Of a DNA stretch of 64,000 bases, positions 1-64,000 are shown in pieces (position 1 is the stretch's first letter; every line of letters begins with the position of its first letter). Source of the DNA: Legionella drozanskii LLAP-1. GTDB lineage: Bacteria; Pseudomonadota; Gammaproteobacteria; Legionellales; Legionellaceae. Under the pieces are notes generated by a model. That model was not told the DNA's origin, made no database searches, and was given only the letters and a program-made list of their open reading frames with translations. The translations under genes and the position numbers were made by a program. The stretch covers positions 202,669 to 266,668 of the forward strand of contig NZ_LNXY01000031.1 of the NCBI RefSeq assembly GCF_001467585.1, in the 5' to 3' direction.

Positions 1-644
1 CCACGCCCTTCTATCCTCGTAGTCCTTATGCCGTCGCTAAATTATATGCCTATTGGATTACGGTTAATTATCGCGAAGCTTATGGTATTTATGCTTGTAA
101 CGGTATTTTATTCAATCATGAAAGCCCCCTTCGTGGAGAAACCTTTGTTACTCGTAAAATTACTCGTGCTTTAGCACGGATTAAATTAGGGCTACAAGAC
201 TGCGTTTACCTCGGTAATCTCGACGCTTTAAGAGATTGGGGACATGCTCGCGACTATGTCGAAATGCAATGGCTAATGTTACAGCAAGACGAAGCTGAAG
301 ATTTTGTAATTGCTACAGGCGAGCAATACAGTGTACGTGAATTTCTTGAGACCGCTGCTGCCGAAATTGATCTTAAAATTACTTGGGAAGGTACAGGAGT
401 AGATGAAATTGGTATCGACCAAAATGGCAAAGTGATCGTACGAGTAGATCCTCGTTACTTTAGACCCGCAGAAGTAGCCACCTTGCTAGGTGATGCAACT
501 AAAGCGAGAGAAAAGCTTGGATGGGTGCCAACAACGAGCTTCCAATCTTTAGTTGCTGAAATGATGCGTGGAGATCTAAACGCTGCCAACCGCGATGAGT
601 TAGTAAAACGTCACGGATTTGCGGCCTATGATTACCACGAATAA
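1..644 (+). CDS. gmd: GDP-mannose 4,6-dehydratase, C-terminal part (5' end outside window)
   Basis: The reading frame is open from base 3, so the gene starts left of the window and only about 213 C-terminal codons are present; the internal ATG at 264 is not the start. The Y-A-V-A-K stretch at about 27-41 is the YxxxK catalytic motif of extended short-chain dehydrogenases. The following segment ([19 protein letters not shown]) is characteristic of Gmd. The enzyme converts GDP-mannose to GDP-4-keto-6-deoxymannose, the precursor of GDP-fucose, GDP-rhamnose and GDP-perosamine. It sits directly upstream of fcl, which uses this product, and its product could also feed the perosamine-type genes at 55-57 kb. 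Confidence 0.93.
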
Positions 645-654
645 GGAGCCGCAA

Positions 655-1593
655 GTGAATACCCCTAAAATATATATTGCCGGCCATCGAGGCATGGTGG
701 GCTCTGCCATTGTAAGAAGACTGGAAGAAGCCGGCTATACTAACTTATTAGTACGCACTCATGCCGAGTTAGATTTAAGCAATCAAGCTGATGTGATTGA
801 TTTTCTCGCTCGGGAAAAGCCAGATTATATTTTTCTAGCGGCTGCTAAGGTAGGCGGTATTCATGCGAATAATACTTATCGAGCCGAGTTTATCTATCAA
901 AACTTGATGATTCAAACCAATATCATTCAGGCAGCTTGGAAAGCGGGCGTGCAACGATTACTATTTCTCGGCTCAAGTTGTATTTACCCAAGAAATTGCT
1001 CTCAACCTATCAAAGAAGAATATTTACTAACAGGTTCGCTAGAATATACCAATGAGCCCTATGCCATTGCTAAAATTGCGGGCATAAAATTGTGTGAAAA
1101 TTATAATCTCCAGTATGGCACACAGTACGTTAGTGTAATGCCGACTAACCTCTATGGACCGAATGACAATTATGATTTAAATAATAGTCATGTATTACCT
1201 GCGCTTATCCGTAAATCACATGAAGCAAAAATCCGTGGTGACAAGCAACTGAGTGTATGGGGCTCAGGTACACCCATGCGTGAATTCCTTTACGTGGAAG
1301 ACATGGCCGATGCCTGTGTGTTTCTAATGGAAGAAAAAACATCCGACGGTCTATTTAATGTTGGCACGGGGATAGACATCAGCATTCGTGAATTAGCTGA
1401 AATCGTTATGGATGTGGTTGGTTTTACAGGTGAAATTGTTTTTGACGAAACTAAACCTAACGGTACTCCGCGTAAACTATTAAATGTTGAAAAAATGAAA
1501 AATCTTGGCTGGAAAGCCAAAACTGATTTGCGTACCGGCATCACCAAAACCTATAAAGATTTTTTAAAAGCTGAACAAAATACCTATGCCTGA
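655..1593 (+). CDS. fcl: GDP-L-fucose synthase (GDP-4-keto-6-deoxymannose epimerase/reductase)
   Basis: The GTG at 655 is preferred because AAGGAG lies six bases upstream; TTG 619 and ATG 628 are in frame but lack such a site and would overlap gmd. The 312-residue protein has the NADP-binding GHRGMVG motif at residues 10-16 and a Ser107-Tyr136-Lys140 triad, the same numbering as I recall for E. coli Fcl. It performs 3,5-epimerisation and 4-reduction of GDP-4-keto-6-deoxymannose to GDP-L-fucose in the cytoplasm. It is 10 bases downstream of gmd, and its last 8 bases overlap the following glycosyltransferase, suggesting one transcript. Confidence 0.93.
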
Positions 1594-2332
1594 TCAACCA
1601 CAAATCACCATTGCTGTTCCCTCCTATAATCAAGGGCGTTTTTTAGATAAAGCACTCTCTTCGATTTTTATGCAGGAAGTTCCCGTTGAAGTGTATGTCT
1701 TGGATGGTGGTTCTACGGATAATTCCGTTGAAGTCATTCGTAAATGGGAAAGTCGCCTAGCGGGATGGCGCAGTCATCCGGATCAAGGGCAATCAGCAGC
1801 CATAAACGAAGGAATCGCCAAGGGCAAGGCTGATTTTGTATGTTGGCTAAATAGTGATGATTGGTTCTTGCCAGGTAGTTTAGTGAACTTATTAGAAGTC
1901 TTGAACAATTTTCCCGCAGCGCCAGCCGCATATGGAAAAGCATGGAATTTCCTTGAAAAGGATCAAAGCTCTCACGCGGTTTGGGTAGAATCATTTAATG
2001 CTCGACGTCTTGCTTTACGCTGTATTATTGCACAACCTGCCACCCTTATGAGACGCTCTGCCTGGGAGGCGATAGGCGGGCTCAATGAAAGCTTACATAT
2101 GGCAATGGATTATGACTTATGGTGGCGCTTATTTAAAACATTTGGTCCACTGCAATTCTTGGATGAATTTGTCGCTGTTAATCGCGAGCATGACCAGACA
2201 AAAACAAAAAATAATCGCCGTTTACATTATAAAGAGGCGATGCAAATTGTGAAAAAATATAATGGATCTGTGCCATTAAAATGGTGGTTAGCTCAACCCT
2301 ATAAAGTGTGGTTCCAATCCATTATAAAATGA
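1586..2332 (+). CDS. family 2 glycosyltransferase
   Basis: This 248-residue protein has the GT-A fold signature of GT2 enzymes: a [10 protein letters not shown] opening at residues 11-20, DGGSTD at 40-45 and the metal/nucleotide-binding NSDD at 89-92. It lacks membrane segments, so it is probably a cytoplasmic or membrane-peripheral transferase adding a sugar to a lipid-linked glycan. It overlaps fcl by 8 bases and is probably co-transcribed with gmd-fcl, which makes a GDP-sugar donor plausible. Donor and acceptor cannot be read from the sequence. Confidence 0.88.
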
Positions 2333-2494
2333 AGTCGACTGGCCATTTATGTTTAAACCCAATCAAACATAGCCTCGCAAAGCGAAAATCCATGGGTAAA
2401 TTGTCGCCCAAATAGTGGATTGCCATCTCAGCGCGATAAACCATGGCCTAAGTCAACAAGGAGCAACACTTTGATCTTAACTGAATCATAAGGA

Positions 2495-4525
2495 ATGAAA
2501 TTGAAAGCAAGTCACCAGCAAATTGCATTAAGAACGGAAACTATATTTCTCCTTATGCTAGGTATTGCAATATTGTCTAGCTTCTCTTTAGTCTATTTGC
2601 TAGGACATTTCACATCACAATCATCAGCCGCTCTCAATTTATTTACTCAAGGGGCTCAGCTCTTAGTCTACCCAAAAGCAACAGAGCGCAATACTTTTCT
2701 GATTGTGGCTGTAATTCTTCCAATTCTTATTTTATTTGCAACTAGATATCAATCTGGTTTCGACAAAATGGTTTATTCGAAATACGCTTCAATTGCTCTT
2801 CCATTATTAGTAGCAGCTTTTTTATTTTTGCCCATCTATAAATCGGATTTTTTAAAGATGATTATTTTTGGCAAAGTTTTTTTCATGCTTCATCCCACTG
2901 CTTTACTTTTTATTTGTTTAAGCTTAGCGACCCTTTGGTGCTTTAGTATAGGGAATTTTCAACCCCTAGATCTTGCCCCGAAAACAACAGCCTCTGTGAC
3001 CTGGGTTATTTTTATTCTTGCTATGCTGCTCCAATTATTATCTTGGCGAATAGCAAGCATTAACTCCGTATCCTATGATCCAGCCTGGACAAATCATGCA
3101 GATGCAGCCTTTTATGCTCTGAGCCAAGTTGTTGCAGGAAAAACCCTATTAGTTGACTTACCTTCCCAATATGGTCTGTTTCCCGAATTAATCGCCCCCC
3201 TTTTTAAATGGGTCGGGGCAACTGTTTTAAATCTAAGCTTGTTTTTTGCGACTTTGCAGATAATTTCTCTCCTTGGTTTATTTTTTGTTCTCTTTAAATT
3301 GGTTAAAAACCCACTTTTATTAATACTGGGCGGGATAAGCCTACTGACCTTAACCTTTGGTACAACCATTTATTTCACAGGTTCGCATGACCAATATTTT
3401 CAGTATTGGCCCATTCGTTTTTTTTGGCCGGCTTTTTCTGTGCTTGTATTTTATTATTTTGCTCGCAAAAAAACATTGTTACGAGCTGCGACAGTTTCAC
3501 TGGTGAGTGCTATTGGCGCATTTTGGATCATGGATACAGGCTTATTTATTTTCTTGTCTTTTGCGGCTTATCTTAGCGCTCGATGCATTATTTTATGTAC
3601 TAGCGATAAATCTAACAGGCTGTTTCATCTTAAAAAATACCTTATTGCAATAAGTTTACATCTTCTAATTACTGCGGCAGTTATTTCTGTCCTACTGGGG
3701 GGCATGTGGCTTAAATCGCATCAGCCCCTACAGCTGCATCGCCAATTTGAATATCAAAAGCTTTTTTATGGCTTAGGTTTTGCCATGTTACCACTTCCTA
3801 ATCAAATTCATCCTTGGATGTCCGTTTTAGGGATTTATTTACTGGGAATAATTATTTCATTGACTGCCTGGTTCCAAAATAAGAAAGATAGTATTCGAGT
3901 AGATCTCATTTTATATCTAAGCCTGCTCGGTGTTGGACTTTTTATTTACTACGAAGGCAGAGCTCATGTAACCAATTTAATCACCGTGTGCTGGCCCGCA
4001 TTAATGGTAATGCTCATTGCTACGGATTGTACGATTAAAAGGATTCGTGAAAAAACCTTAGCATTCACGCAAATGGTTATACCCATTGCCGCAGTTAGTT
4101 TTTTACTCCTCTGTAACGCTAATTTTATTGCTCATGTACCGAATATGTTTCGTGAAATGCAATATGTTTTTAAAACACGACATGACGTTTATTTCCCCTA
4201 CATTGTGGGTGAACTTGCTTTCATTAAGCAACATGCAGAATCAAAACAGGAGTGCCTTATTCTGGCCAAACGACAAAGTATTTATTATGCAGAAAGTGGA
4301 TTAGCTTCACCAATTAATGGCCCTGGTATAGTAGAAACCTTACTCAAATCGGATGAAGAGCATTTCAAAAGAGAATTATTCAAGGGGCAACTTGACTGTG
4401 TTTTCCTAGGTTTAGGGGAAAGTAGCCCTTTCTTAGCCATCGATGCAGAGAAATTAACTCAGGTTTACAAGGTATCCAGTGTAAATGCGGAGCATACTAT
4501 GCTCTATCTCACTCCTAAGACTTAA
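2495..4525 (+). CDS. large polytopic membrane protein, possibly GT-C type glycosyltransferase
   Basis: The 676-residue protein has about a dozen hydrophobic segments and a hydrophilic C-terminal domain of about 130 residues. A non-membrane loop with YDPAWTNHADAAFY and a DLPSQYG segment lies near residues 190-230, where GT-C enzymes carry acidic catalytic loops. I infer a role in polysaccharide or lipid glycosylation from topology and from the upstream gmd-fcl-GT2 genes; I do not recognise the family. AAGGA directly abuts ATG 2495, so TTG 2501 (better spacing) could be the true start. The 162 bases upstream separate it from the GT2 gene, so it may have its own promoter. It ends 14 bases from a convergent membrane-protein gene. 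Confidence 0.72.
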   Translation: MKLKASHQQIALRTETIFLLMLGIAILSSFSLVYLLGHFTSQSSAALNLFTQGAQLLVYPKATERNTFLIVAVILPILILFATRYQSGFDKMVYSKYASIALPLLVAAFLFLPIYKSDFLKMIIFGKVFFMLHPTALLFICLSLATLWCFSIGNFQPLDLAPKTTASVTWVIFILAMLLQLLSWRIASINSVSYDPAWTNHADAAFYALSQVVAGKTLLVDLPSQYGLFPELIAPLFKWVGATVLNLSLFFATLQIISLLGLFFVLFKLVKNPLLLILGGISLLTLTFGTTIYFTGSHDQYFQYWPIRFFWPAFSVLVFYYFARKKTLLRAATVSLVSAIGAFWIMDTGLFIFLSFAAYLSARCIILCTSDKSNRLFHLKKYLIAISLHLLITAAVISVLLGGMWLKSHQPLQLHRQFEYQKLFYGLGFAMLPLPNQIHPWMSVLGIYLLGIIISLTAWFQNKKDSIRVDLILYLSLLGVGLFIYYEGRAHVTNLITVCWPALMVMLIATDCTIKRIREKTLAFTQMVIPIAAVSFLLLCNANFIAHVPNMFREMQYVFKTRHDVYFPYIVGELAFIKQHAESKQECLILAKRQSIYYAESGLASPINGPGIVETLLKSDEEHFKRELFKGQLDCVFLGLGESSPFLAIDAEKLTQVYKVSSVNAEHTMLYLTPKT

Positions 4526-4539
4526 GCCATTTATTAAGA

Positions 4540-5643
4540 CTATCGTTGTAACCACGATTGGTTTGCTAACCAAATGACCCAATGATTTAGACATTGGCGG
4601 AATACAATAACTAAAAATAACAATCCTAGAACTGCATATCGGTCAATATAATAAGCTATTCCGAGTTTAGAAGGGAAAATTGGCGATTGCTTCATTAACC
4701 AATTTTTTATCGCTAGACAAACAGGTAAATAGAGTAACACAACGATTTCACTAAAAATTCGCGGCTCCATAAAATTCCCAATCAATGATAAAGCCAAAAA
4801 ATAAAAGAGAGTAAGATAGCGTAAAGGCCTAAACTGCAAGGGAATGTAATCAAAAAAAGCAAACCAAAATAACGGTAAACCAACAAGACCAAAAACAAGT
4901 AACAAGATATTTTGCCCTTCTAATAACCAAAGCCAATTCACTTCAAAATAAGTATGAGTAGAGGAACGAAAATACCAATCCATTAATTGGCCTGGGACCT
5001 TGTGCAATAGAGTAAGAATCAATAAACGTGCTAATACATAGGATAATAGGGCAAAAAAAAGTGGTTTTATAACCCTATGAATTTTATGCCAATACAGTGC
5101 CGGAATGAGTAATACCAATAGAATGCTGCTCTCCCGATTTACTGTAGAAATAAACACCCACGGAATAAAATAAACCCATTTTGCTCGAAGGCATAGTAAG
5201 AAACCTAGAGTCATAAAAAAAAGGGCAGCGGTATCGGAGGGGTAGAAAAAAGGGGCACTTCCATATACTTTAAAACGATAATTAATCACTGTCATTAAAG
5301 GCAAGAGCAAAATACAGAGCCAAGATAATAATTGTGCTTGTCTTTGATTAAATTCTAGTTTCAGTAATTGGAATAAGCTGAAATAAAATAAACTAATAAA
5401 TAACCATTCCAGTAAAAAAAATAGTTTATCCACCGCAAGCGGAAAAACCCGAGACAGTACATTAGCTAGAGCTGGGACTAATATGCGCTGTTCATAGGGC
5501 AACTGCGCAGAAAAATTCATGAGTTGTTCTAAGGTAGTTTCGCTATAGATTCCAGAGAGTTGGGTATGAATGAAGGCATAGCCAAGAAGCAAAATTACGC
5601 TTATAAATCGATACTTATAATGCAAGATATCCCTATTGATCAT
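4540..5643 (-). CDS. polytopic membrane protein of unknown function
   Basis: The 367-residue protein is almost entirely hydrophobic, with about eight to ten predicted membrane segments and basic connecting loops. Visible short motifs are PYEQRILVPAL near residue 50 and STVNRESS near residue 165. These resemble loop motifs of uncharacterised bacterial integral-membrane proteins found near glycan genes, but I cannot name the family. The ATG at 5643 has AGGA about ten bases upstream. The gene runs convergent to the preceding membrane protein and divergent from hspQ, so it is probably transcribed alone. Confidence 0.7.
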   Translation of the reverse strand: MINRDILHYKYRFISVILLLGYAFIHTQLSGIYSETTLEQLMNFSAQLPYEQRILVPALANVLSRVFPLAVDKLFFLLEWLFISLFYFSLFQLLKLEFNQRQAQLLSWLCILLLPLMTVINYRFKVYGSAPFFYPSDTAALFFMTLGFLLCLRAKWVYFIPWVFISTVNRESSILLVLLIPALYWHKIHRVIKPLFFALLSYVLARLLILTLLHKVPGQLMDWYFRSSTHTYFEVNWLWLLEGQNILLLVFGLVGLPLFWFAFFDYIPLQFRPLRYLTLFYFLALSLIGNFMEPRIFSEIVVLLYLPVCLAIKNWLMKQSPIFPSKLGIAYYIDRYAVLGLLFLVIVFRQCLNHWVIWLANQSWLQR

Positions 5644-5745
5644 CGTCTGGAATCCTATTCAAGATTTATCGAGGCTAACCGATATTAGAGAGGTAAAGCA
5701 AGTTCTCCAGAAGATCAGGATAATTAACTGGTTCAACCAGGAGGC

Positions 5746-6060
5746 ATGATGAAAGATACAGCTAAGTTTAATGTGGGGGAGCGTGTAATCCATTTAAAAT
5801 TAGGTTATCGCGCCGTTATTATCGACGTTGACCCCCTTTTTCAAGCATCTGGTCGGTACAATCCTCAAGCTTATAAACGCGAATTTGCAACTCGCAATCC
5901 CTGGTATCGCTTACTCGTTGATGGCAGCAGTCAAATGACTTATGTCGAAGAATGTTTTTTAAGAAGCGACCCAAGTGAGTTAACGATTGATAATCCGCAG
6001 ATTAAGCAATACCTTAATGAATGCCAAGGTGGTTATCATGCTATAACGAGCCGTCATTAG
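5746..6060 (+). CDS. hspQ: heat shock protein HspQ (YccV-like, hemimethylated DNA-binding domain)
   Basis: The 104-residue protein matches the HspQ/YccV domain: FNVGERVIHLKLGYRAVIIDVDP at the start, NPWYRLLVD in the middle and TYVEECFL towards the end. In E. coli HspQ binds hemimethylated oriC DNA, is heat-induced and acts as a specificity factor for the Lon protease. Two adjacent in-frame ATGs (5746, 5749) follow a perfect AGGAGG; the second has the better spacing. A short inverted repeat (5728-5740) overlaps the Shine-Dalgarno sequence. The gene is monocistronic, divergent from the membrane protein on its left. Confidence 0.9.
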   Translation: MMKDTAKFNVGERVIHLKLGYRAVIIDVDPLFQASGRYNPQAYKREFATRNPWYRLLVDGSSQMTYVEECFLRSDPSELTIDNPQIKQYLNECQGGYHAITSRH

Positions 6061-6126
6061 AAATGATGTTGCTATAGGCTTGACAATTCTTGGCCCCCGC
6101 GCAAGCACGGAGGATTCGCTAAAAAT

Positions 6127-6321
6127 TTACAAATGCCGAAGCATAAATACCAATAAAGCGATGAAAGCAATTAAAATGAGCGCTAGAAAACCCATTGTAG
6201 AAAAGCTTTTACTAAGATTTTCCCGACTAAATTGCTCGGGTCGGCCTTTTATCATTCGGTATAAAATCCAAACAATAAGTCCTGCTCCAATGAGCCCGAG
6301 TATTTGATACAAAGTTTCCAT
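6127..6321 (-). CDS. small two-helix membrane protein, unknown
   Basis: A 64-residue protein with two hydrophobic helices (about residues 5-20 and 43-62) joined by a basic, polar loop. Its ATG at 6321 overlaps the TGA of the flavin reductase gene by one base (TGATG), indicating translational coupling; the preceding GTG at 6324 is an alternative start. An AAAGGGG Shine-Dalgarno lies just upstream. Coupling to fre suggests a membrane partner or an unrelated passenger of the ubiD-fre transcript. No domain recognised. Confidence 0.65.
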   Translation of the reverse strand: METLYQILGLIGAGLIVWILYRMIKGRPEQFSRENLSKSFSTMGFLALILIAFIALLVFMLRHL

Positions 6322-7025
6322 CACTTAATCCCCTTTACCTCAAAACTAAACGCATCTGAAAATAATTGCTCAGATGACACGCCCTTGGCAATCAAAATAT
6401 CTCTTGTGGCATACACCATATCAAAAGGGCCGCCAATGACAAACTGCCAGTCCTTCAGATCAACAGGATGCTGACCGAGGATAATAGAAGCCAAGGTATC
6501 TTTGGAGCTATTTGATAATAACGAAAAATATTTAAATTGAGCGACATGCGATTGCCATTGGCTCACTTTTTCATTCATATACAAATCGTTTTGAGCGCGT
6601 GCGCTCCAAAATAATTCAAAAGTTCGACGATCACTCGAGGCTAATAATTGTTCAATCATAGCCTTAATCGGTGCAAACCCAGTGCCGCCAGCAATAAATA
6701 AGATGGGTTTATCTGCCTGTAGCTTATCCAGATAACAATCACCAAGTGGCAAATGGAGTCTTAATTCGCCTTTCTGTTTGATTTCATTAAGTAATTGTTG
6801 ATTGTAAGGATTATCCAAGCTGTGACGGATATGTAATTCATACTTATGTGAACCTAAAGGAGCATTGGCTATGGAATAACAGTAGGGCTCACCTGCTGAC
6901 AGAATTTCTAAATATTGTCCGGCCCGATAGTCGATATAGGTTTCTGGCGTCAAAATAAGCTGCAAAATACTATCTGTAAGCGGAGTAATACTCTCTACTT
7001 TTGCACGAATTGATTTATTCTTCAT
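6321..7025 (-). CDS. fre: NAD(P)H-flavin reductase
   Basis: Starting at the ATG at 7025, which overlaps the ubiD stop by four bases (ATGA), the protein is 234 residues, about the size of E. coli Fre. The ferredoxin-reductase fold is visible: flavin-binding RAGQY at residues 34-38, YSIANAP at 50-56, and nucleotide-binding GGTGFAP at 113-119. It reduces free FMN/FAD with NAD(P)H. Reduced FMN is the substrate from which UbiX makes prenyl-FMN, the cofactor of the co-transcribed UbiD. ubiD-fre adjacency is conserved in E. coli. Confidence 0.92.
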
Positions 7026-8491
7026 ATATCCAATCCAAGTTCCGACCAATAATTATCAACTCGTTGCACAATTTCTTCATTCATCGTAATCGCTTGCCCC
7101 CATTCTCTTTGCGTTTCACCCGGCCATTTTGAAGTCGCGTCCATTCCCATTTTTGAGCCTAGGCCTGAAACAGGTGATGCAAAATCAAGATAGTCAATTG
7201 GTGTATTGTCTACCATCACCGTATCACGCTGAGGGTCCATCCTTGTAGTAATGGCCCAAATCACATCTTGCCAGTTACGCGCATCGATATCATCATCACA
7301 AACGATAACAAATTTAGTATACATAAATTGTCTTAGAAATGACCAAACCGCCATCATGACCCGTTTTGCATGCCCAGGATACTGTTTCTTCATGGTGACA
7401 ACTGCTAAACGATAAGAACAACCTTCCGGCGGTAAATAAAAATCAACAATTTCTGGAAACTGTTTTTGCAGCAAAGGTATAAATACCTCATTCAGTGCTA
7501 ACCCTAAAATTGCAGGTTCATCAGGTGGACGTCCAGTATAAGTACTGTGATAAATAGGCTGTTCGCGATGGGTCAGGCGCTCAACAGTAAATACCGGAAA
7601 AGTTTGTACTTCATTATAGTATCCTGTGTGATCACCAAAAGGGCCTTCTGCAGCTTCTTCCCCAGGCTCGATATAGCCCTCAAGAATGATTTCAGCACTT
7701 GCTGGCACATGCAAATCATTACCAAGGCAACGAGTAAGCTGGGTACGTTGCCCACGCAATAAACCAGCAAAAGCATACTCCGACAAACTATCGGGAACAG
7801 GAGTGACTGCCGCGAGTAAAGTCGCTGGATCGGCTCCTAAAGTTACTGCCAAAGGAAAACGCTCGCCCGGGTATTCCTTTTGCCAAGCTTGATAGTCTAA
7901 AGCACCTCCGCGGTGAGATAGCCATCGCATGATTAATTTATTCTTGCTCAGCAATTGTTGCCGGTATATTCCCATATTTTCACGAGCTTGATGAGGTCCT
8001 TTAGTCGTCACCAATCCCCAGGTAATAAGCGGCGCCACATCACCTGGCCAGCAAGTTTGAATAGGTAGACGTGTTAAATCAACCTCATCTTTTTCCCAAA
8101 CATATTTTTGACAAGCCGCATCGCTAACATATTTGGGTGCCATATTTAGCGCTTGCTTCAGCAAAGGTAATTTTGCAAAAGCATCCTTAAATCCTTTCGG
8201 TGGCTCTGGTTCTTTTAAAGCCGCCAACAGCTTTCCCACTTCACGCAAGGCGGCAACAGTATCCTCGCCCATTCCCAGTGCTACTCGTTCTACGGTTCCA
8301 AATAAATTAGTTAGCACAGGCATGGTGCTGTTTTTAGGATTCGTAAAAAGTAAGGCAGGTCCACTTGCACGCAAGACCCGATCACTAACAGTGGTCATTT
8401 CGAGATAAGGGGAAACTGGAAAGTTAATTCGTTTTAGTAAGCCGCGAGTTTCAAGTTGCGCGATAAAATCGCGTAAGTCAGCATATTTCAT
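7022..8491 (-). CDS. ubiD: 4-hydroxy-3-polyprenylbenzoate decarboxylase
   Basis: The 489-residue protein is full length compared with E. coli UbiD (497). It carries the family hallmarks ENMGIYRQQ and RWLSHRGGA around residues 165-200, and [12 protein letters not shown] near 280-290, which contains the catalytic Glu/Asp of the prenyl-FMN site. It decarboxylates polyprenyl-hydroxybenzoate in ubiquinone biosynthesis and depends on UbiX, which is not in this window. It heads a ubiD-fre-small membrane protein unit with overlapping stop and start codons. The long gap upstream holds a palindromic repeat. Confidence 0.95.
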
Positions 8492-8637
8492 GAGAAAAAT
8501 TTAAGAAATTTAGTTGCATGGATTATGACACAGGCGACAGTTTAACAAAATAAAGCCGTTAGTCTGGTTTGATCTAATCTAACTTTCCGCCTGCAATCAG
8601 ACGAATCGCTGGGCATGGTCGGCATTGTTCATCAGTG

Positions 8638-8763
8638 TCGTCATTGCAAGAAGCGTAGCGACAAAGCAACCCTGGGGGTTCGGAGTTAATAAAGAATTAA
8701 CCAACTTGAATTGATACCTTGCTTCGAACCGCCTCGGTTGCTTCACTTCGTTCGCAATGACGA
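8638..8763. repeat. imperfect inverted repeat, dispersed-palindrome type
   Basis: The left arm (8638-8674) begins TCGTCATTGCAAGAAGC and the right arm (8730-8763) ends TTCGCAATGACGA, giving about 34-37 bp arms with some mismatches around a 55-base centre. The arm sequence resembles the TCATTGCGAGCGAAGCGAAGCAA-type short dispersed palindromes seen in many intracellular and AT-rich proteobacteria. It is non-coding and lies downstream of rho. Confidence 0.7.
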
Positions 8764-8788
8764 AGCGGAGGCTTCCTCTTCATGGTAG

Positions 8789-8808
8789 CCCGCGGTTAAA
8801 GCCGCGGG
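8789..8808. repeat. GC-rich hairpin downstream of rho
   Basis: CCCGCGG (8789-8795) and CCGCGGG (8802-8808) form a perfect 7-bp stem with a six-base loop, preceded by GGTAG. A similar GGTAGCCCG hairpin occurs at 42869. There is no T-tract on either strand, so intrinsic termination of rho is not supported. Confidence 0.55.
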
Positions 8809-8834
8809 AGGAGGTTCGCTTGCGATAGTTATCT

Positions 8835-10097
8835 CTACTCTTGGCGCTTCATTGCCTCAAAAAACTCAGTATTGGTCTTATGATTTTTCATCCGTTCCAG
8901 CAAAAATTCAATCGCATCGCATTCATCCATAGATTGTAGTATTTTGCGAAGTATCCAAGTACGGTGCAATTCTTCTGGAGATAGTAGTAAGTCTTCACGA
9001 CGGGTACCAGAGCGGTTGATATTAATGGCAGGGAAGACACGGCGTTCAGAAATATTACGACTTAAGTGGATTTCCATGTTACCGGTTCCCTTAAATTCTT
9101 CGTAAATGACCTCGTCCATTTTAGAACCAGTGTCAACAAGTGCCGTCGCAATAATCGTTAAGCTACCACCTTCTTCAATATTACGTGCAGCACCATAAAG
9201 ACGCTTAGGTCTTTGTAACGCATTTGCATCCACACCTCCAGTCAGTACTTTACCTGAAGATGGAACGACGGTGTTATAAGCTCGTGCTAAACGGGTGATC
9301 GAATCGAGCAAAACAACTACATCTCGTTTGTGCTCAACTAATCGTTTTGCTTTTTCAATAACCATTTCAGCCACTTGTACGTGACGATTCGCTGGCTCAT
9401 CAAAAGTACTCGCCACGACCTCACCTTTTACAGAGCGCTGCATTTCAGTCACTTCTTCAGGACGCTCATCAATCAGCAACACGATCAAATAACACTCTGG
9501 ATAATTCCTCTCAATTGAATGAGCTAGATTTTGGAGCATTAAGGTCTTTCCTGCCTTCGGCGGAGAAACAATAAGACCACGCTGGCCACGGCCAAAAGGA
9601 GCACAGAGATCAACGACTCGAGCAGTTAAATCTTCTGTACTGCCATTACCTTGTTCCATAACCAGACGTTGAGTGGCAAACAATGGAGTGAGGTTTTCAA
9701 ATAAAATCTTACGCTTTGCGCTCTCAGGGGAGTCAAAGTTAATTTCATCCACTTTTAATAAAGCAAAATAACGCTCATTATCCTTCGGTGGTCGAATTTT
9801 ACCGGTAATCGTGTCGCCGGTACGCAAACCAAATCGTCTAATTTGACTTGGGGAAACATAAATATCATCAGGACCAGCCTGATAGGATCCATCTTCAGAG
9901 CGAAGAAAACCGAAACCGTCTGTTAATACTTCTAAAACACCACCGCCAAGAATGTCTTCACCCTTGTGTGAATGGGCCTTGAGAATGGCAAAAAGAATAT
10001 CTTGCTTTCGCATGCGGGCAGTATTTTCAGCCCCCATATCCTGTGCGATGTTGACAAGTTCGGCAATAGGTAATTGCTTAAGTTCACTAAGATTCAT
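8835..10097 (-). CDS. rho: transcription termination factor Rho
   Basis: The 420-residue protein is almost identical in length to E. coli Rho (419). An N-terminal helical domain is followed by the RNA-binding cold-shock-like domain ([22 protein letters not shown], residues about 62-100). The hexameric RecA-like ATPase domain has Walker A PPKAGKT near residues 179-185 and Walker [16 protein letters not shown] near 260-275. Rho loads on untranslated RNA and terminates transcription. The trxA-rho order on one strand is the same as in E. coli, with a 316-base leader between them. Confidence 0.97.
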
Positions 10098-10413
10098 ACT
10101 TCTCTCTTGATGGGTTGGTTAAACGAAATGGGTTTTCCGGGATAATTTAATTGAAGGTCAGTTGGTAAGCCGCTGTCCACAGGCAATCTCTCAAACTCTC
10201 CGGATTCATTACCCTATCAGGTCAACTGCTCATCAACGATTAGTGTTCGATAATATTTCAGTTGAAAAATAAATTGGGTAACTTGAAACGGCAACCTGAG
10301 AAAGTGGCTACACATTGAGATAACAGCCTAGCATAGCTTTTTAATGAGATCCAGACTTTTTTTCTCTTCCTAACTTAAAAAATAAACTAGAAAGAGAAAA
10401 AAGAGAGTGATAA
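10098..10413. other. trxA-rho intergenic region (rho leader)
   Basis: This 316-base gap has no credible ORF. At its trxA end is a strong AT-rich stem-loop (10358-10402). The rest would include the rho promoter and 5' leader; in E. coli the rho leader mediates autoregulation by attenuation. I saw no confident promoter hexamers. Confidence 0.5.
10358..10402 (-). terminator. stem-loop after trxA, probable terminator
   Basis: On the minus strand just past the trxA stop, two 15-base arms (10388-10402 and 10358-10372) pair with one mismatch around a 15-base AT loop. The arms are TTTTTTCTC-type on one side and GAGAAAAAA-type on the other, so the stem itself supplies a U-run. The stem is not GC-rich, hence moderate confidence. 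Confidence 0.5.
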
Positions 10414-10740
10414 TTATACATTGCTCTCAACAAAAGCACTTAATTGTGATTTTGAAAGTAGACCCATTTTCACTGCCTCAACCTGACCATTCTTAAATAA
10501 AATAAGAGTTGGGATACTCATAACGCCATATTTAGAAGGAGTTTGTGGATTTTCATCGATATTAATTTTGGCAAAAACAATATTATCACTATGGTTTGCG
10601 GCCACTTCTTCGAGAATTGGAGTTAATGCACGGCATGGACCACACCACTCAGCCCAAAAATCAACCAAAACCGGCTTGCCTGAATTCAACACATCCTGTT
10701 CAAAACTAGAATCAGTGACTGTCTTTATATTAGCACTCAT
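10414..10740 (-). CDS. trxA: thioredoxin 1
   Basis: A 108-residue thioredoxin with the WCGPC redox centre at residues 32-36, the conserved buried Asp in VDFWA and the cis-proline in SIPTL near residue 76. It is a cytoplasmic dithiol-disulfide carrier reduced by TrxB, supplying ribonucleotide reductase and other reductases. Length and motifs match E. coli TrxA. It lies upstream of rho on the same strand and 43 bases downstream of rsmE. Confidence 0.97.
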   Translation of the reverse strand: MSANIKTVTDSSFEQDVLNSGKPVLVDFWAEWCGPCRALTPILEEVAANHSDNIVFAKINIDENPQTPSKYGVMSIPTLILFKNGQVEAVKMGLLSKSQLSAFVESNV

Positions 10741-10783
10741 GGATTAAACCTCAGTTATTTAAAATTAGGTGATCTGAGAAACA

Positions 10784-11515
10784 TTATAGATCACCACAGA
10801 CAGCTTGCAACACGCTTAGAGCAGTAATTGCTGCCGTTTCGGTACGTAATACTCTCGGTCCCAAACATAAGGGGTTAAAATTAGCAGCAAATATCTGTTT
10901 GAGTTCCTCTGGACTAAACCCTCCTTCAGGACCAATCAGGAGGCTAAGTTCAGCTTGAGCAAATTGATAATCTCGCCAGGATTTAGCGCCTTTTGGATCT
11001 AATACAAATTTTAACTGACCCTCATTTTTCTGCAAATACTCAGCGAGTGTCATTACAGGATTTACTGTAGGGACTTGATTGCGTCCGGATTGTTCGCAAG
11101 CAGCGACAGCAATGGATTGCCATTGAATACGCTTTTTTTCCATTCGCGCCTGATCCAATTTCACCACAGAGCGCTCAGTAATCAGCGGGCTGATGCTTGT
11201 GACGCCCAATTCCACCGCTTTTTGCATAACAAATTCCATCCGCTCGCCCTTGGACATCGCTTGAGCGAGATGAATTGTGCGTGACGACTCTCTGTTCACT
11301 TCTCGTTCTTTCTCGATATTCACGCTTACTTTTTTTTTGTTCACGCTAAGCAAAGTCGCATCAAATTCTCGATTATCACCACAGAATAAAACAATTTTAT
11401 CGCCGGCTTGCATACGCAAAACGACACCTACATGCTGGCTTGCTTCTGGAGAAAGTTCTATAGTTTGGCCAAGAACAAAAGGACCCACCTGATAAATACG
11501 AATTTTTCTCACCAC
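10784..11515 (-). CDS. rsmE: 16S rRNA (uracil1498-N3)-methyltransferase
   Basis: The 243-residue protein has an N-terminal PUA-like domain (QVGPFVLGQTIELSPEASQHV) and a C-terminal SPOUT methyltransferase domain. The knotted SAM site is visible as LLIGPEGGFSPEE near residues 193-205 and LGPRVLRTETAA near 217-230. It methylates U1498 of 16S rRNA in the assembled small subunit. The start is one of two consecutive GTG codons (11515 or 11512) with only a weak Shine-Dalgarno sequence. It is divergent from fumC. Confidence 0.94.
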   Translation of the reverse strand: MVRKIRIYQVGPFVLGQTIELSPEASQHVGVVLRMQAGDKIVLFCGDNREFDATLLSVNKKKVSVNIEKEREVNRESSRTIHLAQAMSKGERMEFVMQKAVELGVTSISPLITERSVVKLDQARMEKKRIQWQSIAVAACEQSGRNQVPTVNPVMTLAEYLQKNEGQLKFVLDPKGAKSWRDYQFAQAELSLLIGPEGGFSPEELKQIFAANFNPLCLGPRVLRTETAAITALSVLQAVCGDL

Positions 11516-11653
11516 TACTCACAAAATTGAAGTTAAATTCTCATTTTACTATACCCAAACTTCTCCAAAATGCTAGGTTTTAGTTAAAGGGTATGTACTG
11601 CAAAAAATCTTGATGCTATGTTAGCGCTTTTATTTTTAAGGGGATTAACCGTC

Positions 11654-13042
11654 ATGAGCAATACACGTATTGAGACTGACAGCATGGGCGAAATTGCTGT
11701 GCCTGCCGATCGCTACTGGGGGGCGCAAACCGAGCGGTCTCTACATCATTTTGATATCGGACGCGATATTATGCCTCGCGAAGTGACTCATGCTTTCGGT
11801 ATTTTAAAGAAAGCCGCTGCAATGACTAACCTTGAGCTAGGTAAGCTGCCACAAGATAAAGCGGAGCTGATTGTTAAAGCAGCAGAAGAAGTTTGCTCAG
11901 GTCGATTAGACGAGCATTTTCCCTTACATGTTTGGCAAACGGGAAGCGGTACTCAATCTAATATGAATGCCAATGAAGTCATTTCTAACCGAGCCATCGA
12001 AATGGCTAAAGGAACAATGGGCTCTAAAGCACCCATCCATCCTAATGATCATGTCAATATGTCACAATCGTCGAATGACACTTTCCCAACCGCTATGCAC
12101 ATCGCAGCAGCAATAGCTATTTATCATAAATTGCTTCCCGCGGTGCGTAATTTGCGTGACGCACTAGCGCAAAAAATGAGTGCGTTCAAAGACATTGTAA
12201 AAATTGGCCGCACTCATTTGCAAGATGCTGTTCCAATGACTTTAGGACAAGAATTTTCCGGATATATTGCGCAATTAGACGCCTGTATTCAGCGTATAGA
12301 AAAAACATTGCCTGAATTGTATGAACTTGCTTTAGGGGGTACTGCCGTAGGTACTGGATTAAACACTCATCCCCAGTTCGCTGTTAAAGCCGCAACACAT
12401 ATTGCTAGCATTACCAAACTTCCTTTTAGTTCCGCTCCGAATAAATTTGCAGCCTTAGCCTCTCATGAGCCCTTAGTTATGGCTCATAGCGCTTTTAAAA
12501 CCTTGGCTTGTGCATTAATGAAAATAGCGAACGATGTTCGCTGGCTTGGTTCGGGACCTCGTTGCGGTATTGGTGAACTTATTCTACCCGAAAACGAACC
12601 TGGTTCATCTATCATGCCGGGCAAAGTCAATCCGACTCAATGCGAGGCCATGACTATGGTCTGCACTCAAGTCATTGGCAATGATACAACGGTAGCTCTT
12701 GCTGCTAGCCAAGGAAATTTTGAGCTGAATGTGTTTAAGCCCGTTATTATTTTTAACGTTTTACATTCTTTAAATCTCTTGGCGGATACCTGCCGTTCTT
12801 TCCAAGAGTTTTGTGTTGAAGGATTGGAAGCAAATCACGCGGTAATTGATTATTATTTGCATCATTCTCTCATGTTAGTTACCGCACTTAATCAGCACAT
12901 TGGCTACGATAAAGCCGCTAAAATTGCTAAAACAGCTCATCATGAAGATATTTCATTGCAAGAAGCAGCTATTAAACTTGGTTTTTTAACTGCTGAGCAA
13001 TTCAGTGAGTATGTTAAACCTGAGGAAATGGTTAACCCTTAA
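11654..13042 (+). CDS. fumC: class II fumarate hydratase
   Basis: The ATG at 11654 follows AGGGGA at about nine bases and starts the protein at the family position ([12 protein letters not shown]); the upstream in-frame ATG at 11618 adds only a non-homologous extension. The 462-residue protein has the superfamily signature [11 protein letters not shown], plus [14 protein letters not shown] and [10 protein letters not shown], which line the active site. It interconverts fumarate and malate in the TCA cycle and is iron-independent and oxygen-stable, unlike FumA. E. coli FumC is 467 residues. Confidence 0.96.
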
Positions 13043-13050
13043 GATCAAGT

Positions 13051-13129
13051 GTTGACGCCTTTCGCGTCAGCGGCGTTGTTGCATGATTGGGTTTCGGCCC
13101 GACCTATATGCAACAACGTCCGCGTCAAC
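13051..13129. repeat. long structured palindrome between fumC and the GDPD gene
   Basis: The outer arms GTTGACGC (13051-13058) and GCGTCAAC (13122-13129) enclose a perfect 11-bp pair CGTTGTTGCAT (13074-13084) / ATGCAACAACG (13108-13118). The apex contains GGGT-TTCG-GCCC, a UUCG-capped mini-hairpin. A small side hairpin GACGC/GCGTC lies in the left arm. It lies between two convergent genes, so it may act in 3' end formation or be a dispersed repeat copy; no T-tract is present. Confidence 0.7.
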
Positions 13130-13143
13130 CTGGTTGGTACCGA

Positions 13144-13929
13144 TCAGTTGAATGGTTTCAACTCTTCTAACGATTGAGCGAGTAAACTGACATTATTGCT
13201 AAAAATCCATTGCACACCCCGATTTAATTCTCTGTACAAGCTAAATTTTGAATCAATCATTCCAACGCCAACTCGTTTTTTAGCTGATCTCAGACGTTCA
13301 ATTTTGTTGTTATTAAATAAAAGATAATGGCCTAAAACACCGCCATATTTTTTTTGTAGGCAAAGGTTTAAGAACTGGCTCACATTATTATGTACAGCAA
13401 CTAATAGCAGACTCTCTGGAAGAAAAGACTTGAGAGAAGCAAAAATGGGCTCGCTGAGACTAAGCAAATGATAATCGACACAAGGCGTGAGTAATTTTAA
13501 ATCATGATAAAGACTTTCTTCGGCACCAAGGGGTTCTTTCAACTCTATAAATAAATGAAGACGTTTGCCATACCGCACCACCACCTCGGCCAAGGTTAAT
13601 ATTTCGGGAACCAATTGTCTTAACTGGTTAAAACTCAAGTCTTTGATAGCAACATTTTTTCCCCATAGCCGCTTTAAGGTAGGATCATGATTAACAACTA
13701 AAACCCCGTCAGCGGTTGCGCGAAGATCAAGTTCAATGCCCCAACATCCTAAATCCAGTGCAGCAGCAAAGGCTGCATCCGTATTTTCAATAATATGATT
13801 TTTGCTGTTATGCGCACCACGGTGGGCGATGAGACAGGTATCCGAAATTTTAAAACAATCCGGCTGCTTTTGCGGCAAAAAGGAAAAAAAATAATCCACT
13901 GATTTTTCAAGGGTTTTTAAAAAACACAT
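13144..13929 (-). CDS. glycerophosphodiester phosphodiesterase family protein
   Basis: The 261-residue protein has the GDPD TIM-barrel motifs: AHRGA with His36-Arg37, IENTDAAF near residue 47, the metal-binding Glu66 and Asp68 in GIELDLR, and His81 in NHDPTLKRL. The family hydrolyses glycerophosphodiesters to glycerol-3-phosphate and an alcohol. No clear signal peptide is visible; the hydrophobic N-terminus (VDYFFSFLP) is too short. The distal barrel is divergent, so the substrate is uncertain. It is convergent with fumC and divergent from the coiled-coil gene. Confidence 0.85.
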   Translation of the reverse strand: MCFLKTLEKSVDYFFSFLPQKQPDCFKISDTCLIAHRGAHNSKNHIIENTDAAFAAALDLGCWGIELDLRATADGVLVVNHDPTLKRLWGKNVAIKDLSFNQLRQLVPEILTLAEVVVRYGKRLHLFIELKEPLGAEESLYHDLKLLTPCVDYHLLSLSEPIFASLKSFLPESLLLVAVHNNVSQFLNLCLQKKYGGVLGHYLLFNNNKIERLRSAKKRVGVGMIDSKFSLYRELNRGVQWIFSNNVSLLAQSLEELKPFN

Positions 13930-14182
13930 AGTTCTAAAGAAGCGAGAAGTTTGGGAAATTCTGCAATTTTTTTTGTATAAAAACTACAGTTATTCGCATC
14001 AACTGACATTTAATTTTGAAATTTATTTAATAACAGGGAGTTAACACAATTTTTTCCATCTTCTCAAGCAAGAAACTGATCAATAATTGTACTGCTTAAT
14101 ATTTCCATAACTTTGGCATTGTAAACTATATTAGTAAGAGAAAAATGCCGAAAATGGAATTCTTTATAGAAGAGTGGTGATC

Positions 14183-17100
14183 ATGAAAGAAAAAGTGCTT
14201 ATCAACCTCAAAGAACTTAAAGTCCTAGCCGAAGCTGCTGAAAATAATGCTCAGATTATTGAGCTTAGAGAGACTATTGAAGCGCTAATTGGAGAGCTAC
14301 CCGAAGTTAAAGATGAAAAGGATTTGGCGAAGTTTAATCTTATGGACAATCCAATTGCATTAAGACTCAAATTACTAAACGAATTAGATGAAGCTTCTTC
14401 AACGATTAGGTCATTCCAGCAGGTTTTATATAAAAATGAAGATAGAAGCAGCGCTCAAAGATACTTAGAAAATATCTCAGAATATGTATCAAAAACCACC
14501 GCCATCGATGCGCTTGACGAATTAACAAAGATACAATCAGAATTTTATTCAGCTACAAGAACCATACAATTGAGTCTAATTCAGAGCATGATTCAGCATT
14601 TAACGGATAATACTGAACAGAGTATAACGACCACAGCTCCTGAACCTGAAAAAACCAGTGTTTCTAAAACAGCTCAACCCAGCCAAACTTCTGCAACAGG
14701 AAAAGGTCAATCAGGCTGGACAGGATGGACTAGCAATTTAGTCACAAAAATGACCTCTTTGGCCAGTGAAACAAAAACTAAAATAACCGATTTTACAGCG
14801 GAAAAAATAAATTCGCGCTTATCGCAAGCCTCCTATCTAGAACAACTTAAAAAACAGATAAAGGACCTTGGCGACAATGAAGACTTAACGCTTTCTTCAT
14901 CTACTATGCTCAGCCTTTTGAAACAATACCAAAATTATGCGCCGAATTTAGACGTTTGGCCCACTCCTCCTGAGTTTAAAGAAAAGCCAGGGGGCAAAAA
15001 AGAAAGAAAAAAATCACGGTTCCCGATAATTGTTGAGCGGAATGCAAGAGAGCTCAGTCAAGAAGCACAGGAAGAACTGCTACAATTCTCCGAATTACCT
15101 CAAAAATACTGTGAAGAATTTAATAAAGCGGGTATTAGCGAAAAAACACGCCTCGAATTTAAAAGATTAAGCTCTTTTCTCAGCGATGAAAGTACAAAGG
15201 AATTTAAAGTTGCAGGAATTAGTGTTCAAACTCTCGAAGAATTAAAAAAAGGGACGCTTAGCCGAAATGCTATTAGTGAGTTTGAAAAGATAAACGTCAG
15301 CGAAGAAGCCCTTATCGCATTGCTAGCATGGACAAGAATAGAAAGATTTCAAAAATTGGGTATTCTTAAGAAAGATCTTCACGATCTCACTACAATCGAC
15401 GAAGAAGCTTTAAAATCGCAGGGAATTACAGTCAGCCCCAAAGCCCTCAGCGAATTACACCAGTCTAAATTAAGCTTAATTGCTCGCAAACAATTAGAGA
15501 GTTTAAAATCAAACTTCGATATTGGTGAAACAATATTACAACAGCAATCAGAAGAGCGGAAAGCACGCCGTAAAAATGCCTCTGTGGAAGAGAAAATTGA
15601 ACAATCTTCTGAGGAAACCCAGGTTGTCCAAGAATTGCTACGCGAATTAGGGATTAGTGATGAGAGTATAGCCCTTCAAGAAGCGGAAAAGAAAACTGAA
15701 CAATCCTATGAAGAGCGACTACTAAGCTATCAAAAAAGTAGGGCTAGCCAAGAAACGCTAAGCGAATTACAAAATACTAATCTGAGTCTAGAAACCATTC
15801 AAGAATTTGAAAGAGCGGGAATTAGCAGTGAGACACTTGCTAAAATTCAAAGGGCAGAAAGCTTTCAACTAAGCGAGCTTAATGACCTAGCACTCAAAGA
15901 ACTAGGAAAACCTAAACTAAGTAAAAAAACTATTGATGAATTGCAACAGCGAAAAACTCCTGCAGAATTAAGAGAACAAAAGGATGAACTCGATAGAAAA
16001 ATTGAACGCAGATTAGGGGATTTAAAAGGGCTCTTTAACTTTGCCATAGCAAGAGAAATGTCCTTAGGAAAAGCATTAGACAATCCATTAATTAGTGCTC
16101 AGCTAAACATAATTAAAGATTTAAAAGAGCATGTTAATAGACTTGAGGTACTAAAAACTGAAAATCTTGGCTCAGATGCATTGCAAGCAATAAATGATTC
16201 CCTTAAGGACTCTCTGGAAAAAGTCATTGCGGCTACCAATCTAATCAATGAACAACTTAAAGATCTAGCTGAAGAAGATGAGACCAAAGAATCAGAGGAG
16301 CATCCCCATCAACAAGCTTCTGAACTAACAAGATCTAGCGACAGCGACAATGACAATGACAAGGACGACGCTGAGAATAAATTGCAAAATGAAATTCGTC
16401 TTGCATTTAGTCAATTTGCAACAACCCGAGCAATATTAGAAGACGTCCTAGCCCAAACCTCTAAAATAAAAAAAGAACCATCAAAACAACCAGAAGATTC
16501 CGCTTTTCAAGTCATAAAAGAGGTAGGGAAAGAAATAGGATCCAAAGTTAAAAGTAGTATCACAACCCTATTTGAAACAAAGGAAGACTCCAAAATCGAG
16601 AGTAAATCATCAGAAACAATGGTCGACTCTGAATTTTCAGAAAACATTGCTTTAAAAAATCAGCTAGAGTTAACAAGGACAAAGTTAAGTAATAATTCAG
16701 TGTTTATGGAATGCCTAAAAAAATACGATGGCCTTTTGACCGAATTTGTTGAAATTACAGACAAGAAAGAAAAAACTCTTAAGTGGCTAGCTAGTAAAGA
16801 CGCTATTTCCCAAATAAACGATAGTGAAAGACGCAAACAACAAACTACTGCCATAGAATTGGCTAATAAACAGTTAGAAGAAGTGAAGGCTTCACTGAAT
16901 GAAACAGTGGGAACTCTTAATAGGCTCATTGATGAAGCAAATACAGAAAGACTTCAGATAATAAATACAGAAGAAAGAGAAATCTATTCATTGCTAAAAA
17001 AGCTAGAAGTTCTAACTCAACAAACTAGCCTATCAGTCTATAAAGACATTATTGCCAAAATAAATATGACTATACCTTTTGACTTCGTACAAATCGAAAA

Positions 17101-18061
17101 AGAAGTTAACGAAATTGTTGCAACTTTTCCCAATCTTTCAGAAACTCGAATTAGGTTCAAAGCAGAGAATCAAAAAGAAAAATTAAATCAATATATATTA
17201 AGCTTTGAGACCCAAATTACTAAAGTAAATCAAAATTTTTTATTGACCTGGGATGCCGCTAAAAGCCAATTAACAATACTAAAAAATTCACAAACCGAGC
17301 TTAGCCTGGCTCAAATAAAGGCGAAGAATCCCTCAATAGAAGACAATGTAGCCCAAGCTCTTGCTAAGGAAATGGCCTTAAACGCTGTTGAAGATTTAAG
17401 TAAGCGTTTAGACGCACTGAACCCAATCGAAGAATCTCGGGATAAACTAAATGTTTGCTATACCTTAGATAACGACGAACTGAAGACAGTTTATGAAGAA
17501 ATTAATGCTCGCCAACTAGTAATACCGGGAAAATTTGAAATGGTAAAATCCCGAGCAGAATCTCAAGAAGTAGGTATAGTTCGTAAAATGATGAAAATTG
17601 CAGCAGAAAAATTACCCCAATCAGGATCAGAGGTTTCTATTAATATTCTTAAGAATATTGGAGAGGCTCTAAAAAAACAACTGGATGCCTACCTGACTTT
17701 AGACACTGGAGATGAAACAACCCAAGAGAAGTTTATTAGTTCTTGTATAACTAATATTTGTGATGAGCTTACAGAAGAAAAATTAATGCAATTATCCCAA
17801 CTTAATACAGTAGAGACATTTTTAATGGAAACCATTCATTCTTTAATGGTTGCGCTTTCTGATCTAGCTCAGTTTTTAAGGATTCCAGTGTCACCTCCAA
17901 AAAGCAGTTTTAGTGCTCAATTTTTTGCCAGCCCAGTAGAAAAGGATATAGCTGAGGCTGCAAAAGAGGCTCATAGCAAGTTGACTAAACTGCAAGGTAC
18001 AGTAGCTGCTCACATACCTCAAGAGGATAACCAACCAAGGAACGGTACTGCCGCAACTTGA
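14183..18061 (+). CDS. giant coiled-coil protein with 13-residue repeats, candidate secreted effector
   Basis: I do not recognise this 1292-residue protein. It is strongly hydrophilic, rich in Glu, Lys, Ser and Leu, and mostly helical with long coiled-coil stretches. Two blocks of a 13-residue repeat (pattern [LI]S.ETL.EL....) occur at 15134-15334 and 15743-15859, with a further copy at 15917-15955. An acidic SDSDNDNDKDD stretch lies near 16330-16370. There is no signal peptide or membrane segment. ATG 14183 is preferred; GTG 14174 is an in-frame alternative. Size, repeats, coiled coil and a stand-alone position between housekeeping genes resemble Dot/Icm effectors of Legionella, but that is inference. 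Confidence 0.75.
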   Translation: MKEKVLINLKELKVLAEAAENNAQIIELRETIEALIGELPEVKDEKDLAKFNLMDNPIALRLKLLNELDEASSTIRSFQQVLYKNEDRSSAQRYLENISEYVSKTTAIDALDELTKIQSEFYSATRTIQLSLIQSMIQHLTDNTEQSITTTAPEPEKTSVSKTAQPSQTSATGKGQSGWTGWTSNLVTKMTSLASETKTKITDFTAEKINSRLSQASYLEQLKKQIKDLGDNEDLTLSSSTMLSLLKQYQNYAPNLDVWPTPPEFKEKPGGKKERKKSRFPIIVERNARELSQEAQEELLQFSELPQKYCEEFNKAGISEKTRLEFKRLSSFLSDESTKEFKVAGISVQTLEELKKGTLSRNAISEFEKINVSEEALIALLAWTRIERFQKLGILKKDLHDLTTIDEEALKSQGITVSPKALSELHQSKLSLIARKQLESLKSNFDIGETILQQQSEERKARRKNASVEEKIEQSSEETQVVQELLRELGISDESIALQEAEKKTEQSYEERLLSYQKSRASQETLSELQNTNLSLETIQEFERAGISSETLAKIQRAESFQLSELNDLALKELGKPKLSKKTIDELQQRKTPAELREQKDELDRKIERRLGDLKGLFNFAIAREMSLGKALDNPLISAQLNIIKDLKEHVNRLEVLKTENLGSDALQAINDSLKDSLEKVIAATNLINEQLKDLAEEDETKESEEHPHQQASELTRSSDSDNDNDKDDAENKLQNEIRLAFSQFATTRAILEDVLAQTSKIKKEPSKQPEDSAFQVIKEVGKEIGSKVKSSITTLFETKEDSKIESKSSETMVDSEFSENIALKNQLELTRTKLSNNSVFMECLKKYDGLLTEFVEITDKKEKTLKWLASKDAISQINDSERRKQQTTAIELANKQLEEVKASLNETVGTLNRLIDEANTERLQIINTEEREIYSLLKKLEVLTQQTSLSVYKDIIAKINMTIPFDFVQIEKEVNEIVATFPNLSETRIRFKAENQKEKLNQYILSFETQITKVNQNFLLTWDAAKSQLTILKNSQTELSLAQIKAKNPSIEDNVAQALAKEMALNAVEDLSKRLDALNPIEESRDKLNVCYTLDNDELKTVYEEINARQLVIPGKFEMVKSRAESQEVGIVRKMMKIAAEKLPQSGSEVSINILKNIGEALKKQLDAYLTLDTGDETTQEKFISSCITNICDELTEEKLMQLSQLNTVETFLMETIHSLMVALSDLAQFLRIPVSPPKSSFSAQFFASPVEKDIAEAAKEAHSKLTKLQGTVAAHIPQEDNQPRNGTAAT
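15134..15955 (+). repeat. 39-base (13-codon) repeats inside the coiled-coil gene
   Basis: The first block runs as consecutive units starting at 15134 (15 residues), 15179, 15218, 15257 and 15296, for example ISVQTLEELKKGT and LSRNAISEFEKIN. The second block starts at 15743, 15782 and 15821 (ASQETLSELQNTN, LSLETIQEFERAG, ISSETLAKIQRAE), with another copy at 15917 (LSKKTIDELQQRK). The DNA is diverged between units, so the repeats are seen mainly at protein level. A degenerate stretch and a charged insert separate the blocks. Confidence 0.75.
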
Positions 18062-18131
18062 TATAAAAAAAGCTGATCATCAGAATAATTATTGACAGCT
18101 TGAGCATTCTTAAGTATTTTAGCCACCAATT

Positions 18132-18218
18132 GCCGAGGTGGTGGAATTGGTAGACACGCTAGCTTCAGGTGCTAGTGGGGGTAACCCCGTGGAGGTTCGA
18201 GTCCTCTTCTCGGTACCA
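18132..18218 (+). tRNA. tRNA-Leu (anticodon CAG)
   Basis: An 87-base tRNA with acceptor stem GCCGAGG pairing with TCTCGGT through G-U at both ends. It has a D-arm with GGTAGACAC, an anticodon stem CTAGC/GCTAG with loop TTCAGGT (anticodon CAG), a long variable arm GGGGGTAACCCC as in class II tRNAs, GGTTCGAGTCC in the T-arm, and an encoded CCA end. It reads CUG leucine codons. It stands alone downstream of the coiled-coil gene; tRNA genes are common integration sites, but no repeat of its 3' end was seen. Confidence 0.97.
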
Positions 18219-18309
18219 TTTTTTATAGGTTCTCTTGCTGCATTCAAACCAGTTAAAGAAAAACCAGCAACCAACTGCATTTTTCAAACAAGCCGTTTAG
18301 ACTTTTTGC

Positions 18310-18858
18310 TTACACTGAGAAAGTTAAATTTTCTGGTGGCTGAGCATCAGTTGTGTCTGTTAGCTGAGCAGAGGACTCTAGCCTTGCCGTGAGTTGTCGC
18401 AAGCAGGGATTGGACGACGAAACAAACTCTTGACACGCAGCTAGCATACCTTCACCACGACGCTGAGCAACCCCTACTTCCCAACCTCTTGCCCAGTCGA
18501 TACTTCTTCCCCAGACACAAAAAGCCAGGCCCATACAAATAAACATTCCTAAGAATGGCGGCAAAAGACCAAACAAAGCCATTTCTTCACTACTCAAAGT
18601 CTTCATGTATTCAATTAAATAAAAGGGTATGGCAAAACCTAAGAAAAGACCTGCAACTCCAAAAACGCCGACCAAACCGAGGCAAACGCAGCAGACAAGA
18701 TCTGAAAAAGAAAAACTGTGATTTAATAAACTCCAGCAACTCTCTGCTTCAGAGGTCGAACTATCCTCAGATTGAGGGAGAGCTCTATAAGCTCTTCGAT
18801 CGGTTAGGTCGTCAGAGTTTCCCTCAACACGTGGCCCTCTCTCAAAAAAACTACGCAT
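18310..18858 (-). CDS. hypothetical protein with two transmembrane helices
   Basis: A 182-residue protein with a polar, Ser/Glu-rich N-terminus (about 50 residues), two hydrophobic segments around residues 50-80 and 93-113 (LVCCVCLGLVGVFGVAGLF, ALFGLLPPFLGMFICMGLAF) and a polar C-terminal tail. The ATG at 18858 is preferred because AGGG lies seven bases upstream; ATG 18864 is in frame. The family is unrecognised. The soluble-helix-helix-soluble layout is common among Legionella proteins of unknown function. It stands alone between tRNA-Leu and psd. Confidence 0.6.
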   Translation of the reverse strand: MRSFFERGPRVEGNSDDLTDRRAYRALPQSEDSSTSEAESCWSLLNHSFSFSDLVCCVCLGLVGVFGVAGLFLGFAIPFYLIEYMKTLSSEEMALFGLLPPFLGMFICMGLAFCVWGRSIDWARGWEVGVAQRRGEGMLAACQEFVSSSNPCLRQLTARLESSAQLTDTTDAQPPENLTFSV

Positions 18859-18982
18859 ATCCATTCCCTAGTTTGTTTATATAAAAAATTAACAAGCCAA
18901 AATATAAATGATATTTAATTAAAAACAAAGACGCCGTCAACTGACTGAAGTGGTTGATTTTTCAAATATAAAACGATATCAA

Positions 18983-19837
18983 CTACTCCATCTTTCCAAA
19001 AGCTTGGCCATAGCGAATCGTATCCCCGGCACGTAAATGATCAAGCCAATGCACACGATTACCATCCGCGAATAAAAGCACCACTGTGGAGCCTAATTTA
19101 AAATAGCCCATTTCTTCGCCTTGTTTGACAGCGGTAGCTGATTCGTTGAGCTCAGCAAAATCAAAGTATCGCTTTCGTTTTGACCGTTTAAGATCACCTT
19201 GCCAACGCGTACCAATGGCGCCAACGATAGTTGCTCCCACCAATACCATGGCCATTAGTCCCAGTTTCGTTTCAAAAACAGTGACTAAGCGCTCATTGCG
19301 CGCAAACAAATGAGGTACAACTCGGGCAGTAGTGGGCTGCACTGAAAATAACTTACCTGGGACATAAATCATTTCTATCAACTTTGCATCAATAGGCATA
19401 TGGACACGATGGTAGTCTTTGGGTGAAAGATATAAAGTCGCAAAGCGCCCATGAGTAAATTGCCCGCTTAAACCTGCTTCACAAGCTAATAACTCAGCAA
19501 CCGTGTAATAACGACCTTTGGCTTGTAAAATTTGACCCTTTTCAATTGGACCCAACTCGCTGATTGATCCATCCACAGGTGAAACAATATCGGCCTGAGC
19601 CAAGGGTCTGCATTCTGGTTTTAAGTGACGGATAAAAAAATCATTGAAACAGCGATAGGCATTCGGATTCTCGTTTATTGCCTCACTCATATCGACACTG
19701 TATTGTTGGATAAAGGCATGTATCAATCCATTTTTAATAATTGGTATTTTTACATCAGCCATTAAACCAGCAATATGAGTCAAAGTATGTTTTGGTGCCA
19801 CAAACTGAGGCATTGTTTTTAAAAGGTCATTTAGCAT
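18983..19837 (-). CDS. psd: phosphatidylserine decarboxylase proenzyme
   Basis: From the ATG at 19837 the protein is 284 residues; the ORF extends to an ATG at 19897, but family members begin near the [12 protein letters not shown] position. Psd motifs are clear: [18 protein letters not shown] near residue 65, [18 protein letters not shown], and the self-cleavage motif LGST near residue 250, whose serine becomes the pyruvoyl cofactor. It converts phosphatidylserine to phosphatidylethanolamine at the inner membrane. Neither candidate start has a strong Shine-Dalgarno sequence. Confidence 0.95.
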
Positions 19838-19980
19838 AAAAATCAAATACAATTCAATTAATTCTGAATAATACCGCGAAAAGACTGGGGTTGTCATTTT
19901 AAGAATAGCAGACTGGCAATTTTAGTAAAATCAGCACAAGCCAAGAAGCATTCTCTTTAAGTGAGAATGCCTTTGACTCT

Positions 19981-22767
19981 TCAGAGTACAGGCTGCTCTG
20001 TCTCAGAGTTAGTTATGAATACAAAATCTAAATCTATCTCTCCTTCTCCCTTTTTGAGAGCGGGTAAAGTATAGGATTTTTCTTTAGCATAGGGTTCTAA
20101 CGATCTAAGAAGAGGACAAAGAGAAGCTTCGCTAATTTCTGCCTGCAAAACAAGGTTTTGCTTTAGCTCTATCATTGTTTTTTTATTAAGCTCTTTTCCA
20201 ACCTCTTGGCTTCTGAGATCCCCTTTATCAGTACTTTCTTTTTCCTCATCTCTTTTTTTCTTTATGTCTTTTTTCATCGCATCCAAAATGGTCTTAAATA
20301 ATAGTGGATTTAAAGAAGTTGAAGTCATTTCGCCTTCGGCAAAAATAAAGGCGAGAATTCTTTCGTTACTGAGACCAGGATTTTTTGCTTCATCAAAATA
20401 GCCTCGAACTGTCTCACCTCTAATACGATTAGTTAAGATATTCCGCCACCAAGGTCCTTCATAAGCGGATACTGTCTTTAAAACCAATTCTTGGAATTCA
20501 GATTTAGACAGTTTAGCGACCCACTCATACATATAATCCTGCAATAGAAAGATATTTCTTTTTGCATAAATATGAGCGAATCGTTCATCATTTAAAACAA
20601 ATTCTCTTGCTTTTTGCACATAAAAAAGGCTATCAAACTCATCCTTATTAAAGGCGGTGCGAACACTCAATAGATTCACATCAATTTGCTCTGTATCTGC
20701 AAGCATTTTTGGAATTAAATGGGCAATTAACTGTGTGTTTAATGAGTTAGATTTAAGACCACTTACACTCAAAATCGTTGCCAAACGATCGGCACCATTT
20801 TCCTTCACTGATTCTTCCAAAAAATCTAAAACTGGGTTTTTACGCCCACGATTGGCAGTCACATTATAGAAACTCGGCTCATAATCTTGCTCAATGATTT
20901 CTTTAACATATTTATCAAATTGACCTTCAGGAAGCTTTGATGTCCAATTAAATAATGCTGTTAAACAAGAGATTACTACTTCTTCTTCAGTATGCTTACG
21001 TTTTAATAAGGCAGGATAATCATGCAGCGCCTCTGCATTAAGCGATTGATCTTTTTCTAATGATAAATGTCGCTGAAAATTTAGTCCGCCATAAATACAC
21101 TGTAAGTCCTCAAAAAATTTGGTTAATTGACCCGACCAAACATTCAGTTCCTTATTGCCTAAAATTGAATCAATTTCTTTTTCACAATTCTGCACTAACT
21201 TGATCATCTCTTCGAGGAAGATATTATTTTTTTCTACAGTCAAATCCTCTTGATCTAAGTTTTTATAATCAGTGAACAGGATATGAAACTGTCCAAAAAA
21301 ATGCTCGAAACGAATCAGCGCTCGCAGCAAATTATGCTCTGGATGACAATCAATTTGCTGTGATTCATTAATTTCTTCAGGCTCTCCTAAGAGCATCCAA
21401 GCTTTAGTTATTTCTTGATCTTCTCCCTCCAGGCGCGCTTTTTTAGGCATGGGAATGGGCACCATTCTAAGCTCATTCGCCAAGTTATTAGCTAGAATTT
21501 TCGCTTCTTCTATAACTGAGCTCAAAATTGGAACATGCGAATCTCGCCAAAATTTATGGTAATTCTTTTTCATCCGCTCCAAGTCATAGCGACCTTCTGG
21601 AGCCACATCATAAGCATTGAGAATGGGTTGTGAAGATTGGGGTTTCAAATCTTCATGTATTTTAATTTTTTGCGCCCTGGCTTCCATTTTTTGATTCTGG
21701 TTAGCTGCCCACTCCTGTATTTTTTTATACGCCGAAGGCTTATTACGTAAAAACTTGGCAAATCCGGATACCGGAATGCCATATTCGTTTTCTTCACAGC
21801 CCTGGTAATAAACCACTTCCGAACGAAATTCATCATATTCATTTTGAAAAACTCTAACCATATGATCAACAAACGATTTGTTATCGGTTTCGCTATTAAA
21901 TAGGAGGGGATATTCTCGCTCATAATCAAGCTTTGAAGAAAGAGAACTATAATCAAGAGGTAAATCACCTAGATATTCTTTAAGGCGTACACGCAGCATT
22001 TCTGGATCAAAACTAAGTAATTCTTTTAACAAAGCTTCAAACATTTGCTCCTGGAATTCAATTGAACCAGCTAAGGCTTGAAATGCCTCGGCCGCCTGAT
22101 AATGTTTATAATAATTAAAATTTCCAGGGATAGTATTTGCTGGCCAATGGGTTCTATTTAGCACATTAGGAAAAGTATCTAATTCCTCTGCTTTTAAACG
22201 CATCCCCTTTTTAGGTATGGGTTTGAGAATACCGTCAATATATCGGCCACCTTTCATTATGTGAGTAATGTGGTAGAGGATCATATCCCAATCTAGTAAG
22301 CCGAAAAGACTAAAATTATCGGGATGGCGATCGTCACATTTGTAACGCCATGCCGCGACTAATAGTTCAGCGACATTGTATTTAATAAGCGTTTCCTTAG
22401 AAGGACAAACGAGTTCTCTTTCCTTAGGATCAGTGGGAAGATTTTTGCCCGCACTTAACAAGGGTTTATAGCCAGGTAATTCAAAAGAGACTGTTCCCAG
22501 GATTTTCTTTCCTGTCTCATCAAAAACGAGTCGATCTTCGGCCGCTTTATCCCCTAAAGAAAGACGCAGCGCAACACTCGCAGCGACAGAGTATTTAGCT
22601 AATAGAGGGGGGTAATCATCGGCGATAGGCTTAAAATACGCGATCTGTTCTTGGCCATCAGCGTCAAATAATCGAACTTTTTTAACTTCATGGCCTGAGG
22701 GGGTAACTACTTGCCCTTCGAGGTATTGTAACTGACTAATATAGAGTGCCTTCGATGGCAGAGACAT
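19981..22767 (-). CDS. large protein with atypical lipid/protein kinase-like motif, candidate effector (MavQ-like)
   Basis: The ATG at 22767 follows AGGAAGAG at five bases; the upstream TTG at 22785 lacks such a site. The 928-residue protein has an N-terminal region with kinase features: YFKP (candidate ATP-binding Lys46), DDRHPDNF near residues 145-152 (catalytic-loop pattern as in PI3/PI4-kinases) and LLDWDM near 157-162 (metal-binding D.D, in the position of DFG). The remaining 700 residues are helical and charged, without signal peptide or membrane segment. From memory this resembles the Legionella effector MavQ, an atypical PI 3-kinase; the match is at motif level only. Confidence 0.68.
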   Translation of the reverse strand: MSLPSKALYISQLQYLEGQVVTPSGHEVKKVRLFDADGQEQIAYFKPIADDYPPLLAKYSVAASVALRLSLGDKAAEDRLVFDETGKKILGTVSFELPGYKPLLSAGKNLPTDPKERELVCPSKETLIKYNVAELLVAAWRYKCDDRHPDNFSLFGLLDWDMILYHITHIMKGGRYIDGILKPIPKKGMRLKAEELDTFPNVLNRTHWPANTIPGNFNYYKHYQAAEAFQALAGSIEFQEQMFEALLKELLSFDPEMLRVRLKEYLGDLPLDYSSLSSKLDYEREYPLLFNSETDNKSFVDHMVRVFQNEYDEFRSEVVYYQGCEENEYGIPVSGFAKFLRNKPSAYKKIQEWAANQNQKMEARAQKIKIHEDLKPQSSQPILNAYDVAPEGRYDLERMKKNYHKFWRDSHVPILSSVIEEAKILANNLANELRMVPIPMPKKARLEGEDQEITKAWMLLGEPEEINESQQIDCHPEHNLLRALIRFEHFFGQFHILFTDYKNLDQEDLTVEKNNIFLEEMIKLVQNCEKEIDSILGNKELNVWSGQLTKFFEDLQCIYGGLNFQRHLSLEKDQSLNAEALHDYPALLKRKHTEEEVVISCLTALFNWTSKLPEGQFDKYVKEIIEQDYEPSFYNVTANRGRKNPVLDFLEESVKENGADRLATILSVSGLKSNSLNTQLIAHLIPKMLADTEQIDVNLLSVRTAFNKDEFDSLFYVQKAREFVLNDERFAHIYAKRNIFLLQDYMYEWVAKLSKSEFQELVLKTVSAYEGPWWRNILTNRIRGETVRGYFDEAKNPGLSNERILAFIFAEGEMTSTSLNPLLFKTILDAMKKDIKKKRDEEKESTDKGDLRSQEVGKELNKKTMIELKQNLVLQAEISEASLCPLLRSLEPYAKEKSYTLPALKKGEGEIDLDFVFITNSETEQPVL

Positions 22768-22909
22768 AGCTCTTCCTAATTCCAAATCCTTGAATAATTC
22801 ATATTAATCAGAAATGAGATGCCAGTTCAATAGTATTAATAAAAGCTAAACTGCATTTACATGAAATAAATTGTAAATTCGCTGGCCAAAATTGAAGGTT
22901 TGATAACGC

Positions 22910-24136
22910 TTAATTGGGTATTGCTTCTACATTTAAGCTATTTTTAAACAGATGCTGATTAGACTTCAACAAAAGTACACTTAAAATTGCTACGGTACTC
23001 ACTAAAGCTCCGGGTAGCCAATTCGCACCTAATTTAACCGCCTGTTCTGCAAGAGGAAGGCTGACCGCACCGAGGCTAGCTGCTAGAGCCCAAACCGTTG
23101 ATACACCTCGACAGCGATATTGAGCGGGTAATTGCAAGTACAGCAAATAATAAAGTGCTGAACAAGCTAAGGCATTGGCGATCGCATAGCCTAATACAGA
23201 TAGCAAAACTGCTCGAGATAAATAAACCGTCGTAAAGAAAAAAAGGCAGGGAGCAGCTAGACTAATCAGAACCATACTAGCCTGCATTAAACGGTAAACC
23301 TGCGATGGCTGTGAAAAATAAGCGATGGGGAGGGCCAATAAGGCAGAGAGTAATTGAGCTACTGATCCTGTCCAAGCGCATTGCGTTTTAGACCACAATT
23401 GCTTATCAATGGCAAATGACACCCAAAACACATTACAGATATACACCGTCACACTCACAAAAGCACCGACAATCGCAATATTCAGCAGACCGCGCCAATG
23501 CGTTATCCAAATCGCATGAATAGGCAGATTATCTTTTTGGAACTCTGGGGATTCGCGCAAACGCTTACGCAAACGACATACCCATAATGATACAATACCA
23601 ACTGCTGCAAAAATCAACCGCCACGCCCACAGGATATTTAGGTATTGTAAAAGAGTCGCGAGTGCGGCACCCAAAAACATGCCTAAAGCCCCACTTGCAG
23701 CCACTAAACTGCCAGCAACTAGCGGCCTCTTTGGGTGATGTTCCACCAAAAACATGGCAGACGTATTAATTTCTCCTCCTAAAGCGAGACCTTGAGCAAT
23801 TCGTAAAACAAGCAGCCCCCAAGGCGCTAGAAAAGCAATTTGTGAATAAGTGGGTAATAAACATATGCCTAAGGTAGCAAATCCCATTAAAGCAGCAGAA
23901 AAAACCATCGGATTGCGTCGCCCGCTGAGATCAGCTTTTCGACCAAATATCCATCCACCCACTGGCCGAGCGAAATAGGCTGCTGCAAATAAGGCGAAAC
24001 TTAGCGTCAAACTATAGGAAGAAGGCGGAAAGAAATCATTCGCAAAAACCGATTTTGCTAAATAAAGATAAAGGCTAAAATCCAGCCATTCAAGGAAAAC
24101 CAGTGCTAATACTAAGACTAGACTACTGCGCTTCAT
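22910..24136 (-). CDS. MFS transporter, metabolite:H+ symporter (MHS/ProP-like) type
   Basis: The 408-residue protein has about 12 hydrophobic segments and the MFS signature between helices 2 and 3: GGWIFGRKADLSGRR near residues 60-75. The helix 4 region LVLRIAQGLALGGEI near 108-122 is typical of the MHS subfamily, which carries proline/betaine, alpha-ketoglutarate or citrate. The substrate cannot be assigned. Its ATG overlaps the stop of the 1120-residue gene by one base (TGATG), so the two are translationally coupled. Confidence 0.88.
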   Translation of the reverse strand: MKRSSLVLVLALVFLEWLDFSLYLYLAKSVFANDFFPPSSYSLTLSFALFAAAYFARPVGGWIFGRKADLSGRRNPMVFSAALMGFATLGICLLPTYSQIAFLAPWGLLVLRIAQGLALGGEINTSAMFLVEHHPKRPLVAGSLVAASGALGMFLGAALATLLQYLNILWAWRLIFAAVGIVSLWVCRLRKRLRESPEFQKDNLPIHAIWITHWRGLLNIAIVGAFVSVTVYICNVFWVSFAIDKQLWSKTQCAWTGSVAQLLSALLALPIAYFSQPSQVYRLMQASMVLISLAAPCLFFFTTVYLSRAVLLSVLGYAIANALACSALYYLLYLQLPAQYRCRGVSTVWALAASLGAVSLPLAEQAVKLGANWLPGALVSTVAILSVLLLKSNQHLFKNSLNVEAIPN

Positions 24137-27100
24137 CAGTCGCTCGGTGCTGCGGTGATTGTAGTGGCAACCTCCTGAAGCACTTGCTTATGGCGAGTGT
24201 TCAATGCTTCACTCGAGGCAGGTCGATAGAAAAATAGAAAATCACCTGTATTCTTTTGATGTACAAAATTAGCAATAGTTGCAGTAAACACGAGGGTTAG
24301 TATATTAACGATAATTGCCATTGCCATTCTAAGCTCAGGAGCCCTGTCTATTTCAACGACGTTCTTTATATGATTTTCCGCGCTGCTGATTTTTACAGTC
24401 AGCTCCTCTAGTTTTTGTTCAGTAGGCATCTCTTTAGGCGCATTCAATGCGTCATAAATTGCCTGATATAAATCCTTACGATAATGATGTTCGGATTCGA
24501 GTAAAAGCTCATATTTTACTTTCGTTGTCCTGTCGGTTTTTGCTTCGTCTTTTAACCTAGCTCTTATCGTTTGGCACTCTTCTTCGATTCGCAGGATTGC
24601 TCGATAGAGCTGCCTGCTTTTTTCATCATTTCTAACCACAAACTCAATAAATTGATCATCAAAGTCAAGCGCGCGAAGGCGATTGATCAGAATTAAGCAC
24701 TCATCCAAATTATAAGCTTGCGTTCTAAGTCGAGCATTTTCTATATTTTTGCCGATATTTGCATAGTCGGCGCTTATTCTCCGACTCCTAATTCCAGCTG
24801 GTAATAGTTCGGCTAAATAAGGATGAAGCTGATTTTTAGTGGTTGTCCTTGTTAATAAAAGACGAAAATCATGGCCCTCTTTATCATCCTGCATTGCTAG
24901 CTGAAAAGCAGACTGGCTCTCCGGTGCCATGTTACCCAGGTTAATAAGAGACGTGATAACAGTCCTTTGCAAAGGCTCATCAAAATGAAGTAGCGAATCA
25001 ACGGGCAGATGATGTCTTTGTATAGCAAGAGCCGCTTTAGCAAGTGATGGATTCCCTAACAACAGCTTAAAAGGGAGATCTACCAAGCCATGCAAATGAT
25101 AGCTAGCGAAGGCTTCGATGGCAGCAATCGTTGTTTCAGCTGACACATGATCCCGCGCTTCTAGAGCTGAAAAACTGGTAATTACCTCTTGGTATAATTT
25201 ATTTTTTTGCTCTTCATTTAAGAGAGAATCCTCGGCCAATTTAGATGTCAATAATTCTAGAGCTCGTGCTAACTCTTTTGCAATGTACTTCGTTTTAGTA
25301 AGCTGCTGCTCTGGCGTCACTTCGCATCTTTTGGCTATCGCAAAGACTTGTAGCTGTCCTAAAAATAAATTAGATAACACCCTGTCTTGTTCTGACTCCT
25401 GCAACCTCTTATATATTAGCCTAGCTTTCTCTTCTCTTAAGCGAATTTGGGCTTCTTCCCAATTGATTTCATGATTAACAAACTGTAAAACGACCGGCAA
25501 TATGGTCTCTAAATAGCCTTTGATGACATCATCTAACTTTTTGCCTCTAACTATATTAGCCACAGCTAATATTAACTGACAGGCAAAAGGTTGCTTTAGT
25601 TGCTCAAAGCTAAATTTAACGCCTCTACTAACTAGAAAGCTGGCTGTTTGATGTAAATCGGGGTTAAAAGCCAGTTCTTTTATCTGCTCTGCGAAGAATT
25701 TTTCCTCGTGTGCTGCAACAATTTGTTGAGCTAGATTGGGATAAATTTTAAAAGCCTCAATCAGCTGAGCAAATTCAATTGGTTTAAGTAGATTCTGACT
25801 TAATAATATAAGACATGCAGTTTTCCATTCACTATTGTTTAACCGATGAATTTCGCCTAACGCCACTAAGAAAATTTCCTCACCAAGCAGATTCCTAATA
25901 GTCGACTCTAATTGACAACTTGCCAGCAAATTAACAGCGGATACCACTGCGGGGTTTACTAAATAGGTCGCTAAACGCTCAAACCCAAGTTCGTCTAGAA
26001 TGAGTGCGGCCTTTAATTGTTCTGCACTACTGCAGTAATACAGCGACTCTAAAAATTCGCGATTCTTAGCTTCTACAAACCAATTGGCTAAAACCGACAA
26101 GAGTTCTTTCGATAAAGTGTTGCCGCCAAGCTGAGCGGTTTGCTCATATTTGTGAAGAACAGGGATGAAAAAGTCAGTCAGTTCGAGTAATTGCTTATTG
26201 CAAAGACTCTCATTTTTATCTTGTATCAAATATTCTGCTAAAAGCACTGGATCAAAAACGCGTTCAACAACTTGCGCAGTCCTTTGGTCTCCCAAAGTCT
26301 CATATAATTGCCCAAGAGTATGCTCAGAAATAGTTGGATATCTTAATAACAATCTGCACATCACTTCGTGACGAAAATTATCCTTAGGAAATTGCCAATC
26401 AAAAGTATTAAGGTAAATAAATTTTTGACAAACATCCTGATAGTTGGTTTCTTTGAGTGGAGTTAAAATCTCATAATGATCATTTTGAATAATAAAACTC
26501 AAGATAAGGGTTTTCTCTGCGTCAGCTAAATAGTCCGACAACAGAGCTTCATGCTCACCAGGGATCAACCGGTATAACTTCTTAACCAAAACCTTATCAT
26601 TCAAAATAAGGTCTTGTCTTTCAGCACTCAAACCAATGCGATCCATGAGTAGTAAGAGTTCTACCTGGTTTTCATTGCCAACTTCTAATGCACTAAGCCT
26701 CGCATAGAGATCAGAGCTGGGATCTAAACATTTTCGCACTTGTTGCGAACTAGGCTTTGTTTTACAGTCATTCAGTAACTTTAAGAGCTTGCTAGTTAAG
26801 ATCTCAGCTATTCTTGCGTTGAAGATTTCTAATAATTGCTCATTATCTTCAGTGTGTACAAAGGGTAGGAACAAATTAATAAGCTCTGCAGCGGGATTTA
26901 TCTCACCAGTGGGGGTTAATATTAGTCTGATAAATTTTTCGAGAGGGGGCGATGCTATTGCTTCAATTAGTGTCCTATCATTGACAGAGACGGACCTTAG
27001 ATCACAGGGGGACTTACACAATGGTTTTGGGTCAAATGAAGTTAAAACTTTAACCTCTGTTTCTTCGGGTGGCAAATTAGGATCTTTGGAAATCCCTATG

Positions 27101-27498
27101 ATCCATTTTGTAGGATCATCTTTTCGATAAGAGAGAGAGAGTCCGCGTAGGTGATTATCTTTATCAAAATAGCCAAAGCAGATTTTGATAAACTGAGGCA
27201 TAATTTGCTCTTCTTCGGTCTCATCTCTATTAAAAAAAGGGATCGGAACAGCACGTCCAGCGAAAAGCAAAAATAAATTGCCTCCCGTCATATTGCCCTG
27301 AGAATAGTTATTGGCCGGGCTTTGTTGCTCATCTAGCCATACACTTTTAAAATCGCGATATTGAGAAAGGGAGCCGAAAAATCGGGAGCGAGGGATATCG
27401 ATTTCAACTTGTTTTTTATCTGTTCCAGGAGCAACATATTGCGCTTTTCTAAAAGCGGGGAAAACAGTTTTTGCTTTACCTTGGATCAAATAGGGCAT
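24136..27498 (-). CDS. very large helical-repeat protein with C-terminal membrane segment, candidate effector
   Basis: I do not recognise this 1120-residue protein. The ATG at 27498 has a strong GGAGGAG seven bases upstream; ATG 27519 does not. Residues 1 to about 170 look beta-rich (GGNLFLLFAGRAVPIPFF, KICFGYFDKD, GLSLSYRKDD). Residues about 180-900 form a long series of amphipathic helices suggestive of an ARM/HEAT-like solenoid. A coiled coil follows, then one hydrophobic segment near residues 1055-1077 (MAMAIIVNILTLVFTATIANFV) and a short tail containing DFLFFYRPAS. No signal peptide. The architecture suits a host-membrane-tethered effector (inference). It is coupled to a downstream MFS gene. 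Confidence 0.68.
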   Translation of the reverse strand: MPYLIQGKAKTVFPAFRKAQYVAPGTDKKQVEIDIPRSRFFGSLSQYRDFKSVWLDEQQSPANNYSQGNMTGGNLFLLFAGRAVPIPFFNRDETEEEQIMPQFIKICFGYFDKDNHLRGLSLSYRKDDPTKWIIGISKDPNLPPEETEVKVLTSFDPKPLCKSPCDLRSVSVNDRTLIEAIASPPLEKFIRLILTPTGEINPAAELINLFLPFVHTEDNEQLLEIFNARIAEILTSKLLKLLNDCKTKPSSQQVRKCLDPSSDLYARLSALEVGNENQVELLLLMDRIGLSAERQDLILNDKVLVKKLYRLIPGEHEALLSDYLADAEKTLILSFIIQNDHYEILTPLKETNYQDVCQKFIYLNTFDWQFPKDNFRHEVMCRLLLRYPTISEHTLGQLYETLGDQRTAQVVERVFDPVLLAEYLIQDKNESLCNKQLLELTDFFIPVLHKYEQTAQLGGNTLSKELLSVLANWFVEAKNREFLESLYYCSSAEQLKAALILDELGFERLATYLVNPAVVSAVNLLASCQLESTIRNLLGEEIFLVALGEIHRLNNSEWKTACLILLSQNLLKPIEFAQLIEAFKIYPNLAQQIVAAHEEKFFAEQIKELAFNPDLHQTASFLVSRGVKFSFEQLKQPFACQLILAVANIVRGKKLDDVIKGYLETILPVVLQFVNHEINWEEAQIRLREEKARLIYKRLQESEQDRVLSNLFLGQLQVFAIAKRCEVTPEQQLTKTKYIAKELARALELLTSKLAEDSLLNEEQKNKLYQEVITSFSALEARDHVSAETTIAAIEAFASYHLHGLVDLPFKLLLGNPSLAKAALAIQRHHLPVDSLLHFDEPLQRTVITSLINLGNMAPESQSAFQLAMQDDKEGHDFRLLLTRTTTKNQLHPYLAELLPAGIRSRRISADYANIGKNIENARLRTQAYNLDECLILINRLRALDFDDQFIEFVVRNDEKSRQLYRAILRIEEECQTIRARLKDEAKTDRTTKVKYELLLESEHHYRKDLYQAIYDALNAPKEMPTEQKLEELTVKISSAENHIKNVVEIDRAPELRMAMAIIVNILTLVFTATIANFVHQKNTGDFLFFYRPASSEALNTRHKQVLQEVATTITAAPSD

Positions 27499-27624
27499 TA
27501 TCCGCTCCTCCGGACTCATGGACGTTATGAGTATAACACCCTTTTAATTTCGATGTTGCTTTTTAGCTAAACTTGTTCTTTTTTTGGATTAAATTAAATC
27601 AGAAAAGAATCTCATAAACCATAG

Positions 27625-27638
27625 GTTTCATGTGAAAC
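27625..27638. other. parS-like palindrome next to the parC stop
   Basis: GTTTCATGTGAAAC is one base from the parS core GTTTCACGTGAAAC (central CG to TG). It lies one base beyond the parC stop codon. ParB tolerance for the central change is uncertain. Confidence 0.4.
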
Positions 27639-27639
27639 C

Positions 27640-29886
27640 TTATTCAATTTTATTTGCTATAGACACCTGTAAAGCCGTTGCATTTTGCAAACCGCGTGGT
27701 AAGCGATTTCCACGACGACCTCTTTCACCTAGATAAAAGTTAAGATCTGCAGATTTCAAAGTAAAATGACGCTTTCCTGCATGGACTGTTAACGCATCTT
27801 CAGGGTAGAGAACTTGTAAATCAATGACAAATTCTTCGCGTTGTTCAGCTTTTGCAGAAGAGATATTAATTAATTTATTTCCTTTGCCGCGACTAAGCTC
27901 CGGCAACTCTTTGATAGGGAAAATAAGCAATCGACCTGCGTTGGTCACAGCAGCAATAAGTTGTGATTCCTTATTCGCAATTAGACGAGGCGTCATGACA
28001 CGGCTGTTTTCAGGCAATTTGATACAGGCTTTTCCATTGCGATTTTTTACATATAAATCTTGTAATTTGCTAATAAATCCATAGCCAGCATCGCTGGATA
28101 ATAATACCCAATTGTCTGCATCTCCCGAAATAAGACCTTCAAAAGAAATTCCCTCGGCAGGATTTAATTTACCAGTTAAAGGTTCACCTTGCCCGCGTGC
28201 AGATGGAAGTACATGCCCAGGCAAAGTATATACTTTTCCTTCACTATCAAAGAATATCACCTGTTGGTTACTTCGAGCATTGGTTTGGGCTTTAAACTCA
28301 TCGCCGGATTTATAACTCAATTCACGCCCATCAATATCATAGCCTTTTGCGGCACGAATCCAGCCTTTTTGCGAAAGGACCACGGTAATGGGCTCATTAG
28401 GTAAAATATCCTCTTCTTTTAAAGCCTGGGAATCCTGGCGCTCTATTAACGGGGAGCGTCTAACGTCCCCGTATTGATCTCTATCTGCAATAATTTCGTC
28501 TTTGACTAAAGATTTTAAACGCTTTTCACTGGCTAAAATGGTCTGTAGTCGATCGCGTTCCTTGCTCAACTCATCTAACTCTCCCCTTAGCTTGATTTCT
28601 TCTAATTTGGCTAGATGACGCAATTTCATTTCTAAAATTGCTTCAGCCTGCCTTTCACTAAGTTGGAAACGCTCCATTAATCCTTGCTTGGGATTATCAT
28701 GTTCTCGAATAATGGCAATTACTTCATCAATATTGAGATAGGCGACAATTAAACCTTCCAATACATGAATACGATCCAATACTTTTTCTAGCCGATATTC
28801 TAAACGCCTTTTTACTGTCGCTATGCGATAACTTAACCATTCCTGCAAAATGGTTAACAGCGATTTGACGCGCGGTTTGCCATCCAAACCTATCATATTG
28901 AAATTAACACGGTAGCTTCGTTCTAAATCAGTAGTCGCAAAGAGATGCGACATCAAGCCTTCCACGTCAACTCGATTAGATTTCGGAGAAATCACCAGGC
29001 GAGTAGGATGTTCGTGATCGGATTCATCGCGTAAATCTTCGATCATAGGCAATTTTTTTTGTTGCATCTGTGCAGCAATTTGTTCTACCACCTTCGCACC
29101 TGAAACTTGATAAGGAAGGGCAGTGATAACGATATTGTATTGCTCCTGGCAATATAGCGCACGCATTTTTATCGAGCCATTACCTGACTCATACATCGCT
29201 TTAATGGCGTGAGCAGGCGTAATTATTTCTGCTTCAGTAGGGAAATCAGGACCCTTGATATGGCTACGAACTTCGTCTAAAGTTGCCTTTGGATTATCCA
29301 ACAAAAGAATACAAGCATTAGCTACTTCAGTTAAGTTGTGGGGTAAAATATCAGAGGACATACCCACGGCAATGCCTGTTGCTCCATTCAATAATACATT
29401 GGGTAAGCGTGCAGGTAGTAGCGATGGCTCTTGCAAAGTACCGTCAAAATTATCGACCCATTCCACTGTACCTTGTTGTAGCTCAGATAATAATAACTCA
29501 GCATAAGCGGATAAGCGTGCTTCGGTATAACGCATTGCAGCGAAGGACTTAGGATCATCCGCGGATCCCCAGTTTCCTTGCCCATCGACGAAGGGATAAC
29601 GGTAAGAAAAAGGCTGCGCCATTAAAACCATTGCTTCATAGCAGGCCGTATCGCCATGAGGATGGAATTTACCTAAAACGTCCCCCACGGTACGGGCAGA
29701 TTTTTTGTATTTAGCAGTCGCTTTGAGCCCTAATTCAGACATTGCATAGACAATACGTCTTTGCACCGGTTTTAAGCCATCGGCAATATGGGGAAGTGCT
29801 CTATCAAGGATTACATACATTGAATAATCAAGGTAAGCCTTTTCGGTAAACTCGGTCAGCGTTTTACGCTCTATCGCATCATTCAT
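27640..29886 (-). CDS. parC: DNA topoisomerase IV subunit A
   Basis: The ATG at 29886 is chosen because [13 protein letters not shown] aligns with the E. coli ParC N-terminus; ATG 29895 and TTG 29907 are in frame. The 748-residue protein has the catalytic Tyr120 in [23 protein letters not shown], and the long C-terminal domain. With ParE it forms the A2B2 enzyme that decatenates daughter chromosomes. The quinolone-resistance region reads [10 protein letters not shown], so the position equivalent to E. coli Ser80 is Thr, while Glu84 is kept. No clear Shine-Dalgarno sequence is visible. Confidence 0.96.
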
Positions 29887-30263
29887 AAGATTCATTTTAA
29901 ATTTCAATCACAGATATTAGATCCGGTTATTCAAATGCTATTTTAGCATCAATTATAAAGGTCGCGAATAATAAGCACCTCAAACTGTGAATAACTTTGC
30001 AGGATCTTTCAAAATTAGAACAGTTAATTTTATATGTCTTTGATAAATAATAATTTTTTGTCGAAATAACTTTGGCTTGACAGACTTTCCTGTGGATAAG
30101 CTTGTGGATCGACAGTTGAATAAGTGCTTAACTCATTGTAAAAAGGAACAGTTACTAAGATTGGTTAATGTAACATAATAATTATACGAATATATACATT
30201 AGAGAATGATCGATAAACTAAAGCCTTAATGAAAACATTAAGGCTTGTTTTATTTATTTAGAA
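29887..30263. other. atpC-parC gap with DnaA-box-like sites
   Basis: This AT-rich 377-base gap holds the ATP synthase terminator (30221-30246) and presumably the parC promoter. It also has three DnaA-box-like 9-mers in one orientation: TGTGAATAA (29986-29994), TGTGGATAA (30091-30099, perfect complement of TTATCCACA) and TGTGGATCG (30103-30111). No gene is seen. Confidence 0.55.
30221..30246 (-). terminator. rho-independent terminator of the ATP synthase operon
   Basis: AAGCCTTAATG (30221-30231) and CATTAAGGCTT (30236-30246) form a perfect 11-bp stem with an AAAA/TTTT loop, about 18 bases past the atpC stop. On the minus strand it is followed by a T-rich TAGTTTA run. Confidence 0.8.
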
Positions 30264-30686
30264 TTACTTAAGATTGTTTCTAATTTTCTTGATTGCACGG
30301 ATCTGTGCAACAGCACGTGCTAACTCAGCAGTTGCCTTGGAATAATCCAATTCAGAATTTTTATTAGCAATTGCTTCTTCTGCACGAACTTTAGCAGCTA
30401 GAGCAGCGGCCTCATCGAGATCCTCTGCTCGTTCTATCGCATCAGCCAAAACAGTAACATAGTAGGGTTGCACTTCTAACATTCCGCCAGAAACATAGTA
30501 AACCTCTTGTTTACCCCCTTGCAAAGTTACGCGAATTTCTCCCGGCTTTAGAACAGTTAGCAAGGGAGCGTGGCCTGGAGAAACGCCAATCTCTCCCATC
30601 TCGCCAGTTGCTACTATCATTTCCACGACGCCAGAGAATATTTCCTGTTCTGCACTGACGATGTCTAAGTGCGTTGTTATTGCCAT
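30264..30686 (-). CDS. atpC: F1Fo ATP synthase epsilon subunit
   Basis: The ATG at 30686 gives 140 residues starting [19 protein letters not shown], which aligns with E. coli AtpC; GAGG lies nine bases upstream. The ATG at 30701, which overlaps the atpD stop, is an alternative with five extra residues. The N-terminal beta-sandwich ([16 protein letters not shown]) and C-terminal helical hairpin ([13 protein letters not shown]) are complete. The subunit sits on the central stalk and inhibits ATP hydrolysis. It is the last gene of the atp operon and is followed by a strong terminator. Confidence 0.96.
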
Positions 30687-30697
30687 GTCTGTTTGCC

Positions 30698-32952
<2,255 letters not shown>

Positions 32953-33047
32953 ATCTTGCTTCGCCTTTAATTAACAAACTGTGCTTGGAAACACAGTCTG
33001 CGTAATCATCAGCCATTATCTGCTTTAAGCAGAAAATGACTCTAAAC

Positions 33048-34601
33048 TTACCAACTACCACTGCGTTTGAATTCTTCCACAGCAGCCTTAATTTGCGACT
33101 CTATCTCGCCGTCATAGGCGCCTGCTTCATTAATTTTCTGTAATAAAGCGGCCTGTGAAGTGCGCATATAACCATGTAAAGCATGCTCGAATGCACTTAC
33201 TTCGCTAACAGGGATATCATCTAAATAACCTTTTTCAACAACAAAAAGGGAAATTGCCATTTCTGCTACTGAGAGTGGTGAGTATTGTTTTTGCTTCATT
33301 AATTCAGTGATCCGTTGTCCGCGCTCTAACTGCTTACGAGTTGCATCGTCAAGATCTGAAGCAAATTGAGAAAATGCTTCCAATTCACGGAATTGAGCTA
33401 ATGCTAGACGCGTACCGCCACCGAGTTTTTTCATGATTTTGGTTTGCGCAGCACCACCTACCCGAGAGACTGAAAGTCCTGAGTTAATTGCTGGACGCAC
33501 CCCTGAGTTAAACAAATCAACATCAAGGAAAATCTGACCATCGGTAATAGAGATTACGTTGGTGGGTACGAAAGCAGAAACGTCTCCAGCCTGGGTTTCA
33601 ATAATTGGTAGGGCAGTCAGTGAGCCTGTCTTACCTTTAACTTCACCGTTAGTTAACTTTTCAACTTCTTCAGCATTAATTCGTGCTGCACGTTCCAGTA
33701 GGCGAGAGTGCAAATAGAAAATATCACCAGGATAAGCTTCTCTACCGGGAGGACGTCTTAATAACAGAGATATTTGGCGATAAGCCCAAGCTTGTTTAGT
33801 CAAATCATCGTAAACGATCAACGCATCTTCACCCTTTTCCATGAAGTATTCACCCATGGTGCAACCTGAATAAGGAGCGATAAACTGAAGCGCAGCAGAG
33901 TCGGAAGCGCCGGCAACTACGACTATGGTATGTTCCATTGCGCCGCTTTCTTCCAATTTACGTACAATCGCAGCAACAGATGATGCTTTCTGGCCAATAG
34001 CAACGTAAATGCATTTTACGCCTGTACCTTTTTGGTTAATGATCGCATCAATTGCAATGGCTGTTTTTCCAGTCTGACGGTCGCCAATGATAAGCTCACG
34101 TTGGCCACGACCCACGGGGATCATCGCATCTACCGCTTTCAGACCTGTTTGAACAGGTTGATCTACTGATTGACGACTAATTACACCAGGCGCAACTTTT
34201 TCAATCGGAGATGTTTTAGTTGCTTCGATTGGCCCTTTACCATCAATTGGATTACCAAGCGCATCAACCACACGGCCTAATAAAGCCTTTCCAACGGGCA
34301 CCTGAAGAATACGGCCAGTACATTTTCCTTGTTGGCCTTCTGATAAACTGGAATAATCACCAAGAATTACAGCACCGACAGAATCACGCTCTAAGTTTAG
34401 AGCTAATCCATAGATACCGCCTGGGAATTCAATCATTTCACCTTGCATAACATCTTCTAGGCCATGCAGACGAACGATACCATCTTTTAAGCTAACAATC
34501 GTACCTACATTTCTTGCTTCTGAAACAACAGAAAATTGTTCAATTCTCTTTTTAATTAACTCACTGATTTCAGATGGATTTAAAGCTACTTGTTCTGACA
34601 T
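33048..34601 (-). CDS. atpA: F1Fo ATP synthase alpha subunit
   Basis: The 517-residue protein has Walker A GDRQTGKT near residues 170-177, the arginine-finger signature [13 protein letters not shown] near 364-376, and the N-terminal beta-barrel ([20 protein letters not shown]). It is the non-catalytic nucleotide-binding F1 subunit and supplies the arginine finger to the beta active sites. Length is close to E. coli AtpA (513). It follows atpH by 16 bases. Confidence 0.98.
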
Positions 34602-34617
34602 GAATTCTATCCTCTTA

Positions 34618-35160
34618 TTACGCGGCTAAATCGGCGCCTAATTTATTTAATTTTCCAAGCACCGAACCATCAATAACTAAATCGCCTGCACGAATAATCG
34701 CGCCACCTAACAATGACTTGTCCTCAGTAAGGTTAAGTGTTACTTGACGCTGTAATCGATGGCTGAGCGAGTCGATTAATTTCTTTTGTTGGTCTGATGA
34801 AAGTTCTGAGAAACTAATAACATCTACCTTCAGCGTTTTTTCTTGCTCAGCGCGCAGTACTTCAAAAATCACTTTAATATCGGGTAACAACATGAGTCGT
34901 TTATTCTGAGCCAATAGACTGATCAGATTTTCTACTTCAGTATTATCCGAGTCTGATTTTGCAAAGAGAGCCATTAACAAACTTAGCTGTTGTTCTACAG
35001 TGACAGTCGGGCTCAAAATAAATTGCTTTGCTTTTTCATCTAATACTGCAACAGCAAGTCTCTGCAGTATTTCAGACCATTCACTAAGTCTTTTGGTCGC
35101 TAGGGCGTGCTCAAAAATGGCTTTAGAATAGGGTCTGGCGATCGTAGTAGTATTAGACAT
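34618..35160 (-). CDS. atpH: F1Fo ATP synthase delta subunit
   Basis: The ATG at 35160 ([19 protein letters not shown]) gives 180 residues; an upstream TTG at 35166 overlaps atpF and is less likely. The family's ARPYAKAIFE-like start and C-terminal signature [22 protein letters not shown] are present. The subunit links the peripheral stalk (b subunits) to the top of F1. It lies between atpF and atpA as in E. coli. Confidence 0.96.
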
Positions 35161-35162
35161 AA

Positions 35163-35633
35163 TCAAATCTCTTCAATCAGATCATCGAGCAGTTTGCTAT
35201 TCGCCTTTGCATCGATTTCGCGATTTAGAATTTTTTCTGCTCCGGCAATCGCTAACTGAGCTACTTGGCTACGCAAGCTATCTTTTGCATGGTTGATTTC
35301 CTGCAATATTTGCTCATGAGCTATCTTAGCTTGTCTTTGAGCTTCTAATTTAGCGTCTTCTTTAGCTTCTTCTATCATCTGTGCTGCACGACGATTCGCT
35401 TTTTCTACGATTTCAGAAGCTTGTGCTTTCGCTTGCTTCAATTCATCTTTTACACGATGCTGGGCAAGTTCTAATTCCTTTCGTCCACGCTCAGCCGATG
35501 ACAAGCCGTCAGCTATTTTATCTTGGCGTTCTTCCATCGCCTTAGCCAACGGAGGCCAGACAAATTTCATGGTAAACCAAACAAATGCTGCAAAAACCAG
35601 CATCTGCACAACCAGAGTTAAATTAATATCCAA
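35163..35633 (-). CDS. atpF: F1Fo ATP synthase b subunit
   Basis: The 156-residue protein, the same length as E. coli AtpF, has one N-terminal membrane helix (residues 5-25, [21 protein letters not shown]) followed by a long charged right-handed coiled coil that forms the peripheral stator stalk. The start codon is TTG at 35633, supported by GGGAGAT about seven bases upstream and by alignment to the family start. A rarer start codon could tune its output relative to atpE. Confidence 0.96.
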
Positions 35634-35684
35634 GGTAATATCTCCCGTAGCAATTAGGGCGCTTGGCGCCCTTATTTGGTTTTA

Positions 35685-35984
<300 letters not shown>

Positions 35985-36000
35985 TTAAATAAAAAACTGA

Positions 36001-37234
<1,234 letters not shown>

Positions 37235-37248
37235 CTTTTATCGCGCGG

Positions 37249-37277
37249 ATTATAAAGTAATCAACTTTGATAAGCAA
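37249..37277 (-). promoter_or_regulatory. candidate sigma-70 promoter for the atp operon
   Basis: On the minus strand TTGCTT (37272-37277) and a perfect TATAAT (37249-37254) are separated by 17 bases. The -35 match is weak. Initiation would leave a leader of only about 8 bases before ATG 37234, so either the leader is very short or atpI starts further in. Confidence 0.4.
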
Positions 37278-37515
37278 CGTAACCGCGTTCTTTATGTCAA
37301 TTTCGCCGAACTAATTGTACAATTTTACAAATTAAAAATCAATATGTTTAATGTTGTTACATCTTTTTGATCACAGTTGTTGACTAACTAAACTGGAATA
37401 TTAGCTATAAATTGCTTATATTTTAAATAGGGGTTCTGCTATTGTTTTTTTGACCGAACCTTTCAAAGAAATACCATCAGAACTCGCAATTCACCTCGCA
37501 ATTAAGGAATTGACT

Positions 37516-37761
37516 ATGTCTGAGAAGCAACAACGCACCGCTGCCAGTATGCGGGAAAAGATGCTCAATCGTTATGGTGATGGACTCCACCACAAACATG
37601 ACAAAAACCACAACCCTTATCGGAAACATTTTAGATCCCATCCAGTTGAAAATTTAAATGGTTATAATGAAGAACGAGATAGCAATGCATCGACGGGTTC
37701 ATTACGTGCATTAAAATTAAGAAAAATTCGTAAACGACTGGATAAAGGTCGCTTCCATTGA
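37516..37761 (+). CDS. small basic protein of unknown function
   Basis: The ATG at 37516 follows AAGGA at seven bases and gives 81 residues; the ORF extends to a TTG at 37450 without support. The protein is very basic and hydrophilic, with a His/Lys/Asn-rich centre (HHKHDKNHNPYRKHF) and a Lys/Arg-rich C-terminus (LKLRKIRKRLDKGRFH). No domain is recognised. The composition would suit nucleic-acid binding, but this is speculative. It is divergent from the atp operon and convergent with the BON lipoprotein genes. Confidence 0.6.
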   Translation: MSEKQQRTAASMREKMLNRYGDGLHHKHDKNHNPYRKHFRSHPVENLNGYNEERDSNASTGSLRALKLRKIRKRLDKGRFH

Positions 37762-37811
37762 TAAAGTAAACGGTATCCTCCAGGTTAGCCACTTCCTGGT
37801 TTGGAAAACAG

Positions 37812-37848
37812 TACCCCGTGGCCTGGATGTCCAGGCCACAACGAGGTA
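37812..37848. repeat. nested palindrome between convergent genes
   Basis: GTGGCCTGGA (37818-37827) and TCCAGGCCAC (37830-37839) are perfect complements. The flanks TACC and GGTA extend the symmetry with a few mismatches. There is no T-tract on either strand. It may act as a bidirectional 3' end structure or be a dispersed repeat copy. Confidence 0.65.
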
Positions 37849-37946
37849 TCGGTACACAAGGTGGTGATATTTAAGAAAATTTGCTCATGCCAAATACAAT
37901 TAATCCTAATTTCTCATTAATTTTGACCGTTTGACGCATTTCTGCA

Positions 37947-38534
37947 CTAAGTGTCTGCTAAAGCATGCTGACTTAAGTGATAGTATTTAAATAATTTTAC
38001 TACTCGTTCCACCCCTTCGGTGTTTCTTGCAATATCGATTACCCGTAGCGCTTGGCGAGGTTTTACATCTCCCATAAGATACACAATATGATCCGACGTT
38101 ATTATTTTAAATACCCGAGGATCGATATCAGCATCGGCAAAAATTTGACTCCGTATTTTTGTGGTAATCCAACTATCTTCTATCGTAGAACTTGGCTGTT
38201 TGCTTATATCCAATTGATTTATTACGCGGCGATAACCCTTCAGCGCTGAAATGCGCCTTATTGCTTCCTGTCGCAGCTTAACTGTCGGCAGATGCCCAGC
38301 GAGTAAAATATCTCCATTGAAAACAGCCAAATCGATTGAACAACCTTGTTGCTTAAACAATTGATCATCATAAAGTGCATGACCTGCCTCCGCTCCTAGC
38401 TGGTAATCATCGATTTTTTTATAAACATTATGGCGATCGTAGACCATTGTTGCTCCAGTCCACAATTCACTATAGCAGCCTCCTAATAAGGCAAAGCTTA
38501 ATAGAAGAATAATCGTACGTCCCTGTTTTCTCAT
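37947..38534 (-). CDS. BON-domain outer-membrane lipoprotein
   Basis: The 195-residue protein has a lipoprotein signal peptide with lipobox LLGGC (Cys20) and then two BON domains: about residues 45-110 (VFNGDILLAGHLPTVKLRQEAIRRISAL...RVINQL) and 118-185 (ITTKIRSQIF...VYLMGDVKPRQALRVIDIARNTEGVERVVKLF). It is related to DolP (YraP), which supports outer-membrane integrity and BAM function. It lies 21 bases downstream of a second BON lipoprotein gene and is probably co-transcribed with it. Several mid-domain positions are less conserved than in its neighbour. Confidence 0.88.
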   Translation of the reverse strand: MRKQGRTIILLLSFALLGGCYSELWTGATMVYDRHNVYKKIDDYQLGAEAGHALYDDQLFKQQGCSIDLAVFNGDILLAGHLPTVKLRQEAIRRISALKGYRRVINQLDISKQPSSTIEDSWITTKIRSQIFADADIDPRVFKIITSDHIVYLMGDVKPRQALRVIDIARNTEGVERVVKLFKYYHLSQHALADT

Positions 38535-38555
38535 ACCCGCTTTAGAATATGTTGA

Positions 38556-39119
38556 TTAGACTATATATTGAAAAACCTTAACCACTTTTCTCACTCCATC
38601 AACCTGCCTTGCAACATTCACCGCTAAATTAGCTTGTTCATGGGTCGCAATTCCCATTAAATAGACAACGCCGCTCTCAGTCACTATCCGTATGGAGCCA
38701 GACTCTAGACCTTTTCTAGCTAGCATTAAACTTCGAACCTGGCTGGTAATCCAAGTATCTTTAGTTCTTTCTGCTATCGATAATGGATAATCTACCGTGA
38801 TTTCATCATAGACTCTTCTAACATTAGGCGTACTCTGCGCAATTTTTTCTGCCATCACGCGTAAAGAAGCTGCAGGTGTTTGGCCAGCTAATAAGACTAC
38901 GCGGTTGAAACTAGTGACTATTATTCGAGAATCCCGAAAACGAGGGTCTTTTACTATTGCTGTATGTATTTTATGAAATATACGAGCGTCACTTTCAATA
39001 GTGACAACACTTCGTCTATCATAGACAACTAGACTGGCAGCAGCACCAGCCACCACGGCCGCTACACAGCCTGTGAGTAAAGCGCTTATTAGCAAAAAAA
39101 TGATTGAACGTATTTTCAT
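38556..39119 (-). CDS. dolP: dual BON-domain lipoprotein, DolP (YraP) type
   Basis: The 187-residue protein, close to E. coli DolP (191), has lipobox LLTGC (Cys18) and two BON domains, about residues 48-112 and 120-187 (WITSQVRSLMLARKG...VYLMGIATHEQANLAVNVARQVDGVRKVVKVF). DolP is an outer-membrane lipoprotein that concentrates at division sites and maintains envelope integrity. Its position after diaA reproduces the E. coli yraN-diaA-dolP order, which supports the call. It lies 3 bases from the diaA stop. Confidence 0.92.
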   Translation of the reverse strand: MKIRSIIFLLISALLTGCVAAVVAGAAASLVVYDRRSVVTIESDARIFHKIHTAIVKDPRFRDSRIIVTSFNRVVLLAGQTPAASLRVMAEKIAQSTPNVRRVYDEITVDYPLSIAERTKDTWITSQVRSLMLARKGLESGSIRIVTESGVVYLMGIATHEQANLAVNVARQVDGVRKVVKVFQYIV

Positions 39120-39122
39120 AAT

Positions 39123-39722
39123 TTACCCCAGCATTTGCCCAAATAAGGATTGATCTATCAGATCACAAAAACAATGCAAAATGAATAAATGTGTTTCGCG
39201 GATACGAGCTGCATTGTCACCCTGTACTCTCAATTCGATATCTTCTGGACCAAGATGATTACTAAGAACACCACCATCACGACCGCTTAAGGCAATCGTA
39301 TCCATTCCTCTATCATTTGCTGCATTCACAGCATGTAAAATACAGTCTGCGTTCCCCGATGTCGAGAGGGCAATCAAAACATCTCCTTCGTGACCTAAGG
39401 CCTGTATCTGGCGCGCAAATACTTGATCATAATGACCATCATTAGCAACGGAGGTCAGTGAAGACATATCGGTAGTTAAGGCAATAACAGGTAGAGAAGG
39501 GCGTTCTACTTCGAAATGATTAATCATTGCTGCAGAAAAGTGGAGGCAATTTGCTGCTGATCCGCCACTGCCACAAATTAATATTTTGCCATCATTGAGT
39601 AAACAATTTACTAAACGTAAACCTGCTTTCGCTATGGGAGAAGACAAAGCATCTGCTACTGCAATTTTTGCTTCTATACTGATACCAAAAAGCTGTCTGA
39701 CGCGATCTTCCATCTGTGTCAT
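39123..39722 (-). CDS. diaA: SIS-domain protein DiaA (GmhA-like)
   Basis: The 199-residue SIS-domain protein has the sugar-phosphate-binding loop CGSGGSAANCLHFSAAM near residues 50-66 and ALSTSGNADCILHAV near 118-132. Sequence alone cannot separate sedoheptulose-7-phosphate isomerase GmhA from DiaA, which binds DnaA and stimulates initiation. The yraN-diaA-dolP context favours DiaA. E. coli DiaA is 196 residues. If correct, an initiation regulator lies about 9 kb from dnaA and the probable oriC. Confidence 0.88.
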   Translation of the reverse strand: MTQMEDRVRQLFGISIEAKIAVADALSSPIAKAGLRLVNCLLNDGKILICGSGGSAANCLHFSAAMINHFEVERPSLPVIALTTDMSSLTSVANDGHYDQVFARQIQALGHEGDVLIALSTSGNADCILHAVNAANDRGMDTIALSGRDGGVLSNHLGPEDIELRVQGDNAARIRETHLFILHCFCDLIDQSLFGQMLG

Positions 39723-39758
39723 TTTTATTTCCGATTGTTTATCATTTTAAAAGCAGCA

Positions 39759-40115
39759 TTAAAAAGCCATTTCAAAAGCATTCTTTATCCATTCAATCTG
39801 CAATTCTTTTCCTTCCATCCCAAGTACATCAAAACGTACCGGTTGTTTATCGTATCTTTTATTAATTGCCAAATAATGGGTTGCAGCTCGAGTAAGCTTC
39901 TGCTGTTTAACATAGTCCACACTCGCTAAAGCACCACCAAAATTTCGTGACCTGCGGGCTCGTACTTCAACGAATACAAGATAATTTTGTTCTTGCATAA
40001 TTAAATCAATCTCACCCCAACGGCAGCGATAATTGCTCTCTATCCAATGTAAACCCTGGGCAATAAGATACGCCCTTGCTTGCTGCTCTGCTGCGAAACC
40101 GGCCTTCAATGACAT
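39759..40115 (-). CDS. YraN family (UPF0102) nuclease-like protein
   Basis: The 118-residue protein has the UPF0102 restriction-endonuclease-like core: GFAAEQQARAYLIAQGL near residues 5-21, NYRCRWGEIDLIMQ near 28-41 and LVFVEVRARRS near 46-56. These supply the E, D and ExK-type residues of the fold. Its cellular role is not well established. It lies between lpoA and diaA, as E. coli yraN does. Confidence 0.9.
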   Translation of the reverse strand: MSLKAGFAAEQQARAYLIAQGLHWIESNYRCRWGEIDLIMQEQNYLVFVEVRARRSRNFGGALASVDYVKQQKLTRAATHYLAINKRYDKQPVRFDVLGMEGKELQIEWIKNAFEMAF

Positions 40116-40131
40116 CTATCTTATATCCCAA

Positions 40132-41934
40132 TCAAGTTAAGCTAGTCTCTATAGCAACGCCGCCTTTGAATTGTCCCCAAGCCGGAATTCTTGCAATCTG
40201 CTGTATTCGATTCAAGTAAAGTACACCACTCTTATCATCAATTCCCATAGCTGGGAAGAGAAGTAACTGATTCAATTGGCTTGTTAAGGTATAGCTATCC
40301 ATGCCGAGCGCATATAAGCGGTTATAACTATTTAACTGCTCTGGCCAATTTTTATTAGCCATCTGATGAGTAAACACCCAAGGCATGTCACTAAAAATAA
40401 TCCCTTCGAGATCCTTATCTTTCATGATATTGGGACTACCTGCGTAAACTGCTGAGGTTGCAAAAACGGGAATGTCTCCTGCAAAATAATATTTTAATAG
40501 AGGCATGATTTGCCGCGCCTTAGAGGGGTAGGCAAGTAAAAAAATCATATCAAAATCTTGTCGTCGTCGTGGTATCGTTTGAATTTTTTGCCCTAATAAC
40601 TGTCTCAGTTGTTTTTCTCTCGATTGGCTATCAGAAACATGAAGGAAATCTCGCACCGAGACGTTCAAATCCTCATTATTTCCATAGGCTAATTTATCAA
40701 CAACAATACCCCCATTGGTTTTCCATTGCGAAGCAAAGGCGGTTACGATTTCATCTCCCCAGGCTCCAACTGGAGCAATAACCAATGCGCGCTTATAGCC
40801 TTTTTTCTCTGCTCTTGCAGCGACTTGGCGAGCCTCGTTGCTTGGAGACAAACCAAAACGATAAGCATTGGTATTGTTCGCCACCTCCATATCATTGAGC
40901 AATAAGGTGGGCACAGGATGTTCCATTGCCGCAACAACACTGACATCGGTTTTACTGAGAGGGCCTACTACATAATCAGCCCCATCATTTAACGCTTGTC
41001 GATATAAAGCCGCTACATCTCCCGCAGCTGTATTATATTGACGAATATTCACTGGCGAATTCGCTGAAGCCGCCATAAAACCATCGCGAATTGCTCCACC
41101 AGGACCAGCTAAAGGCCCACTTAGAGGCAATAACAAAGCAATTTGCTTCGGGGAACTATATAAATAAGGCTTCACAGCACTGAGCGGTGCGGGCAATAAT
41201 TTATTCGCGGGATGTTCAGAATATTGTGCCTGCCACTGTTCTACTTGTGCATAAAGTGCTTGCGCATTATCATGATTTTGTCGTGGAATTAGCGCTAATT
41301 TCATCCATCCTTGTAATTCAGAATTATCAGAAGCTTCAACGGCTAAGGTGTTTAGCTCGGCTACGGGTAGTTTGGTTAAAGTAAGCCATAGAATTCGGCG
41401 ATTATTAGTTTGGCCTGCGTCATCAGGTATTAATCCTTCTAATTTAATTCGTTCAACTACCGATTCCGCAGGATTGCCTACAGATTCGTAGGCAGAAGCT
41501 AAGATTTCATGATATTGAACTTGATAGAAGGCCGACAAATTGTTAGTTTCACGCACGGCAGCTAATCTAGAAATCGCAGAGCGTGGTTGGTCGCGCACTA
41601 AATCCGTTTTAGCAAGGAGAATGTTTTTTGCATTAGCCTGCTCAAGCGATAAATTGCCAGTTTGTGCTAAAGTGCGAAGGCCATCGCGAAGCTGGCCATC
41701 ATAGATAAAACGTCCGGCAGCCATTATCAGCATATTTTGTTTTTCACTATCTGCCTGATTTTTGGCAAGAGCAAGGTAGGCTTTGGCAGGCATAGTATAC
41801 GGGGTTGTCAGTGCTGCCGCTGATTTTACTTTGACAACTGATTGAATTTGGGGCTCAGGAACTTTCATACATTGTGAAAGTAGTAGAGCAGAACTAATAA
41901 TTGCAACTAAATTTATGAGCGATTTTGCAAACAT
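40132..41934 (-). CDS. lpoA: penicillin-binding protein activator LpoA
   Basis: The 600-residue protein has a lipoprotein signal (LLLSQC, Cys22), an N-terminal TPR-like helical domain (about residues 45-240) and a C-terminal periplasmic-binding-protein-like domain (about 255-590, beginning QIALLLPLSGPLAGPGGAIRDGFMAA). LpoA is anchored in the outer membrane and activates the PBP1A peptidoglycan synthase across the periplasm. It is divergent from rsmI with a 40-base gap, as in E. coli. Length is near that of other LpoA proteins. Confidence 0.93.
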   Translation of the reverse strand: MFAKSLINLVAIISSALLLSQCMKVPEPQIQSVVKVKSAAALTTPYTMPAKAYLALAKNQADSEKQNMLIMAAGRFIYDGQLRDGLRTLAQTGNLSLEQANAKNILLAKTDLVRDQPRSAISRLAAVRETNNLSAFYQVQYHEILASAYESVGNPAESVVERIKLEGLIPDDAGQTNNRRILWLTLTKLPVAELNTLAVEASDNSELQGWMKLALIPRQNHDNAQALYAQVEQWQAQYSEHPANKLLPAPLSAVKPYLYSSPKQIALLLPLSGPLAGPGGAIRDGFMAASANSPVNIRQYNTAAGDVAALYRQALNDGADYVVGPLSKTDVSVVAAMEHPVPTLLLNDMEVANNTNAYRFGLSPSNEARQVAARAEKKGYKRALVIAPVGAWGDEIVTAFASQWKTNGGIVVDKLAYGNNEDLNVSVRDFLHVSDSQSREKQLRQLLGQKIQTIPRRRQDFDMIFLLAYPSKARQIMPLLKYYFAGDIPVFATSAVYAGSPNIMKDKDLEGIIFSDMPWVFTHQMANKNWPEQLNSYNRLYALGMDSYTLTSQLNQLLLFPAMGIDDKSGVLYLNRIQQIARIPAWGQFKGGVAIETSLT

Positions 41935-41974
41935 GAAGGTAGGTCCAAAACGCAGGAACGCAATAGGATAAACT

Positions 41975-42829
41975 ATGGTAAAAACTTCAGCAACCTCTGT
42001 CGGTATTCTTTACATTGTTGCCACCCCAATTGGTAACCGCGATGATATCAGCTTGCGGGCTTTAGCAACCCTCAAATCTGTTGATACCATCCTTGCAGAA
42101 GATACACGTCACTCAGGGCAATTACTTAGCGCATTAGGTATACATAAGCCCTTAGTTTCCTTGCATGCGCATAACGAAGCCAATAAAAGTGAAGCGATTA
42201 TTCAGGCTTTACAACAAGGGAAATGTTTTGCCTTAATTAGCGATGCAGGCACGCCCTTGATTAGCGACCCAGGCTTTCCCTTGGTCAGACTCGCACGTGA
42301 ACAGCAAATTACAGTAGTACCGATTCCTGGCGCCTGTGCCTTGATTACTGCACTTTCAGCCGCGGGAGTCGCTTGTGATAGCTTTACTTTTATCGGTTTT
42401 TTACCTGCTAAACAAAGCGCAAGGCGGGCAAAGTTAGAATCTTTACGGCAGAGTGAACACACCATTGTATTTTATGAATCAACCCATCGAATTCTTGATT
42501 CGCTTGACGATCTCATTGAGGTTTACGGACCTAACTATGAGTTCGTTGTCGCCAAAGAATTAACCAAAACCTTTGAACGCTTTATTAATGGGACAGGACA
42601 AAACATTAAAAACTGGTTTCTTGCTGAAGAAGCTCATACTAAAGGGGAATTTGTTTTTATTTTACCTGCACGGCCTGAAGAGGATACAACTAACCAGCAA
42701 GAAAAGGATATTTTATTGCTATTGCTCAATGAATTAGCTTTGAAACAAGCGGTTAAAATAGCGAGTTTGCTAACCAAGAAAAATAAGAATGAACTCTATA
42801 AATTGGCCTTGGAGTTAACCAAGGACTAA
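41975..42829 (+). CDS. rsmI: 16S rRNA (cytidine1402-2'-O)-methyltransferase
   Basis: The 284-residue tetrapyrrole-methylase-fold protein has GILYIVATPIGNRDDISLRA near residues 9-28, DTRHSG near 46, the SAM loop LISDAGTPLISDPG near 84-97 and EAHTKGEFVFILP near 218-230. These are RsmI signatures; E. coli RsmI is 286 residues. It methylates the 2'-hydroxyl of C1402 in 16S rRNA with RsmH acting on N4. It shares a short divergent promoter region with lpoA. Confidence 0.95.
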   Translation: MVKTSATSVGILYIVATPIGNRDDISLRALATLKSVDTILAEDTRHSGQLLSALGIHKPLVSLHAHNEANKSEAIIQALQQGKCFALISDAGTPLISDPGFPLVRLAREQQITVVPIPGACALITALSAAGVACDSFTFIGFLPAKQSARRAKLESLRQSEHTIVFYESTHRILDSLDDLIEVYGPNYEFVVAKELTKTFERFINGTGQNIKNWFLAEEAHTKGEFVFILPARPEEDTTNQQEKDILLLLLNELALKQAVKIASLLTKKNKNELYKLALELTKD

Positions 42830-42861
42830 GGTTGAGAGTCTAGATTATCTCGGAGTCGCTT

Positions 42862-42910
42862 AGGTTTAGGTAGCCCGTCTTGAAAAAACGAGGCTACCGG
42901 GATTGAACCT
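42862..42910. repeat. inverted repeat between rsmI and the membrane-protein gene
   Basis: GGTAGCC-CGT (42869-42878) pairs with ACGAGGCTACC (42888-42898) with one bulge; AGGTT (42862-42866) and AACCT (42906-42910) extend the pairing. It lies between two convergent genes and shares the GGTAGCCCG start of the hairpin near 8784. The loop is A-rich and there is no following T-run. Confidence 0.6.
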
Positions 42911-42921
42911 GGCTAGAGTCT

Positions 42922-44538
42922 CTAAGATAAAACCGCCGCGATTCCTAATAAGTCATCTCGATATTGCTCTGAGCTATCTTCTTCATTGAATTCAATCACT
43001 GGATTTTCCGCTCCAACCTCTACTTGCTGTTTGTGTTTCTCTTCATAACTGTTATAAGCAGAATAAAGCTGATAAGCGAGATATACCGCAGTAAGAACAA
43101 CCGCTGCCTGCCAGCAAATTGCAAATGTGGCAATAAATAAGGTTGGCAGAAAAACGTTTTTAAGCATTGTGAATATGAACTCATTTCGTGCTGCATTATA
43201 AGCAATAATGGCTTCATTATTATTGGGGTCATGGATTGCTTGAAGTCTTTTTTCTTCAAAATTTTTATAGGATCCAGCTGATAAATACATCGCCACACCA
43301 AAAGTACAAATTGCATAACAGAGAATTGCTATTACTGGTGCTGTAAATACCATTGATGCTGAAAACCCTACCGCAAGTAGTAATGCTGCAGCACAGTTAA
43401 ACCAAAAATAAGAACTTTCTGCACTCCAGCTAATCTCCAACTGCTCAATTTCATCATTTAATAATTTAATATGTAGGCCAATCTCTTTTGTTTTTTCTTC
43501 CGTTAATGGTTCCCCTTTTTCATCAACGAAATTAATGAGCAAGTCATTATAGAAATTCCTATCACTAATCAATTGCTCTCTTTTAGCTAAAAATTCCTTC
43601 TCTGCTAAATGTCGCTGCCAAATCAGCCAACAAAAATCAAAGAATAGAAATCCCGCTACAATCCATCCTGCAGTCGGATCGGGTATTCCAGTCAGCCAAT
43701 TGTAGTTAGTAATGAAATTGACTATTCCCCATACCAGATCATTCACCAAGACGGGATGACGTTTATATAATTCATCGTATAACCGTAGTTCCCAGTCATA
43801 ATCTTTTTCTTTTTCAGATCCATATGCATGTTTAGTCAGCATTGCTCCATTAAAAATAAAACGGAGGGCGAAAAAAGCCACGCTGCATACTCTAAGAACG
43901 GGATTGGGGGATTCTAAGATAGAAACAACGTTATCGACGTCGATATTGCTGAACACGCTACCAATTCTATCGAGAATTTCCAATTCACGAGCTAAAAGCA
44001 AGGATTTGGTTATTGTTGTGCGGCAAAAAAACCAATATATCCGCTCAACATTAAGTGCAGAAACCCAGTCACGAATTGTTGATACTTTTGTAGGCGCCCT
44101 AAGCAAATCGATTAAACCATTTGAAATCCTTTTTCCCAGATACTCAAAAAAACTTTCATTATCAGTTTTTTGGTCGGATTTGGTTTGCTTAGGATGTTTT
44201 GTTTTACCGCTCTTTTTAAATTCCAAACGCTCTTTTATGTCTATTCTTAGTTTTAAGAATTCCTCTGCTTTACCATCTTGTCCATAAGCACGATGATAAT
44301 TTTGCAACATAATGCAGCAGTAATAAGCGTATAACCAAAAAGCATCGTGATCGATATCACCTTTTTGTAGACGGCCCCATAAGAGTTCGTACTCCTTTTT
44401 AAGGAGTTTTTCGTTGGGGGCTAAAAACCCATAATCATGGCTTTCGGCTCTCTTTCTTGCATCATCTAGTGTTTTGACTTCTGCAAAAAATTGGCGTTTA
44501 TCATTAGCGAAATCTGCAAAATATCCTTCAAAGGCCAT
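42922..44538 (-). CDS. multi-pass membrane protein of unknown function
   Basis: From the ATG at 44538 the protein is 538 residues; ATG 44544 is an in-frame alternative. It has a soluble N-terminal region of about 170 residues with a Lys-rich patch (KKSGKTKHPKQTKSDQK). Hydrophobic segments follow near residues 220, 280-310, 380-430 and 465-500. The C-terminal tail is acidic (EFNEEDSSEQYRDD). The family is unrecognised. An acidic C-terminus and several membrane segments occur in Legionella effectors targeting host membranes, but a resident inner-membrane protein is equally possible. It is monocistronic. Confidence 0.65.
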   Translation of the reverse strand: MAFEGYFADFANDKRQFFAEVKTLDDARKRAESHDYGFLAPNEKLLKKEYELLWGRLQKGDIDHDAFWLYAYYCCIMLQNYHRAYGQDGKAEEFLKLRIDIKERLEFKKSGKTKHPKQTKSDQKTDNESFFEYLGKRISNGLIDLLRAPTKVSTIRDWVSALNVERIYWFFCRTTITKSLLLARELEILDRIGSVFSNIDVDNVVSILESPNPVLRVCSVAFFALRFIFNGAMLTKHAYGSEKEKDYDWELRLYDELYKRHPVLVNDLVWGIVNFITNYNWLTGIPDPTAGWIVAGFLFFDFCWLIWQRHLAEKEFLAKREQLISDRNFYNDLLINFVDEKGEPLTEEKTKEIGLHIKLLNDEIEQLEISWSAESSYFWFNCAAALLLAVGFSASMVFTAPVIAILCYAICTFGVAMYLSAGSYKNFEEKRLQAIHDPNNNEAIIAYNAARNEFIFTMLKNVFLPTLFIATFAICWQAAVVLTAVYLAYQLYSAYNSYEEKHKQQVEVGAENPVIEFNEEDSSEQYRDDLLGIAAVLS

Positions 44539-44690
44539 AATCATCAACCCAACAAAAAAATATACATCTCGTTTAAAAAAGTTAACTTAACATTCTATTG
44601 CATAACACACAAGATGTTTTGTATTTATTTTCACCAGTTTGTTTGGAAATAGGGTTTGTTGAATTAAACAAGCAGACTTAAGGCTTAGAA

Positions 44691-46031
44691 TTATTTACCA
44701 ATACAAAAGCTAGAGAAAATGCGCCCCAATAAATCATCTGAAGAAAATTCCCCAGTAATTTCGCATAAGGCTTGATGGGCAAGGCGTAAATCTTCGGCAA
44801 GTAATTCACCGGCTCTTAACTCAGTGAGTTGTAATTGGCCGGCAAGCAAAAAAGCTTTCGCTTGATCCAAGGCTTGTAAATGACGTCGGCGGGCTAAGAA
44901 CAGCCCCTCCGCTGGTTGATAACCGACTAGTTCTTTAATTTTTTCCTTTAAGGCCTCTAATCCTTGTCCTGATTTCGCAGAAAGGAAGACCTTATTTTCT
45001 TCGGTTGTTGGTTTTATATTGCTTACATCAATTTTATTAAAGATCTGAATAATAGGGACTGAGGGGGGTAGCGCAGTCTTAATTTCTTCACTTAACTCAG
45101 TGCAAACTGGGCTATTTACATCGATAACCATTAACAGACAATCAGCGCGGCTCACTTCTTGCCAAGCACGTTTGATACCTTCTTTTTCAACAAGATCGTC
45201 ACTTTCTCTTAGACCGGCGGTATCAACGAGATGTAAAGGAATATCGTCGAGCAAAATATGTTCTCGCATTACATCCCTTGTCGTGCCAGCCACATCGGTC
45301 ACAATTGCGACGTCGCGTCCCGCTAAACAATTGATTAAAGTAGATTTTCCGGCGTTAGGGCGACCAGCAATAACCACCGATAAACCTTCGCGTATAATTG
45401 CCCCCTGGCTGGCATTCGTACGAATATCACTTAGTTCCTGCAATACGTCATTTAACATAGCGGCGACTTTACCGTCACTTAGGAAATCAATTTCCTCTTC
45501 TGGAAAATCAATGGCAGCTTCAACAAATAATCGTAAATGAATAAGTTTTTCATTGAGTTCGTTGATTCTTTTGGAAAAGTCACCTTGAAGCGATCGGACT
45601 GCCATGCGTGCAGCGGTTTGAGAACTTGCATGAATTAGATCAGCGATTGCTTCGGCTTGGGTTAAATCGATCTTGTCATTAAGAAAAGCACGCTCTGAGA
45701 ATTCGCCAGGTCTTGCTAACCGTGCACCTAAAATCACCGTTTCATTCAATAGATTATCTAAAACTACAGGTGCACCATGTCCCTGAAATTCAACCACATC
45801 TTCGCCGGTGAAAGAGTGTGGCGCTTTAAAATAAATCATTAGCCCATTATCAAGTATTTCATTCTGCGAATTAATAAAGGAACAATAAGTCGCTAATCGT
45901 GGGCTAAGAGTTTTATTGCCGTTAAGTAGTAGCGCGATGGGGTACGCTTTGGGACCAGAAAGTCGCACAATCCCCACTCCACCGCGACCGGGTGGAGTGG
46001 CAATTGCTACGATTGTATCATTTTGCATCAT
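44691..46031 (-). CDS. mnmE: tRNA modification GTPase MnmE
   Basis: The 446-residue protein has an N-terminal folate-binding domain ([20 protein letters not shown]), helical domain and embedded G domain: GRPNAGKST near 225-233, DVAGTTRD near 250, DTAGLRE near 270 and NKID near 333. It ends in the diagnostic FCIGK, whose Cys is essential. With MnmG it installs the carboxymethylaminomethyl group at wobble U34. E. coli MnmE is 454 residues. Its start overlaps the end of yidC by 14 bases. Confidence 0.97.
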
Positions 46032-47709
46032 TTGCTGAAATTAGGGTTTTCTTCTTGGGGCGATCATCGCTGTACTTACGGGTAATGTACCATTGTTGCA
46101 AGATTGACAGCGCATTGTTGACTATCCAGTATAAAACCAATCCTGCTGGAAAATTCCAAAACAACGCGGTAAACAAGATAGGTAAAAACATCATGACTTT
46201 TGCCTGCATCGGATCAGGTGGTGCAGGGTTTAAACGCTGTTGAATCAACATCGTTGCGCCCATGATAATCGGTAAAATATGATAGGGATCAGCCACAGCT
46301 AAATCTTTTATCCAGAAAATAAAAGGAGCTTGTCTTAATTCCACACTTTCTAATAACACCCAATAAAGAGCAATGAATACAGGAATTTGAATCAGGATAG
46401 GTAGGCATCCACCTAAAGGATTGACCTTTTCCTGACGATACAGCTCCATGGTTGCCTGACTCATTTTAGCTTTGTCATCACCATGTCGTTCACGCAAGGC
46501 CTGCAATTTAGGTTGCAACTTACGCATACCTGCCATAGATTTATAGCTGGTAGCTGATAAACGATAGAAAGCCAGTTTAATCAACACAGTGACTAATACA
46601 ATCGACCATCCCCAATTCCCAACGACTGAGTGAATTGCTTTCATTAACGAAAACAAGAGTGATGATAAGAACCAGAGCCAGCCGTAATCAACAGTCAAGT
46701 CAAGTCCTGGTGAAATTTCTTTTAATTGAGAAGTAATTTCAGGACCAACGTATAAACTTGAACCAATCTCTTTCTGTGCACCAGGTTCTATAGTGAGAGG
46801 TTGGCTAACAGCTCCAATTGTATAATCACCGTCAGCAGCTCGCGTATAGAATAAATTATGGCTATCGCTTTTTGGAATCCAGGCACTGACAAAATAATGT
46901 TGCTGCATAGCAATCCAGCCACCTTGCGCATTCACATCCAGATTTGCCTTAGTCATGTCCTTAAAATTAACTTTTTTGTAACGTTGTTGTCCGGGATTAG
47001 AGTAGGAAGCGCCGGTATAAGAACCAACATGGAAAATACTCGATTTATCTTCTTGTGGTGAAGTTCGCAACAACTGGGTATTCATATACCCTTTCCAAGG
47101 GGTTGTTCCTTGGTTATCGATTACATAGTTCACTTGAACCAAATAACTGCCTTTGGTGAAAGTAAATTCTTTTTTGACGGCTAAGCCCTCAGCTGTTTTA
47201 CCGTTTAAAACCACTACTAACTTATCTTGACCCGGAGCCAATTGATATTGCTGTTGAGCAGAGGTAAAGCCAAAATCAACATGTTTTACCTGGTTATTAT
47301 TAGTAAATAAACTAGAGTTCGCAACGTAACGTTCACCTGCTTGATTTTGTAAAAGGGTTATTGGCTTATCTTTTTCATCGACACTCACAGGATAATCAAG
47401 TAATTGCGTATTGATTATGTCGCCTTGCTGCAAATCGATGCTTAAATCAATCACATCGGTTTTCACGCGAATAGGCTGGGTGCTTGGGGAGTTCGTCAGT
47501 GAGGTGTTTTGTTCAGGAGCCACTTCTTGATTTGGTTGATTATTCGGAGTGTTAGTCAGATTGGGCAATAGGCTACCTTGATTAGCAGTCGCTGTTGTTT
47601 GACTTGTTAATTGGCGGGGAGTTGGCGGATAATCATGCTGCCAATTCATCCAGAGGGAATAGATAACCAGCGCCAAAGCTGCGTACAAAACTACACGTCG
47701 TATATCCAT
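46018..47709 (-). CDS. yidC: membrane protein insertase YidC
   Basis: The 563-residue protein has an N-terminal membrane helix (residues 7-20), a linker rich in Gln, Asn, Pro and Thr, the large periplasmic beta-sandwich domain and the conserved C-terminal insertase core with about five helices (from [29 protein letters not shown] near 362). The core includes the hydrophilic-groove arginine in KLAFYRL-type context. It inserts membrane proteins alone or with SecYEG. E. coli YidC is 548 residues. It lies in the rpmH-rnpA-yidD-yidC-mnmE order and starts at the yidD stop. Confidence 0.97.
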
Positions 47710-47957
47710 TAAAACTTCTCTTCGTTAGGTGATACTGGGTCATAGCCACCCCTAGCCCAAGGATGACATCGTAATAATCGGCCAACTGCTAGCCATAAGC
47801 CTTTGAAAATCCCAAACTGCTTGATTGCTGCAAGGGCATATTGCGAGCAACTTGGATAATAGCGGCAACAGGGTTTCATGATAGGGCTAATACAAAATTG
47901 ATATAAAACAATAGGTATGCAAATCAGGCTGCGTATAAAGCGATTAATTTGTCCCAT
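47709..47957 (-). CDS. yidD: membrane protein insertion efficiency factor YidD
   Basis: The 82-residue protein has an amphipathic N-terminus ([18 protein letters not shown]), the conserved [15 protein letters not shown] motif near residues 31-45 and [15 protein letters not shown] near 61-75, all diagnostic of YidD. It sits at the inner face of the membrane and assists insertion together with YidC. It overlaps rnpA by 34 bases and shares one base with yidC, so translation is probably coupled. Confidence 0.95.
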
Positions 47958-48268
47958 ATTTTACCTAATCCGGCAATAATTGTCTTATTTTCTTTTTCTG
48001 CTAGACCGTGCCTTGCTAAAAATATCACGTCCATTGCAGGTAATCGAGTTGTACGAAAAGTTTCCCGTATTAAGCGCTTCATGCGATTCCTATCATGTGC
48101 TTTGGGTATCATTCTTTTCGATATTGCTAATCCTAGTCTGGCATTCCCCAAAGCATTTATACGGCAAAGTACAATAAACTCTGGGGTAACCAATTTTTTT
48201 GCTTGTGCAAAGACGTGATCATAGTCGCTTTTTTGTAGCAACCGCCGCGTTTTGTCAAAACAATCCAC
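47924..48268 (-). CDS. rnpA: ribonuclease P protein component
   Basis: The 114-residue basic protein has [14 protein letters not shown] at the start and the RNase P signature [28 protein letters not shown] near residues 41-68, which binds the catalytic RNA and the 5' leader of pre-tRNA. The start is GTG at 48268, directly after the rpmH stop, so it probably relies on coupling to rpmH. E. coli RnpA is 119 residues. Confidence 0.96.
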
Positions 48269-48403
48269 TTAAGCTGATAAACGCTTACGACCTTTTGCGC
48301 GACGACGCTTAAGAACTAAACGGCCACCGCGAGTTGCCATGCGTTGTCGAAAACCATGATCGCGTTTGCGCTTCAAGTTACTTGGTTGAAATGTGCGTTT
48401 CAT
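48269..48403 (-). CDS. rpmH: 50S ribosomal protein L34
   Basis: A 44-codon gene. The product starts [19 protein letters not shown] and ends [11 protein letters not shown], which is unmistakably L34. It binds 23S rRNA in the large subunit. It is the first gene of the rpmH-rnpA-yidD-yidC-mnmE cluster and is divergent from dnaA across a 677-base AT-rich gap. The rnpA start codon follows its stop without a gap. Confidence 0.98.
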
Positions 48404-49080
48404 GATGAACCTGTTGTTAATTAATTTTTAAGGTTGGCAATGATAGGAAACTTTACATCTGCTGTCAAATAAGCACGCATTAATTCTTGAAGTTTCTTTT
48501 TTGCTCAATTACGCTGGCCAATAATTATAACTTAGTTAAACTTTTTATTTTGTTCTTATTATATAGTTTTTGATTTCTGTTGATTGTTTTATAAAAACTA
48601 ATAAAAACATGATTTTACAGTTTTTTAAATGTGTAGATAAACTCTGTTTAATGTCGTTGTTAAGATCTGTATAACTTAGACCTATTAAAAAATTGCCTAG
48701 TTATCCCTCTATTCATCCCCTACCTTTTCCCTGCTTATACATAGCTAACCAAATCAGGTAAGCTTCTTTTTTGCTCAATAAAGGTCGATATGTCTCTGGT
48801 AAAATGATTTAATTTTTTATTCTATCTGTGGATAACTCTGTTTTTTTATACCTGGCTCGGTATAATTGGTCCTTTATCGCTAAATTTGGGGTGGCATATA
48901 ACTGCAAATTTAAGTCTAAGTTTGAGTGCTATTGCTTTATAGACTCATTCTTTGTCAATTTTAATGCATTTCCCTGTCATGCTTGAGAGCTATTTCATTA
49001 AGCATAAGTTCGGTAGTAATATAACTTTGATTTTTGTGGCGTGTTGCTAATTTTATTTTGGCCTTGTGTGAGGAGTTTTT
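48404..49080. other. probable oriC region between rpmH and dnaA
   Basis: This 677-base, very AT-rich non-coding gap lies between divergent rpmH and dnaA, the typical place of a bacterial origin. It has a perfect DnaA box TGTGGATAA (48827-48835) and near matches TGTAGATAA (48632-48640) and TTATACATA (48735-48743), with long A/T runs (for example 48540-48630) suitable as an unwinding element. It must also hold the rpmH and dnaA promoters. Box number is modest, so confidence is limited. Confidence 0.65.
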
Positions 49081-50433
49081 GTGTTTGAAGATGTTTGGAA
49101 TAAATGCCGAGAGCTTCTTGAGGAGGAATACTCGCCGCAACAATTCAATACCTGGTTACGTCCTTTGCAGGCTGAAATTCATGAGACTGGTCTTGTTTTA
49201 TTAGCTCCTAATCGTTTTGTTGTCGACTGGGTAAAGCGCAATTTTTATTCCCGACTTAAAGAATTAATTAGCCAGATTGGTGGAGATGCTTGCACTTTAT
49301 TAAGTATAAGTATTGGTACAAAAACAGCCGAGCCCGTTAGTGTGGATAGTCAACCTGCTAAAGTGACGACAAGCATTCCTAAATCCTCACCTAAAAATAC
49401 GGCTGACTATAAAAATAGTTATCTTAATAAGAAGTTTGTTTTCGATAGCTTTGTTGAAGGAAATTCAAACCAACTTGCTCGTGCGGCATCTTGGCAGGTA
49501 GCTGAACGTCCGGGGGATGCTTATAACCCTTTATTTATTTATGGTGGAGTAGGGCTAGGAAAAACTCATTTAATGCATGCTATTGGGAATACGATTTTAA
49601 AGAACAATCCTGAAGCGAAGGTACTTTATCTTCATTCTGAGCGTTTTGTTGCCGATATGGTTAAAGCTTTGCAAACTAATTCAATTAATGAATTTAAACG
49701 TTTTTATCGGTCCTTGAATGCGCTTCTAATTGATGACATTCAGTTTTTTGCTGGTAAGGATCGATCTCAAGAAGAATTTTTCCATACTTTCAATGCCTTA
49801 CTTGAAGGTCAACAACAAATTATTCTCACCAGTGATCGTTATCCCAAAGAAATTGAAGGCATGGAAGAGCGACTTAAATCTCGTTTTGGTTGGGGATTAA
49901 CTGTAGCTGTTGAGCCGCCTGAATTGGAAACGCGTGTTGCTATATTAATTAGCAAAGCTGAGCAGTCTAACATTGATTTGCCTTATGAGGTCGCTTTTTT
50001 TATTGCCAAGCGCATACGCTCCAATGTTCGTGAATTAGAAGGGGCCTTGCGTAGAGTTATTGCGAATGCTCATTTTACAGGTAAACCGATAACTATTGAT
50101 TTTGTTCAAGACGCTTTGCGTGATTTACTTGCTTTGCAAGACAAATTAATCACGATAGAAAATATTCAAAAGACTGTGGCGGAATATTATAAAGTAAAAG
50201 TGGCAGACTTGCTTTCTAAACGTCGTAGTCGTTCGATTGCCCGCCCTCGCCAGATGGCAATGGCTTTAGCAAAAGAGTTAACCAATCATAGTTTGCCTGA
50301 GATAGGTGATCATTTTGGTGGCCGAGATCATACAACCGTTCTCCATGCATGCCGAAAAGTTAAGGAGTTAATCCAGGATGACAATGATTTTGCTGAGGAT
50401 TATAAAAACCTGATGCGTACTTTATCATCGTGA
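49081..50433 (+). CDS. dnaA: chromosomal replication initiator DnaA
   Basis: The 450-residue protein has domain I ([24 protein letters not shown]), a short variable domain II, and the AAA+ domain III with Walker [10 protein letters not shown] near residues 156-164 and Walker [10 protein letters not shown] near 217-225. Domain IV carries the DNA-binding signature [15 protein letters not shown] near 420-434. It binds DnaA boxes and opens oriC. The start is GTG 49081 with GAGGAG six bases upstream. It is followed within a few bases by dnaN. Confidence 0.98.
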
Positions 50434-50446
50434 TTTGAGACGGAAT

Positions 50447-51553
50447 ATGTTTGATCTAACACTTACAAAAGAGCAATTACTTAGCCCCTTGCTTACGGTT
50501 GCAGGAGCAGTGGATAAAAAACAATCATTGGCTATTTTGTCCAATATTCTACTCCGTTTTTCTGATAATCAGTTGGTATTAACTGCCACTGATTTGGAAA
50601 TGGAGATTAGCGCACGAATTAATTGCGAAGCGAGCCAGAGCCCTAGCCAAATCACAATTCCCGCAAAAAAATTTATTGATATCATTCGCTCTCTCGATGA
50701 CGAAGTCAGTCCGACAATCTCTATGAAATCTGGAATCGTTATTATCAAAGCCGGTCGGAGTCAATTTAAACTGGCAACCCTACCTGCTGATGATTTTCCC
50801 TCCTCTGAGACTGAGCTGCATGAAGTTGAATTCTCTCTTCCCCGAGTCGCACTTATTCACCTTTTGCAATCCACTCATTTTGCCATGTCTCAACATGATG
50901 TTAGGGTGTTTTTAAATGGATTGCTTATTGAGTTAGATGCGCAAACCATTACTTCGGTTGCTACGGATGGACATCGAATGGCCGTATGCAAGTTGCCTTG
51001 TGAACTTAATTTTCCTCATCAGCGATTTTTATTGCCCAAAAGAGGGGTGCAAGAAATTTTGCGTTTATTAAATAATGTTAATGATGAGAAAATCGATATC
51101 GCAGCAGGCAAAGCCTATTTTAAACTATCTACTCAGGAATATACCTTTCAGTCTCGATTGATCGACGCCCGTTTCCCACCTTATTCAAAAGCAATTCCCC
51201 GTAATCAAGATAAATTTGTTCTTATTGATAGGGATTTGCTTAAACGTTCTCTTTCACGCATCGTTATTCTGGCTCATGAAAAATCGCGAGCAGTGATGCT
51301 GCATATGCAATCGGGTGCCTTAACACTTATTGCCAACAATCAAGAACAAGAAGAGGCAACGGAAACTTTGGAAGCTCATACTGACGGTAATGAGTTAAAA
51401 ATTGGTATTAATGCAAGTTACCTTCTTGATGTGTTGAATTTTGTTGGCGAAGGACTTGTTCGGTTATCAATGTCAACTACCGATAGTAGTATATTGGTTG
51501 AATCCTTACAGGATGAACTCTATCAATATATTATTATGCCTATGAAACTATGA
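50447..51553 (+). CDS. dnaN: DNA polymerase III beta sliding clamp
   Basis: The ATG at 50447 gives 368 residues beginning MFDLTLTKEQLLSPLL, consistent with the family; TTG 50435 in frame is unlikely. The three-domain clamp fold is complete and ends IMPMKL, like the conserved MPM+L end of E. coli DnaN. The dimer encircles DNA and tethers polymerase III. It lies 13 bases after dnaA and overlaps recF by four bases. Confidence 0.97.
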   Translation: MFDLTLTKEQLLSPLLTVAGAVDKKQSLAILSNILLRFSDNQLVLTATDLEMEISARINCEASQSPSQITIPAKKFIDIIRSLDDEVSPTISMKSGIVIIKAGRSQFKLATLPADDFPSSETELHEVEFSLPRVALIHLLQSTHFAMSQHDVRVFLNGLLIELDAQTITSVATDGHRMAVCKLPCELNFPHQRFLLPKRGVQEILRLLNNVNDEKIDIAAGKAYFKLSTQEYTFQSRLIDARFPPYSKAIPRNQDKFVLIDRDLLKRSLSRIVILAHEKSRAVMLHMQSGALTLIANNQEQEEATETLEAHTDGNELKIGINASYLLDVLNFVGEGLVRLSMSTTDSSILVESLQDELYQYIIMPMKL

Positions 51554-52593
51554 TTCTTGCTCAATTGCATATTCAAAATTTACGGAATATTCAATCCGAA
51601 CGATTTAATCTTCATCCTCATATTAATATCATTGCAGGACCAAATGGCTCAGGAAAAACATCGTTTCTTGAGTCAATTTATTTATTAGGAACTGGACATT
51701 CATTTCGCACGCGAGAAATTACTCCTCTCGTTAGTCATAATACAGATAGTTTAGTTGTATTCGCTCGAACCAATGATGAGCAATCCATTAGCATTCAAAA
51801 GTCGATCTCTTCCCCAACACAGGTTCGATTAAACAATTATCCTTGCCAGAGTAGCAGTGAACTCGCCCATTTCCTTCCTTGCCAGGTTTTTTATCAGGAT
51901 CTTTTTCAAATCATTGATGCGGGTCCCTCCACTCGTCGCAGTTTATTAGATTGGGGATTGTTTCACGTGGAACCTAGTTATCATCTTTTATGGAAAAATT
52001 ATCGACGATCGGTAAAACAAAGAAATAGTTTACTTCGACAAAGAACCAAACAAGAAATGGTTAAACCATGGGATTTAACTCTAGAACAGTTAGCCAATAA
52101 ACTTGACGTATTGCGAGCAGAATATTTTCGTAAATTAGATGAAGAATTTAAAAAAATTCTACCTAGATTAACCGATCTCGAATGTAGTTTAAGTTATTAC
52201 AAGGGTTGGGATAGAAAAGGGACTAATAAATCCTTATCGCAGATTTTAGCTGATTCCTTCCCGACAGATTTATCAAGACAATTTACTCAGTATGGGGCAC
52301 ATCAGGCTGATATAATAATTGAATCCCAGGATTATCGAGTTAAGCAATTTTTATCACGTGGACAACAGAAGATCATACTCATTGCATTAAAACTAGCTCA
52401 AACAATTTTGATGTCGCAGCCATGTGTTTTTCTTTGCGATGATTTGTCATCAGAACTGGATAGTAATCATCTTTCTTCACTTTTTGAGTTAATTACAACA
52501 ATAAAAGGCCAATTTTTTATAACGGCAATTGATATTAAATCATTGCCTCTGAATTTAGATTCGCAATCTTTTGTATCTTTTGCCCTGAGATAA
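51550..52593 (+). CDS. recF: DNA replication and repair protein RecF
   Basis: The 347-residue SMC-like ATPase has Walker A AGPNGSGKTS near residues 29-38, the signature FLSRGQQKIILIALKLAQ near 266-283 and Walker B CVFLCDDLSSELD near 290-302. With RecO and RecR it loads RecA at gaps. It overlaps dnaN (ATGA). In close relatives gyrB follows directly; here gyrB is 7.8 kb away. The codons for LFHVEP at 51957-51974 include a parS-like sequence. Confidence 0.96.
   Translation: MILAQLHIQNLRNIQSERFNLHPHINIIAGPNGSGKTSFLESIYLLGTGHSFRTREITPLVSHNTDSLVVFARTNDEQSISIQKSISSPTQVRLNNYPCQSSSELAHFLPCQVFYQDLFQIIDAGPSTRRSLLDWGLFHVEPSYHLLWKNYRRSVKQRNSLLRQRTKQEMVKPWDLTLEQLANKLDVLRAEYFRKLDEEFKKILPRLTDLECSLSYYKGWDRKGTNKSLSQILADSFPTDLSRQFTQYGAHQADIIIESQDYRVKQFLSRGQQKIILIALKLAQTILMSQPCVFLCDDLSSELDSNHLSSLFELITTIKGQFFITAIDIKSLPLNLDSQSFVSFALR
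51959..51974. other. parS-like sequence inside recF
   Basis: TGTTTCACGTGGAACC matches the parS consensus TGTTTCACGTGAAACA at 14 of 16 positions and keeps the central TTTCACGTGGAA symmetry. It encodes part of a conserved RecF segment (FHVEP), so the match may be partly coincidental. Confidence 0.45.
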
Positions 52594-52601
52594 GAAACAA
52601 G

Positions 52602-52617
52602 TGTTTCACGTGAAACA
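52602..52617. other. parS centromere site
   Basis: TGTTTCACGTGAAACA is a perfect 16-bp palindrome identical to the chromosomal parS consensus bound by ParB. It lies 9 bases after the recF stop, in the origin-proximal zone where parS sites normally cluster. parA and parB are not in the window. Confidence 0.9.
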
Positions 52618-52900
52618 CATGCTAAAGAAAAAATTGCTATTCGTTTAGGATAAATTCAAATGTCGGCAAACACAGAACAAAAATCAATCCTGTGTTCGCG
52701 ACACAACAACCAACCAGTAGATAGGTTTACATCAATGGTATGTTCATCAATGATATGAAACATTTTCTACCATTTCTAACTCCAACTGTATAATAAAACT
52801 CCTAAATTTTTGCCAAACTAGAGACAGACTACTTTTAATTGACATGTCTCTATCGCAGAGATTAAAATGGCCTGATTTTTGTCAATATCAAGGTGTTTTA
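52618..52900 (+). promoter_or_regulatory. upstream region of the polysaccharide island
   Basis: This gap lies between parS and the exporter genes. A small hairpin is formed by AACACAG and CTGTGTT around 52669-52696. A TATAAT at 52789-52794 is a candidate -10 for the downstream genes, but no good -35 is present at 16-18 bases. No transposon end or direct repeat marking an insertion was seen. Confidence 0.35.
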
Positions 52901-53701
52901 ATGGGAACAGGCTCAATAAATATTGCCTTATCAGATATTGCCGCTGCCACTAAGCGTTACTCTCTATTAAGAATATTGGGGTGGCAGGATATCCGTCAGC
53001 GCTATAGACGTTCGGCCTTAGGACCTTTCTGGTTAACAATCAGTATGGGCATAATGATCGGCACCATTGGTGTCGTGTTTGGGCAAATTTTTAACTCTTC
53101 TCTCAGAGAATTTTTACCGTTTTTATCGATTGGTATTATCCTTTGGGGTTTTTTTTCTGCGATTATTACAGAAGGATGTACCGGATTTATAACAGCAGAA
53201 GGAATTATTAAACAACTCCCTCTTCCTTTATTTGTCCATATCTTGCGTATGATTTGGAGAAATGTGCTGATTTTAGGACATAATATTCTTATTTTTCCCT
53301 TAGTACTTTTAGTCGTAGGGAAACCTTTACACTTAGTTGCGCTGTTAAGCATTCCTGGATTTTTGCTGGCTTTAACAAATCTTATTTGGGTAGCTCTTCT
53401 TTTAGCGACTATTTGCACTAGGTATCGTGATTTTGCACAAATAATTTCGAGCATGCTACAAGTCATTTTCTATTTAACTCCAATTATGTGGATGCCAAAT
53501 CTCTTACCTCCTGGTAAGAGTTATTATTTTTTAGAATTGAATCCTGTAAATCATTTATTTGAAATTATTCGTGCTCCATTACTCGGTCAGGCTCCTGCCT
53601 TAACGAATTGGATCGTATCAATAATTTTAGCGTTCGTCGGATGGAGTGCGACTCTAGTCATCTTTAGTCGTTATAAGCGCCGCATCGCCTACTGGTTATA
53701 A
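52901..53701 (+). CDS. polysaccharide ABC exporter permease (Wzm type)
   Basis: The ATG at 52901 has AAGGTG five bases upstream and gives 266 residues, the usual Wzm size; ATG 52844 in frame adds 19 residues without a ribosome binding site. GWQDIRQRYRRSALGPFWLTISM near residues 27-50 is the classic entry to the ABC-2 membrane domain, followed by six hydrophobic segments. It forms the inner-membrane channel exporting an undecaprenyl-linked O-polysaccharide with the ATPase encoded 12 bases downstream. Confidence 0.9.
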   Translation: MGTGSINIALSDIAAATKRYSLLRILGWQDIRQRYRRSALGPFWLTISMGIMIGTIGVVFGQIFNSSLREFLPFLSIGIILWGFFSAIITEGCTGFITAEGIIKQLPLPLFVHILRMIWRNVLILGHNILIFPLVLLVVGKPLHLVALLSIPGFLLALTNLIWVALLLATICTRYRDFAQIISSMLQVIFYLTPIMWMPNLLPPGKSYYFLELNPVNHLFEIIRAPLLGQAPALTNWIVSIILAFVGWSATLVIFSRYKRRIAYWL

Positions 53702-53713
53702 GAAAGAAAAGCT

Positions 53714-54457
53714 ATGGCTTCTATTGAATTTAATAATGTTAGTGTTGATTTCCCTATTTACAATACTAATAGTCGATCGCTTAAAAAACGATTGATGCAG
53801 GTTGCAACGGGTGGTCAGTTGAATGCAACTGAACAGGGAGTTGTTGTTGTTCGCGCATTAGAAGGTTTAAATTTTACTTTGAATGATGGCGATCGTGTTG
53901 GACTAGTTGGTCATAATGGTGCTGGAAAAAGTACTCTACTTCGCCTACTAGGTGGGGTCTATGAGCCATCCAGCGGTAGCATTCTGACTAAAGGTGATAT
54001 TGGTTCACTTATTGATATTTCTCTGGGTATTGATCATGAATCAACCGGTAGAGAAAATATTTATGTTCGTGGCGGTCTTCTGGGAATGACAAGAGCAGAG
54101 ATTAATAAACATCTTACTGATATAATTGAATTTTCTGAATTGGGTAATTTCATTGATGTGCCGGTGCGTACCTATTCGACAGGGATGCATCTTCGCTTAG
54201 CGTTTGCTGTATCAACAATCCTACGTCCAGAAATTTTAGTAATGGATGAATGGCTTTCAGTCGGCGACGAAAATTTTAAACGCAAAGCAGAAAAGAGAAT
54301 GGAAGAAGTTGTTCAAGCCACAAATATTCTTGTCGTTGCGAGTCACTCTCGTGAGCTGATTTTAAATCTATGCAATAGAGTGATTTGGCTTGAACATGGA
54401 AAAATTAAGATGGATACTGATCCCCAGTCAGCAGTGGAAGCTTATTTTGGCGTATAA
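53714..54457 (+). CDS. polysaccharide ABC exporter ATPase (Wzt type, short form)
   Basis: The 247-residue ATPase has Walker A GHNGAGKST near residues 66-74, signature YSTGMHLRLAFA near 154-165, Walker B EILVMDEWL near 173-181 and the switch His in VVASHSREL. It ends soon after the nucleotide-binding domain and lacks the C-terminal carbohydrate-binding domain of long Wzt proteins. In that respect it resembles exporters that do not require a chain-terminating modification for recognition. It pairs with the upstream permease. Confidence 0.92.
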   Translation: MASIEFNNVSVDFPIYNTNSRSLKKRLMQVATGGQLNATEQGVVVVRALEGLNFTLNDGDRVGLVGHNGAGKSTLLRLLGGVYEPSSGSILTKGDIGSLIDISLGIDHESTGRENIYVRGGLLGMTRAEINKHLTDIIEFSELGNFIDVPVRTYSTGMHLRLAFAVSTILRPEILVMDEWLSVGDENFKRKAEKRMEEVVQATNILVVASHSRELILNLCNRVIWLEHGKIKMDTDPQSAVEAYFGV

Positions 54458-54483
54458 TCGTAATATTTTTTACATGGATAATA

Positions 54484-55194
54484 ATGAACAAAGCATACCG
54501 AAAAAGGACTGAAATTGGCGTTGCGTTTTCATCAGGTTTAAACTGTTTACTAAGCAAAGAGATAGCTATTAACCATGAGCAACAAAATCCACTATCTTTA
54601 GGTGGATATCATGACCCTGAGACCTTTTTTTATCGCACAAAATTAAAAAAAATGCTGCGACCAATGATTCGGTCAATATACCGCAGTTTGAAGCAAATCA
54701 TTAGACCAATTACTTTTAGAGTACATCATTATTTTACTGCAGAATTAAATCAAAGGTGTATGCACCTACAAAGCATGACGATTATTCTCCAGCAATCGCT
54801 CGAGACGATGAAGCAGGAGATGCAGCAAATATCAACCTTTATCAATGTGCAAAATAAACAAATACTTGCATCCCAATGTATAAAAAAAAGAAATGAATCC
54901 AGTTCACTAAATCGTAAAACTCAAGCAGAGATAGAAAGTTTTAGGGCTATTCTCATAAATAATCCCAATGTTGCACTTATTGTAGAATTTGATCAATCAC
55001 ATCTTAAGCGTACTAACCACAGTACAAAACAGTGGCTTAAAGCATTTGAAGATTTGAATTTATGTTATAAAGTCATTAACGAAAAAACAAAGGCTCTCGA
55101 AGATTGCTCTGTTTGGCAATTAGAAAATAGAGAATCGGCAAATCTTTTCTTTGCCCGTAAAAATTCAACTGCTTGGGAGAAAACAGCAGTATGA
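54484..55194 (+). CDS. probable remnant of a FkbM-type methyltransferase
   Basis: The 236-residue protein has a basic amphipathic N-terminal part (FYRTKLKKMLRPMIRSIYRSLKQ), a helical linker and a C-terminal piece (NNPNVALIVEFDQSHLKRT ... SANLFFARK) that looks like the end of a FkbM/Methyltransf_21 domain. The SAM-binding Rossmann core expected between them, with its GxGxG-type loop, is missing. I infer an internally deleted methyltransferase; a different short protein cannot be excluded. A second ATG at 54475 opens another frame that ends after 12 codons. Its stop overlaps the acetyltransferase start. Confidence 0.6.
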   Translation: MNKAYRKRTEIGVAFSSGLNCLLSKEIAINHEQQNPLSLGGYHDPETFFYRTKLKKMLRPMIRSIYRSLKQIIRPITFRVHHYFTAELNQRCMHLQSMTIILQQSLETMKQEMQQISTFINVQNKQILASQCIKKRNESSSLNRKTQAEIESFRAILINNPNVALIVEFDQSHLKRTNHSTKQWLKAFEDLNLCYKVINEKTKALEDCSVWQLENRESANLFFARKNSTAWEKTAV

Positions 55195-55865
55195 AAAAAG
55201 GTATTATTATCATAGGTGCTGGTGGTCATGCTAAAGTGTGCATTGAGTTATTGCGTTCGATGGGTGAAGAAGTTAGTTTTTGCATTGGGAACGATGGATC
55301 TGCCGATTTATGTTTAGATATACCTGTTTTACAGGGAGATAATCATCTGAACATTCTACATGAAGAAGGTTATTCACGAATATTTATTGCAATTGGTTCA
55401 AATTATTTAAGAGAACGTCTGGCAACTATGGCAATGAACGAGGGATATATATTAGTGAATGCGATTAGTCCTCAAGCTATTATTTCTCCCAGCGCTCGCC
55501 TTGGTTCAGGTGTAGCAATCATGGCTGGCGTGGTGATAAACGCAGAAGCAAATATTGCAGATTTGGCAATTATCAACACAGGAGCAACGGTAGATCATGA
55601 TTGCCAAATAGCAAAGGCGGTACATATAGCTCCGCAATGCGCTTTAGCTGGCAACGTAAAAGTGGGAAGCCAAAGTTTTCTTGGTGTTGGCTCTAAGGTA
55701 ATTCCCGAAATTGAAATCGGCGAAAAAGTTATTCTTGGTGCTGGAACTGTAGTTATTTCAAACATAATAAATGGGGCGACGGCTGTTGGAGTCCCTGCGC
55801 GTATTATTAATAAATCAGTAGTAGGAAAGGAATGTCATGCAACGAATATCAGTCGCACAGCCTAA
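55191..55865 (+). CDS. sugar O/N-acetyltransferase, PglD/NeuD/PerB family
   Basis: The ATG at 55191 overlaps the preceding stop (ATGA) and gives 224 residues. A Rossmann-like N-terminal domain (IIIGAGGHAKVCIELL, residues 6-21) is followed by a left-handed beta-helix of hexapeptide repeats. TGATVDHDCQI holds the likely catalytic His136, and a C-terminal GVPARI ends the repeat region. The family acetylates 4-amino nucleotide sugars with acetyl-CoA. Next to a perosamine-synthase-like aminotransferase the best reading is GDP-perosamine N-acetyltransferase (PerB-like), but UDP-sugar specificity cannot be ruled out. Confidence 0.85.
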   Translation: MKKGIIIIGAGGHAKVCIELLRSMGEEVSFCIGNDGSADLCLDIPVLQGDNHLNILHEEGYSRIFIAIGSNYLRERLATMAMNEGYILVNAISPQAIISPSARLGSGVAIMAGVVINAEANIADLAIINTGATVDHDCQIAKAVHIAPQCALAGNVKVGSQSFLGVGSKVIPEIEIGEKVILGAGTVVISNIINGATAVGVPARIINKSVVGKECHATNISRTA

Positions 55866-56937
55866 ACTAGCGGGGAATGAACGCAAGTACGTACTTGACT
55901 GTTTAGATTCAAATTGGATTTCATCAAATGGAAAATACATTGGCGCATTTCAAGAGTCGTTTGCTAAGTTTTGTAATGTTAAACATGCGATAGCCACTAA
56001 CAATGGTACAACAGCATTACACCTGGCATTAGTGGCGCTCGATTTGCAACCTGGAGATGAGGTGATTATCCCCACTGTAACCTATATCGCCACAGCGAAT
56101 GCTGTTCGCTACTGTGGGGCTACTCCTGTCTTGGTTGATGTTTGTGAAGAAACCATGAATATTAATCCAAATGAAATCGAGAAAAAAATTACTGCAAAAA
56201 CTCGAGGCATCATTCCAGTCCATCTCTATGGTCACCCTGCCGATATGGAAGCAATTAATAAATTGGCAGATCAATATGGTTTATGGGTTGTCGAAGATGC
56301 TGCAGAAGCTCATGGTGCAGAAGTACTGGGTAGCAAAGTGGGTAGCTTAGGAACTTGTGCAGCCTTTAGTTTTTTTGGTAATAAAATTATTACTACCGGT
56401 GAAGGTGGTATGGTTACTACTAACAATGACGAGCTTGCTGATAAATTGAGACTATTTCGTGGGCAAGGCATGGATCCTAATCGCCGTTATTGGTTTCCAG
56501 TCATTGGCTACAACTATCGTATGACCAACATACAAGCAGCACTAGGCTTAGCACAAATGGAAACAATTGAACAGGCACTCTCGAGTAGAACTATTCTTGC
56601 TAGTTGGTATAACGACGCTTTACAGAACCTTAGTGACCAAATTGTGCTACCAATAGAACTTCCTTGGGCCAAGCATGTTTTTTGGATGTATACCATTTTC
56701 TTGAAAAAGGGTGGCGAATACGAACGAGATAGGTTAAGGCAACATATGGATGAAATGGGGATTGAAACGAGACCCGTGTTTTATCCTATGCATATACTGC
56801 CTCCCTATGCTGAAGATAAAGCATATCCAGTAGCCGATCTTTGGTCACTCCGAGGAATTAACCTGCCAATGCATCAAGATTTAACTCAAAATGATGTACA
56901 GCAAATTGTTAATGCTCTAGTAACTGCATTGAGATAA
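55837..56937 (+). CDS. DegT/DnrJ-family sugar aminotransferase, GDP-perosamine synthase-like
   Basis: The 366-residue PLP enzyme has NNGTTALHLAL near residues 55-65, VVEDAAEAHGA with the PLP-ring Asp154, and FFGNKIITTGEGGMV with the Schiff-base Lys183. The closest pattern I recall is RfbE/Per, which aminates GDP-4-keto-6-deoxymannose to GDP-perosamine using glutamate. Related enzymes act on UDP-4-keto sugars, so substrate is inferred from the pairing with gmd (left edge) and the adjacent acetyltransferase. It overlaps the acetyltransferase gene by 29 bases. Confidence 0.87.
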   Translation: MQRISVAQPKLAGNERKYVLDCLDSNWISSNGKYIGAFQESFAKFCNVKHAIATNNGTTALHLALVALDLQPGDEVIIPTVTYIATANAVRYCGATPVLVDVCEETMNINPNEIEKKITAKTRGIIPVHLYGHPADMEAINKLADQYGLWVVEDAAEAHGAEVLGSKVGSLGTCAAFSFFGNKIITTGEGGMVTTNNDELADKLRLFRGQGMDPNRRYWFPVIGYNYRMTNIQAALGLAQMETIEQALSSRTILASWYNDALQNLSDQIVLPIELPWAKHVFWMYTIFLKKGGEYERDRLRQHMDEMGIETRPVFYPMHILPPYAEDKAYPVADLWSLRGINLPMHQDLTQNDVQQIVNALVTALR

Positions 56938-56942
56938 AAATA

Positions 56943-57977
56943 ATGAAAATTGCATTATGTTCATCATTTGTTCCCTTTATTCAAGGAGGAGCTCGGAATA
57001 TTGTTGATTGGCTTGAACCTGTCCTTAAAGAGGCTGGTCATCAAGTCGAACGTATTTACCTTCCTCAACTTGATGCCCCTGATTTACTCTTCCAACAAAA
57101 GATGGCTTATCGCTGGGTAGATCTAAGTTCCGCAGATCGAGTTATTTGTTTTCGCCCTCCGGCTCATTTTATTCCACATCCCAACAAAATATTATGGTTC
57201 ATCCATCATATTCGCCCATACTATGATTTGTGGGACAGCCCATACCGAAGCTTCCCAAATAATAGTAAATACAGGGGTGTACGGGATGCATTACATCTAA
57301 TGGATACTGCTGTATTTAAAGAAGCAAATAAAATTTTCACTAACTCAAAAGTAGTTTCCAATCGATTAAAAACTTTCAATCAAATGGATAGCGAAGTTTT
57401 ATATCCTCCGGTATTTCAACCAGAACGATTTTATTGCAAAAACTATAATTCTGAAATTGTTTACTTTAGTCGCCTAGAACATCACAAACGACAACATTTA
57501 CTCGTTGAAGCAATGCAATATACCAAAACCTCTGCTCGTTTACGTTTATGCGGCGTTAGCTCTACTCCTGACTACTTGGAGAGCTTAATTGAATTAATTG
57601 AAGAACTCGACTTACAAGATCGGATCATAATGGAAAATCGTTGGATCTCAGAAGAAGAAAAAATAGAAATTTTATCTAATTGCTTGGCGACAGCTTATTT
57701 GCCTGTCGATGAAGATTCTTACGGTTATCCGAGCCTGGAATCTAGTCTTGCTTCAAAACCAATTCTTACAACCTCAGATTCCGGTGGGGTACTCGAACTT
57801 ATAAAAGATGGGGTCAATGGCTATATCACGGAACCCTCTCCTGAAGCTATAGCTGAGGCTATAGATAAACTCTATTTAGATCGAGATCATTCTAAGATAC
57901 TAGGAAATAATGCCCGAATTCGCTTAGATGAACTTAATATTTCTTGGTCTCATGTGTTAGAAAGGTTGCTAGCATGA
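56943..57977 (+). CDS. GT4-family glycosyltransferase (first of a tandem pair)
   Basis: The 344-residue GT-B protein opens with SFVPFIQGGARNIVDWL, the glycine-rich N-terminal loop, and has a C-terminal GT4 core: YFSRLEHHKRQHLLVEA near residues 179-195 and LPVDEDSYGYPSLESSLASKPILTTSDSGGVLEL near 257-290, containing the EX7E-type donor site. It is probably a mannose- or perosamine-type transferase in O-chain assembly. It shares many blocks with the next gene and ends overlapping it (ATGA). Confidence 0.88.
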   Translation: MKIALCSSFVPFIQGGARNIVDWLEPVLKEAGHQVERIYLPQLDAPDLLFQQKMAYRWVDLSSADRVICFRPPAHFIPHPNKILWFIHHIRPYYDLWDSPYRSFPNNSKYRGVRDALHLMDTAVFKEANKIFTNSKVVSNRLKTFNQMDSEVLYPPVFQPERFYCKNYNSEIVYFSRLEHHKRQHLLVEAMQYTKTSARLRLCGVSSTPDYLESLIELIEELDLQDRIIMENRWISEEEKIEILSNCLATAYLPVDEDSYGYPSLESSLASKPILTTSDSGGVLELIKDGVNGYITEPSPEAIAEAIDKLYLDRDHSKILGNNARIRLDELNISWSHVLERLLA

Positions 57978-59011
57978 AAGTACTTATTGTCAATAATATG
58001 GCTCCCTTCATCTGGGGAGGAGCTGAAGAATTAGCAGTTCATTTACAAAAAAATTTAATCATAGCTGGGCATCAGGCTGAAGTTCTGCGTATTCCTTTTC
58101 AATGGGAGCCTGCGGCACGAATTCCATCGCAAATGCTTATGGCTAGGGCATTTGAATTGTGGAATGTGGATCATGTGATTGCTTTAAAGTTTCCTGCTTA
58201 CCTGATTCGTCATCCTGAGAAAACTATATGGTTATTACACCAATATCGACAGGCCTACGATCTTCATGATGCAGGACAAACCAATATTTCAACAGACCAA
58301 GCAGGGGATGAGTTAAGAGCTTTAATTAAAGCGGCTGATGAAGAAACTTTCACTGAAAGTAGAAATATCTTCACTAACTCCGAAGTAACAAGACAGCGTC
58401 TACTCCATTACAATGGTATTAAGGCAGAAGTCCTTTATCCGCCTGTTAATGATCCAGAGATATTTACCAATAATGAAATAGGTGATTATATTTTTGCGGG
58501 AGGAAGAATAAATAACATGAAGCGGCAACATTTATTAGTTGAGGCTTTGAGTCACACGGATAGAGCTGTGAAATTACTTATTGCAGGTCCTCCTGATACG
58601 CCTGCTGATGCTGAACAACTTAAAGAAATGGTTGCAAGGTTAGGTTTAGAGGATAGAGTAAAGCTTGATTTGCGTTTTTTACCTCGAGCAACTTACGCTA
58701 AATATGTAAATGAATCGATGGCTGTGGCTTATTTACCCTTCGACGAAGATTCTTTGGGATATGTTGCTATGGAGGCTGCAATTGCGGGTAAGGCTTTGAT
58801 CACAACTACTGATAGTGGTGGCGTTTTGGGTTTGGCTAAGCATGAGGAAACTGGATGGATCGCTGAGGCAAAACCCTCTTCTTTAGCAGAGGTCATGAGA
58901 ACGGCAGTGAAGAGCATTCCACGTACTCGACAAATCGGACTTACAGCGAAAGAATTATGGTTGAGTCTTGGAATTAATTGGCCTCAAACAGTGGAGGCTC
59001 TATTGCAATGA
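57974..59011 (+). CDS. GT4-family glycosyltransferase (second of a tandem pair)
   Basis: The ATG at 57974 overlaps the previous stop and gives 345 residues. It starts MKVLIVNNMAPFIWGGAEELAVHL and shares FTNSEVTRQRL, EVLYPPV, KRQHLLVEAL and LPFDEDSLGYVAMEAAIAGKALITTTDSGGVLGL with its neighbour, so the pair looks like a tandem duplication that diverged. Differing acceptors for successive linkages would be a natural outcome. It overlaps the third transferase gene by four bases. Confidence 0.88.
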   Translation: MKVLIVNNMAPFIWGGAEELAVHLQKNLIIAGHQAEVLRIPFQWEPAARIPSQMLMARAFELWNVDHVIALKFPAYLIRHPEKTIWLLHQYRQAYDLHDAGQTNISTDQAGDELRALIKAADEETFTESRNIFTNSEVTRQRLLHYNGIKAEVLYPPVNDPEIFTNNEIGDYIFAGGRINNMKRQHLLVEALSHTDRAVKLLIAGPPDTPADAEQLKEMVARLGLEDRVKLDLRFLPRATYAKYVNESMAVAYLPFDEDSLGYVAMEAAIAGKALITTTDSGGVLGLAKHEETGWIAEAKPSSLAEVMRTAVKSIPRTRQIGLTAKELWLSLGINWPQTVEALLQ

Positions 59012-60309
59012 AATTAATACTCTTTACTCCAGTCCTTAAATCTTCGGCGATTGGCCGCATGGCGAGCTTGATTTCACGTAAATTGATTTCCTTTGGGCAC
59101 CAAGTCGTTGTAGTTCGGACAGAAGATGTGGGTTTCTATAATCATCCAATCCATGATTTTGGTACAGAGCCTATTTCTTGGTGTGATAATCATCAAGTAA
59201 ATTTAATGTATGAATCCGCTGATGGAGTTATTTACCAGATTGGGGATAACCATACTTTCCACCAAGGTTGCTTGACTTGGCTACCGCATATACCTGGAGT
59301 GGTCTGCCTTCATGATTTTTTTCTAGGAAATCTATTTAATGGCTGGGCTCAATACTGTCGCGCTGAGGCAAAAAATATACTTAAAACTTGGTATGGATCG
59401 GCTGCCAGCGACAGTTATTTCCAATACCAAGACATTGATTCGTTCATTGAGGGAACAAGAAATTGCTATCCTATGACGGAGTGGCTCTGTTCTATGGCGC
59501 AAGCGGTGATTACTCATAGTAGCTGGCAGATTGATCGGGTCTTAAATTCTTGCTCAGGCCCTGTTCAGGTCGTACCGCTCGCCTATGATGCCCCTGATCT
59601 TAGTACCGAACAAATTGAAGCTGGTGAAGAGAAAAGCAAAAAATTTTCTATATTAACTGTTGGGCATGTTAATAAGAATAAACGAGCAGCGAGTGTAATT
59701 AAGGCAATTGGTGCAAATCGGGCACTTCGAAAAAAAATAACCTATCAACTCGTGGGAGAAATATCTCCTGCAACGAGAAAGGAATTAACACGCTTAGCAA
59801 AAAAACAAAAGGTAAAGCTCATCATTTCAGGTAATATTGACGATGCAACTTTAATACAAGCTATCCTCCAAGCAGATCTTGTAACTTGTTTACGCTGGCC
59901 TGCCCTTGAAGCTGCTTCAGCCTCTACTATTGAAGCTTTGTTATATGGTAAAGCAACAATTGTAACCGACACTGGTTTTTATAGTGAAATTCCGAATGAA
60001 TACACTATAAAAATTAACCCAAATAATGAAATCGCTGAAATCGCTGCTGTATTAGAGAAACTTGAAAAAAATCCAGAGTTTTTCAAAGAATTAGGTATGC
60101 GAGCAAAAGCATGGGCAAGGGAAACCTTCACAGCTGATAATTATGCACTCAAACTAGTCGAATTAACACTTGCAACAACCAGAACCAACGTTGTGGCTAA
60201 TGCCGTCAATTATTTTGCCGAGATAATGTACGATTGGGGTGCTAAAACGGAATTATTAGGCAAAGAATACATCATGAAGCCGCTCGCAATTTTTGATGAA
60301 ATCTCGTGA
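59008..60309 (+). CDS. GT4-family glycosyltransferase
   Basis: The ATG at 59008 overlaps the previous TGA and gives 433 residues. It has the GT-B layout: N-terminal VLKSSAIGRMASLISRKLISFGH, a mid-region LHDFFLGNLFNGW, then the C-terminal GT4 domain with FSILTVGHVNKNKRAASVIKAI near residues 212-233 and AASASTIEALLYGKATIVTDTGFYSEIP near 301-328. It is more distant from the tandem pair. It is the last gene of the island before gyrB; donor and acceptor are unknown. Confidence 0.87.
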   Translation: MKLILFTPVLKSSAIGRMASLISRKLISFGHQVVVVRTEDVGFYNHPIHDFGTEPISWCDNHQVNLMYESADGVIYQIGDNHTFHQGCLTWLPHIPGVVCLHDFFLGNLFNGWAQYCRAEAKNILKTWYGSAASDSYFQYQDIDSFIEGTRNCYPMTEWLCSMAQAVITHSSWQIDRVLNSCSGPVQVVPLAYDAPDLSTEQIEAGEEKSKKFSILTVGHVNKNKRAASVIKAIGANRALRKKITYQLVGEISPATRKELTRLAKKQKVKLIISGNIDDATLIQAILQADLVTCLRWPALEAASASTIEALLYGKATIVTDTGFYSEIPNEYTIKINPNNEIAEIAAVLEKLEKNPEFFKELGMRAKAWARETFTADNYALKLVELTLATTRTNVVANAVNYFAEIMYDWGAKTELLGKEYIMKPLAIFDEIS

Positions 60310-60357
60310 ATCCTGCCATTCGTAACCAGATGAATCATATAAAAGAAACCTGATTAG

Positions 60358-60373
60358 TGCTATACTGTTTTAT
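60358..60373 (+). promoter_or_regulatory. candidate extended -10 promoter of gyrB
   Basis: TGCTATACT (60358-60366) is an extended -10 element; initiation near 60373 would give a leader of about 30 bases before ATG 60404. No good -35 is visible, as is usual for extended -10 promoters. This would let gyrB be expressed independently of the island. Confidence 0.5.
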
Positions 60374-60388
60374 TTGGTTAGCCACTAG

Positions 60389-62821
<2,433 letters not shown>

Positions 62822-62827
62822 TAGCGA

Positions 62828-62860
62828 AGGCCATTCTAAAGGATCAGAATGGCCTCTTTC
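62828..62860 (+). terminator. rho-independent terminator of gyrB
   Basis: AGGCCATTCT (62828-62837) and AGAATGGCCT (62846-62855) form a perfect 10-bp stem with an eight-base loop, followed by CTTTCT, seven bases after the gyrB stop. Confidence 0.82.
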
Positions 62861-62962
62861 TAGATGCTCTAGTAGATAATCCTTGTCACAACTGTCAGAA
62901 ATGAGTTAAAAGTTCGATTCCGAAATTTAGGCTTAGTACAACAACTCTGCTCTATTATCATC

Positions 62963-63031
62963 ATTAAGTTAAGCACTTATTTTCATCCACATCTGGTTTA
63001 ACCGGATGACGAAAAATCATCTTAACTTAAT
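62963..63031. repeat. inverted repeat right of gyrB
   Basis: ATTAAGTTAAG (62963-62973) and CTTAACTTAAT (63021-63031) are perfect complements. Inside, TCATCC and GGATGA also pair. The whole could form a cruciform of about 69 bases. There is no adjacent T-run or gene end, so its role is unknown. Confidence 0.65.
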
Positions 63032-63213
63032 GGCAATGAAGGTTGAGAATAGCTGAGTTCATCAATAGAATTAATAAGCATTTTTTTAGGAAGATTCAAG
63101 AACCTGAGAATTGCTAGGCCGCAAGGATACAATTTATAAAAAACCTTTAAGACAGTTGCTACTATCTATTAGGTCTGTTTCTGAGTGGGGATGAGGATTC
63201 ACTTCCAAATAGG

Positions 63214-63248
63214 GCCGCGTCCTTGCGGCGGAGCACATCCTTTGTGCT
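63214..63248. repeat. two adjacent short hairpins
   Basis: GCCGC/GCGGC (63214-63218 and 63225-63229) and AGCAC/GTGCT (63232-63236 and 63244-63248) form two 5-bp stems three bases apart. The segment is more GC-rich than its surroundings, suggesting a short dispersed element. Confidence 0.4.
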
Positions 63249-63423
63249 TGTCCCTTAGTATGACGTCCTGTCAGACAATCCGTGTCATCCTTTATGTTAT
63301 AAGTATATCTGGTTCTTGCTAGTTGTCATTGCAGGATCGGATGTACAATATGTAAGAGATTTCTCAAATAAATAGAGGCATTGTCTCTATATTGGTCATA
63401 TCATATTTGTCAGGGAACCGTAA

Positions 63424-64000
63424 TTAGTCCTCGCCAGTGCCACCAAAACCAAGACGATGATAAATTCCACTTGCTTCGGTCGTAAAGCTTTCGATGCTGG
63501 GTTGTTCAAAAAAACGACGAACTGATGATTGATAATGATCCATATTCGTACCTGGCCTTTGATTTTCCCGTGCCTCAGGACGAACTTGATGAGCGGGTAG
63601 GTCTACGTAAATAATCCCGCTATCCGCTGGATTTCCGTGGTTGTTTTCTTCCCCTGCAAAGAATAAAACGACCCGTTTAGCTCCCCAGTAAGGGAAAAAA
63701 CCAGCCAAAGCAATAAACAATAACGGGGCAATGATTGTCACAGCTAGCCCAACAGCAATTAAAGAAAAAGGCAATAAAGGAATGCTGACTAAGGCGGAAA
63801 GTGCTACCCGTTTTAATACATCTAAGGTAAAGGCTGTAAATCCTTCATACTTTAAGGAGGGCGTGTTAAACCAGTCTGACAGTTTGTTAACAATAATGGA
63901 TGCGGCATAGAAAGCAAGATAACCAATAAGAAGAGGAGAGACAAGAGCAAGGGCAGTGAGCAGGAAGCCCACAGTAACTCCACTAGTAATAATTCCTAAT
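63424..64000 (-). CDS. membrane protein of unknown function (N-terminus outside window)
   Basis: The frame stays open to the right edge (upstream codons read LGIITSGVTV), so the gene is probably cut there; GTG 63972 is a possible internal start giving 182 residues. The visible part has hydrophobic segments near residues 5-28 and 52-95 of that form, then a polar, disordered C-terminal tail of about 80 residues (PAHQVRPEARENQRPGTN) ending GFGGTGED. The family is unrecognised. Hydrophobic hairpins with a long polar tail occur in several Legionella membrane or effector proteins, which is only suggestive. Confidence 0.6.
   Translation of the reverse strand, partial: LGIITSGVTVGFLLTALALVSPLLIGYLAFYAASIIVNKLSDWFNTPSLKYEGFTAFTLDVLKRVALSALVSIPLLPFSLIAVGLAVTIIAPLLFIALAGFFPYWGAKRVVLFFAGEENNHGNPADSGIIYVDLPAHQVRPEARENQRPGTNMDHYQSSVRRFFEQPSIESFTTEASGIYHRLGFGGTGED

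What the first reader, a model, noticed from the sequence alone, without database searches (positions are those of the whole stretch)
52618..60357. O-polysaccharide island wedged between recF and gyrB
dnaA-dnaN-recF-gyrB is contiguous in L. pneumophila (from memory) and many gammaproteobacteria. Here about 7.7 kb encoding a Wzm/Wzt exporter, aminotransferase, acetyltransferase, three GT4 enzymes and a methyltransferase remnant separates recF from gyrB. The genes run in the replication direction with overlapping stops and starts, so they form one operon. Origin-proximal placement would raise gene dosage in fast growth. No transposase or flanking direct repeat was seen, so the insertion mechanism is open.
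Basis: partly seen in the sequence, partly recalled or inferred. Interest (0 to 1): 0.75.

Follow-up and report, generated by a model that had tools for sequence, protein, structure and literature searches.

The report
Relocated surface-sugar operon near replication origin
A set of genes that most likely builds and exports a coat of the sugar N-acetylperosamine has settled next to the chromosome's replication origin in a small group of Legionella species, where its export pump seems to have replaced the pump of the main surface-sugar locus.

Summary
Eight same-strand genes fill the 7,810 bp between recF and gyrB: wzm, wzt, a core-deleted fkbM, perB, perA and three GT4 genes. perA and perB have perosamine synthetase and perosamine N-acetyltransferase as best solved relatives, so the product is probably an N-acetylperosamine O-polysaccharide; the supply genes manC and gmd lie about 50 kb upstream. 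Two Pseudomonas and a Dyella carry the same cassette in the same order. The site is exact: between a parS-like sequence and the gyrB promoter. In the genus, wzm-wzt sits there in four species of one clade (one change on the tree); two keep the whole operon, two only wzm-wzt. So it is neither ancestral to the genus nor special to this genome. Unexpectedly, each of the nine species of this clade and its sister has either this exporter (five) or a different one, with a carbohydrate-binding domain, from the main LPS region (four), never both or neither. That suggests an exporter takeover, but only two independent contrasts support it. The fkbM remnant keeps an open, partly constrained frame. No mobile-element signature was found at the edges. 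Known parts, new arrangement.

The parts
52602..52617 (.). parS-like palindrome (recalled ParB-site consensus), left edge of the insertion
   Evidence: exact match in the window; 0-1 mismatch in the recF-gyrB gap of 20 of 20 genomes examined
52839..52868 (+). sigma-70-like promoter of the operon, 18-base spacer
   Evidence: 11 of 12 consensus matches, best of 21 in the region (the total of 21 is not above the shuffle mean of 24.9); conserved upstream of wzm in five species, including the copy at another locus
52901..53701 (+). wzm, polysaccharide ABC exporter membrane subunit
   Evidence: PF01061; best solved relative 9qfx_A (searched with alignment A1); dN/dS 0.056 against L. nautarum
53714..54457 (+). 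wzt, exporter ATPase, 247 aa, no C-terminal carbohydrate-binding domain
   Evidence: PF00005 only; best solved relatives 9qhw_C/9qfx_C; no PF14524, unlike wztB of G017
54484..55194 (+). fkbM-derived ORF without the methyltransferase core
   Evidence: ends align to an intact FkbM (PF05050) of G015 while the core is absent; model of moderate confidence with a long helix plus a small alpha/beta end
55191..55865 (+). perB-like GDP-perosamine N-acetyltransferase
   Evidence: best solved relative 4ea7 perosamine N-acetyltransferase, E 1.7e-62; TIGR03570 over cut-off
55837..56937 (+). perA-like GDP-perosamine synthase
   Evidence: best solved relative 3bn1 perosamine synthetase, E 6.8e-140
56943..57977 (+). 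GT4a glycosyltransferase
   Evidence: PF00534; found in 6 of 22 genus genomes, the same six that have this perA at 81% or more
57974..59011 (+). GT4b glycosyltransferase
   Evidence: PF00534
59008..60309 (+). GT4c glycosyltransferase
   Evidence: PF00534; no solved relative at E 1e-4
60340..60403 (+). conserved gyrB upstream/promoter region, right edge of the insertion
   Evidence: the AATCATATAAAAGAA...TATACT block resembles that of genomes without the operon
1..644 (+). 3' part of gmd (GDP-mannose 4,6-dehydratase), supply gene; manC lies just upstream outside the window
   Evidence: TIGR01472 over cut-off at G000:C31:202233-203249; ORF; manC TIGR01479 over cut-off

Best explanation
This is a self-contained operon for an N-acetylperosamine O-polysaccharide made by the ABC-exporter route. 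ManC and Gmd, encoded about 50 kb away, supply GDP-4-keto-6-deoxymannose. PerA aminates it and PerB acetylates it to GDP-N-acetylperosamine. The three GT4 enzymes build the chain on a lipid carrier, and Wzm/Wzt, which lacks a carbohydrate-binding domain, exports it. The operon carries its own promoter and entered, once, the gap between a parS-like site and the gyrB promoter in the common ancestor of four species (window species, L. nautarum, L. maceachernii, G013). In that clade the LPS locus lacks its own exporter pair, so this Wzm/Wzt probably became the general O-chain exporter. That would explain why two species lost all sugar genes of the operon but kept wzm-wzt under strong constraint. 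Shown: gene content, order, site, distribution, exporter mutual exclusion in nine species. Inferred: the sugar, the chain, the takeover.
For: Solved relatives: perosamine synthetase 6.8e-140, perosamine N-acetyltransferase 1.7e-62. gmd, over the curated cut-off, within 3 kb of the homologous genes in P. frederiksbergensis (L028), Dyella (L038) and a Legionellales MAG (L046). Same eight-gene order in L028, L029 and L038. Own promoter kept at both chromosomal sites where this wzm occurs. Insertion edges: parS-to-gyrB distance is 86-117 bp in 13 of 16 genomes outside the clade (207, 246 and 478 bp in the rest) and 2.5-8.4 kb in 4 of 4 inside it. One change on the species tree. Exporter exclusion: this wzm at 80-100% identity in G000, G014, G013, G011, G015; wzmB at 76-100% in G012, G016, G017, G018; no genome in both sets, none of the nine in neither. 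The LPS region reads GT398-wzmB-wztB-GT434 in G016 and G017 (G018 as far as its contig goes; G012 not fetched), whereas in all five of the first set both GT genes are there without the pair. wzm and wzt of the exporter-only species: dN/dS 0.06 and 0.015, the latter with saturated dS.
Against: NCBIfam's best model for PerA is LegC-family, below cut-off (355.8 of 420 bits), so the sugar is not proven. G018 has perA but no gmd over cut-off, only the Gmd-like gene (about 330 contigs), and gmd also occurs without this perA in five genomes over cut-off (G004, G006, G010 to G013 less those named; see full report), so it is no specific marker. The sugar-gene tree joins G000/G014 to G017/G018 rather than following the species tree (97/95; AU p 0.032, group tested after seeing the tree), so inheritance was not purely vertical. 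The exporter exclusion rests on two independent contrasts (sign test p 0.5), and G015 is a 91% complete MAG. Wzx flippases were not searched for genome-wide.
Confidence: 0.68

Rival explanations
1. The operon is a laterally acquired genomic island brought in directly at recF-gyrB by a mobile element.
For: Cassette relatives in Pseudomonas and Dyella; the operon's genes are missing from the gap in 16 of 20 genus genomes.
Against: No tRNA nearby, no shared flanking repeat, no integrase among the gap's ORFs; GC like the neighbours; the six Legionella sugar-gene sets form one clade at three different positions inside the genus, pointing to older entry and later moves. GT4a gave no match in the plasmid and phage collections at the limits used.
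Confidence: 0.15
2. The operon makes a different 4-amino-4,6-dideoxyhexose polymer (for example a LegC- or WecE-type product) or a capsule rather than an O-antigen.
For: DegT enzymes are hard to separate by sequence; NCBIfam top model is LegC below cut-off; Wzm/Wzt also match galactan and teichoic-acid exporter models below cut-off.
Against: Solved-structure ranking for both enzymes favours perosamine, and a nearby gmd in three other taxa fits a GDP-sugar.
Confidence: 0.2
3. The kept wzm-wzt in the two exporter-only species are leftovers in slow decay, not a functional takeover.
For: The partner genes are gone from the gap there, and this perA and GT4a from the genomes; only two contrasts for the exporter exclusion.
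Against: Both frames and the promoter are intact in both species; dN/dS 0.06 (dS about 1.1) and 0.015 (dS saturated); no other wzm in these two genomes by two queries.
Confidence: 0.12
4. The fkbM remnant is a plain pseudogene kept open by chance.
For: Its core is gone; middle region dN/dS about 0.6, whole 0.445.
Against: C-terminal 86 codons dN/dS about 0.22 (0.076/0.346); both frames are open although 15 residues differ in length; in a simple neutral simulation 1 of 2000 runs at 0.42 and 3 of 2000 at 0.21 substitutions per site stayed stop-free.
Confidence: 0.35

Closest known systems
Perosamine O-polysaccharide loci exported by Wzm/Wzt (Brucella wbk/wzm-wzt, N-formylperosamine; Caulobacter PerA/PerB, N-acetylperosamine; Vibrio cholerae O1 rfb with RfbT)
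   Same: Perosamine synthesis, ABC exporter pair, glycosyltransferases, a methyltransferase gene (the intact FkbM of G015 also matches the RfbT family weakly, E 1.4e-9). Brucella facts from passages of PMC9306315; the Caulobacter and Vibrio loci are recalled.
   Different: N-acetyl rather than N-formyl (inferred); gmd not in the operon; placed between a parS-like site and gyrB; methyltransferase core deleted.
Same eight-gene cassette in Pseudomonas frederiksbergensis 39A2, P. fluorescens HKI0770 and Dyella acidiphila 7MK23
   Same: Same genes in the same order; 63-78% identity for wzm, wzt, perB, perA, GT4a and GT4b, 45-50% for GT4c.
   Different: gmd lies within 3 kb in the two loci tested (L028, L038), fkbM keeps its core in the two Pseudomonas copies, and no recF or gyrB lies in the held 20 kb.
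L. pneumophila serogroup 1 wzm/wzt (lpg0772/0773)
   Same: O-chain exporter pair whose presence varies between relatives (passages of PMC3766260).
   Different: Lies inside the LPS locus; here the pair lies about 50 kb from the nearest LPS-locus genes, beside recF. The two were not compared by sequence here.

Membership tests
ABC-exporter-dependent O-polysaccharide pathway | Wzm-type membrane subunit with adjacent Wzt-type ATPase | tested here: met
ABC-exporter-dependent O-polysaccharide pathway | Wzt C-terminal carbohydrate-binding domain (present only in the terminus-recognising subtype, as recalled) | tested here: not met
   no PF14524 in wzt, present in wztB of G017; a subtype without it is known (recalled), so this does not exclude the pathway
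ABC-exporter-dependent O-polysaccharide pathway | Initiating transferase and O-antigen ligase in the genome | not tested
GDP-N-acetylperosamine pathway | PerA and PerB orthologues | tested here: met
   best solved relatives are perosamine synthetase and perosamine N-acetyltransferase; but PerA passes no NCBIfam equivalog cut-off
GDP-N-acetylperosamine pathway | GDP-mannose 4,6-dehydratase and GDP-mannose supply | tested here: met
   gmd and manC over cut-off in G000; gmd over cut-off in 5 of the 6 perA carriers, not in G018
GDP-N-acetylperosamine pathway | Product identified chemically | not testable with these tools
   none
Genomic island on a mobile element | Integrase/transposase in the insert, tRNA site or flanking direct repeats | tested here: not met
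   only the gap's ORFs and recF were scanned for families in this region
FkbM methyltransferase (PF05050) | SAM-binding methyltransferase core | tested here: not met
   no PF05050 match in the window ORF; core absent in alignment; intact in G015

The most novel reading that the evidence does not exclude
A movable sugar cassette planted beside the origin has displaced the O-antigen exporter of a whole clade: the LPS locus lost its terminus-reading exporter, and all O-chains now leave through the orphan pair between parS and gyrB, which later survived alone when its own sugar genes were lost. In the same cassette the capping methyltransferase has lost parts of its catalytic core in more than one lineage while its helical and C-terminal parts are kept, turning an enzyme into a structural or chain-length protein.
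Probability: 0.35. Interest if true: 0.62.

Novelty: new variant of a known kind. Interest (0 to 1): 0.45.

Why it matters
O-antigen genes usually sit in one locus with their exporter (recalled). Here exporter and locus have come apart, giving a natural experiment on how specific these exporters are and on whether a terminal cap must be read for export. It also predicts N-acetylperosamine surface chains in some Legionella species; of the 11 papers listed by the search for Legionella plus perosamine none appears, by title and abstract start, to be about such a chain. It shows that the parS-bearing recF-gyrB spacer holds different genes in different lineages.

Tried and rejected
Plasmid and phage origin: the GT4a protein gave no match in 72,556 plasmid records at E 1e-60 or 50,697 phage records at E 1e-20. 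Remnants of the sugar genes in the gaps of the two exporter-only species: the nucleotide matches below E 1e-3 (73 bp at 86%, 66 bp at 86%, 74 bp at 77%) are the gyrB upstream region; protein matches were at chance level. Remnants of the operon in the held LPS-locus stretches of the four-species clade (L121-L129): only DegT hits at 28-30% identity. Wider spread: GT4a at E 1e-100 in 3 of 369 class-level genomes, one being the window's own; Wzm at E 1e-60 in 13 of 140 family genomes, of which only the five named and G091 pass 1e-100. Origin-proximity as a general habit of this exporter: of 76 non-Legionella wzm loci, 3 (L032, L044, L050) also hold gyrB, 2 dnaA and dnaN; of the window's other genes a gmd fragment hits 12 loci, fcl 1, the two ORFs at 44691-47709 1, and those outside the operon none otherwise. 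The counts are small, many loci are cut by contig ends and all were picked by wzm similarity, so no claim is made. Family-wide gap list: 105 of 140 genomes had both genes on one contig, 31 were split or lacked one gene, and 4 of the 5 genomes without a recF hit (G039, G049, G062, G085) were left out of the typed list; of three gaps above 10 kb, two have the genes on opposite strands, so these are probably rearrangements. Papers: the listings (15 of 5,924; 15 of 21; 12 of 15) show no title on a recF-gyrB polysaccharide insertion or on perosamine in Legionella; I saw passages only of PMC7867332, PMC9306315 and PMC3766260.
Full report
WHAT IS THERE. The window is a stretch of a 3.56 Mb genome (G000). 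Between recF (stop at 52593) and gyrB (start at 60404) lie eight same-strand genes in 7,810 bp. Pfam, NCBIfam and solved-structure searches lead me to name them wzm, wzt, an fkbM-derived ORF, perB, perA and three GT4 glycosyltransferases. Two have telling solved relatives: PerA hits perosamine synthetase chains at 6.8e-140 (next class 5e-89), and PerB hits perosamine N-acetyltransferase at 1.7e-62, ahead of a pilin-glycosylation enzyme (2e-31) and the bacillosamine enzymes. Against this, PerA passes no NCBIfam cut-off; its top model, LegC-family, stays below it.

SUPPLY GENES. GDP-perosamine needs GDP-4-keto-6-deoxymannose (pathway recalled). The first 644 bases of the window are the 3' end of gmd (over the curated cut-off), followed by GDP-L-fucose synthase and preceded by manC. 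So the supply genes lie about 50 kb left of recF. gmd is over cut-off in 11 of 22 genus genomes: five of the six perA carriers (not G018) and six others (G004, G006, G010, G011, G012, G013), so it is not a specific marker. The neighbouring region also holds glucose-1-phosphate cytidylyltransferase and CDP-glucose 4,6-dehydratase (both over cut-off), an RfbH-like enzyme (below cut-off) and a thiamine-diphosphate enzyme. I read these as a yersiniose pathway (inference), which fits the yersiniose reported in L. micdadei and L. maceachernii LPS (passage of PMC7867332).

A CONSERVED CASSETTE. One scan of bacterial genomes with the Wzm alignment found 138 relatives, of which the best 80 were kept. 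P. frederiksbergensis, P. fluorescens HKI0770 and Dyella acidiphila carry all eight genes in the same order, and a Caballeronia symbiont contig carries wzm, wzt and pieces of the next three. gmd is over cut-off within 3 kb in the two of these that I tested (L028, L038) and near the perB-perA-GT4 part of a Legionellales MAG (L046). The other non-Legionella loci show wzm, nearly always with wzt, but no further cassette gene at E 1e-15 apart from a distant FkbM in L049; many are cut by contig ends. GT4a is rare: 3 of 369 class-level genomes, one being G000.

THE SITE. In 20 of 20 genus genomes examined the recF-gyrB gap holds a parS-like palindrome with at most one mismatch (the consensus is recalled). 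In 13 of 16 genomes outside the island clade it sits 86-117 bp before gyrB; the other three are at 207, 246 and 478 bp. In the four island genomes it sits 4-10 bp after the recF stop and 2.5 to 8.4 kb before gyrB, while the gyrB upstream block is kept at the far edge. The insertion is therefore between the parS-like site and the gyrB promoter. The operon has its own promoter-like sequence, TTGACA-18-TAAAAT, conserved also upstream of the wzm copy at another locus in G015. The flanks share no repeat beyond chance, and composition is like the neighbours'. Across the family, 105 of 140 genomes have both genes on one contig; 57 gaps are under 500 bp, 33 are 500-1500 bp, 12 are 1.5-10 kb and 3 are larger; G014, G000 and G011 are the longest under 10 kb.

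HISTORY. A RecF+GyrB tree puts the four species with wzm-wzt in the gap in one clade (A: G000, G014, G013, G011; 100/98) and five species in its sister clade (B: G012, G015-G018; 95/91). One change explains the location (G018, whose gap spans two contigs, was scored absent because one search found no close wzm in it, and G020 was not scored). In clade B, G015 has the full eight-gene cassette elsewhere with an intact fkbM; G016 has fkbM to GT4c, without wzm-wzt, at a locus sharing a flanking gene with G015 (by eye); G017 and G018 have fkbM to GT4c among other sugar genes, without wzm-wzt beside them. The six Legionella sugar-gene sets form one clade (100/100), but inside it G000/G014 pair with G017/G018, against the species tree (97/95; AU p 0.032, tested after seeing the tree). 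The five wzm-wzt pairs follow the species tree. So the cassette probably entered before clades A and B split, and moved, was traded or was trimmed later.

EXPORTER SWAP. The operon's Wzm has a close relative in 5 of 22 genus genomes (G000, G014, G013, G011, G015; 80-100%). A second exporter, whose Wzt in G017 has the Wzt_C carbohydrate-binding domain, is close in 4 of 22 (G012, G016, G017, G018; 76-100%). Each of the nine species of clades A and B has exactly one; G015 is a 91% complete MAG. The LPS region reads GT398-wzmB-wztB-GT434 in G016 and G017, and the same as far as the fetched stretch goes in G018; G012's was not fetched. In G015 the two GT genes are adjacent without the pair, and in all four clade A species both GT genes are present and the pair is not found at E 1e-8; in G013 a methyltransferase domain is fused to the second GT. 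wzm and wzt of the exporter-only species are under strong constraint (dN/dS 0.06; 0.015 with saturated dS). The simplest reading is that this exporter took over. Support is limited: two independent contrasts, sign test p 0.5, and flippases were not searched genome-wide.

THE FKBM ORF. The G015 copy is a full FkbM methyltransferase that also matches the V. cholerae RfbT family weakly (1.4e-9). In G000 and G014 the core is gone; in G016, G017 and G018 a smaller part of the core is missing; the two ends still align in all. The frame stays open: simple neutral simulations kept it stop-free in 1 of 2000 runs (0.42 substitutions per site) and 3 of 2000 (0.21). Its dN/dS is 0.445 overall, against 0.047-0.15 for the other operon genes, but about 0.22 for the last 86 codons. 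A model of moderate confidence (mean pLDDT 68.8, pTM 0.34, five sequences) shows a 90-residue helix and a small C-terminal alpha/beta unit. It may be a structural remainder or a slowly decaying gene; I cannot decide.

VERDICT. The arrangement, the exact parS-gyrB site and the exporter exclusion are what I take to be new here. In the Against line, the genomes with gmd over cut-off but without this perA are the six named under SUPPLY GENES.

Noticed in passing
L011:3151-4059 (-), L018:3168-4076 (-), L015:3522-4478 (+); also G002, G006, G021: Six genus genomes carry a 302-332 aa ORF in the same gap but on the other side of the parS-like site (between recF and parS). It has a GCQEHA stretch with later His and Asp (cysteine-hydrolase-like by eye); of three tested, two have no Pfam family and one a sub-threshold match. 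Three changes on the tree.
   Followed up: partly
L008:4951-9759 (-): The L. maceachernii gap also holds a PAS/histidine-kinase/receiver hybrid and two ORFs without Pfam family (339 and 437 aa) between recF and wzm.
   Followed up: partly
window:51959-51974 and relatives: A second parS-like sequence (0-2 mismatches) lies inside the recF coding region in the window and in the 19 relatives scanned.
   Followed up: no
L032, L044, L050: Three unrelated wzm-wzt loci (Methylobacter, Smithella and Hydrogenophaga MAG records) also hold gyrB within about 10 kb; chance or a habit of origin-near polysaccharide loci is open.
   Followed up: partly
L006:3221-4202: In L. nautarum the spacer before wzm holds two copies of a roughly 200 bp imperfect repeat (read by eye).
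   Followed up: no
window:14174-18061 and 19981-22785: Two large open frames (1295 and 934 aa), not examined.
   Followed up: no
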